IMG/VR virus record: IMGVR_UViG_3300044984_002961
Coordinates: 1-37,575 of that record
Strand: one strand, 5' to 3'
Origin: a virus
Length of the DNA: 37,575 nucleotides
A model generated the notes under the pieces. The model was given only the letters and a program-made list of their open reading frames with translations. It was not told where the DNA came from and ran no database searches. Position numbers and translations under genes: made by a program. Of the stretch, positions 1-37,575 are shown in pieces (position 1 is the first letter of the stretch; every line of letters starts with the position of its first letter).

Positions 1-315
1 TACAGATACAGTGTCATACAGTGCTTCGCTTCAGCGAAGAACTAAAGTGCTATTTATAGATACAGTGGCTTACACAGATACAGTGATCCACCCAGATACA
101 GTGTCATACACTGCTGCGGGCTTCTCCCGAGATCCTGAGGGAGCCTTATGCAGATACACTGCTAAATGCGGATACACTGCCTCACGCACGCCTATAGGCG
201 TATGTACACGCTTACCCATATTCAGGCCGAAACCCAGGCCCAAACCAGCTTCAAACCCTATGAAATAAGCCATCAAGCCAGGTTCACAGTTGTTGACATT
301 TTTTGAGAAATCTTT
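1..315. repeat. Non-coding left end with ATACA(G/C)TG repeat cluster
   Basis: No convincing gene is seen here. The octamer ATACAGTG or ATACACTG occurs eight times, all in the same orientation, starting at 6, 16, 60, 78, 96, 106, 154 and 172. Spacings of 10 and 18 bp recur. The segment 99-113 forms CAGTGT-CAT-ACACTG, an inverted repeat. A short palindrome (CTTCGCT/AGCGAAG) lies at 24-39 and a perfect 14-bp palindrome at 188-201. The same octamers reappear at 2379-2412. Regularly spaced same-strand repeats beside palindromes and an A/T-rich stretch suggest iterons (replication origin) or a multi-site operator; which one cannot be decided from sequence. Confidence 0.6.
188..201. repeat. Perfect 14-bp palindrome
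   Basis: ACGCCTATAGGCGT is exactly its own reverse complement. It sits between the octamer repeats and the promoter of the first small-gene operon, so it could be a dimeric-protein operator. Function is inferred only. Confidence 0.45.
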
Positions 316-344
316 TTGACTCTGGCTCATCCGGTCGATATATT
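316..344 (+). promoter_or_regulatory. Sigma70-type promoter for the left operon
   Basis: TTGACT (316-321), a 17-nt spacer and TATATT (339-344) match the bacterial -35/-10 consensus at 5 of 6 bases each. Predicted transcription would start near 351, about 50 nt before the first gene at 403. Confidence 0.6.
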
Positions 345-402
345 TTGTGTGTCGGGGAAATGTCCTCGGCGAAATCTGAAACCAAGTAAGGGAAGACGAA
401 TC

Positions 403-687
403 ATGAAATCTCTCGAAGTCTATATCACTGACTATGTCGGACCTAGCAACACCAAAGGGACCAGGATCAAGGTCACTAACCCAATAACGGGTAAACGCAG
501 GTTTTTCAGCTACGACCATGCTTTAGACGCCAGAGGCAATCACCTCGAAGCTGTTAAGAAGATACATCCAAGCCTTGATACAGATATCCACGACCGGACC
601 CAGAAAGATGATGGCAGCGGATTCGTAGTGGTGCTTGAGGTTGATTGGTCTTCAAACATCAGTAGTTACGGCAGAACTTCTAACTAA
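403..687 (+). CDS. Hypothetical protein, 94 aa
   Basis: I do not recognise this protein. The ATG at 403 is chosen because AAGGGAAG lies just upstream; an in-frame start at 316 would fall on the predicted promoter. The product is soluble-looking with alternating polar and hydrophobic residues, a basic central part (GKRRFFSYDHALDARG) and a short hydrophobic strand near the end (GFVVVLEVDW). No signal peptide, membrane segment or cysteine motif is visible. It is the first gene of a four-gene plus-strand run (403-1787) behind the promoter at 316. Small promoter-proximal genes of this kind in phages often modify host functions, but nothing here shows that directly. Confidence 0.7.
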   Translation: MKSLEVYITDYVGPSNTKGTRIKVTNPITGKRRFFSYDHALDARGNHLEAVKKIHPSLDTDIHDRTQKDDGSGFVVVLEVDWSSNISSYGRTSN

Positions 688-708
688 CTTAACCGGAAGG
701 AGCAGGTC

Positions 709-975
709 ATGAGCATTCGCCACGAATCAGTCACGATTCAGTTTCCCGCTGGCCCCATGGCAGTTTACTTGCTCGAGGGACCACATCTGCTGTATATGGG
801 CAGCGTCTATGGCGTGTTTGCAAGCTGGGAATCGCTGGTCGAGTATTGTGAGTCCGGTAAAGGTGCTGCCATCGGTGTTGTTTCGGAACGGCTGTTAAGC
901 CCTGCTGACCGTGAAACTGGTCGTATGCATGCTGCGTTGCTTGAGTGCCTTTATATCCTGCCAGAAGGCCTTTGA
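709..975 (+). CDS. Hypothetical protein, 88 aa
   Basis: This is an unrecognised small protein. The start is well supported by GGAAGGAG placed 7 nt before the ATG. The N-terminal half looks like a beta-rich domain (VTIQFPAGPMAVYLLEG) and the C-terminal half is helical, with HAALLECLYILPEGL at the end. There is no membrane segment or obvious DNA-binding motif. It follows the previous gene after about 20 nt and shares the GGAAGG leader seen before the next two genes, so the run is probably one transcription unit. Confidence 0.7.
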   Translation: MSIRHESVTIQFPAGPMAVYLLEGPHLLYMGSVYGVFASWESLVEYCESGKGAAIGVVSERLLSPADRETGRMHAALLECLYILPEGL

Positions 976-1049
976 AAATTGATCTGGCTTGTTGCTAGGT
1001 CAGTGGTTATAGTGATGAGATTGAAAGTATCAAACGGAAGGTGAATACC

Positions 1050-1238
1050 ATGAATCAGATGACAGTCGACAAGGCCAAAAACAAGATCTACATTGAGCCA
1101 GCCTCTGGATCTCAGTTTAGCACTGTAGAAAAGGATGGCAGGAAGTGGAAAGTTACCCTGCACATTAGCAACGGCATTGCCAGCGGGGTTAAGTATTTTG
1201 CGACAAAGCGTGAGGCTCTTGCTTATTTTGGCCTTTGA
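1050..1238 (+). CDS. Hypothetical protein, 62 aa
   Basis: This is an unrecognised small basic protein. I prefer the ATG at 1050, 7 nt after ACGGAAGGTG, over a GTG nine bases upstream that lies inside the ribosome-binding site. The sequence ends in a pattern seen in many small phage proteins that pack one helix on a sheet (ATKREALAYFGL). It is the third gene of the left operon and stands after a 74-nt gap. Confidence 0.6.
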   Translation: MNQMTVDKAKNKIYIEPASGSQFSTVEKDGRKWKVTLHISNGIASGVKYFATKREALAYFGL

Positions 1239-1295
1239 CCCAAGCGGTAAATCACTTAAACGGTAAACAAGTTTTCAACGGAAGGACTGAGACAG

Positions 1296-1787
1296 ATGAA
1301 GATCGAAACAGCAGCAGACCTCGAGACGGCAAAAAACATGAGCTTCGCCCCCGATCAACTCGCAGAGTTAGAGATTGGTTGCGAGATCTGGGACGTTAGA
1401 GGCGAAAATGAATTTGGCCAATCTTGGACTGGTACGATGTGCCGCTGGCCTAACGGGCGTGGAGCCTTTGAATGTGGCAGTGATAGCAGTTGGGGCGAGT
1501 GGGAAGGTATTTTTTTAAAGCTGGATGATACCACTCAAGACTGGAAATTGATCTATATTGATCATGACGGGGAAACATGGTTTCGAGTGTCGGTCGATTT
1601 TGAATATTCCGCAGACGAATTTTGGGCTGAATTACGCGAAGATCATCCCGAGATAGCTGAACGCTTTGGCGACACTCTGACAACCGAGAGCGTTATGATC
1701 CATGAGGATGAACTTGAGCAGGTCCAAAAACTTGCAGGGTGGGGAGAGGGGCCAGAGTTTGCACGCAATCCACTCTACTTGATCTGA
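1296..1787 (+). CDS. Highly acidic hypothetical protein, 163 aa
   Basis: The family is not recognised. By hand count there are about 37 Asp/Glu against about 12 Lys/Arg, giving a strongly negative protein, and it is rich in tryptophan (about nine). ACGGAAGGA stands 10 nt before the ATG. It is the last gene of the left operon and is followed directly by a hairpin terminator at 818 bases further into the line of genes, that is at 1818-1850. Small very acidic phage proteins made from early operons include DNA mimics that block restriction or nucleoid proteins. That role is only a possibility here; the charge and position are what is seen. Confidence 0.7.
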   Translation: MKIETAADLETAKNMSFAPDQLAELEIGCEIWDVRGENEFGQSWTGTMCRWPNGRGAFECGSDSSWGEWEGIFLKLDDTTQDWKLIYIDHDGETWFRVSVDFEYSADEFWAELREDHPEIAERFGDTLTTESVMIHEDELEQVQKLAGWGEGPEFARNPLYLI

Positions 1788-1817
1788 TACCACTCGCCAC
1801 AATCCAAGCACGATCTC

Positions 1818-1850
1818 AAGCCCAGCAACCCGCTGGGCTTCTTTGTTATT
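1818..1850 (+). terminator. Rho-independent terminator after the left operon
   Basis: A 9-bp stem AAGCCCAGC / GCTGGGCTT with loop AACCC (1818-1840) is followed by the T-rich CTTTGTTATT. It lies 30 nt after the stop codon of the acidic-protein gene. Confidence 0.75.
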
Positions 1851-2378
1851 TACGCAACACGTTACACGGCGCGGGGATAGGTTGTAAGTTATTGACCAGC
1901 AAACCATATATCACCATCTTACACAACTTAGTAATGATTGATTCAGGGGAAAGTGGCTCTGCGGTCGTATTTGTCATAAGTAATGATTCCACAATGATTA
2001 ATATCATTTGATGACAGGGGATAAGGTGTTGCGCTTTGGTGCGATTGCACACACTGCCACTGCCCTAAAAAAGTGTTTAGTCTTGCCTAAACCAAGTTTT
2101 TGGTTACCCAAAACTATAAAGGAAAACTCATAATCCATCATCGCCCAAATTGGCGAGCCTGATTGTCTATTTCTAGTTCCCCACTTCGTTCTTTATTTCA
2201 CAATCTTATTGACTTCTGGCTCTCCCGCAATTTGTTCAACAATCGCCCATGTCGTTGACATTTTCTGCCACTTCTCTGCCATTCTGCCAGATCCAAAATC
2301 GTAACACACTGGCACAGTGACACTTACAGAACTACGACCACCTGATAAGTAGGCAGGAGGCCACACAGTGACACAGGG

Positions 2379-2412
2379 ATACACTGACACTTACAGATAC
2401 ACTGATACAGTG
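2379..2412. repeat. Second ATACA(G/C)TG repeat cluster
   Basis: Three octamers (2379, 2397, 2405) repeat the motif found eight times at the left end, again with an 18-bp spacing between the first two. The copies at 2397 and 2405 abut. Sharing of the motif by two intergenic regions implies recognition by one protein. Confidence 0.5.
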
Positions 2413-2547
2413 ACACTTACCTAAACACGCCCAGATACACGCTCGCCCATCCAGCCCCCCTCCAGGGGCCAGCCAGCCCCCCAGAAATCGCCCCAAAGAC
2501 CAGCCAGGCCAGAGACTTACGTTCCAGGCCGATCTACATGAAAACAC

Positions 2548-2578
2548 TTGAAAACGCATGGAATCGTATCGATACTAT
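2548..2578 (+). promoter_or_regulatory. Possible promoter for the GP88-like gene
   Basis: TTGAAA (2548-2553) and TACTAT (2573-2578) are separated by 19 nt, longer than ideal. The palindrome GTATCGATAC overlaps the -10 side. The position, about 50 nt before the chosen start, is suitable. Confidence 0.3.
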
Positions 2579-2632
2579 TTGTGGCGGGGGAATGTTTCCC
2601 CTGAATTAGTCAACAAAGAAGGAATCGATCTA

Positions 2633-3418
2633 ATGTCAACAGTCGCAGAAACGTACGTCCGTTTTTCATCCAATAACGGCAAAATGGCAAAACTAGCCAA
2701 GTCTCCAACCATTCATCCATATCTAACCGATGGAAAGAAAGTATATTCATTTGACCTTCTGGCAGGTCATTCATGTCCATTCGCGAAACGCTGTCTTGCC
2801 AAGGTTGAGGTGATTGATGGTAAATTCAAAGTGGTTGATGGGCCTGATCAGGAGCATCGTTGTTATGCTTCCATGCTGGAAGTCCGACCCAACGTTTATA
2901 ATCTTCACAAGGCAAATTTTGAAGCTCTTAAGAGTTGTAAGAATTCAGATGAGATGGCCGAATTAATTCTAACTGCGCTTCCAGATAATGCGGGAGTCGT
3001 ACGATTCCATACTTCTGGAGATTTTTTTAATCTTACCTATTTTATTGCTTGGTTGAAGGTTATAACACGCAGACCCAACATTCTTTTCTACGGATATACT
3101 AAGTGTTTGCCCTATTGGATAGGCAACATTGAAACGGTTAATTCCTTGACTAATCTCGTTTTAACGGCTAGTGATGGCGGAAAATTTGATAGTCTCATTC
3201 CGAAGTATAACCTACGCCAAGCCGTTGTAGCCTTTTCAGAGCTTGAAGCTCTAGAGTCTGGACTGGAATTCGATGATGACGATTCACACGCAGCCGACCC
3301 CGCAAAACGACACGAGTCGTTTCTATTGCTTCTACATGGTAGTCAGCCAAAGGGAACACCAGCGGGGGAAGCATTAAAAGCTATTAATCGTTCAAAGAAG
3401 GAACTAGTCCTAATATGA
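2633..3418 (+). CDS. GP88-like phage protein
   Basis: The product (261 aa) resembles the phage 'gene product 88' family. Supporting features are a basic N-terminal region with NNGKMAKLAKSP, a Cys-rich segment (HSCPFAKRCLAK and later EHRCYAS), and the signature VRFHTSGDFF, followed by a helix and a strand with YGYTK. The family's biochemical role is not established to my knowledge; the conserved cysteines may bind metal. The ATG at 2633 is chosen because GAAGGA lies upstream, whereas the in-frame ATG at 2558 overlaps the promoter-like sequence and lacks a ribosome-binding site. The C-terminus carries an acidic patch (EFDDDDS). It overlaps the next tiny gene by 4 nt. Confidence 0.7.
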   Translation: MSTVAETYVRFSSNNGKMAKLAKSPTIHPYLTDGKKVYSFDLLAGHSCPFAKRCLAKVEVIDGKFKVVDGPDQEHRCYASMLEVRPNVYNLHKANFEALKSCKNSDEMAELILTALPDNAGVVRFHTSGDFFNLTYFIAWLKVITRRPNILFYGYTKCLPYWIGNIETVNSLTNLVLTASDGGKFDSLIPKYNLRQAVVAFSELEALESGLEFDDDDSHAADPAKRHESFLLLLHGSQPKGTPAGEALKAINRSKKELVLI

Positions 3419-3507
3419 TACTCATAATCGCTGAAATACTGATTATCATGGCCGATCTAGTGGTTATGATCTTGATATGGTCGATTAATCAGTCAAAACA
3501 CAAATAA
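3415..3507 (+). CDS. 30-residue single-span membrane peptide
   Basis: An ATG overlaps the stop codon of the GP88-like gene (ATGA arrangement), which favours translational coupling. The product is a run of about 22 mostly hydrophobic residues rich in Ile/Leu/Met with one Glu and one Asp, ending in a polar basic tail (NQSKHK). This predicts one membrane span with the C-terminus inside. No family is recognised. It is the last reading frame before the tandem hairpin array. It could be a toxin-like or holin-accessory microprotein, but that is speculation. Confidence 0.5.
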   Translation: MILIIAEILIIMADLVVMILIWSINQSKHK

Positions 3508-3513
3508 GCTACA

Positions 3514-3789
3514 CACCAGCCGATCCGGCTGGTGCTTTACTTTCTACTGATCAGGGGCTTCACACCAGCCGATCCGGCTGGTGCTTTACTTTCTACTGAT
3601 CAGGGGCTTCACACCGGCCGATCAGGCCGGTGCTTTACTTTCTGAGCTTCAACCACTTCACACCGGCCGATCAGGCCGGTGCTTTACTTTCTGAGCTTCA
3701 ACCACTTCACACCGGCCGATCAGGCCGGTGCTTTACTTTCTGAGCTTCAACCACTTCACACCGGCCGATCAGGCCGGTGCTTTACTTGT
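3514..3789 (+). repeat. Six tandem 49-bp hairpin repeats (terminator array)
   Basis: Six hairpins start at 3514, 3563, 3612, 3661, 3710 and 3759, exactly 49 bp apart. Units 1-2 have stem CACCAGCC / GGCTGGTG with loop GATCC. Units 3-6 have stem CACCGGCC / GGCCGGTG with loop GATCA. The A:T pair of the first type is replaced by G:C in the second, a compensatory change that supports base pairing in RNA. Each hairpin is followed by CTTTACTT, which resembles a short U-rich tail. The array lies after the GP88-like operon and before the late promoter, so it most likely insulates the late genes from upstream transcription. A protein-binding or packaging site is an alternative. Confidence 0.8.
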
Positions 3790-3941
3790 TTCCAGGACGT
3801 TCCACACAATTCGGACACTTGGTTTATGTGACGTTTTTCCGCGATTTTTTCGGAGCCACCGCCCCAGGCGTGTCGGCCATGCACACACTACCAACAAATA
3901 AAAAAATAAAAAACAGAAAAAGCCTCCCCCTTGCTCCCATC
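3790..3941. other. Non-coding spacer before the late promoter
   Basis: No gene is supported. An A-rich tract with an AAATAAAAAAATAAAA-type composition lies near 3894-3920. The terminase genes that normally precede a portal gene are not here. Confidence 0.5.
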
Positions 3942-3979
3942 TTGTTATGCACACCTGCTTATGTTATGATATGAGTATG
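3942..3979 (+). promoter_or_regulatory. Late promoter with apparently leaderless portal start
   Basis: TTGTTA (3942-3947), a 17-nt spacer and TATGAT (3965-3970) form a promoter. The A seven bases past the -10 box is the first base of an in-frame ATG at 3977, and no ribosome-binding sequence precedes any of the three candidate ATGs (3947, 3971, 3977). The transcript would begin at or within a few bases of the start codon. Confidence 0.55.
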
Positions 3980-5473
3980 GGATTATATGGATCGTTCAAA
4001 TCGCTGTTTCGCGGCAAAACGCCCTACTCCGGTTGGGGTGGGATGGGTGGTGGATATCGCCCGTATAGCGTTTGGCTGCCAGGAACAACGTACGATTACA
4101 CGGAAATGCTTATCCAGGGTTTATGGAAGAACTCCACGGTAGCATCCGGTATCGACTGGCTTGCCAGAAACTGGTCCGTCCCAAATCTACAAGTGGTGCG
4201 AGTGGATGACGAAGGAATCGAAGATCCAATTCATAATCACCCTGCATTGACATTGTTACGTCGTCCCCACCCTTATGTGGGTGAAGCAGCGTTTGTCGGT
4301 GCATATGTCAGGGACGCAAGCTGTTACGGCAATGTCTGGATCGAGAAGATCAAGAATCGCCTGGGCGAGCCAGTGGAACTCAAGATCTGGAGGGCTGACA
4401 AGGTTTCGCCCCTCTTTCCAACGGACGGATCAGATTACCTTACGGCCTGGCGATACAACATCAACGGGAAAATGCTGGACGTTCCTGCGGACAGGGTGAT
4501 TCATATACGTCGGTATATCGACATGGATCAGGATCGGGTCGGCTGGAGTCCTCTGCTCGCCCATGTGCGTGAGATTGCAGTTTTGAATGAGGCATCCACC
4601 TACACGGCCTCTCTGCTTCGCAATTTTGCGGTTCCTGGGCTTATCGCTACCCCCAAGGGTGATTTCACGGTCTCCGAAGACGATGCCAAGGCGATCAAAT
4701 CTCGGCTCAAGGATGCCCTCACAGGTGACCAACGTGGAGACCCAACAGTTTTGACGGGTGCTTACGAACTGCACAAGATGGGATTCACGCCGGAAGAGAT
4801 CGGTCTGGTAGAGATTCCCAAGTCGGCACAGGCTACGGTCCTTGCTGCAATGGGGCTGAACACTTCGGTGCTGGGGCTGAACACGGACAACACAGGTGCA
4901 TACGGAACCTACGCAGATGCCATCAGGGCAGCATACGTCCACGGATTGATTCCGTTGCAGAAGGTTTTTGCGGACGAGATGACGCATCAGCTGTTGATCG
5001 ACTTTGAAGATCCTGATGACGTAAGGTCCGGTCGAATCAAGTTCACATTTGATTATTCACCTGTAGAGGAGCTTGATGACCGTGAACAGATTGCAGCCAA
5101 TCGGGCGATTCGTCTTCTCGGTGGTGGAGTTATCACTATTAATGAGTCTCGCGATATCGTTGGCTACGGCAAATCTGATTCACCAGATGCTGACTCGCTT
5201 GGTATCGCTAGGGATGAAATTCGCAACGAGATCTTGCCCCAGGCTGATCCAGCTCAAACAACGGTTTCTGAAGGCGATAACATTGGGTCGGTAAAGGTTC
5301 CTGCCAGCACAGGTGAACGGTCCAAGATCGAGGGCGAACGCAATAGCGATTCCCTGTCTCCCAGTCGGTCAGGGGTGAACAAGGCTTTGGTCCAGTCTTA
5401 TGTGAGCCTGCTGGCAGAACTGGAAGAATACGAATCACGCGAGGGTTGGACAGACATCGAGGAGGTCTCCTAA
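3977..5473 (+). CDS. Portal protein, HK97 family
   Basis: The portal forms the dodecameric DNA channel at the capsid vertex. The product (498 aa from this start) follows the HK97-type phage portal pattern: an N-terminal GIDWLARNWS segment, ALTLLRRPHPY, a central AYVRDASCYGNVWIEKI strand pair, DRVIHIRR, the region LLRNFAVPGLIATP, the channel-proximal PKSAQATVLAAMGL, and a C-terminal helical part with a charged disordered tail. Starts at 3947 and 3971 are also in frame. I prefer 3977 because the promoter -10 box ends at 3970. It opens the late operon, yet no terminase gene stands upstream, which is unusual for this gene. The next gene starts 2 nt after the stop. Confidence 0.9.
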   Translation: MGLYGSFKSLFRGKTPYSGWGGMGGGYRPYSVWLPGTTYDYTEMLIQGLWKNSTVASGIDWLARNWSVPNLQVVRVDDEGIEDPIHNHPALTLLRRPHPYVGEAAFVGAYVRDASCYGNVWIEKIKNRLGEPVELKIWRADKVSPLFPTDGSDYLTAWRYNINGKMLDVPADRVIHIRRYIDMDQDRVGWSPLLAHVREIAVLNEASTYTASLLRNFAVPGLIATPKGDFTVSEDDAKAIKSRLKDALTGDQRGDPTVLTGAYELHKMGFTPEEIGLVEIPKSAQATVLAAMGLNTSVLGLNTDNTGAYGTYADAIRAAYVHGLIPLQKVFADEMTHQLLIDFEDPDDVRSGRIKFTFDYSPVEELDDREQIAANRAIRLLGGGVITINESRDIVGYGKSDSPDADSLGIARDEIRNEILPQADPAQTTVSEGDNIGSVKVPASTGERSKIEGERNSDSLSPSRSGVNKALVQSYVSLLAELEEYESREGWTDIEEVS

Positions 5474-5475
5474 GG

Positions 5476-5817
5476 ATGCCAGATCTGAACCTTCTTCCTC
5501 CGAATTTGAATATCTCGGCGATTGCTGGCGATGATGTGCAGATAGTGGTGACCGTGATTACGGGTACATCTGGATGCAGCAGCACGCTAGCAAATATATC
5601 CAACACGACCTTTGCAGCAGCTTTCAAGACCCCCAGTGCAACCTATAACGCAACGACCTCGGCCAACTCCACGACAGGCGAAGTGATCGTAACCTGGTCA
5701 GATGGCCAGACGGCAGCGGCTGGTGCTGGAAGCTACAAGTGGTGGATGGCATTTACGGATGGTGATATCACGCGAACCCGTATTGCTGGGAATTTCCTGG
5801 TGGTCTCCCGTACTTGA
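5476..5817 (+). CDS. Ig-like beta-sandwich structural protein, 113 aa
   Basis: The product has the alternating pattern of a small immunoglobulin-like domain (DDVQIVVTVITG, TFAAAFKTPSATY, GEVIVTWSDGQT, GSYKWWMAFTDG, RIAGNFLVV). Similar modules occur at the start of phage baseplate and fibre proteins of the BppU type, where they attach fibres. GGAGG lies 10 nt before the ATG, inside the end of the portal gene. The fibre gene follows after 21 nt, so a role as fibre-attachment or virion-surface protein is likely. Assignment to an exact family is not possible by eye. Confidence 0.6.
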   Translation: MPDLNLLPPNLNISAIAGDDVQIVVTVITGTSGCSSTLANISNTTFAAAFKTPSATYNATTSANSTTGEVIVTWSDGQTAAAGAGSYKWWMAFTDGDITRTRIAGNFLVVSRT

Positions 5818-5838
5818 TGACAAAGATGAGGTGAGATC

Positions 5839-8007
5839 ATGGATATTATCCAAGTCAAAGATGGAAAGAACAGGGTAACAATCAGTGTTGCCGAGAAGGG
5901 TGCTACTGGCCCACAAGGGCCACAAGGACAGGCGGCAAACCTGGTTCCAGCCACAAATACCACAATTGGTGGGATTACTGTCGGAGCAAACCTGACGATC
6001 ACAGGGAATGGGGTACTGTCGGTAGCCAATACGTTCCAGCCAAAACTTGCGAACACGACATATGGCTTGACTGACACAGGCGTCCCTTACACCCCTGGCT
6101 ACTCAAGCTATTATGTAAATGGCGATTATGTCACTAGCGGGCTTAAAAAGTCCTACATAGGCTTGCGTGGCGAAAGGGTGTTGCCTACCGGAGCGTATTT
6201 AGACCCTGATCAATATGCGATGGGCAGTTATCTTTACAACCCAAATGGAACACTACAGTCTGCTACCAGCGTCGAAACGGACGGGTCTACCCTTTCTTTT
6301 CAGTCGTCAAACACTCAACAGTTCTCTTTTATAGCAGCCCAACCGGGCTTTGCCTTCATTAATGCAAGTAACGCAACATCCCAAACCATTCTCAACCTTG
6401 GCAGTGGGGTTATCTCTGGTAATGCTCAGGGTGGACATTTTCGGCTCCGAGGCAACCTAGGTGGTACAGGGGATAACAGCCAAGACTATCAGCTTGCATT
6501 TGGGCCTACCTCTGGCTTTGACAGGGGGATCTGTTTTCAGCAGGCCGCTTTAAAGTCTACAATTGGATTCCAATATGCTTATACGGTTTCCAGTATTAGT
6601 TACAACATGACCAACGGATTGGTCTTTGATAACACGCCAGGTTTAGGCGGGTTTACAGGAAACCCAGGTACTTGCACTTCTTTTCAACACACAACTGACG
6701 CCGTCATTTCAGGCGTAAGAACTGGTACAGAGATCAGGGCATCACGAAATAAAGCCGAACTGTTTTATCTTAATATTTCGCCAGTCTACACATCCAACTC
6801 AATTCTAACCCAAGGCTACGCTGACACTCGTTATCAGGCTGTCGGGTCTTATCTCACATCCGCAAACCTGACCTTTGCCAATCTCACAGGCACGCCCACA
6901 ACGCTCGCCGGATATGGCATCACCGATGGTTTAACATCGGCCAATCTAACGCCCTACCTGACCATATCCAGTGCCAACGCAACCTACGCCGCCTTAGGCC
7001 ACACGCACTCGATTTCTGAGGTCACAGGACTTCAGACCGCACTTGATGCCAAATTACCTTCGGCTAATTTTACCTACGCAAACATCACTGGCAAGCCCAC
7101 TCTGGCAAACGTAGCTACATCAGGTAGTTACGCAGATCTCAGTAACACGCCAAACCTGACGTTATACCTGACAACGGCGAATGCAGCATCAAGTTACCTT
7201 CCATCAGCCAACTTTACGTATGCCAATATCACAGGAAAGCCATCGCTTGCTACGGTTGCCACCTCGGGAAGCTACACAGATTTAAGCAATACGCCTGCCG
7301 CATACAGCCTACCCACAGCGACCACATCGGTTCTGGGTGGAGTTAAGGTGGATGGTACGACCGTCACGATTACAGGAGGCGTTATCAGTGCCGCAACTGG
7401 CTCATCCTACACGCTTCCCACGGCATCGACAACGGTTCTTGGTGGAGTTAAGGTTGATGGATCATCCATCGTAATAAACAGCGGCATAATCAGCTCAACG
7501 TATTCATACACGCTTCCTGCTGCAACAGTATCCACTCTCGGTGGAGTCCGGCTCGGAACAGGTGTTGGCCTCGATGCAAACGGGTTCTTGACGACCGATG
7601 TCAAACTTGGTGCAAACAGCTTTACAGGCACGCAAAACCTACAGGATAACGAGCTGATCCGAGCCAAACTAAGGGATTACAGCGAATCTGTCTCCAGCCC
7701 AACAATTTCATCCGGCACGCTCACGCTTAATCTTGAAACATCGAATATCTTCACAGTCGCACTTAATGCCGCGATCACCACCCTGACGATCAGCAACCCT
7801 CCTGCAAGCGGTTCCGGTGGCTCATTCACTTTGATATTTACTGCTGACGGAACTGCCAGAGCAGTCACTTGGCCTTCGTCGATTAAATGGGCGGGCGGCA
7901 CTGCTCCAACGATCACATCTGCGATAGGCAAGGTGGATAGCTTTGCATTTTTCACCTCAGATGGTGGAACGAATTGGCAGGGTTACGTTGGGGGGCAGAA
8001 TTTCTGA
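5839..8007 (+). CDS. Long tail fibre / receptor-binding protein, 722 aa
   Basis: This is a typical modular phage fibre. Near residue 15 it has a short collagen-like stretch (GATGPQGPQGQ). The middle is a beta-rich shaft. From about residue 335 there are repeated units of the form SANFTYANITGKP followed by TSGSY-DLSNTP, and three LGGVKVDG/LGGVRLG repeats typical of trimeric fibre shafts. The C-terminal ~110 residues form a beta-rich tip (TLTLNLETSNIFTVAL, AVTWPSSIKW, FAFFTSDGG) seen at the ends of many phage receptor-binding proteins. GAGGTGAG precedes the ATG. Its stop overlaps the start of the next adhesin gene by one base. Fibre genes this close to the portal and before the capsid genes are an unusual order. 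Confidence 0.85.
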   Translation: MDIIQVKDGKNRVTISVAEKGATGPQGPQGQAANLVPATNTTIGGITVGANLTITGNGVLSVANTFQPKLANTTYGLTDTGVPYTPGYSSYYVNGDYVTSGLKKSYIGLRGERVLPTGAYLDPDQYAMGSYLYNPNGTLQSATSVETDGSTLSFQSSNTQQFSFIAAQPGFAFINASNATSQTILNLGSGVISGNAQGGHFRLRGNLGGTGDNSQDYQLAFGPTSGFDRGICFQQAALKSTIGFQYAYTVSSISYNMTNGLVFDNTPGLGGFTGNPGTCTSFQHTTDAVISGVRTGTEIRASRNKAELFYLNISPVYTSNSILTQGYADTRYQAVGSYLTSANLTFANLTGTPTTLAGYGITDGLTSANLTPYLTISSANATYAALGHTHSISEVTGLQTALDAKLPSANFTYANITGKPTLANVATSGSYADLSNTPNLTLYLTTANAASSYLPSANFTYANITGKPSLATVATSGSYTDLSNTPAAYSLPTATTSVLGGVKVDGTTVTITGGVISAATGSSYTLPTASTTVLGGVKVDGSSIVINSGIISSTYSYTLPAATVSTLGGVRLGTGVGLDANGFLTTDVKLGANSFTGTQNLQDNELIRAKLRDYSESVSSPTISSGTLTLNLETSNIFTVALNAAITTLTISNPPASGSGGSFTLIFTADGTARAVTWPSSIKWAGGTAPTITSAIGKVDSFAFFTSDGGTNWQGYVGGQNF

Positions 8008-9458
8008 TGTTAGCCAACATAATCCGCAATCGTAAAAAGACTGGTGTCGGTGGTGGTGGTGGTGGAGGTATCGTCATTGATGGTGGCGACCCTTACTATT
8101 CAGCCGTTTCGCTGATGCTCAGTATGGATGGAACGAATGGATCGACCACGTTTACGGATAGCAGTTTAAATGCACTGGCAGTGACTGCGGTTGGCAACGC
8201 TCAAATATCCACAACGCAGAGCAAGTATGGTGGAGCAAGTGCGTACTTTGATGGTAGCGGGGATGCTGTCCAAATCCCATATTCCGCTGCACTTGACCTT
8301 ACGTCTGGCGATTTCACAATCGAGGGATGGGTGTATTTTAACTCAGTCTCTGGAACCCCGACCATTATCACTCCATTTGGCACGGGAAACACTTTTGGCG
8401 GATGGGTAATCGTTCTTAACAGTAGCTCGCAGTTTGCATTCTACTTAAGCACAGCCGCGAATACGTGGAACGGACCCAGCAACGTACTGTTTTCTGCTAC
8501 TGCCGCTACTACCGGAACATGGTATCATTTTGCCCTAGTTCGGAATGGCAGCACATTTACTCCATATTTAAACGGCATCGCTGGTACAACAGCAACATTT
8601 AGTTCAACGCTGTACAATAACAGCAAGCCGCTGAAGATTGGTGCAGAGAAAGATAGCAACGGCTTTCCATTAAACGGCTACATCGACGACCTCCGCATTA
8701 CCAAATACGCTCGATACACATCAGCATTCACGCCACCCGCTGCGGCACTACCAGACATTTACAACCCAAATACAACCCTGCCTGTGACAGGTGCTGCACT
8801 CTGGCTGGACGCATCGCAGCAGAATACGCTGTTTACGGACGCTGGAACAACACCAGTCACAACTTCAGGCCAGAGTATTTACCAGTGGAACGATCTGTCC
8901 GGCAATAACAGGCACGCAGTACAGGCAACAGCAGGCGAGCGGCCAACGTGGGTTCCACCAGCAAGCGGGCAGAATGGGCTGGGGGCAGTCAGGTGCAGTA
9001 CAAGCCTTGAAACTCGTATTTATTATTCAACCCTGTCTAGCTCCAGCAAGACTATCTTTATTGTCCACAAGGGAGTTGCATCTGGCCTAATGGACACGCG
9101 ATTGTTCACGGTCAACGGAGACTATAAGGTCAACATCGGATCGACATCAACCACACTGTCCTTTGTACGAGAACTTATAGCGTGGACAAATTCTGGATTC
9201 AGCAAGATATATAACCCGACTGTATTCAATTTAACTTACACGAATACACCGTCATTCTCGGCAGTTTTGTCTAAATCTGAGTCTGCTGGGTCTACCACTA
9301 TCCAAACTATATTTTCGCAGGGAGGTGGTAGTGGATACCCAGATTATCTTAGCCAGTCAGGAGACTATTACGAAGTCGTCCTATTCACCCGAACGCTTAC
9401 TACTACCGAGATTTCGTCCATGAATAACTACCTAAGATCCAAATGGGGAACCCCGTAA
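8007..9458 (+). CDS. LamG/ConA-like two-domain tail adhesin, 483 aa
   Basis: The N-terminal ~35 residues include a basic segment and a seven-glycine linker. Residues ~45-255 form a concanavalin-A/LamG-like jelly roll (SVSLMLSMDGTNG-type start, AYFDGSGDAVQIP, DFTIEGWVYF, WYHFALVRNG, GYIDDLRITKYARY). Residues ~260-483 form a second related domain (ALWLDASQQ, WNDLSGNNRHAVQ, YEVVLFTRTLTTTEI). Such domains bind carbohydrates on cell surfaces. The ATG at 8007 overlaps the fibre stop (TGATG), and the 3' end overlaps the next ATG (TAATG), so these genes are translationally coupled. The job is probably host recognition as part of the fibre. Confidence 0.8.
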   Translation: MLANIIRNRKKTGVGGGGGGGIVIDGGDPYYSAVSLMLSMDGTNGSTTFTDSSLNALAVTAVGNAQISTTQSKYGGASAYFDGSGDAVQIPYSAALDLTSGDFTIEGWVYFNSVSGTPTIITPFGTGNTFGGWVIVLNSSSQFAFYLSTAANTWNGPSNVLFSATAATTGTWYHFALVRNGSTFTPYLNGIAGTTATFSSTLYNNSKPLKIGAEKDSNGFPLNGYIDDLRITKYARYTSAFTPPAAALPDIYNPNTTLPVTGAALWLDASQQNTLFTDAGTTPVTTSGQSIYQWNDLSGNNRHAVQATAGERPTWVPPASGQNGLGAVRCSTSLETRIYYSTLSSSSKTIFIVHKGVASGLMDTRLFTVNGDYKVNIGSTSTTLSFVRELIAWTNSGFSKIYNPTVFNLTYTNTPSFSAVLSKSESAGSTTIQTIFSQGGGSGYPDYLSQSGDYYEVVLFTRTLTTTEISSMNNYLRSKWGTP

Positions 9459-10036
9459 TGCAATATTGCCAAGTCAGTCCCAACGGTCAAATCTCAGGCC
9501 CACAGTGGCTACCACAGTCATTCACGACTGTCAGCAATTTTAACGCCCTCGACGATGCGAGTTTAGCCACATACGGCTATTACCCGTACACCCCATCGCC
9601 CATTCCAAGCTATAACCCTGCAACACAACGACTTTCTCAGAGCTTTGCAGTCAACGGATTTACCGTGACCGACATATACATAGTCATTGATCTGACGGCA
9701 GAAGAACAGCAAGCATACGTCATTCAAAGGCTTACCGAGATCGGTAACGGTATCGGCTCATTTCTCGATCAAGCGGTATCCGTAAAGCAATACGACAGCA
9801 TTCTTTCAGCTACAAGCTGGACGCTGAGCAACATTACGACCTACAAGTCTGAAGGTGATGCCGCAATCGCTTATCGCGACTCAATCTGGAGCTTGTTTTA
9901 CGGCATGGTTCAGGCTGTTCAGACGGGTACTCAGGCACTTCCAACCGTGGGCGAATTCTTTGCATCCCTGCCACCGCTCTGGCCTATCAACAACGGCAAC
10001 GGAACCTCCAACGGAACATCCAACGGGCCAATCTGA
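9458..10036 (+). CDS. Tail fibre assembly-like protein, 192 aa
   Basis: The N-terminus matches the style of phage fibre-assembly or fibre-tip proteins (GPQWLPQSFTTVSNF, LATYGYYPY, TVTDIYIVIDLTAEE). The rest is helical (AYVIQRLTEIGNGIGSFLDQ) and ends in an Asn/Gly/Ser-rich low-complexity tail. Overlapping start and stop codons on both sides tie it to the adhesin gene before and the membrane protein after. A chaperone role for the fibre is likely; a virion component is also possible. Confidence 0.6.
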   Translation: MQYCQVSPNGQISGPQWLPQSFTTVSNFNALDDASLATYGYYPYTPSPIPSYNPATQRLSQSFAVNGFTVTDIYIVIDLTAEEQQAYVIQRLTEIGNGIGSFLDQAVSVKQYDSILSATSWTLSNITTYKSEGDAAIAYRDSIWSLFYGMVQAVQTGTQALPTVGEFFASLPPLWPINNGNGTSNGTSNGPI

Positions 10037-10245
10037 TGACTTTCAGTGCTGCCGCCAAGAACTTTGTCGTGTTGATCACAGTTGCAATCGTGCTGCTGAT
10101 TGTTGATCTGATCAAGTGGCAAAGCGGCGGCGTGACATGGTCTGAAGCAATCTGGGAAGTCAATCAGCACAGTCTCAGCTTTGCTCTCGGGGTGGGGATC
10201 GTCTTGGGCCACTGCTTCACTGTTCCAAGGGGGATCAATAAATGA
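10036..10245 (+). CDS. Small membrane protein, holin candidate, 69 aa
   Basis: There are two predicted membrane spans (FVVLITVAIVLLIVDLI and LSFALGVGIVLGHCF) with a short polar loop between them and a basic C-terminus. Size and topology fit a class II holin, but no specific family is recognised. The ATG overlaps the previous stop (TGATG) and the gene overlaps the next by 4 nt. A second small two-span protein is encoded at 10842, so either or neither may be the holin. Confidence 0.6.
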   Translation: MTFSAAAKNFVVLITVAIVLLIVDLIKWQSGGVTWSEAIWEVNQHSLSFALGVGIVLGHCFTVPRGINK

Positions 10246-10487
10246 CCGCACGTGAATTACTCGACTGGCTCAGGGGCAGACCCAAGATCACGCCAGAAGA
10301 ACTGGCAAAACGAGCTGCACGCCAAAAGGCGATTGAGCGGTATGCAATAGATTCCAGACGGCACGCTCAGTTGGTCACCCAGCTTGTGAATGCCCCAGCT
10401 CCAGTGTTCCAAAACTATCTGGACGATCCGAACTACGTCTGGAACCCATCCGTTGTCCCAGTGCCACCCAAACCCAGGCCGATCTGA
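10242..10487 (+). CDS. Hypothetical basic protein, 81 aa
   Basis: The N-terminal half is helical and basic (MTARELLDWLRGRPKITPEELAKRAARQ, broken here into MTARELLDWLRGRP and PEELAKRAARQ). The C-terminus is proline-rich (VPVPPKPRPI). No family is recognised. It overlaps the gene before by 4 nt and the SNase gene by one base, so it belongs to the same coupled string. Confidence 0.6.
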   Translation: MTARELLDWLRGRPKITPEELAKRAARQKAIERYAIDSRRHAQLVTQLVNAPAPVFQNYLDDPNYVWNPSVVPVPPKPRPI

Positions 10488-10840
10488 TGAACCCAGTCGT
10501 CAACTACACCTACGCAGCCAGGCTTGAGCGAATCATCGACGGTGATACGGCAGTCTTAATGATTGACTTGGGTTTTGACATGCAAACACGGCAGCACGTG
10601 CGGTTCAAAGGCTATAACGCCCCAGAAATGCACAAGTCGCTCGCAATGGAAGGCATTAGAGCCAAGGCTGAACTGGAAACGCTTCTATTGGGCAAGCAAT
10701 TGGTGATCACAACCACCCAGGACTTCCAGCAGACCTTTGCTCGCTATTTGGCCGAAGTTTACGTGATCCACCAAACCGGCATCGAATCTGTATCAGAACA
10801 TATGATCAAATCTGGATTCAACGTCAAACAGGGGGATTGA
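10487..10840 (+). CDS. Staphylococcal-nuclease-like (SNase) protein, 117 aa
   Basis: The protein has the SNase OB-fold signature: RIIDGDTAVLMIDLGF (DGDT calcium-site strand), HVRFKGYNAPE (equivalent to the VRLxGIDAPE active-site motif with catalytic Arg and Glu), then GIRAKAELETLLLG, and FARYLAEVYV carrying the second catalytic Arg. These proteins cut DNA or RNA with calcium. No signal peptide is seen. It lies among small membrane proteins between the fibre and head modules. It may degrade host nucleic acid or act at entry. The fold is secure; the role is inferred. Confidence 0.8.
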   Translation: MNPVVNYTYAARLERIIDGDTAVLMIDLGFDMQTRQHVRFKGYNAPEMHKSLAMEGIRAKAELETLLLGKQLVITTTQDFQQTFARYLAEVYVIHQTGIESVSEHMIKSGFNVKQGD

Positions 10841-10841
10841 T

Positions 10842-11102
10842 ATGAGCGAAGACGAACTAAAGAATCTGCCGAGCCTTCAGGGCTACATCAACGTCGAAGA
10901 GCTTAAATCAACGCTCCTAAAGGCGTTCGGAACAGGCTCGGTTTCGGCTTTGATTCTAACCCTTCTGACTGTCATCCTCGAGAACCTCAGCAAGATTTAT
11001 GTAGGTCCGGCAGCAGCAGTCGTAATTTCAGTCGCATCCGCTTTAGCAGCATTGCTTAAGGCTCATCAAGTCGGGATGAAGTATTTACAAGAGGGCGAGT
11101 AA
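10842..11102 (+). CDS. Small membrane protein, second holin candidate, 86 aa
   Basis: After about 35 polar, helical residues come two hydrophobic segments (SALILTLLTVILENL and AAAVVISVASALAALL), followed by a short charged tail (HQVGMKYLQEGE). CAGGGGG stands before the ATG, one base after the SNase stop. Topology fits a holin or a small phage membrane protein. No exact family is recognised. Confidence 0.6.
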   Translation: MSEDELKNLPSLQGYINVEELKSTLLKAFGTGSVSALILTLLTVILENLSKIYVGPAAAVVISVASALAALLKAHQVGMKYLQEGE

Positions 11103-11113
11103 CAGGTTATAAT
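11084..11113 (+). promoter_or_regulatory. Internal promoter in the late region
   Basis: TTTACA (11084-11089), an 18-nt spacer and a perfect TATAAT (11108-11113) lie 25 nt before the next start codon. It overlaps the end of the preceding gene and would give extra transcription of the genes from 11138 on. Confidence 0.6.
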
Positions 11114-11137
11114 ATGCTTATATGAAGAGGCCTAGAA

Positions 11138-11473
11138 ATGTCGTCTTCCGTCGCCACCGTGTCAGCATACGACCGCACCGCACCCCAAGACCCCAATCGG
11201 ATCTTAGCGATGCAAACACCCGACCCCTCGTTCGACCTCCTGAACCCCAATGTGGGATGGGTGATCGGCCCAATTGCTGTCACAACAAACTGGGTGGGGG
11301 CCAATCTGGTGAATGTCGATCTGAGCTGGGCAGAGTTGCTGTACAGCGTTGCGGCTGTGATATATGCAAGTGCGGGCTTAGTGAAGAGCTTCAAAGAGAA
11401 GCGGCAATCCAACTCCTCCCCGACATCCAAATCATCTTCGACTGACAAAGAAGAGACAATCGACCTGAAATAA
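11138..11473 (+). CDS. Hypothetical protein with one membrane span, 111 aa
   Basis: The N-terminal half is polar; a moderately hydrophobic stretch (WAELLYSVAAVIYASAGLV) predicts one membrane helix, and the C-terminus is a Lys/Ser-rich disordered tail (SNSSPTSKSSSTDKEE). GAAGAGG lies before the ATG. It is the first gene after the internal promoter at 11084. Function is unknown. Confidence 0.65.
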   Translation: MSSSVATVSAYDRTAPQDPNRILAMQTPDPSFDLLNPNVGWVIGPIAVTTNWVGANLVNVDLSWAELLYSVAAVIYASAGLVKSFKEKRQSNSSPTSKSSSTDKEETIDLK

Positions 11474-11559
11474 CCTCTGTCCCCAGAAGGGTAAGGTGAT
11501 CTAAGTGCCGGTTGGTCAAACGGTTCCATCTATCCGAATCACTTGAAAGGTGAGCAATC

Positions 11560-11799
11560 ATGTTTATCGAAGCAGTTTTTCTCTACGCAGCACAGCCGGA
11601 ATGCCCAAAAGGCAATTGCAAGCCAGTCCAGTCGGTCACGACAACAACTACGGTTGAAAAGACTGTATCACCGCTGATCACTCTGCCTCCTCGCCCAGGT
11701 AATGGTAGTCGCCGCCCAAGGCTATTCCTTTTTAATCGCAAGCCAGCGGCAACGCAAATGAATTACATTTACATCTGTCCCAACGGGGCATGCAAATAA
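11560..11799 (+). CDS. Hypothetical secreted-type Cys/Pro protein, 79 aa
   Basis: A short hydrophobic start (MFIEAVFLYAAQ) may act as an export signal. It is followed by Cys/Pro/Gly-rich motifs (CPKGNCKPV and, at the end, CPNGACK) separated by Thr-rich and basic segments. AAAGGTGAG precedes the ATG. The stop overlaps the next ATG (TAATG). The paired CP-x-G-x-C motifs resemble small surface proteins of Planctomycetota; this is suggestive only. Confidence 0.55.
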   Translation: MFIEAVFLYAAQPECPKGNCKPVQSVTTTTTVEKTVSPLITLPPRPGNGSRRPRLFLFNRKPAATQMNYIYICPNGACK

Positions 11800-11981
11800 T
11801 GTTCACCCAACTCATCATACGCCTGATGACCCCACTGATCGTGGAAGTGATCAAGGAACTGCTCCAGCAACTCGCCAGGGGCGAAGTCGTAAGCCTCAAT
11901 GAGGAAACGGTTAAAGCCGCAATGGTTCAGCGTGAAGACGCTATTTCCAAAGCAGTAGCCGCAGCGACAGCTGGCCTGTGA
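11799..11981 (+). CDS. Hypothetical protein, 60 aa
   Basis: An amphipathic N-terminal helix (FTQLIIRLMTPLIVEVIKEL) is followed by a charged helical region ending AAATAGL. No family is recognised. It is joined by start-stop overlaps to the gene before (TAATG) and after (GTGA). Confidence 0.5.
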   Translation: MFTQLIIRLMTPLIVEVIKELLQQLARGEVVSLNEETVKAAMVQREDAISKAVAAATAGL

Positions 11982-12115
11982 TACGGGTGTTAGCTACTTT
12001 CGGATACATCATACTTGGAATTCTTATCGGTTTGTCCTTGTGTCTCTACTGGTCTATGGATGACGACTGGTATGAGAAGTGGGAACACCAGGACAAGCCG
12101 GAAGGGTGGGATTGA
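11978..12115 (+). CDS. Small single-span membrane protein, 45 aa
   Basis: A GTG start overlaps the previous stop by 4 nt. The product has one membrane helix (LATFGYIILGILIGLSLCLY) followed by an acidic, Trp-rich tail (MDDDWYEKWEHQDKPEGWD), so the tail would face outside or inside depending on the flanking charge. It ends 2 nt before the start of the next gene. The tight coupling on both sides makes it likely to be translated. Confidence 0.55.
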   Translation: MIRVLATFGYIILGILIGLSLCLYWSMDDDWYEKWEHQDKPEGWD

Positions 12116-12117
12116 TT

Positions 12118-12618
12118 ATGCTTTTCGCTGCACTGATGCTACTTGGGCAGACCTCGATCCCCTCTTTCAACGTACCTCCGGTAACGGAAGTCTCCGTTGT
12201 TTTTGTGGATCGCGGTAGGACATACGTTGTCGGTACACAATCTGGAACAGTCAAGGCTTATGACGGGCAGGAAACTGACCCTGAGAAGAAACCCGTTCCA
12301 CCGAACCTGACAGGCCTTGCAAACGAGTTCTGGTCCATAGTGACCATTACTGTGCCTGACAAGGCGAAACGCAAGCAAGGGGCATTAGCCCTCGACAAAT
12401 CGATACAGATCACTGAAGCACAGGCTGGAGCGTTGGGCCTGGACATGGCTCAGATAATCGGAGTATTGGCAAAGAGTGCTGACGACAATGGCATTCGGAC
12501 TTATTGGGCTGGTGTGGGTCTTGGCGATCTGCTTGCAAGCAAGGGGTACAAGACACGCGAAGAACTGCTGGCGGCATTAGCTGAAATCAAGAAAGCCTGT
12601 GAGGAGTTGAGCAAATGA
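12118..12618 (+). CDS. Hypothetical exported protein, 166 aa
   Basis: The chosen ATG gives an N-terminus MLFAALMLLGQTS that resembles an uncleaved or short signal sequence; GAAGGGTGGG lies upstream. The body has a beta-rich part (VVFVDRGRTYVVGTQSG) and a helical C-terminal half (TREELLAALAEIKKACEEL). Its stop overlaps the next start by 4 nt, linking it with the papain-like peptidase. It could be a peptidase partner or a spanin-like protein, but no motif proves this. Confidence 0.55.
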   Translation: MLFAALMLLGQTSIPSFNVPPVTEVSVVFVDRGRTYVVGTQSGTVKAYDGQETDPEKKPVPPNLTGLANEFWSIVTITVPDKAKRKQGALALDKSIQITEAQAGALGLDMAQIIGVLAKSADDNGIRTYWAGVGLGDLLASKGYKTREELLAALAEIKKACEELSK

Positions 12619-13523
12619 CCCCTTACGATGCTCTCAATTTCGGCTTCGGCTGGCACAAAGATCCTCAGGAAGTCGCCCGAATCGTCTCCGAAAACGGAAT
12701 TCAAGGCTTTTCCGCGACCGCTCCCCATCTCATGGATTCCGCTCCCACTGGGCCTGTCATACTGACAAAGTACATGGACATGGTCTGGGGCAAAGATAAA
12801 TGGATTTACAATCAGGGTTCCTGCGGCTCATGTGTTGCCAACGGTGCTGGGATGGCGGCAGAAATCCTCGTAGCCCAAGACATAACAGATAACGGTGCTG
12901 AGAATCCCGGTCGCCTTGACTGCATGTCCATTTACTGGGGAAGTCGTGTTGAAATCGGTGGTGGAAGAATTTCAGGGGAAGGCTCGGTCGGAGCTTGGGC
13001 GGCTCAGTATTTGCAGAAATATGGGGTTCTCCCCCGTAAGAAATATGCATCCGTAGATCTTACAAAATACAGTGCCGCACTCTGCTGCTCAAGTTATGCC
13101 CGTAAGGGTGTTCCTGACGACCTCGAGCCTACAGCAAAACTCCACCCAATCAAGTCTTACGCCAAGGTTGACTCCTGGGATGAACTGGTCAGTGCAATCA
13201 CCTCCGGCTATCCCGTCACAGTTGCTTCCGATCAAGGGTTCAGCTATACGAGAGACGCTAACGGATTCTCAGCCCCTAAAGGCTCATGGTCGCACCAGAT
13301 GATCATCATTGGGATTGACCTCTCAGACGAGTCCGCAGTGATCCTGAATTCATGGGGCAACGACTGGATCTCAGGCCCGAAACCTGACTGGATGCCCGCT
13401 GGTAGCTTCAAGATCCGCAAGAAAACTGCGGAAAGCATGCTTAAAGAGGGCGATTCCTGGGCCTTCAGCGATCTGGCTGGCTGGCAACGCAAAGAAATCC
13501 CTTGGGCGAAACTCAATTGGTAG
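12615..13523 (+). CDS. Papain-like (C1 family) cysteine peptidase, 302 aa
   Basis: The full C1 catalytic set is visible: the oxyanion Gln in NQGSCGSC (Q67), nucleophile C73 within GSCGSCVAN, catalytic His in GSWSHQMIIIG (H227) and Asn in ILNSWG (N245). There is no signal peptide and no obvious long propeptide; about 60 residues precede the active-site region. C1 peptidases are rare in phages. The gene lies between small membrane proteins and the head genes, so virion processing, release of progeny or cleavage of a host surface protein are all possible. The fold and catalytic residues are secure; the role is not. Confidence 0.85.
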   Translation: MTPYDALNFGFGWHKDPQEVARIVSENGIQGFSATAPHLMDSAPTGPVILTKYMDMVWGKDKWIYNQGSCGSCVANGAGMAAEILVAQDITDNGAENPGRLDCMSIYWGSRVEIGGGRISGEGSVGAWAAQYLQKYGVLPRKKYASVDLTKYSAALCCSSYARKGVPDDLEPTAKLHPIKSYAKVDSWDELVSAITSGYPVTVASDQGFSYTRDANGFSAPKGSWSHQMIIIGIDLSDESAVILNSWGNDWISGPKPDWMPAGSFKIRKKTAESMLKEGDSWAFSDLAGWQRKEIPWAKLNW

Positions 13524-13630
13524 CCTGGTCTTTGTTCCTGCTGTATTTCTACCTGTACCTGATCTTCAACACAATCGCTCTGGCAATAGGGACCATCAGA
13601 CATGCCTCAAGAACCAGACGACGACGATGA
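13517..13630 (+). CDS. Possible membrane microprotein, 37 aa, TTG start
   Basis: A TTG-initiated frame overlaps the end of the peptidase gene and the beginning of the next gene. It encodes one hydrophobic stretch (SLFLLYFYLYLIF) and a strongly basic end with RTRRRR. It fills the otherwise empty 78-nt gap. There is no clear ribosome-binding site, so this remains doubtful. Confidence 0.3.
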   Translation: MVAWSLFLLYFYLYLIFNTIALAIGTIRHASRTRRRR

Positions 13631-13922
13631 AGTCACAAAAAAGTCTCCGATTGACTCGCTTCTGGTCGATCTCGAGCAGATTGATGTTCAGGATAACGAA
13701 GGCTTTCAAGCCTGTGTCCTGCATCACTCCCGACTTCAATCGCTTCTGGGTGTCTGGCTACATGCCTCTCAAATGCAGTTAAGCAGCGAAGACGATTTGG
13801 TCATGGACGAACTCCGGCAGCAACTAAAACTCCTCTTGGCCGATCAAACCCATGACAAATACCTGAAGACAGTCAGCGTGTTTCGTGCAGGAGACTACAC
13901 GGCAGAACCGGAAAAGATTTAG
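13602..13922 (+). CDS. Hypothetical protein, 106 aa
   Basis: An acidic N-terminus (EPDDDDE) is followed by a helical protein (SRLQSLLGVWLHASQMQL, MDELRQQLKLLLADQ). No membrane segment or known motif is visible. It lies directly before the prohead protease promoter region. Its helical, acidic nature would suit a scaffold or head-assembly helper, but this is only inferred from position. Confidence 0.65.
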   Translation: MPQEPDDDDEVTKKSPIDSLLVDLEQIDVQDNEGFQACVLHHSRLQSLLGVWLHASQMQLSSEDDLVMDELRQQLKLLLADQTHDKYLKTVSVFRAGDYTAEPEKI

Positions 13923-13923
13923 T

Positions 13924-13953
13924 TTGCATCAACAATTGTTTATCTGTTAATAT
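13924..13953 (+). promoter_or_regulatory. Possible promoter for the head genes
   Basis: TTGCAT (13924-13929), 18 nt and TAATAT (13948-13953), inside an A/T-rich run, lie about 40 nt before the protease start. The -10 could also be read as TATATA a few bases later. Confidence 0.45.
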
Positions 13954-13990
13954 ATATAGGTGAGTATCTATCCATTGCGAGGAAAATATC

Positions 13991-14749
13991 GTGTCTGAAC
14001 CGGAACTAAGTCTGGTTTACAAGCTGGCCCCAGCACCGAGGGTTGATAATTCCGACTCTGGCGGGTTCGCTGGCTATGCTTCGACATTCCATTTCCTTGA
14101 TTATCATGGCGACATTATCGCACCAGGTGCTTACAAGGCTGATATCCAGAGGTTTATGTCCAAAGGGTTTATCGGTGGCGTAAATCACGACCATGCGAAT
14201 CCCATCGGCAAGCCAGTAGAACTCTTTGAGGATGCCAAAGGGCTGTTCCTCGAGGCAATTCTGGTGGATACGGTCAAGGCTCAGGAAGATCGCAAGCTCA
14301 TCACGTCAGGCGTTGTCAAGGAATTGTCGGTGGGTATTATCCCATTGCAAATCAAGCGAATGACTAAGAAGGACACGCTCGACTATTGGAAGAAGGCTGG
14401 ATACAGCCCATCCGAAGAAGAACTGATGCGAGCCGAGAGCGGTTCCCGCCTGATCAAACGAGCAAAACTACTCGAAATTTCACCAGTCGCACTCGGTGCA
14501 AACGAACAAACAGCCATCTCGTCCTTCAAAGCTGGGCGAAAGATCTCTCAAACAACGGCAGACCTACTGGCTCAAGTGTGCGCCCAGGTCAAAGCCTCTT
14601 ACGAAATGCTTGAAACTCTGCTTGTCGATGCCGGAATCAAATCCGAATCGGAAGAAGAAGAAGCCGAAGCTCCGGCCCAGGCAAAAATTGCAGTGGAAGA
14701 CCCATTAAACGACCTTCTCGAAGCGTTTCGCGCCTACATCAAGGAGTAA
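13991..14749 (+). CDS. HK97-type prohead protease, 252 aa
   Basis: This serine protease matures the capsid by cutting the scaffold part of the major capsid protein. The family pattern is present: FAGYASTFHFLDYHGDIIAPGAY, the catalytic His in GGVNHDHANPIG, and the catalytic Ser in VKELSVGI. The last ~75 residues are a helical, Glu-rich extension (SESEEEEAEAPAQ) that may act as extra scaffold. The start is GTG with GAGGAAA upstream. It lies 4 nt before the capsid gene, as is usual for this family. Confidence 0.88.
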   Translation: MSEPELSLVYKLAPAPRVDNSDSGGFAGYASTFHFLDYHGDIIAPGAYKADIQRFMSKGFIGGVNHDHANPIGKPVELFEDAKGLFLEAILVDTVKAQEDRKLITSGVVKELSVGIIPLQIKRMTKKDTLDYWKKAGYSPSEEELMRAESGSRLIKRAKLLEISPVALGANEQTAISSFKAGRKISQTTADLLAQVCAQVKASYEMLETLLVDAGIKSESEEEEAEAPAQAKIAVEDPLNDLLEAFRAYIKE

Positions 14750-14753
14750 TCCC

Positions 14754-16094
14754 ATGGCAGCATCGCCAAAATTGCGTGCTGAGTTCAAAAGTGCCTTTGC
14801 TGAGGCTGAAGCACTTCGGTTGAACGAAGATCGCAACGACGACCAGACAGCTCGCTACAAGGCAATCTTGCAAGAGACCCTGCCTACGCTCAAAGCCAAA
14901 ATCGACGAAGCCGACTCGCTCGACTCTGTCAATCTGGACGCTTACCGCGACCTGACCAACAAGTCTGTTGGTACGCCTTACAGTGGCTCAACACGCTCTG
15001 CCGGGTTCACGACGATCTCGGATTCAGGTGAGGTTCAAGACGATGGTCTGGGCATCCTGACAGAGAAACAAAATAAGTCGATTTCGACTCCAGAATACGC
15101 CCGTGCTTTCAAGGCTTTCCTCCACTTTGGTGAAGACAAGCTCAAGAACAACTACGCTCGGACATTCAAAACGCTGGTCGAAGGCATCGACGAAGGTGCT
15201 GGCTATTTCGTACCACCTGACATGCTCAACGAAGTCATTCAGCGTAAGCCAGCCCCAACAACCCTGCGAGGTCGTGTTCGTCAGATCACCACCAACAGCA
15301 ACCGTGTTGTCATGCTGCGTACCACTTTCCGCGACGATGTCTATACCAGCCCGATTCAGGGCATGTGGACAGGCGAAGCCGGAACACCAAGTGCTTCCCT
15401 TGAGCCAACCTTCGGTGAAGTTTCGATCCCAGTTCATGAATACATGGGCCGGATTTCGATGTCCAACACCCTTTTGGAAGACTCAGGATTCAACCTGGAA
15501 TCCTACTTCAACCAAGAGTTGCAAACCTGGCTGGATCTCCATTACGAGAAGCACCTTGCTTACGGTACGGGTGTAGGCCAACCTCGGGGTATCTGGAACT
15601 CGATTTCCAGCAGTTCGGGTGGCGAGGCAGGTAAATTCGGCTTCGTGACTGCATCTGGTTCTAGCTCGACGCTGGACGCTGATACGGTTAAATCCATGCG
15701 GTTCAGCATTCTGCCTCAATACGCTCAACCAAACTTCAGCTTCGTGATGCACCAGCAAACAGCGAAGACTGTGAGCCTGTTCAAAGCGTCCAACGGTCAG
15801 TACCTGTTCCAGAGCGGTCAGAACTTCCCTGGCATCGTCCAGCCGATTCCTGACTCGATTGACGGGTTCCCAATCAGCTACTGCCAGTTCGCTCCTCTTC
15901 AGGGTACGAGTGGTAACGCAGTTGCGTTCTTCGGATCGCTTCAAGGCGTGTTCATGCCGATTCGTATGGGCTTATCCGTACGGGTTTTAAATGAAATCGA
16001 AGCCGTGAACAATCGCCGTGTTTACCTCTTCCGTTTGCGTTGGGGTGCAGACACAATCCAAGAACAATACGGCAAATTCATCAAGGTATCTTGA
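14754..16094 (+). CDS. Major capsid protein, HK97 fold, 446 aa
   Basis: The N-terminal ~100 residues are helical and charged like the removable delta (scaffold) domain. The capsid domain follows, with EYARAFKAFLHFG, GYFVPPDMLNEVIQRK, TLRGRVRQITTNSNRVVMLR, ISMSNTLLEDSGFNLESYF, the strand around FVMHQQTAKTVSLFK, and a C-terminal RRVYLFRLRWGADTIQ. AAGGAG precedes the ATG, and the protease gene lies immediately upstream. The start of the mature protein is expected near residue 100-110 but cannot be fixed by eye. Confidence 0.9.
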   Translation: MAASPKLRAEFKSAFAEAEALRLNEDRNDDQTARYKAILQETLPTLKAKIDEADSLDSVNLDAYRDLTNKSVGTPYSGSTRSAGFTTISDSGEVQDDGLGILTEKQNKSISTPEYARAFKAFLHFGEDKLKNNYARTFKTLVEGIDEGAGYFVPPDMLNEVIQRKPAPTTLRGRVRQITTNSNRVVMLRTTFRDDVYTSPIQGMWTGEAGTPSASLEPTFGEVSIPVHEYMGRISMSNTLLEDSGFNLESYFNQELQTWLDLHYEKHLAYGTGVGQPRGIWNSISSSSGGEAGKFGFVTASGSSSTLDADTVKSMRFSILPQYAQPNFSFVMHQQTAKTVSLFKASNGQYLFQSGQNFPGIVQPIPDSIDGFPISYCQFAPLQGTSGNAVAFFGSLQGVFMPIRMGLSVRVLNEIEAVNNRRVYLFRLRWGADTIQEQYGKFIKVS

Positions 16095-16117
16095 TATAAG
16101 CACAAGAGGAGAACCAT

Positions 16118-16624
16118 ATGTCCCGTCATAATCAGCTCTTAAGTGGTGTTCAAGTCAAGCACCTTGTGTTTACCTCGGGAAACAGCTCGTCTGTTCAGGT
16201 AAACAGTGCCAACGGACTCTTCGGCGGGGTGACCTTTCTGGTCAACTTTGCTCTGGCTGCATCCTCGGCAATCAAGGTTCAGGAATCAGCCGATGGTTCC
16301 ACATGGACTGACCTTACGGTCGGTTACCAAGTGTCCACTACATTTGGCACGCCAATTACTGCTGTTCCTGCTGTTCCTGGTGCTGCAATCTCTGCATCTG
16401 CTACGACAGCCGCGACAAACCAGTTCCTGGCGATCAGCGTCAACCACCCAGGCAAGGACACTGCTGTCCAAGTGTCAAACACAACCGCTTTTGTGAGCAA
16501 GCCTTACATGCGTGTTGTAGCGACCACTGGCACAGCCACTTACGGTGTTGCCTTGCTGCACAACTCGAACCTGACTCCGGTTCCGCAACCTGATGTTGCC
16601 ATCGAGACCAAGGGAACCAACTGA
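16118..16624 (+). CDS. Probable capsid decoration or minor structural protein, 168 aa
   Basis: A beta-rich, Ala/Thr/Ser-rich protein without charged clusters (GVTFLVNFALAASSAIKVQE, YMRVVATTGTATYGVALLH). It lies directly after the major capsid gene, where decoration (cement) proteins are commonly encoded. AGAGGAGA precedes the ATG. The exact family is not recognised. Confidence 0.55.
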   Translation: MSRHNQLLSGVQVKHLVFTSGNSSSVQVNSANGLFGGVTFLVNFALAASSAIKVQESADGSTWTDLTVGYQVSTTFGTPITAVPAVPGAAISASATTAATNQFLAISVNHPGKDTAVQVSNTTAFVSKPYMRVVATTGTATYGVALLHNSNLTPVPQPDVAIETKGTN

Positions 16625-16644
16625 TTCCCACCTTTCGGCCCTCT

Positions 16645-16666
16645 GGGGCGACCTTCGGGTCGTCCC
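16645..16666 (+). terminator. Stable UUCG stem-loop after the decoration gene
   Basis: A 9-bp stem (one G:T pair) closes a TTCG tetraloop (CGACC-TTCG-GGTCG core). It has no T-run, so it may be a partial terminator, a processing site or an mRNA stabiliser that sets higher expression of the capsid genes upstream. Confidence 0.45.
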
Positions 16667-16694
16667 TTGGGGTTCGAGAGTTTAAGGAGACCCT

Positions 16695-17366
16695 GTGGAT
16701 ATTCTGCTGACTCTAACCGAATGCCTGACGTATATTCCTTCACTAGCGGATGCTCCATCGGCTACTGTACAGGTCTATATCGACGCTGCTTCGAGATCAG
16801 TGGAGAAGTTCTGCAACCGGATTTTCCTATCCGACACAGTCACCGAGCGTTACGTTATCAATCAAAGCCAGCGTATCTACCTCCGCAGAACGCCAGTTAC
16901 AAGTGTTTCCCGAGTCGCAATTTACCAGCAGTCCGACCCTGTCAAGGGCGATTCCTGCGGCTACGTGGACAGCTATAACTCCAGCGAAACAAACCTGACC
17001 GAAACAAAGCTGGACATCAATCTCGAATACGTTCTCGAGCCATCCACAGGCGTGCTTACATTCGTCAATCCGTATATAAACAGGTTTAAGTCATTCATCA
17101 AGCAAGACAACCCGTACAGTTTGCAATATTTTTACACAGTCGATTACACGGGTGGATTTGACTATTGCCCAGATCCTGTAAAACTTGCAGTTGCCCAGCT
17201 GGTCAGCAGCATGTACTCATCTTCAAAGTATGATGACTCGCTCCAGTCCGAAAGGATTGGCGATTACTCGTACACGCGATCTGGTGCTACACCCTTTCTT
17301 ACAGCAAAGCATCCCGTTGCTAACCTTTTAGCTCCTTACGTGAGGTACTCAGTCAATGGCATTTGA
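16695..17366 (+). CDS. Head-tail connector (adaptor) protein, 223 aa
   Basis: This protein resembles the helical gp6/Ad1-type adaptors that bind under the portal: VQVYIDAASRSVEKFCNRIF near the start, YLRRTPVTSVSRVAIY, then a beta part, and a C-terminal helix (PVKLAVAQLVSSMYSSS) with an ending ANLLAPYVRY. The start is GTG with AAGGAGA upstream. It overlaps the next gene by 11 nt. Confidence 0.75.
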   Translation: MDILLTLTECLTYIPSLADAPSATVQVYIDAASRSVEKFCNRIFLSDTVTERYVINQSQRIYLRRTPVTSVSRVAIYQQSDPVKGDSCGYVDSYNSSETNLTETKLDINLEYVLEPSTGVLTFVNPYINRFKSFIKQDNPYSLQYFYTVDYTGGFDYCPDPVKLAVAQLVSSMYSSSKYDDSLQSERIGDYSYTRSGATPFLTAKHPVANLLAPYVRYSVNGI

Positions 17367-17679
17367 CGACTTCCTCAACCAGACTGCCGTGATCAGCGAA
17401 CTGCAATCCCTAAAGGATGTTCAGGGCGGCGTGTATCAATCTTGGATACCCGTTCTGACAGTCAAATGCCTCGTTCAGCCGAGATCTGGTGGTGTTGACC
17501 GTGAAGATGCCAAAGATGGTTCTGCTGCAACGCACAACATTCTGCTTAAAGGCTCGCGTAACCTTACGGCACGCAATCAGATAAAGGTTGGAACATATGT
17601 TTATAACGTGGTAAGATGTAATGACTGGAATTCTTTGAGCCATCACACAACCGCTGAATGCGTAGTGGAGACATCCTGA
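17356..17679 (+). CDS. Head-tail joining (stopper-like) protein, 107 aa
   Basis: Size, position and beta-rich pattern fit the small head-closure proteins (DDFLNQTAVISELQ..., RNQIKVGTYVYNVVRCND). In siphophages this protein closes the connector channel. It overlaps the connector gene upstream and its TGA overlaps the next ATG (TGATG). Confidence 0.65.
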   Translation: MAFDDFLNQTAVISELQSLKDVQGGVYQSWIPVLTVKCLVQPRSGGVDREDAKDGSAATHNILLKGSRNLTARNQIKVGTYVYNVVRCNDWNSLSHHTTAECVVETS

Positions 17680-18530
17680 TGGATATTAACTCCGCAATGA
17701 AACTGATTAATCAAATCGCAAAGAGCGGCGTAACGTCCGGTTCCAGCCAGAGCATGCCCCAAAAGGCCTCCAAGCAGTGGATCTCAGACAACAACGATGT
17801 TTTCAGGGTGAATTCCGCTGCGTTAGATGCAGTTGCAAAGTATGCCGTGCGAAGGGTAAAGAGATCGTTGAGCGAAAAGTATCCACCTTCCTCTAGACCG
17901 TTTGAAGCCCCTGCACGCAGAACTGGAACACTACAAGACTCAATCCACTGGAGAAGAGGCGTAGAATCCCGTCAATTCCCAGGGCCAGCCAGCAATTCTG
18001 CCATTGATGAAAAGCGATTTGCCGCCAAGAAGCCAGCAGACTATGCATGGCGAGAAAAGATTCAAAGAGAAGGCTTTAGCGACAACTCGGCCATTACACC
18101 TTACCCAGTCAGACAAAACAAGTCTATCGGAACCCGAATCATTCAGGTGAATCCTCGGGCTGTAGACAGATCTGAACGCAGTCGCCTCGAGTATTACAGC
18201 TTTTACCTGGAAACAGGTTGGTATTCCAAGGGGAATGACGGGTTTGGCGATAAACGCCCAGAGAAGCAGGGTGAAGGCGAAAAAGTCAAGCGACAGTCCG
18301 TCCCTAAAAGTGACAAGCGAGATGGTCCAAAGTGGAACCCACCCAGACCTTACCTCTCACGACTAGCTTGGCCTGGTATCGCAAAGGAACTGGAGGGAGT
18401 CTACAAGGATTACCTCAGAGACAAACTTCCAGCTGCCTTTAAATCGCTCGCAGATAAAGCGACCCTCAAGGTCACTTACAACCGTGGTCTTCGTGTTCCG
18501 TACATTTCCGACAACAAAAATCGTCTCTAG
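17679..18530 (+). CDS. HK97 gp10-like neck/tail completion protein, 283 aa
   Basis: The pattern of gp10-like neck proteins is seen: LDAVAKYAVRRVKRSLSEKY, RTGTLQDSIHWRRG, SFYLETGWYSKG, and RPYLSRLAWPGIAKELE near the end. At 283 aa it is longer than the usual ~120-160 aa, with a basic insert between about residues 90 and 220. The ATG overlaps the previous stop. Its position between stopper and tail terminator supports the assignment. Confidence 0.65.
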   Translation: MDINSAMKLINQIAKSGVTSGSSQSMPQKASKQWISDNNDVFRVNSAALDAVAKYAVRRVKRSLSEKYPPSSRPFEAPARRTGTLQDSIHWRRGVESRQFPGPASNSAIDEKRFAAKKPADYAWREKIQREGFSDNSAITPYPVRQNKSIGTRIIQVNPRAVDRSERSRLEYYSFYLETGWYSKGNDGFGDKRPEKQGEGEKVKRQSVPKSDKRDGPKWNPPRPYLSRLAWPGIAKELEGVYKDYLRDKLPAAFKSLADKATLKVTYNRGLRVPYISDNKNRL

Positions 18531-18545
18531 GGGTGGGTTTCGTAA

Positions 18546-19112
18546 ATGCCAACCTCAATCGGCACTGACACTGGTAATAACGGTACTACTACAGGGGGAA
18601 CATCCATGCCTATCACAGCTTCCGGCGTAATCAGCGCGTCTACCAGCATGACTCTGACCGATTCTGATGTGAACAGCACATCCACGGTCACCCAGTCGAA
18701 CTCGCTATCATCCGTCACTCGGCCATCCACAGGGGTTCCCGCCTCGCCTACAGCGACAGAACTCACCCAGATGTACGCCGACCGCATCTTCAAGAAGACT
18801 TATACGGGCATCGCGGCCAATGCGACAACAACCGTATCGCTCAGTTCATTCCCAGACTTGTTTTGCAATACTGGCACGATCTCCAAGATCAACTCTGTCA
18901 GCGTCAAGAACAACTCCAATGTGCCGATCAATTTTGTCTTTGACAACCTGACAGGTGCTACGGGCGACATCATCAAGGTTCCGTCCTACGGATACGCACA
19001 GGTTGGCGCACCTCTGGATGGAATCGCTGTCACAGCCGCCAACTTCACTTTGACGTGTGCCACAGCTAACTCCACAGCCGACGCCGTTGTGACAATCGCC
19101 TACCAACGATGA
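18546..19112 (+). CDS. Hypothetical structural protein, 188 aa
   Basis: The N-terminal ~75 residues are Thr/Ser/Gly-rich and probably disordered. The C-terminal ~110 residues form a beta-sandwich-like pattern (SVSVKNNSNVPINFVFDN, YGYAQVGAPLDGIAVT, ADAVVTIAYQR). GGGGTGGG precedes the ATG. It overlaps the next gene by 4 nt. A virion surface protein is likely, but no family is recognised. Confidence 0.55.
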   Translation: MPTSIGTDTGNNGTTTGGTSMPITASGVISASTSMTLTDSDVNSTSTVTQSNSLSSVTRPSTGVPASPTATELTQMYADRIFKKTYTGIAANATTTVSLSSFPDLFCNTGTISKINSVSVKNNSNVPINFVFDNLTGATGDIIKVPSYGYAQVGAPLDGIAVTAANFTLTCATANSTADAVVTIAYQR

Positions 19113-19477
19113 TTCCATTTGCCCAGATCGTCAACCGCTGGACAGCTTATTCAGTAGCTCCGATGTATGTCGGGGCTATTCCTGAAGGCTTGTTCCCACC
19201 TTACGCAGCACTAAACGTAGTGCAAAGCAATCAGGTGACACTTAGCGGGAACGCGATCCTCTGGACGGAGTCTCTTCTGCAATTGAGCGTGGCTCACACA
19301 ACACTTGCAAACTGCGAGTCTCTGGCTGATCAAGCGATCCAGACTTATGACCGTAAGCAGTTTGCCGGAGTTGCCGACATGACCTTGCTCAATCGAGCCA
19401 CATCGTACAGCGAACAGCCTAACCTTACAGGCAACCGCATATGGACAGCGACTTTGGAATTCCGAGTCAGACACTAA
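19109..19477 (+). CDS. Tail terminator-like protein, 122 aa
   Basis: Length, position and the ending RIWTATLEFRVRH fit small tail-terminator (minor tail, gpU/DUF3168-type) proteins, which cap the tail tube. The ATG overlaps the previous stop. The tail tube gene follows after 21 nt. Confidence 0.6.
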   Translation: MIPFAQIVNRWTAYSVAPMYVGAIPEGLFPPYAALNVVQSNQVTLSGNAILWTESLLQLSVAHTTLANCESLADQAIQTYDRKQFAGVADMTLLNRATSYSEQPNLTGNRIWTATLEFRVRH

Positions 19478-19498
19478 TATCCCACCAAGGAGACTCCG

Positions 19499-20107
19499 AT
19501 GGCAGTAACGCCAAGACCAACGCCAATTGACAAATACGCTCTAGGGCGTAACAGCTTTGTAGAACTCTACTTTCGCGGCCTGACCTCAGCAGCAAGCACC
19601 TATGACGTAGGGTTTTCTATCTGTATTTCCGAAGGGACGCTTTCCCTGGACACAGATACTATTGAGATTAACTCTAATTGTCAGAATGGATGGAAGGTTA
19701 AACTTCCTGGACTAAAGTCAGGGACTCTCAGCTTTACAGGCTACATCGCCTCGTCTGTGAATCAGACTCCCGGTCCTGGTATGACCTTTGATCCAACCAC
19801 AGCCCGAAACAAGCATGACATCATGCAGTACCTCGGTGAACCGTGCGTTGCTTTCGTCTATTCTCTTCAAAACCCAGACGAAAACTTTTTTGGCGTCGAA
19901 ACGACTTTAGACCCAGAGATCCCGTTTGCTCTCATAGCAGACATTCAAAACCTTAAAGAGCTTCCTAACGGATTCTTTAAAACTGGATCTGTAACGATTA
20001 GCCCAGACGACGCAGTTAAAGTCTCTATGAGCGTTGAATTGTCTGGCAAGCAGATAGTCCAAGGGTATGTGGCTGTCGGGGCTTTGGCTCCCGCTCCTTC
20101 CGCTTAA
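19499..20107 (+). CDS. Major tail tube protein, 202 aa
   Basis: A beta-rich protein with typical tail-tube features: SICISEGTLSLDTDTIEINS, WKVKLPGLKSGTLSFTGYI, and the ending TGSVTISPDDAVKVSMSVEL. AAGGAGA lies before the ATG. It sits between the tail terminator and the tail assembly chaperones, the usual place in siphophages. Confidence 0.8.
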   Translation: MAVTPRPTPIDKYALGRNSFVELYFRGLTSAASTYDVGFSICISEGTLSLDTDTIEINSNCQNGWKVKLPGLKSGTLSFTGYIASSVNQTPGPGMTFDPTTARNKHDIMQYLGEPCVAFVYSLQNPDENFFGVETTLDPEIPFALIADIQNLKELPNGFFKTGSVTISPDDAVKVSMSVELSGKQIVQGYVAVGALAPAPSA

Positions 20108-20137
20108 TCACTATCCACTTGAAAGGTGGGATCTACC

Positions 20138-20587
20138 ATGTCAGAAGCATTTTACATCGACAAGCTGGCTAACTCTGGAATCGAAGTCAAGATGGCAGGG
20201 GCGACCTTCCGGGTTCGTCAGCTTACACTTCGCGATCAGGGCGTTCTTCAGGCAATCATCCGCAAACTGCAACCATTTCCCTCAGAAAAGGCCAAGAAAC
20301 TGGTCATTGGAATGGATAAGCAAGTGGCGGGAGATGTCATGAAGGAGGCTCTGAAAGCTGACCTCTTTTACCCGACTCCGGTTGCATCCCCCGAAGGATT
20401 GCAATTGCTGGTCAACTCAGACGAAGGCCAGAAGGCACTCCTGAAAGCCGCAATCGGTCGGAACGAAGGTGTCTCTGATTCCACGATTGAAGATCTGTAC
20501 GGGGAACTCTCCTACGCAGAATTCATGCGGATTGCCGCAATTGCTGTCTCTGGGGAAGATCCAGACAACGACCCAAAAGCGGAATGA
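20138..20587 (+). CDS. Tail assembly chaperone, short form (gpG-like), 149 aa
   Basis: This helical protein precedes the tape measure gene and carries a -1 slippery heptamer at its end, the hallmark of lambda gpG-like chaperones. GAAAGGTGGG stands 7 nt before the ATG at 20138. The motif KMAGATFRVRQLTLRDQGVL near the start and the C-terminal SYAEFMRIAAIAVSGED are typical of the family's N-terminal part. Normal translation ends two codons after the slippery site. Confidence 0.75.
   Translation: MSEAFYIDKLANSGIEVKMAGATFRVRQLTLRDQGVLQAIIRKLQPFPSEKAKKLVIGMDKQVAGDVMKEALKADLFYPTPVASPEGLQLLVNSDEGQKALLKAAIGRNEGVSDSTIEDLYGELSYAEFMRIAAIAVSGEDPDNDPKAE
20572..20578 (+). promoter_or_regulatory. Programmed -1 frameshift site CCCAAAA
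   Basis: In the zero frame the heptamer reads C-CCA-AAA, a canonical X-XXY-YYZ slippery sequence. A -1 slip continues as AGC GGA ATG and joins the frame that ends at 20781 with no intervening stop. The result is a 214-residue gpGT-like fusion. Confidence 0.7.
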
Positions 20588-20781
20588 GCAGCGGTTCGCA
20601 TAAAGGTGATTCAGGAATGAATTATCAGAAGTTGATCAAGAATCTCGTTGTCGATGGACATATGTCTTTCCATGAGGTTCTTGATTTAACTCCTTTACAG
20701 GTCGCTGCTCTAATGGCCGAAAACACGATCCCGCCAGGCGAAGTTGATCCAGATCTATACCGGAGAATTGTAAATGGCTGA
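20584..20781 (+). CDS. Tail assembly chaperone extension (gpT-like), 65 codons
   Basis: This frame lies in -1 relative to the gene before and is most likely expressed as the C-terminal part of a frameshift product from CCCAAAA at 20572-20578. It contains FHEVLDLTPLQVAALMAEN, reminiscent of the gpT region that contacts the tape measure protein. An ATG at 20584 overlaps the upstream stop (ATGA) and a second ATG further on has GGTGATTCAGGA upstream, so separate initiation cannot be excluded. It overlaps the following gene by 8 nt. Confidence 0.65.
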   Translation: MSSGSHKGDSGMNYQKLIKNLVVDGHMSFHEVLDLTPLQVAALMAENTIPPGEVDPDLYRRIVNG

Positions 20782-22429
20782 TCAAGCACCCTGGCATATC
20801 GACCCACCAACCCCAACCATTGGCGTAGGGAACGTCTTAGCACCTGCAAGGCTCCTTAAGCCTCCTCCCGAGCCAAAAGATGTCGAAATTGGTTACTTAA
20901 GCAGTCAGGCGGTAAAGTCGCACACGAAGTACTGGTTCCCCGACATGACTGGCTGGCGTGTTTCCTATGGCGAACAAGGCTTAGAGCATTGCCAGCAAAC
21001 ATGGATCGCGCCTTGGTACACAGTACCTGACTTAAAATTTAAAGACCCAAAACAGGATCTTGGATATGACTACATCCCCCTGAATATTGCTATCCGGCAA
21101 CTTATGTCATGGAACAGGGAACGGTACGACCATTACAACAAGTTCTGGGACAGCGAAGACACTGTATTACAAATTGTTCCTGATTACCACAATTTTTGGA
21201 ATGGAGAGAATTGCTACCGAAACCTTGTGGTTACGGGCATAGAAGTTGTTCCTCGCCCAGATCTTATGGATACAGTATCCGATAGGGCTTCCGTAGTGGA
21301 TGGCGAACTTCCGACCCTTGGAGTAATGTCGAAAAGCGGGCTTGCTGATGACAACTGGAGCGATACCGGAGACGCCAGTTTAGAATATCTGGGTTATGTG
21401 GAATACATGCAGCAGCAGCTAAGGGTGGTTGGTAAAGCAAATCCCGACTCTGAAGCAAAGTCTTGGCAACAGCGGTTCCCTCGCATCCGTTCGCAGTACT
21501 GGCAAGTCAACCTGACTTGGGGACCAGACCCTTACGTAAATCGCTACGGCATCCGTTACGCCAAGATGGAAATCCAGCCATCCTTGAGAATGGAATCGCT
21601 TAAGAACGTGCCTATGGGAGTTGTGCCGACTGATACGACTGGGCAACCAGCATTTGATTCCGTTGACCCAGCTTTCACCTTGCTACCAGGATTCACAGAC
21701 ACAAGGCCAGGTGTCTCCGGTGGCCCGCCTGCTAAAGGCAGATCCGACTGGGTGCAGATTCTTTCGACGGGATTCCCTGTTAGAGAACCGCAGATCACAA
21801 TCCGTCTGACCTACCCGTGGGTATCTCTTGAAAATCTACTTAAGTATGGGCCAATCGGGAACCCCGACCAGCTAGAAGCAGACGCGACAAAAAGGCTTGC
21901 AACTGTCAGCCCGATGCAGATTCCAGAGGGATTGTTTCTTGGGTGCGTCAACAGAGATTCGTTTCTTGGCTACAGTCGTGGCAGAGTGCTGTACAATTCA
22001 GCCGAGGTATCAGAAGCAACGAGTCCGATTACAGGCAAGATTGGTTATAGGGTGACGCATGAATTCCTGGTTAATCCTAATATGGAGTGGAATCAGACGA
22101 GGTACACAGGCGACTACGAGCCGTATATGAACCCGGTGGACTTCTACCTAAAACAGGTTGATCCGGCAACTGTCGGAGACAATTCCGTTTATCAGTTTGC
22201 CCCTGGGCAATCCAACCCGTCATGGAAGACAGGTTTTGTTGTTCAACTTCAAGGGCGAACTGGAAACGAAAGGGTTTACAGGATAAAAGTTGGCAGCAAT
22301 TATCAAGCTGTATACCCTTATCCGTACAAGCAACTAAACGATCTGCTCTACTATGGACTCGACAAGGAAGTCTCAAAAGCCTCTGACGGTACAGTGAAGT
22401 TCGACCCATTCGACACAAAAGAGGGCTGA
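20774..22429 (+). CDS. Large hypothetical tail protein, 551 aa
   Basis: No family is recognised. The protein is rich in aromatic residues and Pro/Tyr/Trp, with many beta-like stretches (YWQVNLTWGPDPYVNRYG, PQITIRLTYPW, GYRVTHEFLVNP). There is no Walker motif, so it is not a terminase. It lies between the tail chaperones and the tape measure gene, an unusual insertion point because those genes are normally adjacent. A tail structural role is inferred from position. Confidence 0.6.
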   Translation: MADQAPWHIDPPTPTIGVGNVLAPARLLKPPPEPKDVEIGYLSSQAVKSHTKYWFPDMTGWRVSYGEQGLEHCQQTWIAPWYTVPDLKFKDPKQDLGYDYIPLNIAIRQLMSWNRERYDHYNKFWDSEDTVLQIVPDYHNFWNGENCYRNLVVTGIEVVPRPDLMDTVSDRASVVDGELPTLGVMSKSGLADDNWSDTGDASLEYLGYVEYMQQQLRVVGKANPDSEAKSWQQRFPRIRSQYWQVNLTWGPDPYVNRYGIRYAKMEIQPSLRMESLKNVPMGVVPTDTTGQPAFDSVDPAFTLLPGFTDTRPGVSGGPPAKGRSDWVQILSTGFPVREPQITIRLTYPWVSLENLLKYGPIGNPDQLEADATKRLATVSPMQIPEGLFLGCVNRDSFLGYSRGRVLYNSAEVSEATSPITGKIGYRVTHEFLVNPNMEWNQTRYTGDYEPYMNPVDFYLKQVDPATVGDNSVYQFAPGQSNPSWKTGFVVQLQGRTGNERVYRIKVGSNYQAVYPYPYKQLNDLLYYGLDKEVSKASDGTVKFDPFDTKEG

Positions 22430-22432
22430 TCC

Positions 22433-25186
22433 ATGTCAAACTCAGTCAATATCACGGGATCAGACTTTGGCGAACTGACAAAAGCTCTCTCCACGATCAA
22501 CAGGGTAGCAGCGAAAGCCAACGCCAAGATTGATTCGATGTTCCAGCTTAACTTCAGTGGATCAAAACTATTTTCCTCTCTGGATGCCCTGAACGGTAAA
22601 CTCGCAGTCGCCAGAATCCGCGCCGATGGTCTCGCCACAGCCCTCAAAGGGATCAAGGGAATCGGGACAATCAAGGTTCTCTCTGGTGGTGGATCTGGAG
22701 GCTCAGGTGGTGGAAAAGCAGGAGGAGGTAGCGGGAAAAGCAAAGGCGGGTTTTGGGTAGCCAGTGATGGCACTTTTATGAACCCGTCTGGAGACCTGAA
22801 AAACAACTTCGCCTCCAGTCTTCACGCTATGCTTCAAGCGGATAAGTTCAACAAGAAGATGGAGTCCCTTAAAGAGAAGAAGCGAATCAAGGATGAAAAG
22901 GATGCTGAAAGGCGAGCCAAAGAGGAAGCCCGTCAAGAGGAGTTAGCCAGCCGTAAGCGTCAAAAGCTGATCGCAGAGACCGCTCCTTCCAACACGCTCT
23001 ACAACCTGACCAAACAGGCGTGGCATCGAAGGTTAATGGCTCAGAACTTGTTTGGCTTTAAGTCGGGCATGGGGCTTGATCCTAATGGGACAGGCAATCC
23101 ATTCATGGTTTCCCGCTTCGGCAACCCCGGCCAGATGCCACTGATGAGCCGATTTCGCGTCTTTCAGCGTCCATTCCCAGGTTCGGAACGCAATCCGTTT
23201 GCTCTGGGTGATGCTGCGAACATTATGAATAATGGTGTTTACTCTGCTGGGCGTGGGATCGAAGGGCTATTCAAGGGGATCACTTCAGCTGGGTCCGACT
23301 CCGTTCGCGCCTTGACAGGTTTCACACAGATCGGATTGGCAGCAGGTACGGCCTTGGGGAGCATGATTCCAGGGATTGGAAAATTCGTCGCTGTTATCGG
23401 CCAAGGCTTGATGACTGGTCTGGATATTGCATCTAAGACACTGACGTTTTTTGCAGACACTTTGTCAAAGGCTGTCGGTGGGCTGATAAATTTCGCTACA
23501 AATCTCACGCTGGGTGTTAGCGGACTAGCGTCAAGGGCTGTACAGGCTTCCTCGGCGTTGACAGAACTCAAGAATGCGGCATTCGTTTATGTCGGTGCAG
23601 CGGGATCTCGCAACTTGTTTAACAATGCGATGCAAAACCAAGCTCAATACGGTCTCTCCGCAACAGACTCTCTTCGGCTTATGACACGGATTGCTGGACA
23701 GGTTAGACAGACAACAGGAGCAGGAAGCGAACAAGCGGCGTCAGCAGCAATTGACATCTTTAATTCGGCGAAGGAAGCGGGTTCGGTCCTCAACATGTCG
23801 CTAGACGACATCGGTAAAGTGGTGCAGTCCGCACTTGCTGGGCGTTACACGCCTCTTCGTAGGATTGGCGTTGCGGTTTCCGCTCCCTACCTTGATCAGA
23901 TTGCAAGCACTAAGGGCTACACCGATAACGCCAAAAATCCATTTGAAGCCCGAATGAAAGCCTTGCTGGATGAAATCCGGCGGCAAACCGCTCCTTTTAT
24001 GGGAGACCTCGAGCAAACGCAATACGAATTTGCAAATCAGCAGCGTAAACTTCTTGGCATGTTTGAAGGGCTGTTCGTACAAGCTGGACGAATCCTCGAG
24101 CCTTTCGCAAAAGCCATGCTGCTTGTCTCTAATACCGTCATGTCAAGCCTCTACGAGAAGCTAAAAGGGTTTGCCGAAACAGTGGACGGAGTTCTCGCAG
24201 ACATGCGAGCCGGAGGGTCTGGCGGGTCTTACGGTTCTGCATTAAAATCGCTTGTAGGTGCTTTATCTAGGGCGGCAGACTACGTCATTTACTTTGGAGA
24301 CAAGCTCTGGGAGTCAAGGGATGCTATAGGTCGCTTCTTAGGCAAAATGCTTGACACTATCTCCTCTGTTGCAATCGACCTGGTCCGATTCTCTTCTAAG
24401 ATGGTTACCACGCTTGCCAGCCTTCTAGGCACGTTCGATGGTTTGATTCCTTCATTGGAAGGGTTTGGAAACGTACTTGTGGGACTTGCAGATTTTATCG
24501 ACAGGCACTTTGGAGAGGACCGTAGAGGGACAGCTGTGTCGCAGTTTGCCAATGACGCTAAAGACAGGGATGTCTTGAAGCACATGGAAAAAACGAACCA
24601 AGGCGGCATGATGATGAAATTTTTGACAGGGGGCGGGTACAGCCAAAAGTCTATCAACGCAATGCGGGAAAAGGTCAAGGAGTCTGAGCCAAGATTTAGT
24701 GCTGCCAGCAACCTTATAGGCAAAGGAGTTGCACAAAACCAGGCCATATACGAGGCTTACGGAGTCACTAGCTTCAGGGGAGTCGGGAAGAACGGAATAG
24801 AGACGGTTAAGAATATGGCTGGTAACCTAGACACAGCGGCGATGCAGCTTGAGAAAGGGGCTTTAGATTTCAAGGCATTGCTAGGAGATGCTCCAAAATT
24901 TGTGGACCAAAACACCGTTCTGCAAAATCTCTTGAAAGACTCTAGCGGCAGAAAGATTGACTTTATCCCACCTCCTGAGATTGAACCCAATGCTATGGGG
25001 TCTGGCCGACTCTCAAGCTACTTCTCTCCTGCGGCATTCCGAGATGAGATCGCTGGTTCCGACCGTCAAATGCTCACCGCAGCAGAAACAACCGCAGCTA
25101 ACACCAGCATGCTTGTGGAGTTCCTCAAGCCCAAAAACAACGTCAATATCGAGCAACGGTTCCTTCCAGGTATGACAACAAGATAA
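22433..25186 (+). CDS. Tape measure protein, 917 aa
   Basis: This is the longest gene of the tail module. It has the expected features: a glycine-rich linker near residue 85-105, a long charged helical stretch (KKMESLKEKKRIKDEKDAER), a hydrophobic central region with membrane-like segments (LTGFTQIGLAAGTALGSMIP, GKFVAVIGQGLMTGLDIA) and further long helices. The protein sets tail length and takes part in DNA delivery. At about 0.15 nm per residue the tail would be near 135-140 nm; this is a rule of thumb. The ATG lies 4 nt after the previous stop. Confidence 0.85.
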   Translation: MSNSVNITGSDFGELTKALSTINRVAAKANAKIDSMFQLNFSGSKLFSSLDALNGKLAVARIRADGLATALKGIKGIGTIKVLSGGGSGGSGGGKAGGGSGKSKGGFWVASDGTFMNPSGDLKNNFASSLHAMLQADKFNKKMESLKEKKRIKDEKDAERRAKEEARQEELASRKRQKLIAETAPSNTLYNLTKQAWHRRLMAQNLFGFKSGMGLDPNGTGNPFMVSRFGNPGQMPLMSRFRVFQRPFPGSERNPFALGDAANIMNNGVYSAGRGIEGLFKGITSAGSDSVRALTGFTQIGLAAGTALGSMIPGIGKFVAVIGQGLMTGLDIASKTLTFFADTLSKAVGGLINFATNLTLGVSGLASRAVQASSALTELKNAAFVYVGAAGSRNLFNNAMQNQAQYGLSATDSLRLMTRIAGQVRQTTGAGSEQAASAAIDIFNSAKEAGSVLNMSLDDIGKVVQSALAGRYTPLRRIGVAVSAPYLDQIASTKGYTDNAKNPFEARMKALLDEIRRQTAPFMGDLEQTQYEFANQQRKLLGMFEGLFVQAGRILEPFAKAMLLVSNTVMSSLYEKLKGFAETVDGVLADMRAGGSGGSYGSALKSLVGALSRAADYVIYFGDKLWESRDAIGRFLGKMLDTISSVAIDLVRFSSKMVTTLASLLGTFDGLIPSLEGFGNVLVGLADFIDRHFGEDRRGTAVSQFANDAKDRDVLKHMEKTNQGGMMMKFLTGGGYSQKSINAMREKVKESEPRFSAASNLIGKGVAQNQAIYEAYGVTSFRGVGKNGIETVKNMAGNLDTAAMQLEKGALDFKALLGDAPKFVDQNTVLQNLLKDSSGRKIDFIPPPEIEPNAMGSGRLSSYFSPAAFRDEIAGSDRQMLTAAETTAANTSMLVEFLKPKNNVNIEQRFLPGMTTR

Positions 25187-25194
25187 GGTGGCAA

Positions 25195-25659
25195 ATGGGC
25201 GACTATTGGAAACCAGGCGAGGGTATTTCAGCCAGTAAGCTGAACCGCAACTCAGCCAGTACGAACGCAGTCAATTACTCGGGAGGTGGGTCGTTCAGCA
25301 AGAATGGCTCTACGTTCGCTTCAGCAGTACCCGACATTGGGCCGGAATGCTTTGTTGTTGCGGTTGATGAGGTTCACAGGGAAGAGATTGACTCGAAGGT
25401 CGGTGGAAGCCCTACAAGGTACATTTACAGCCACAGCTGGACAGCGGTGACATTTGATACGTTGAGAGGCTTATGGAAGAGAGACAATACGAGGAGGGGC
25501 CATTGGTCGGTTGATCCGCTCTACATGGTTACACCCAATGAGCAACTGACCCCGTCAGGTGACGGTAAGCAGTATGGAGATAGCAAAGAGTTTTTCTTAA
25601 CTGCTGTCTACTCGGTTCAACGAGATCCTCACACCGGGATTTTATTTTTTTTTTCCTAA
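25195..25659 (+). CDS. Distal tail protein, 5' reading frame up to the T10 tract
   Basis: This frame starts MGDYWKPGEGISASKLN, a start common in phage virion proteins, and ends after 154 codons directly behind a run of ten T (25645-25654). Without one T the frame would run on as FFFPKSGVQCAVPNDPGWP into the frame that is open through 25730 and ends at 27556, giving one 786-residue protein. Either the assembly has one T too many, or slippage at the tract gives both a short and a full-length product. A start with AAGGTGG upstream follows the tape measure gene by 8 nt. Confidence 0.7.
   Translation: MGDYWKPGEGISASKLNRNSASTNAVNYSGGGSFSKNGSTFASAVPDIGPECFVVAVDEVHREEIDSKVGGSPTRYIYSHSWTAVTFDTLRGLWKRDNTRRGHWSVDPLYMVTPNEQLTPSGDGKQYGDSKEFFLTAVYSVQRDPHTGILFFFS
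25645..25654 (+). other. T10 homopolymer at a frame junction
   Basis: Ten consecutive T, preceded by TTTTA, connect two coding frames that differ by +1. Long T or A runs promote both sequencing indels and transcriptional slippage. The coding-like sequence between the tract and the first ATG of the downstream frame shows that the two frames belong together. Confidence 0.7.
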
Positions 25660-25729
25660 GAGTGGCGTCCAGTGCGCTGTTCCGAATGATCCAGGCTGGC
25701 CTGTCTATCTATTCGGCTTTAGCGGGATC

Positions 25730-27556
25730 ATGGAATTCGGTTACATCGACTTGGTTGACCCAGTCACGGGCGAGTATTACTTAAACCCGTCGATACCTGA
25801 TAAAGATGCTGTGACGCACATCCAGGATTTTAAGGTGGGGCGGGTTGTGGCTCACGACGAAGATGGCAACTCTAAGGTTTATCAGTTCCGAGGATGGTCT
25901 GGATGGTATTTTCAGGCCTCTGCCTCGACTTCCACGATTGACCTGAACGCAACCCAGCAGTCTGAGTTAAACCCTGGGACGAATCGCAGCGGATGGAAAG
26001 ACCTCACAGAGTACTGGTACAACAGGCCTCAATTTGTAAATCCTCCAGTACACGACGGTGAAGAGTTTTTTGGTCTTGATTACCTGTTCAGGGGTTTAAC
26101 TGAGTTCGAGGGACACTCGTTTGGTGAAACGGTTGATGCGTACGTAGATTCAAATGGGAATTACGTTCCAATATCGTGGAGTCGTTTCCCAGGTCCGATA
26201 CGGATGAGCTATTTGTATGGCCCCCAAGGCGACAGCTTGAATAAGATTAACCACCAGCTTCGGTTTAGCCTGTCAGGTAAATGCAGCGTCATGCTGCATG
26301 GGAGGTTTCCTGGGATTCGCGACTGGAGTTCTGAATACGGATCTTACATTCTGCCCAGCAAAGCAACGACCATGCTGCTTAAGCCTGGGTCTGACAATCT
26401 GATCCTAATTGACGGGCGTAACGCTATAAGAATCAGGCTTAATGGATGGCACGCTCACTTTGGCGATCATGTTCTCAAGCCAGAACTTAGTCAAAAGTTT
26501 TTTGCTACGTTGGGATCTGGAAACTTCCTTACATACGGATATGCATTTTCAACGCCTTGTGAAGACGGTTATTTTGGCGATAGCACCAGCGAATCAAGTC
26601 TCGACGACAACGGGAACACCGTGTTTGGATCTGCTTTTGAGTTGAGCGGAGGTCACCACTTTCACATCGGTCGATGGATCGAGGCCAACCAGAACAAAGG
26701 ACTGGACAGGTTTAATATTAAAGCCGTAGCAAAAGCATGGAAAAAGTTGCCTGGAGACTACGACCCATCGTCCAATCTTCCTCAGCTTAACATTCCAGAC
26801 CCTTACACTGTTATGCTGAAAACAGAAGAGGATCGTCCTGCCGATGAGACTGTCTACACCACAGCTATTCCCAGAAAGACAGTCCATGAATTTGACCCTG
26901 ACCACAATCAGTACGGTATCGAGTGCGACCCCACTTACGCCGATAGCATGGGCTTTATCTTCAACTTCAAAGAACCGCTGAACCACTACAAGTACGTTCA
27001 CATTTCTTGGTACTACGATGGAGTTCTGATCGGAGTCAACTTCAGGCAATCTGTCGGGAGTGGTCCTGACTCGTACATTACTGGGGGCAACAGGGCTAAC
27101 GCTATCCCATGGAAGGCGACCGATAAGTCCTTGTTTCCTGGCTATGGGGGTGACCTGCCGATTCCTCCATCAGAGAAAGACCCCGACCACGAAGGAAGTC
27201 CAATGGATGAAGAGGGAAATGAAGCCTATCTCGTCTGCATCCCATTCGGACCAAACAATACGGATTTTCTGCCGACTTGCGGATTCCATATCACCGTAAA
27301 AGGTTCTGTGGGAAATCCCTACACGTTTATTCCATGGACCTACTTGCCTCGAGTCGATTTCGGAGGAGCTTCAATCATAAAAACGGTCACTCTCGATTGG
27401 GGCGATGGACTTGCAGACGCATGCTTCCTCGATACACCCATCAAGCACCAATGGGATACTGCTGGAGACTACACGATATCTATGGAAGTGACTTACACAG
27501 AAGCGTCAGGGCGTGGACCGGACAGATCAAAAACCTATATCAGGGTCGCACCATAA
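25730..27556 (+). CDS. Distal tail protein, 3' reading frame with PKD-like end
   Basis: From its first ATG the frame encodes 608 residues, but the same frame is open and coding-like back to the T10 tract (FGFSGI just before MEFGYIDLVD), and no ribosome-binding site supports the ATG. It is therefore probably the main part of the gene that starts at 25195. The protein is rich in Gly, Asp and aromatic residues. The last ~65 residues resemble a PKD domain (VTLDWGDG, HQWDTAGDYTISMEVTYTE). Its location after the tape measure suggests a distal tail or baseplate protein with a surface-binding end. Confidence 0.7.
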   Translation: MEFGYIDLVDPVTGEYYLNPSIPDKDAVTHIQDFKVGRVVAHDEDGNSKVYQFRGWSGWYFQASASTSTIDLNATQQSELNPGTNRSGWKDLTEYWYNRPQFVNPPVHDGEEFFGLDYLFRGLTEFEGHSFGETVDAYVDSNGNYVPISWSRFPGPIRMSYLYGPQGDSLNKINHQLRFSLSGKCSVMLHGRFPGIRDWSSEYGSYILPSKATTMLLKPGSDNLILIDGRNAIRIRLNGWHAHFGDHVLKPELSQKFFATLGSGNFLTYGYAFSTPCEDGYFGDSTSESSLDDNGNTVFGSAFELSGGHHFHIGRWIEANQNKGLDRFNIKAVAKAWKKLPGDYDPSSNLPQLNIPDPYTVMLKTEEDRPADETVYTTAIPRKTVHEFDPDHNQYGIECDPTYADSMGFIFNFKEPLNHYKYVHISWYYDGVLIGVNFRQSVGSGPDSYITGGNRANAIPWKATDKSLFPGYGGDLPIPPSEKDPDHEGSPMDEEGNEAYLVCIPFGPNNTDFLPTCGFHITVKGSVGNPYTFIPWTYLPRVDFGGASIIKTVTLDWGDGLADACFLDTPIKHQWDTAGDYTISMEVTYTEASGRGPDRSKTYIRVAP

Positions 27557-27900
27557 TGGCTCACACATGCACATGCACAGAACCAGGTACTTGCAATTTC
27601 TTCAAGCGCGAGATGAGCGATACCGATTACGATATCTGCCGCAACTGCTTCAATAACAAAACTCGAGCCTCAATCGTATCCCAGTGGTACAAAGAAAGAG
27701 GCAGAAAGCTCGGCATACTCAACGGTTGTGCTTTGAAGGGCGATCCAGTTCTCAACGAGTTTGGCAACCAAAAGATTCGCAGGACGTGCGGATGCGGTGG
27801 AATGAAATCCGAGATTCCCCTATTTGAATGCCATCATCCACAGCCCAGAACAGCCGAAGAGGACTGCGAGAAAAGATGTACGGATTACACAAGTCTCTAA
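27556..27900 (+). CDS. Cysteine-rich putative metal-binding protein, 114 aa
   Basis: About a dozen cysteines occur in pairs: HTCTCTEPGTC, DICRNC, GCAL, RRTCGCGG, FECHH and DCEKRC. This arrangement predicts several zinc or iron-sulfur sites. The ATG overlaps the stop of the tail gene (TAATG), so it is the last gene of the late operon. The function is unknown. No disulfide-type signal peptide is seen, which favours metal binding over an exported Cys-rich protein. Confidence 0.65.
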   Translation: MAHTCTCTEPGTCNFFKREMSDTDYDICRNCFNNKTRASIVSQWYKERGRKLGILNGCALKGDPVLNEFGNQKIRRTCGCGGMKSEIPLFECHHPQPRTAEEDCEKRCTDYTSL

Positions 27901-27922
27901 AAAAAGTAGCCCATCCATGGGC
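27899..27922 (-). terminator. Rho-independent terminator of the early (minus) operon
   Basis: Read on the minus strand, GCCCAT-GG-ATGGGC is followed by TAC and seven T. It lies about 145 nt past the resolvase stop and at the end of the converging late operon. The stretch 27923-28066 shows nothing else. Confidence 0.7.
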
Positions 27923-28066
27923 CTCGGAAACTGCTTACTATCGCCTCTCGATTGGATCAGTCGTGCTGGGTCACTGCAACTTGAATGTCTGAGTCGCTCG
28001 CCAGCAAAACACAGCGATAGCACCGACGAAATCGATGCAAAAATCGGCCTACAGTTTCCGGTTGTC

Positions 28067-28552
28067 TCAGTAACGACTATCAATGATCCCAGAGTTCTTT
28101 AACGATCTTGCGTAAACTGCTATGCACAAAGCGTCCGCTGGGCCATCCTTGAGCTTACCTTGATCAGGCCACCGTTGCTGGCAGTAGATGATCGAGCGAG
28201 CCTTGCCCAGTTTCTTGTCCAGCCCCTTGAACACAGCGGATTGCCAGACCTGAGGTCTCACAAGGGCAAATGGACTGTCAAGAGTGCAAAGCACAGCCTG
28301 TAAGCCACCAAAGCCCATGCCGAAGGTAAACATGCTTGTCACGCCTTGACCAGGCATCGCGCTTACCTTTTCGATCACAGAAAAGTCCGGTTCCCATTCT
28401 CTCACAAGAGTCGCGACAGCATGAAAGTCAATGCTCGACCCTTTCTCACCTTTGGTCACAGGCATGGACTGGGTATGCAGGATGTCTCCGTATTCATTGA
28501 CAGCTGATATCCCGCCCTTCAATCCTGGATCAAAACCTATGTAAACAGCCAT
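28067..28552 (-). CDS. RuvC-like Holliday junction resolvase, 161 aa
   Basis: An RNase H-fold resolvase of the phage RuvC-like type that resolves branched DNA before packaging. The acidic active-site set is visible: D8 in GFDPGLKGG, E61 in SVIEKV and the Asp pair in KDGPADALCIA (136/140). The family motif MPGQGVTSMFTFGMGFG is complete. The start codon directly follows the stop of the upstream gene (TAAATG). It is the last gene of the early operon. Confidence 0.85.
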   Translation of the reverse strand: MAVYIGFDPGLKGGISAVNEYGDILHTQSMPVTKGEKGSSIDFHAVATLVREWEPDFSVIEKVSAMPGQGVTSMFTFGMGFGGLQAVLCTLDSPFALVRPQVWQSAVFKGLDKKLGKARSIIYCQQRWPDQGKLKDGPADALCIAVYARSLKNSGIIDSRY

Positions 28553-28879
28553 TTATCTGCCCAGCTTTCTACGCTCAAGGATCACCAGGTCGTATGCTTT
28601 TCGTCTTCCCAGAGTGTCTGGCACATCATGCCACCACCATTGGAACGACTCCATATCCGTTTCTGCCTCACCCTCTTTGACTCCCATCCGAAACAGATGT
28701 TCCAGAGCAGATATCGCACAGTGATAAGGCCAGCCGACAATCCCATGACTCCACAGCAGTGTGGTCAAGTCAGTCGCTGAGAACAGCCAAAAAGGCCTTC
28801 CATCGGCCAGTCGGTAATACTCAGGGCAATTGCTGATTCGACTGTGCGTATATTGTTCGCTTTCCAACGAGCTTGCCAT
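28553..28879 (-). CDS. DUF3310-like protein, 108 aa
   Basis: The sequence PEYYRLADGRPFW ... CAISALEHLFRMGVKEGEA ... DMESFQWWW follows the layout of the phage DUF3310 family, in which HYxxG and a KYLxRxGxK-like segment alternate. The family's function is not firmly known. The first good start is the ATG giving MASSLESEQYTH; an ATG 14 codons upstream is also in frame but has a poorly placed ribosome-binding site. It overlaps the gene before by about 59 nt. Confidence 0.6.
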   Translation of the reverse strand: MASSLESEQYTHSRISNCPEYYRLADGRPFWLFSATDLTTLLWSHGIVGWPYHCAISALEHLFRMGVKEGEAETDMESFQWWWHDVPDTLGRRKAYDLVILERRKLGR

Positions 28880-29063
28880 TTTCTTTAATCTCGTATCGTT
28901 TGAGTGCAACGCCTTCCGCATCCCTCTGTGTCAAAACCCGATTCGTCAGATCGATTTCCACAGAATGGAGCTTATCAGCCTTGGCGGGATTCTTTCGTTT
29001 CAAGTCCTTGTAAGCCTGAACTTCAAGCCCATCCTTGAACACTTCCAATTGAAAGTTGATCAT
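28821..29063 (-). CDS. Hypothetical protein, 80 aa
   Basis: This small charged protein starts MINFQLEVFKDGLEV and ends QSNQQLP. No family is recognised. AGGGAG stands about 10 nt upstream of the ATG, which directly follows the stop of the small gene before it (TAAATG). It is part of the early operon. Confidence 0.6.
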   Translation of the reverse strand: MINFQLEVFKDGLEVQAYKDLKRKNPAKADKLHSVEIDLTNRVLTQRDAEGVALKRYEIKENGKLVGKRTIYAQSNQQLP

Positions 29064-29222
29064 TTATATTATACTCCCTGAGGATGCGTTTATCTCTAAT
29101 CTGAGCCTGTTTTCTGCAAGAGGAAGCCACCAATTGAAATTCAATTCAGGCCTCTCTTCCGAGACTTCGCCAATCAACTGAATCAGTTTTAAAAGCCTGA
29201 GCAGCATGATGTAATGGTCCAT
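29064..29222 (-). CDS. Hypothetical protein, 52 aa
   Basis: A short frame fills the gap between thyX and the next gene exactly. Its ATG is 3 nt past the thyX stop with AAAGG about 9 nt upstream, and its TAA directly abuts the next ATG. The product is amphipathic (HYIMLLRLLKLIQLIGEVSE) with a Trp pair (NFNWWLPLAENRLRLEI). No family is recognised; the perfect fit in the operon is the main support. Confidence 0.6.
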   Translation of the reverse strand: MDHYIMLLRLLKLIQLIGEVSEERPELNFNWWLPLAENRLRLEINASSGSII

Positions 29223-29225
29223 GAA

Positions 29226-30023
29226 TTAAACCTTTCTGTGGTCAAATCGTAAAGACTCATACCCATCAACATCAATGAATATGTGCATATCTTGAAACAC
29301 GCTTGTTGCATAGACGTAGATTTCTCGAGCTATCGCCACAGCCAGTCGCCTGATTTCCAGGTCAGCGTGAATCGAACCCCTCTGCTCAAGGATATTTCGC
29401 CATGCCCTTAGATTACCCGACATGAAGATGTGCGTTTCAATCGAGTTGGGCAGAACCGATCTCGCGGCTTCGCGAGCCTTTTTGCGAATATATGTCAACG
29501 CTTCACGGTCAGCTGTCTCGTCAGGATGATCATCCTGCCATCTCCGGCTGATAGCTGTTGTGCAAACATTGAGCATCCGGTCATAAGAGGCAGACGCAGC
29601 AGTCACCTCTGATTTGAAGCATTGCTCCGCGACAAGATCTCTAATGATCAAAGGTGGAACAATGTACCCCAGGTTGTCAGGCTCGCAAAATCTTTGAGAT
29701 AGCTGGGAAATCGCGGTTCCCGCTCTGTGCCGGATCAATTCATGAGTCAGGCTGCGTGAAACACCTGTGATCAATAGACCCACGTAGGAGTGTTCCAGGA
29801 CGCTTCCATGACCAACCTCAAGTATATGCCCAATGTAACCCCTATTGCCTCCAGGACGAGGGTTTTTGAACGATTGATAGCATACTCGGCCAGCGAACTC
29901 AGGGATGTGGTCCAAGCTGTGTGTGTTCTGGGCGTGCATGCCTGACGCATAATCTTTAAGATCATAGTCTCGGAAAACCGACACTGTTGCAACTTTCACC
30001 TTGGGTTCGTATATCAACTGCAT
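29226..30023 (-). CDS. thyX: Flavin-dependent thymidylate synthase ThyX, 265 aa
   Basis: ThyX makes dTMP from dUMP with FAD, NADPH and methylene-tetrahydrofolate. The signature RHRAGTAISQLSQRF is present; relative to the classical RHRx7S pattern it has one extra residue before the conserved Ser, a spacing also used by other ThyX proteins. GHGSVLEHSYVGLLITGVSRS and the C-terminal NLRAWRNILEQRG complete the family pattern. The chosen ATG (MQLIYEPKV) has AAAGGG upstream and overlaps the gene before by 10 nt; an in-frame start 25 codons upstream lies inside that gene. It supplies nucleotides for phage replication. Confidence 0.9.
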   Translation of the reverse strand: MQLIYEPKVKVATVSVFRDYDLKDYASGMHAQNTHSLDHIPEFAGRVCYQSFKNPRPGGNRGYIGHILEVGHGSVLEHSYVGLLITGVSRSLTHELIRHRAGTAISQLSQRFCEPDNLGYIVPPLIIRDLVAEQCFKSEVTAASASYDRMLNVCTTAISRRWQDDHPDETADREALTYIRKKAREAARSVLPNSIETHIFMSGNLRAWRNILEQRGSIHADLEIRRLAVAIAREIYVYATSVFQDMHIFIDVDGYESLRFDHRKV

Positions 30024-30307
30024 GAGCTTGCCCTTTGTGCTGTTACGTAGGATTGAAACGCCTGAATTGCCAGCTTCCTCGATGGATGACCTTCCCACTC
30101 CAAAAACCCAAAGGCTTGATCTTTAGCAAAGACTCCATCGACAAGCACGTAAACCGTCAAGTAATGCAAATCCTGCTCGTCATAGTAGAAGATCTCAGCC
30201 TTATAAGGCTCATCCACCAGGGTGATCGTAGCCCCGTCTATCGTTGACCATCTGTTGTCTGGCTTCATTTCTCTGCTTTGCTCTCCAACCTGGTTCTCTT
30301 CCAGCAT
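30014..30307 (-). CDS. Hypothetical protein, 97 aa
   Basis: The product has a beta-rich middle (GATITLVDEPYKAEIFYYD, LHYLTVYVLVDG) and a helical end with basic residues. No family is recognised. AGGAAGAG precedes the ATG. It overlaps the gene upstream by 98 nt and thyX by 10 nt. The long overlap leaves some doubt about the start of this gene or the end of the other. Confidence 0.55.
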   Translation of the reverse strand: MLEENQVGEQSREMKPDNRWSTIDGATITLVDEPYKAEIFYYDEQDLHYLTVYVLVDGVFAKDQAFGFLEWEGHPSRKLAIQAFQSYVTAQRASSCS

Positions 30308-30503
30308 TTCTTCTCTTCCTTTCTCTCAACTTCGCGCTGCGAACACCGTTGACATGTCCCATTTCCTGCAACTCACAGGGGGGCAACGGCACTTTCTCAT
30401 CCATCAATTCCGATGACGGGCATCTCGTTGTCAATCTCATGTGAGCCGACACAAAAGCCAGTCGCTTATCCATTGCTGCCATATACTCACGGGTGTACTC
30501 CAC
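30210..30503 (-). CDS. Hypothetical basic protein, 97 aa
   Basis: A GTG start has AAGGAGA at good distance, 11 nt after the helicase stop. The C-terminal half is very basic (KLRERKRRNAGREPGWRAKQ), which suggests nucleic-acid binding. No family is recognised. The last 98 nt overlap the next gene in another frame. Confidence 0.5.
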   Translation of the reverse strand: MEYTREYMAAMDKRLAFVSAHMRLTTRCPSSELMDEKVPLPPCELQEMGHVNGVRSAKLRERKRRNAGREPGWRAKQRNEARQQMVNDRRGYDHPGG

Positions 30504-30514
30504 TGCGAATCTCC

Positions 30515-32998
30515 TTACTCTTGCGATCCAGCCTGGTTCGACCTGTACTTTTGAATCGCTTCTGCTGCCTGTCCAAACTGCAATCCTCGAGCCTTTTCAG
30601 GTTTCATCCCCAGTGAAATGAGGTAGTTCAACTGTTTAATCGAACACAGCCCTGAGTTTCGTCTGTCAATGATCTGGCCGATCAACTGAGAAGCCTGACG
30701 CTTGGTCATGTTGTTGACATCTGCCATTCCAGACTTATTTAGAAAATCCTTCTGCGCGGGAGTCGCAAGCTCTCCGAATCGATTGGCGTTGGTCAGCATG
30801 GCTCGGGACACACCCAATGAAGCCGCAAGCTCAAATGGATTGATCTCGACCCGCCGATAACTCATGTCCAGCCTGGCAACCGGAACCTTGATCTCCTGTC
30901 GTTGTTTACGTTCCGTCTTGGCTCGCTCCACAGCTTGCCACAGATCAACACCCTCCTCGACCAACTCCTCAGCACGCTTGGAATCAACCTCCTCACAATC
31001 TGTCAACGAGCTTGGCCCAATTAGGTCCATGTCTGTCGTGTGTGAGAAATCCAGAATCAAGCAGTCCGACTTCCCTTTGCAAAGCCTTGTCCCTCGACCC
31101 ACCATCTGGGCATAAGCGATCCGGCTTCGAGTCGGCTTTAGAACAACACAGTCTGTAGGCTTGTCATCAAACCCCTCGGTAAGGATCTGGCAGTTGACAA
31201 GGATCTTTGTGAGACCGTTTTTGTAACGCATTATCGTGTTGTCACGGTCAGGCTTATCGCCGGAAACCCAGTCCGCAGCATGTCCAAGTTGCTTTAAGGC
31301 ATCAGCCATCGCGATAGACGAGCCAACATCAGGCATGAAAACAATGATCTTCTTTCGGTCCTCAATCTCTTTGCTGATCGCGTTCGCTAATAGCTCGATG
31401 GCTGGCTGGATCTTACGACCAAGATCTCCCTGAGCAAAATCGCCATTCTTACCCGTTGTTTTGCATCCCCTCAGGTCAACCCCCAGAGAACACCGGACAA
31501 ACTTGACAGGTGATAGAAATGGGCCAGCAGGATCATGGATCGCGTCATAAAGCGAGTAGCTGTAGACAACTTCTTCGAAACGCTTCAGACTCTGTCCATC
31601 AGGTCGATCAATCGTTGCCGTCACTCCAACAAGTTTTGCATCAGGGAAGTGGTCGTAAACGGATGAATAAGTCTTATTAGACTCTCCCGCATGATGGCAG
31701 TTGTGTACTAATACGCCGTTGGCAAAGTAGTTATTGTTTCCTTCAACTTCAAGGTTATAAGTAACACCTCCTTCGCACAGTCCTCCGAATGTTCCATCAC
31801 CTGTTTGTTCGTGAAACGCAACACTTTCCACCCTTGCGAATTCAGACAAGCCTCCTTTCGCCGATCCTGCTCTCTTCTTGGTATCGAGTTGTGCGATTGA
31901 CCATCGACCTCGACTGCTAACCGGATATCCCTGCAACCCAAATCTATTTTGTAATGATTCGGAGTCTTGAAGAGTCGCCGCGATTCCTGCGTTGTTAAGA
32001 CCGTGATAGGAGTCAGGCCAGTCAGATCCGACAGAGTCTTTTCGGCAACCGACATACCCCTCCCGTTCCCCCCTTGCACTGGGGGCTTCCAGCCGATCTC
32101 CTTTAGCTTGGCTTTCTGCTTCTCGCGAACCTCCTCCCTCTTCATTGGATTGTTGGACTTCATGCGACCAGACGCATACTTCCGGTTTGTTGCTGCCATT
32201 CTTAGAGAAGAATCGATCCCGCGACACTCTCTCGAGCATGTTACTCGGTAACGCCCGTGTCGAATTTGTGTCTGATTCCCGCATACCTTGCATTTGCCAT
32301 CCATAAACCATGTCTCCTGGAGAAAGATCGCAAGCCTTAACCCATTCCCGATCTCTGGAAAACACTGGGTGATTCGGCGTGACAGTCATTGCTGAACCGT
32401 TTGAGAAACGTACAGTCATTAATTCCGATGGAATTGAAACCAGTTTCTTCTTAACCGACTTCATTTCAATTTCGCGGCTTGACTCGTTGAACGTAGCGAC
32501 CAGGTCGCCATTGCAAATTCTTTCAATAGGAATCCCATCCACAAGCGTCCCAGCGGGAAAACATTCGTCCGTGATGATCAGCTGGAAGTCGTTTGGCTGA
32601 TACCTTTTGCATCGCTTAGTCATTGACTGAACTGTTGTGCAAACCACATGTGGATCGCCCAGGGCAAACCCGTGATGGGAACCCTGTTCACGACCCACCA
32701 TCAGTCCGCACAGTTCAAACGTATCAATCGCCTGTTTAACGAGTTCTGTCCGGTGGACTGCAAACAAGGCTCGAGAGATTAACCCTTCCTCAATCAACTG
32801 GCGAATCAGAATACCTACGGTTACGGTCTTTCCCGTTCCGGTCGCCATCTGGAGAATTCCAGCTTTATGATCATCCTCGTAGACCCATGACCTAATCTTA
32901 TCAATCGCCTCATCCTGGTACGGATAAGTTGAAAACTCGCAATCCATTAACGCAGAATAGGTTAGCTCACGCATAATACCCATGTCCCCCGCATCCAT
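30515..32998 (-). CDS. SF2 DNA helicase with in-frame intein, 827 codons
   Basis: After removal of the intein (residues 146-433) the helicase has 539 residues. Superfamily 2 motifs are in order: Q-like YPYQDEAI (26-33), Walker A MATGTGKT (51-58), Ia FAVHRTELVK, Walker B LIITDE joined to CHHAG across the intein, III GVTATIDRPDG (458-468), IV KIIVFMPDVGSS, V ILTEGFDDKP and VI QMVGRGTRL. The C-terminal ~110 residues repeat a short helical unit (TPAQKDFLNKSG and SIKQLNYLISLG), as in other phage helicases. It unwinds DNA in the replication operon. The N-terminus is uncertain: ATGs at codons 6 and 9 fit the GGGGGA sequence better than the first. Confidence 0.85.
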   Translation of the reverse strand: MDAGDMGIMRELTYSALMDCEFSTYPYQDEAIDKIRSWVYEDDHKAGILQMATGTGKTVTVGILIRQLIEEGLISRALFAVHRTELVKQAIDTFELCGLMVGREQGSHHGFALGDPHVVCTTVQSMTKRCKRYQPNDFQLIITDECFPAGTLVDGIPIERICNGDLVATFNESSREIEMKSVKKKLVSIPSELMTVRFSNGSAMTVTPNHPVFSRDREWVKACDLSPGDMVYGWQMQGMRESDTNSTRALPSNMLERVSRDRFFSKNGSNKPEVCVWSHEVQQSNEEGGGSREAESQAKGDRLEAPSARGEREGYVGCRKDSVGSDWPDSYHGLNNAGIAATLQDSESLQNRFGLQGYPVSSRGRWSIAQLDTKKRAGSAKGGLSEFARVESVAFHEQTGDGTFGGLCEGGVTYNLEVEGNNNYFANGVLVHNCHHAGESNKTYSSVYDHFPDAKLVGVTATIDRPDGQSLKRFEEVVYSYSLYDAIHDPAGPFLSPVKFVRCSLGVDLRGCKTTGKNGDFAQGDLGRKIQPAIELLANAISKEIEDRKKIIVFMPDVGSSIAMADALKQLGHAADWVSGDKPDRDNTIMRYKNGLTKILVNCQILTEGFDDKPTDCVVLKPTRSRIAYAQMVGRGTRLCKGKSDCLILDFSHTTDMDLIGPSSLTDCEEVDSKRAEELVEEGVDLWQAVERAKTERKQRQEIKVPVARLDMSYRRVEINPFELAASLGVSRAMLTNANRFGELATPAQKDFLNKSGMADVNNMTKRQASQLIGQIIDRRNSGLCSIKQLNYLISLGMKPEKARGLQFGQAAEAIQKYRSNQAGSQE
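31700..32563 (-). other. Intein (288 aa) in the helicase Walker B motif
   Basis: The splice blocks are complete. Block A is CFPAGTLVDG (C1 = helicase residue 146), block B has TVTPNH (T207, H210), followed by SPGDMV. Blocks F and G are TYNLEVEG and NYFANGVLVHN (H432, N433), and the first downstream residue is Cys434. The two halves restore the helicase sequence ITDE-CHHAG. Residues ~237-388 form a linker that resembles no intein endonuclease in this frame; it is rich in Ser, Gly, Glu and Arg. The same DNA carries a nuclease gene in another frame. All residues needed for class 1 protein splicing are present. Confidence 0.88.
31708..32304 (-). CDS. Nested EDxHD/Vsr-like homing endonuclease, 198 aa, overprinted on the intein
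   Basis: This frame lies on the same strand as the helicase, shifted by +1, wholly inside the intein. Residues 5-27 form a CxxC...CxxxC zinc finger (C5, C8, C23, C27). Residues ~48-68 (SNNPMKREEVREKQ) look like the DNA-binding segment found in many homing nucleases. Residues ~85-185 are a Vsr/DUF559-type nuclease: E88, KIDLG (D121), VEVDGQSH (H138), EQDRRK (D147) and GWKVLRF. AGGAGA ends 8 nt before the ATG. The stop lies just before the intein's final VHN codons. In a normal intein the nuclease is fused in frame; here it is encoded separately on the same DNA. Confidence 0.85.
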   Translation of the reverse strand: MDGKCKVCGNQTQIRHGRYRVTCSRECRGIDSSLRMAATNRKYASGRMKSNNPMKREEVREKQKAKLKEIGWKPPVQGGNGRGMSVAEKTLSDLTGLTPITVLTTQESRRLFKTPNHYKIDLGCRDIRLAVEVDGQSHNSIPRREQDRRKEACLNSQGWKVLRFTNKQVMEHSEDCAKEVLLITLKLKETITTLPTAY

Positions 32999-33383
32999 TG
33001 CAATGAGCGATCATAGGATCTTCGCCTGTCCCGTTGCATATCCCACATACCCGCCAACTTCTGGGAGGTCTAACCACTGGGCGTTGCAATCTTGCAAGTA
33101 GTGGACCAGGTGTTTCACCTTCAGCATTAAGTAAGCAGATCTGGGACTGGGCCAGAAGTTCATGGGCTATTTTGCGTAGATAAAACCATGCGTTCATATC
33201 ACGGGCAAGAGCAGACCTTTTAGGCTTCGCCAATCGCTCGTAAATGTACTCGTATTGCCTTTCATCGTCATCCTTATGCGTCTCGAACGCCTCTCGGGCG
33301 ACTGTGTATTTCAGTTCCATCTCTGGCACAGCCTTTTCAGCGTCCGAAAAAGCATCCCTGATTTTCTGGTCTGCATCCATCAT
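32967..33383 (-). CDS. Zinc-finger (DnaJ-type CxxCxGxG) protein, 138 aa
   Basis: The C-terminus holds two CxxC units, CGICNGTG and CNGCGGHG, as in the zinc domain of DnaJ. The rest is helical (QIRDAFSDAEKAVPEMELKY-like, LARDMNAWFYLRKIAHELLA). The ATG pair at 33383/33380 follows AGGAGG and is preferred to an upstream in-frame start at 33443 that overlaps the SSB gene. It overlaps the helicase start by 32 nt. A role in replication-complex assembly is inferred from the neighbours. Confidence 0.65.
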   Translation of the reverse strand: MMDADQKIRDAFSDAEKAVPEMELKYTVAREAFETHKDDDERQYEYIYERLAKPKRSALARDMNAWFYLRKIAHELLAQSQICLLNAEGETPGPLLARLQRPVVRPPRSWRVCGICNGTGEDPMIAHCNGCGGHGYYA

Positions 33384-33432
33384 CACTGCCTCCTGATAAA
33401 AGTTGCCCCTTCCATGGGGCGTTCCCACATCC

Positions 33433-34107
33433 TTAGAAACCAAACGTCATAGCCACATTAGGATCTTTTGCAGGGGCTGGAGGTGCGGGTGCTGGTGGAG
33501 GTGGAGTGAAGTCCACTTCTGAACCCTTGACCTGTTGTCCCATGGCAAACGCTGGCTGGCTTAAATTGCCGCCCGTCTTCCGCTTAAACTCTTTGGACTG
33601 CATTGCAATCCGAGCCAGCCACTCTGGTAGAGAAGCCGTTTCATCTTCGTCAACGCACCAGGAGTACTCTGCGACCTGAGAATTGAAGGTGCTGGCAGTC
33701 GGGAAGATACGCGCAATGTTGCTATACGTCTCTCCATCCCTTTTGCTGACCGAGTGGGTGAAAACGACAGAGACGAACTTGCCGACAATAGATTCGATCC
33801 TGAACTCGCCAGCCTCTGTGTTATTCAGCGGTTTGGCAATCACGTTCTCGACCAACTGTCGCAGTTTGGAAGTGGCATACATCGACGCCCCGTAATCCTT
33901 CCATTTAGTGATGGGCCGACCACCTGTGGTCTCTGGGGGAAACTCAAAGCCGACCTTGATCGTCCTGGAATCCTTCGTGATACCTTCAAAGGTCTTGGGA
34001 TGAGACCCAACGTCAACGACTGCAAAGATTTTGCCCAGGTGAGTACCTTCAGGCATAATGTGGCGAGCTTTTTCGTCCGACTTCGTGTAGTCACTAGCGT
34101 AATTCAT
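33433..34107 (-). CDS. Single-stranded DNA-binding-like protein, 224 aa
   Basis: Residues ~1-120 resemble an OB-fold with strands IMPEGTHLGKIFAVVDVG, RTIKVGFEFP and KFVSVVFTHSVSK. The C-terminus is Pro/Ala-rich and flexible and ends in NVAMTFGF; a terminal Phe after a flexible linker resembles SSB tails that recruit partners, though without the usual acids. The ATG overlaps the primase stop (TGATG). Its place between primase and helicase supports an SSB-like role. Confidence 0.55.
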   Translation of the reverse strand: MNYASDYTKSDEKARHIMPEGTHLGKIFAVVDVGSHPKTFEGITKDSRTIKVGFEFPPETTGGRPITKWKDYGASMYATSKLRQLVENVIAKPLNNTEAGEFRIESIVGKFVSVVFTHSVSKRDGETYSNIARIFPTASTFNSQVAEYSWCVDEDETASLPEWLARIAMQSKEFKRKTGGNLSQPAFAMGQQVKGSEVDFTPPPPAPAPPAPAKDPNVAMTFGF

Positions 34108-34961
34108 CAAATCCCTCTTATTGCCGCCACTGCGGCTTCAATCGAGTCAAAAGCATGGAGTGCAACCAATGCACCCCAGAAGTCCATAGAGCCAACACTA
34201 GTCCAGACTACCGATCCATCAACTCGCACAGAGGCACTGGGCCGACTATCATGCGGGTCACCTGGTCGATAGCATGGAATCCATCCAGCCTGATTGGGCT
34301 TTCCAGCCAGCCTCAAGCCATAACTCTGCAAGATGGAGAGTCGTTCAGGGATCTCATCGGATGGGGCAAGAGAACGAGACGCAGAAAATGTCAATGATCC
34401 TGTAAAAGGTTGCTTCTTCTGAGTCGTTTTGTCTTCGATTTCACTGAGCAACCACTGCGGCGCGATGCCACATTTGCCCGTGAGCGGGTTGACTGAACCC
34501 GTCCATTTGTACATTTTCCCAGAGCCGTACTGAGTAGGAGGGCAGGAAGCAAGCCTTCTGTCACCAAGGACGAGGACTTCTTCGTGTTTTCCAGTACCTT
34601 GCCACAGTCGCACGTTGGGGATGGGTCGCTTGTACCAGTGAGGTAGCCTGAACCAGAGGTGCAAACCACCCCCGCCAGTACTAACTTGCCAAGTTCGCGG
34701 TAAAGCTGGTCGAGTTTGAAAGAATGCACGCATCATATCCTGTGGACCATCCAGGTCCAGTACGAGAAGTCGTGAAGCCAGCCCTGGCAAAGCAGCGATA
34801 TTCTTAGGTTGCAAATCATTCATGGCCGACAAGGGAAAACCGCTCCAATATTGTGATGTTTGAATCAATGGCATTTTCTGTTCCGAAGACATCGGGACAG
34901 TGTTTATCCCATGATCCTTAAGTAGTTTTATCCATCCGAGAGTGAGCGGGTTTTTTCCCAT
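34107..34961 (-). CDS. Primase-polymerase (prim-pol) protein, 284 aa
   Basis: The N-terminal ~190 residues match the bifunctional primase/polymerase domain: LLVLDLDG (D69, D71), STGGGGLHLWF (H101), and RRLASCPPTQYGSGKMYKW. The last ~75 residues contain CYRPGDPHDSRPSASV and WTSVGSMDFWGALVAL, like a degenerate CHC2 zinc-binding domain of primases. It would make primers for phage replication with the helicase encoded downstream. Its start overlaps the csrA gene by 44 nt; no strong ribosome-binding site is seen, so translational coupling is likely. Confidence 0.8.
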   Translation of the reverse strand: MGKNPLTLGWIKLLKDHGINTVPMSSEQKMPLIQTSQYWSGFPLSAMNDLQPKNIAALPGLASRLLVLDLDGPQDMMRAFFQTRPALPRTWQVSTGGGGLHLWFRLPHWYKRPIPNVRLWQGTGKHEEVLVLGDRRLASCPPTQYGSGKMYKWTGSVNPLTGKCGIAPQWLLSEIEDKTTQKKQPFTGSLTFSASRSLAPSDEIPERLSILQSYGLRLAGKPNQAGWIPCYRPGDPHDSRPSASVRVDGSVVWTSVGSMDFWGALVALHAFDSIEAAVAAIRGI

Positions 34962-35136
34962 TATTAGGTCTACCCGAAATCTCGGAGCGAACTATCGTAA
35001 TGTCTGGTTCAGCTTCAAAGCCAACCCTGATCGACCTCGTGCTTGATAGAGTGATATACGTTATCGTTGCAAGCAACCTCCCCTCAGGTCCAAACAATTG
35101 AATCGATTCGCCAGGGTTTCTTGAAAGTACTAGCAT
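34918..35136 (-). CDS. csrA: CsrA-like carbon storage regulator, 72 aa
   Basis: This is a phage-borne homologue of the RNA-binding global regulator CsrA. The family pattern is almost complete: MLVLSRNPGESIQL at the start (L4, R6), IRVGFEAEPDITIVRSEI at the end of the core, with the RNA-contacting Arg in VRSEI. A basic ~17-residue tail (RPNNGKKPAHSRMDKTT) follows the core; it is encoded where the gene overlaps the primase gene. AGGAGG lies 7-8 nt before the ATG. CsrA binds GGA motifs in leaders and blocks translation. In the phage it may regulate its own mRNAs or host ones. Confidence 0.88.
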   Translation of the reverse strand: MLVLSRNPGESIQLFGPEGRLLATITYITLSSTRSIRVGFEAEPDITIVRSEISGRPNNGKKPAHSRMDKTT

Positions 35137-35161
35137 GGTTGATCCTCCTGATCAGTTCTTA

Positions 35162-35668
35162 TCAGACAACAGGTTGTTGAGTAAGTCGTTCCGTCATGAC
35201 TAATGGACCCACGCGACCAGCATCCCACAAGTCGGCAAGGGCTTTGCCCTGCTTCTGAAAGTCTGTTTCCGAGCCATCGACAAAGCATTTGTACCAGTGC
35301 TTGACAAGCCCTTGTGGAGCAACAGCCAGTTCCTGAGACTTAGCCAGCAAGAAATCCCTGAAAGGTTTTTCAGGTTTGATCACGGTTGGCTGTTCAGCCG
35401 CCTGTTCAATCAGATTTTGCTTGGCAGGAGGTGGTGTGGCAGAGACTCCGTCTCGACCAACTTCTTCGGCAATCTGCTGATCCACTGCTTTTTGTACACG
35501 GTCGTAAATGTCTCCCAGCAACTGTGGAAAACGCTCGTCCGTGACCATCCCAAGATCGACCGACATTTCAATCTGGCAGTTTGCTTCGTACGAGCTAAAG
35601 TGTGGTCTGCCAATCTTTTTGGCGATTCCTGCACGTACCAACACAACAGCTTGATTCTTTAAATCCAT
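35162..35668 (-). CDS. Hypothetical early protein, 168 aa
   Basis: No family is recognised with confidence. The first ~75 residues have a pattern common in phage early proteins (LVRAGIAKKIGRPHFSSYEA, QIEMSVDLGMV). The middle is Pro/Ala-rich and the end helical (FRDFLLAKSQELAVAPQGLV, WYKCFVDG). GAAGGGAG precedes the ATG at 35668; an upstream in-frame ATG at 35701 lacks a ribosome-binding site. It is the first gene after the early promoter at 35721-35749. Confidence 0.65.
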   Translation of the reverse strand: MDLKNQAVVLVRAGIAKKIGRPHFSSYEANCQIEMSVDLGMVTDERFPQLLGDIYDRVQKAVDQQIAEEVGRDGVSATPPPAKQNLIEQAAEQPTVIKPEKPFRDFLLAKSQELAVAPQGLVKHWYKCFVDGSETDFQKQGKALADLWDAGRVGPLVMTERLTQQPVV

Positions 35669-35720
35669 TGCTGGACTCCCTTCGTTAAGACTTCTCGTCA
35701 TCCCCCAGTTGGGATAGTGG

Positions 35721-35749
35721 AAGATATCGGTTCACGCAAAACATGTCAA
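35721..35749 (-). promoter_or_regulatory. Early (leftward) promoter
   Basis: Read on the minus strand: TTGACA (35749-35744), a 17-nt spacer and TATCTT (35726-35721). It would start transcription near 35714, about 45 nt before the first early gene, and drives the replication operon. Confidence 0.65.
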
Positions 35750-35913
35750 CAGCAAATGCGAAAAAATTTTCAGGTTTTTCACAAAACCCTTAAAAATACG
35801 CAGGAGGTCGTGGAACCAGAAATGTCTATCCACCTGATCTCTGACAAAAATCCTCTTACGAGAAGAGGGGTCAACGCTGTCATGTCCAAGAAAAAATATT
35901 TTTGACTTTCTTG

Positions 35914-35942
35914 TTGACAATCGTTTCGAGACGGACTACTAT
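35914..35942 (+). promoter_or_regulatory. Rightward promoter
   Basis: TTGACA (35914-35919), exactly 17 nt, TACTAT (35937-35942). It points to the small gene at 36009 and diverges from the early promoter 165 bp away. Confidence 0.7.
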
Positions 35943-35948
35943 CTGATT

Positions 35949-35969
35949 GACGCAAGAACGTCTTGTGTC
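35949..35969. promoter_or_regulatory. Operator-like inverted repeat at the rightward start site
   Basis: GACGCAAGA and TCTTGTGTC form a 9-bp inverted repeat with one G:T mismatch around ACG. It covers the predicted transcription start of the rightward promoter, the position of a repressor or autoregulator site. Confidence 0.5.
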
Positions 35970-36008
35970 TAAATCTCAATCGTCCCACGTGGAAAGGGTC
36001 GTATAGTA

Positions 36009-36266
36009 ATGGCTACGTTAAGCTCTGGACCGCGAGTTAATGCCCGATCAACGCCTCGTATACACGAAGGCATTAAGCGTAACTGCATCGAACTGTCTGA
36101 ACGAGGATTGGTTTTTGAAGGCCGACAGGTCTCAGCCGAAGCCCTCGTATCAGCTTTACTAAAATGTTATTTGGATCTGACTCTCGACGAGCAAATCGCC
36201 ATGATGAAACCTGCCCTCAAGGAACTTGAAAAAGAACTTGAAGAAATGGATCAAGATTTTTCTTGA
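36009..36266 (+). CDS. Possible ribbon-helix-helix regulator, 85 aa
   Basis: The pattern RVNARSTPRIHEGIKRNCIEL, then VSAEALVSALLKCYLDL, resembles a short ribbon-helix-helix-type DNA-binding protein, though it is not certain. The C-terminus is acidic and helical (LKELEKELEEMDQD). GGAAAGGG stands upstream of the ATG, behind the rightward promoter and an operator-like palindrome, so it may control itself and the divergent early operon. No clear cI-like repressor is seen elsewhere in the window. Confidence 0.5.
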   Translation: MATLSSGPRVNARSTPRIHEGIKRNCIELSERGLVFEGRQVSAEALVSALLKCYLDLTLDEQIAMMKPALKELEKELEEMDQDFS

Positions 36267-36300
36267 CAGTCAGGTGGTCGGAAGTCTAAATTCACTCTTG

Positions 36301-36323
36301 TCCCGTCGAGCTGTTCGGCGGGA
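36301..36323 (+). terminator. Stem-loop after the regulator gene
   Basis: A 9-bp stem TCCCGTCGA / TCGGCGGGA (one G:T pair) with loop GCTGT. It lacks a T-run. It may end transcription of the upstream gene or be part of the att region. Confidence 0.4.
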
Positions 36324-36344
36324 TGAAAATGACCTAAACCCATA

Positions 36345-36476
36345 CAGTACAACAGTTTGCCCTCAGCTTTGCAAGCAGGGGGTTGTCGGTTCGATCCCGA
36401 TCGTCTCCATTCCTTAGACAATAAGAACTTACAGCGAGACGTTAGAGTTCGTAAACGGCTATATTCTGTTGTACTG
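36345..36476. repeat. 11-bp inverted repeats flanking the att core
   Basis: CAGTACAACAG at 36345-36355 and its exact reverse complement CTGTTGTACTG at 36466-36476 lie on either side of the tRNA-derived core, 20 bp to the left and 56 bp to the right. They are candidates for arm-type integrase sites; the right one could also be an operator of the integrase gene, since a TATATT box (36460-36465) abuts it. Confidence 0.55.
36366..36409 (+). other. att site core: 3' half of tRNA-Ala(UGC)
   Basis: The sequence holds a tRNA 3' half: the anticodon loop TTTGCAA with its downstream stem, a variable region, the T-arm with GGTTCGATCCC and an acceptor strand CGTCTCC followed by A. The upstream half of the tRNA is missing: only two pairs of the anticodon stem are kept before the match breaks. 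This is the form expected of a phage attP or of an att scar after integration into a tRNA-Ala gene. The integrase gene starts 75 bp downstream. Confidence 0.75.
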
Positions 36477-36483
36477 GCAGTAA

Positions 36484-37515
36484 ATGCGAGTACAAGCTAT
36501 GGAATCGCGAAATGAACCGTTCTACCGTAAATCACGTAGAGCGTGGTACTTACAAGTTGGTAAGCGGCAGATAAAGTTGGCAGAAAGCAAGGCAGAATCT
36601 TGGGCCAAATGGCACTTGATCATGGCTGGTGGGGTTCCTGAGGAATCGAACAAGCCAACGGTCAAAACCATCTGTGATGCCTTCATTGAGGAGATGAAAA
36701 CGTCTCGTTCCGAGCGAACGTGGCAGTGGTATGGTATGTATTTTGATAAGTTAGCCCAGTACGTGAAAGGAGATACGGTGGCAGAGAATGTCAGCTTGAG
36801 CCAGATTTCTCTCATGATTTCCAGCCAGCGGACATGGAAGGCCAACAGCCGTTACAACTTCGCACGGGCTATCAAAAGGCTGTTTAGCTGGGCCAAAAAG
36901 AACAGGCTGATCGAGATTGACCCAGTTGAGCATCTTGAAAAGTGTTCTCCCGAAGCCCGAGAAGATTACATAACGCCTGAGCAGTGGTCGTTTATCGAGT
37001 CCAACATCCCTGAGTCTCCGCTTAAGGATCTTATGATTCTTGCCTGGGACACAGGTATGCGACCTCAGGAACTGGTTCTGGTCGAGGCTCGGCACTTCCG
37101 TAAGGATGAGCGAGTGATCGTGTTCCCTGCGGCAGAGGCCAAGGGCAAGAAGTACGCCAGAACGGTCTACATCGCATCGGATCGGGCTATGGATATTCTG
37201 TCGGATTACGCCAAGGGACGCTCTGAGGGGCCAATTATGGTCAACACACAGGGCAATCCATGGAATAAGACATCCGTAAAGGATGCGATGATTCGTCTTC
37301 GCAATAAGTTTGGAGTCAAAATTCACCTTGGAGCATTCCGTAAAGGATACTGCACACAGGCTTTGCAAAACGGAGTTGATCCTGTGACATTGGCAAAGCT
37401 GATGGGCCACAGGGACGTAACGATGATCATGAAGGTCTACTCACAGGTCCACCAGGACAAGGAGTACATGGCTGAGTCGGCGATGAAAGCGAAGGGGCTG
37501 GTTAAGCCAGCTTGA
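36484..37515 (+). CDS. Tyrosine site-specific integrase, 343 aa
   Basis: This is a phage-type tyrosine recombinase. The N-terminal ~55 residues would bind arm sites; a SAM-like core-binding domain follows (CDAFIEEMKTSRSERTWQWY, RYNFARAIKRLFSWAKKNRL). The catalytic domain has R193 in DTGMRPQEL, a Lys in the beta-hairpin (AEAKGKK), box II GAFRKGYCT with R286, H309 in LMGHRD and nucleophile Y319 in MKVYSQV. In box II the usual first His is Gly and the second is Lys, variants I associate with integrases from Planctomycetota. An ATG at 36499 is an alternative start. It lies next to the att core. Confidence 0.88.
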   Translation: MRVQAMESRNEPFYRKSRRAWYLQVGKRQIKLAESKAESWAKWHLIMAGGVPEESNKPTVKTICDAFIEEMKTSRSERTWQWYGMYFDKLAQYVKGDTVAENVSLSQISLMISSQRTWKANSRYNFARAIKRLFSWAKKNRLIEIDPVEHLEKCSPEAREDYITPEQWSFIESNIPESPLKDLMILAWDTGMRPQELVLVEARHFRKDERVIVFPAAEAKGKKYARTVYIASDRAMDILSDYAKGRSEGPIMVNTQGNPWNKTSVKDAMIRLRNKFGVKIHLGAFRKGYCTQALQNGVDPVTLAKLMGHRDVTMIMKVYSQVHQDKEYMAESAMKAKGLVKPA

Positions 37516-37575
37516 CCCATGGCAGGAAGCGAAAATTCGCAATCGCGTTAACAATATGAGCTAAAAGGGTTTAGG
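37516..37575. other. Short non-coding right end
   Basis: Only a small palindrome GCGAA-AA-TTCGC (37529-37540) is seen. The window ends without an obvious second att copy. Confidence 0.4.

Follow-up and report, generated by a model that had tools for sequence, protein, structure and literature searches.

Tandem hairpins upstream of the portal gene in a group of phages: a probable stack of intrinsic terminators

Between an operon whose last long gene belongs to the GP88 family and the gene for the portal protein, a genome fragment of an uncultivated phage from IMG/VR (record IMGVR_UViG_3300044984_002961, linear, 37,575 bases; analyzed at its full length and hereafter called the window) carries six hairpins in a row. 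What role could so many near-identical hairpins play at a single site? A preliminary description of this DNA suggested that a row of terminators before a late promoter would act as a transcription insulator, with a packaging or replication signal as the alternative. We compared the locus with its counterparts in related viral contigs. The insulator emerges as the best-supported reading, given the terminator scores, the arrays at the same site in relatives and a single terminator in a distant relative: the array probably consists of unidirectional (plus strand) intrinsic terminators that would insulate the late operon for portal and head from the preceding one.

Organization of the array and its surroundings

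The array (positions 3514-3779) consists of six 21-nt hairpins and 28-nt spacers, with every step exactly 49 bp. TRF run on the window reports a single array (3512-3787, period 49, 5.6 copies, 95% matches, score 390), which, together with the unit coordinates, bears out the six tandem hairpins and the exact period noted originally. The array starts 6 nt past the stop codon of an ORF for a 30-aa hydrophobic peptide, and the first gene downstream, about 200 bp away, encodes the portal protein (Table 1).

The units fall into two classes, CACCAGCC-GATCC-GGCTGGTG (class A, units 1-2) and CACCGGCC-GATCA-GGCCGGTG (class B, units 3-6), which are set apart by the spacer and by two changes within the hairpin, one at a stem pair, compensated, and one at a central base, uncompensated. 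The compensated change, A:T in two units against G:C in four, is present as first described and maps to pair 5, and the reported difference between the spacers of the two groups holds as well, the spacers being identical inside each group. Following the central change from C to A, units 3-6 cannot form the ninth pair that is available to units 1-2. The change at pair 5 is a single event that is matched in 158 of 500 shuffles and so is not significant alone.

Table 1 The hairpin array and neighboring features in the window
Feature	Coordinates	Strand	Remarks
GP88-family protein gene	2558..3418	+	last long gene of upstream operon; Pfam PF17338, E 1.3e-30; phrog_1392
30-aa hydrophobic peptide ORF	3415..3507	+	MILIIAEILIIMADLVVMILIWSINQSKHK; overlaps GP88 gene stop
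Hairpin 1	3514..3534	+	class A, 9 bp, 3-nt loop; U-rich tail CTTTACTTTCT
Hairpin 2	3563..3583	+	class A
Hairpin 3	3612..3632	+	class B, 8 bp, 5-nt loop; spacer upstream still class A
Hairpin 4	3661..3681	+	class B
Hairpin 5	3710..3730	+	class B
Hairpin 6	3759..3779	+	class B; followed by tail CTTTACTTGTTTCCAGG, found after the last unit in most relatives
Conserved non-coding element, array-portal gap	3813..3877	.	from alignment; kept in relatives with other array types
Candidate extended -10 of portal promoter	3962..3970	+	TGTTATGAT; ends 6 nt before start codon
Portal protein gene	3977..5473	+	Pfam PF04860, E 2.8e-40; phrog_12

The 30-aa peptide has a basic end (for example, ...IWWLNQPKRK), resembles small phage membrane peptides or type I toxins, and is conserved among relatives (L002, L009-L012, L014, L016, L018, L020 and L021) although the preceding long gene varies. 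The non-coding element between the array and the portal gene (TTCGCGATTTTTTC...GGCGTGTCGGC-like) is partly retained even in the group with 72% portal identity and is perhaps involved in control of the late promoter. In six relatives (L009, L010, L012, L013, L016 and L017), a gene of about 276 codons, homing-endonuclease-like by eye, lies between this element and the portal gene. The portal start is the first conserved ATG, a placement that rests on conservation (the mechanically delimited ORF begins at 3947), and its lack of an obvious ribosome-binding site suggests a leaderless late mRNA. An extended -10 directly before this start, conserved as TGTTATGAT or TGTTAGGAT in relatives, with the TGTTAGGAT form in the distant group, is a plausible candidate for the late promoter. 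An integrase gene at 36484-37515 suggests a temperate phage, for which silence of the late genes would matter.

Two further features of the window were observed outside this locus. Copies of GATACASTG, dispersed or in tandem (step of about 18 bp), occupy intergenic DNA to the left of the array (59-180 and 2378-2405) and have similar counterparts in L016, L018, L020 and L021; they are possibly binding sites or a replication signal. The helicase gene (30515-32998, minus strand) contains an intein-like insert, recognized by eye (CFPAGTLVDG... to ...VLVHNC), inside which a 198-aa ORF with an endonuclease-like look is found in another frame (31708-32304). In alignments with G001 and G002, window positions 31698-32563 of this gene are missing, which makes the two differ by 864 bp (288 codons) net; the G001 helicase gene has an insert at a different point.

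Arrays in related phages

Relatives were sought in viral contigs by portal protein, portal alignments and array patterns. A related portal is encoded in 23 contigs, 17 of which have a hairpin array at the same place; the remaining portal contigs are cut off at or after the array site or belong to a distant group. Complete arrays are present in 11 relatives and, with the window, in twelve phages. A comparison of unit number in relatives had been proposed in the preliminary description, and the complete arrays turn out to comprise 3-7 units at this site, with steps of 46-50 bp and differing stem sequences. These copy numbers derive from metagenome assemblies, which tend to break at repeats, and several of the contigs stop within the array. 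In 12 of 12 complete arrays, the first hairpin lies 5-7 nt past the stop codon of the small ORF, so both position and architecture are kept.

Several array types were distinguished. Arrays with the stems of the window (CACCAGCC and CACCGGCC, step 49) have 4, 5, 6 and 6 units, and those with GCCCTGTCC have 4-5 units at step 47 or 7 units at step 46. The GACCTGCTC and GACCTGCCC types are represented by 3 units at step 50 and 4 units at step 48, respectively, and the GAGCCAGACC type (step 47) by at least 3 units in contigs that end within the array. Stem types differ between phages with portal proteins that are 91-99% identical. Among the GCCCTGTCC, GACCTGCTC and GACCTGCCC types, pairs 2, 7 and 8 have changed on both sides with pairing kept. 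Hence the original argument from compensatory change to RNA structure, which was weak as given because it relied on one event, gains strength from the relatives.

Stems and spacers have been reshuffled: L009 and L021 have the same stem with different spacers, and L009 and L020 have most of the spacer in common with different stems. Most array types have the tail (C)TTACTTGTTT in common. In several phages this tail is complementary to the last bases of the small ORF (CAAGTAA, Lys-stop), and a longer hairpin that takes in the stop codon is therefore conceivable for their first unit; the whole array might derive from one terminator of this sort. In some units the central bases are flipped, AGT/ACT in L009, L010 and L013 and GATCC/GGATC in L012, as would be expected if the palindrome were copied by strand switching.

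Unit number differs between otherwise near-identical phages. The alignment of the window with L004 contains 12 mismatches and 49 gap columns in 5,957 columns, L004 having one 49-bp unit fewer, and that of L009 with L010 contains 5 mismatches and 47 gap columns in 6,048, L010 having one 47-bp unit fewer.

In the distant group, the counterpart is of another kind. L032, with a portal 72% identical, has a single 14-bp hairpin followed by TTTTTTGTTT at the array site, with a terminator score of 57; this hairpin starts 2 nt past the stop codon of a 27-aa hydrophobic ORF, upstream of the portal gene, and by its sequence reads as a textbook intrinsic terminator. This is most naturally read as a stack of weaker terminators in the near group in place of the one strong terminator of L032. 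Across the arrays, weaker units tend to come in more copies, a trend that is not significant (Spearman -0.52, p = 0.15, n = 9). Other tandem repeats occupy the corresponding gap in this group (L032, positions 354-600, ACATATGAAGATATTC-like; L033, positions 1-360, GCCACCTGGGGCC-like), which therefore seems prone to tandem duplication.

Terminator features and a proposed mechanism

The hairpins of the window have 8-9 bp, including 7 GC pairs, and folding energies of -15.5 to -16.6 kcal/mol; for single units, z is -4.1 to -4.7, and none of 200 shuffles is equally stable. All perfect inverted repeats in the window (arms of at least 8, loops of 3-6) are inside the array except for one at 1819, compared with a mean of 2.25 such matches in Markov simulations of the whole window. 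Each hairpin is followed by a tail with 7 T in 11 nt, interrupted (CTTTACTTT), and receives a positive terminator score. The units score 10.5 or 15.4 in the d'Aubenton-Carafa form (our own implementation), absolute values that are to be read loosely and that rise with optimized hairpin boundaries. The array accounts for six of the eight positive scores on the plus strand, and a scan of the minus strand of the window gave none. The asymmetry of the tails is apparent when the units are scored in the reverse direction: units 3 and 6 fall below zero, and unit 1 scores less than it does forward. The window array thus combines a stable GC-rich hairpin, a U-rich tract directly 3' of it and a position a short way past the stop codon that closes an operon, the features by which intrinsic terminators are recognized.

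Several observations count against the terminator reading. Interruption of the U-tracts keeps the scores of single units moderate. In L006 and L017 the hairpins of the array are strong but have almost no U-tract, with a score of -10, so that the U-tract feature is missing from this array type; direction makes no difference to the score of the first unit in the L009 type; and in L021, two of the seven units have a C-A mismatch, and both score negative. For the U-poor arrays and the mismatched units, hairpin clusters may be enough in the host, in line with a proposal made for bacteria (PMC8355165), or else the hairpins may do something more, such as protecting mRNA ends.

We propose that polymerase exiting the GP88/small-peptide operon would meet six successive GC-rich hairpins with interrupted U-rich tails, each of which would halt a share of the polymerases, so that little transcription would reach the portal/head operon; the latter would be driven by its own promoter just upstream of the portal start codon. 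The array would owe its growth to tandem duplication of a single unit made up of hairpin and tail, and replication slippage or recombination would alter the number of units and keep them alike. Termination, its efficiency and the promoter are what we infer from the sequence features above, as is the benefit, which could be silence of the late genes early in infection or in a lysogen. Late-gene silence, as a temperate phage needs it, is what a terminator stack that divides the genes upstream from a separate late promoter could provide.

Alternative explanations

The one-unit differences raise the possibility that the module boundary is prone to recombination and that tandem duplication there is selfish or neutral; the unit would be a terminator, but the extra copies would bring no added benefit. 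The other simple tandem repeats in the same gap of L032 and L033 would fit this scenario, as would the loss of repeated terminators by recombination in E. coli plasmids (PMC2991278). We consider it rather unlikely because multi-unit arrays persist at every complete near-group locus despite easy repeat loss, which suggests that the copies are maintained or regenerated. It is also conceivable, although unlikely in our view, that the array is a tunable insulator, in which frequent gain and loss of units by slippage would create variants with 3-7 terminators in the phage population, with graded late-gene leakage and a contingency-type setting of lysogeny tightness or late timing. Across the arrays, weaker units tend to come in more copies, a trend that is not significant (Spearman -0.52, p = 0.15, n = 9).

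A post-transcriptional role appears improbable, whether the hairpins were to cap the upstream mRNA at its 3' end and stabilize it or to be set free as a small RNA or protein-binding sponge. Strong hairpins at an mRNA 3' end, those of the U-poor arrays included, are compatible with such a role, but stem and loop sequences turn over, so that no sequence-specific partner is conserved, and no promoter-like site is reported within the array. In Rfam, no family reaches the gathering threshold; the best match below it, anti-hemB (26.9 bits against a cut-off of 49.5), could point to a small RNA, but it spans two hairpins, the 3' one corresponding to the sRNA's own terminator-like hairpin plus U-run, and so restates the terminator signal. 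We regard it as quite improbable that the palindromes are DNA operators, each bound by a dimeric phage repressor that would silence the downstream late promoter, with stem types as immunity specificities. Perfect dyads at a constant step of 46-50 bp, central flips, which would be irrelevant to a dimer, and the variation of stem types among phages with closely similar portals are all compatible with operators. Against them stand the U-rich tail, which keeps to one side of the hairpin in every type except one, the invariable location of the array 5-7 nt past a stop codon, and the single canonical terminator that takes its place in L032. Moreover, no copies of the palindromes within 3 mismatches, of the dispersed stoperator type, occur beyond the array in the window, itself a fragment, or in G001, G002, G004, L016, L018 and L021, and the palindromes are wholly absent from G003. 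A packaging (pac/cos) or replication signal, the alternative originally named, is highly improbable. The tandem repeats do adjoin the portal gene, with the conserved non-coding element next to them, but the repeat sequence is not conserved and another gene separates the array from the portal in several relatives; for a replication role, no support emerged. Furthermore, G004 has genes similar to those of the small and large terminase subunits about 10 kb upstream of its portal gene, and G001 has them at the equivalent end; with the terminase this far off in relatives and the window ending before that region, a packaging signal at the array is disfavored. Searches for the terminase found none with PF03354 and detected it with phrog_2 in G001, G003 and G004; the weak match in the window (E 0.001) is inside the helicase gene and was not counted.

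Other kinds of repeats were considered and rejected. Uniform spacers within each group, stems that change between relatives and a portal gene downstream do not fit a CRISPR array or an RNA anti-CRISPR; the same uniform spacers and variable stems, along with a downstream gene for a phage portal rather than an endoribonuclease, do not fit a type III toxin-antitoxin RNA. Steps of 46, 47, 49 and 50 bp are not multiples of three, and the only mechanically delimited ORFs in the window array are overlapping ones that start with GTG, at odds with a coding repeat.

Comparison with known systems

Genome contigs searched with the portal and the major capsid protein, in order to find the host, yielded no useful relative, and DNA and distant-DNA searches against named phages gave no match, portal identity to named phages being at most 32% among the matches listed. 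In the open-access literature searched for tandem or repeated terminators, no natural phage case like this one was found; such cases may be described elsewhere.

Type III toxin-antitoxin systems of the ToxI kind also include tandem RNA repeats near a gene, of a size similar to that of the array; here, in contrast, plain hairpins follow an operon, the portal gene is downstream and the repeat sequence is not conserved. The single terminator of L032 resembles the array in its location past a small hydrophobic ORF and before the portal gene and in combining a hairpin with a T-run, but it is one 14-bp hairpin with TTTTTT, against three to seven weaker ones. In engineered circuits, homologous repeated terminators are deleted by recombination or slippage (PMC2991278), and one-unit differences are found among these phages too; those constructs are synthetic, whereas the phage array is natural and retained.

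If the terminator reading is correct, natural stacks of up to seven units that keep their structure while their stems change would be a plain example from nature of additive termination. The arrays would supply ready-made insulators with varied stems and strengths, and the copy differences in near-identical phages would allow a direct test of whether slippage tunes late-gene read-through. Among the closest known counterparts are the hairpin clusters of bacteria, which act as intrinsic terminators, two tandem hairpins terminating better than one (PMC8355165). As in the phages, several hairpins directly follow the stop codon at the end of an operon and are thought to be additive; those clusters, however, are defined by hairpins less than 15 nt apart, not by repeated sequence, whereas the units of the phage arrays are near-identical in sequence, lie about 25-28 nt from one another and number up to seven, with a stem that changes between relatives. 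Tandem terminators being well known, the kind of element is known; what appears to be new, judging by the open-access papers searched, is an unusually long, homogenized and evolving stack of three to seven near-identical putative terminators at one site across a phage group, with the stems replaced.
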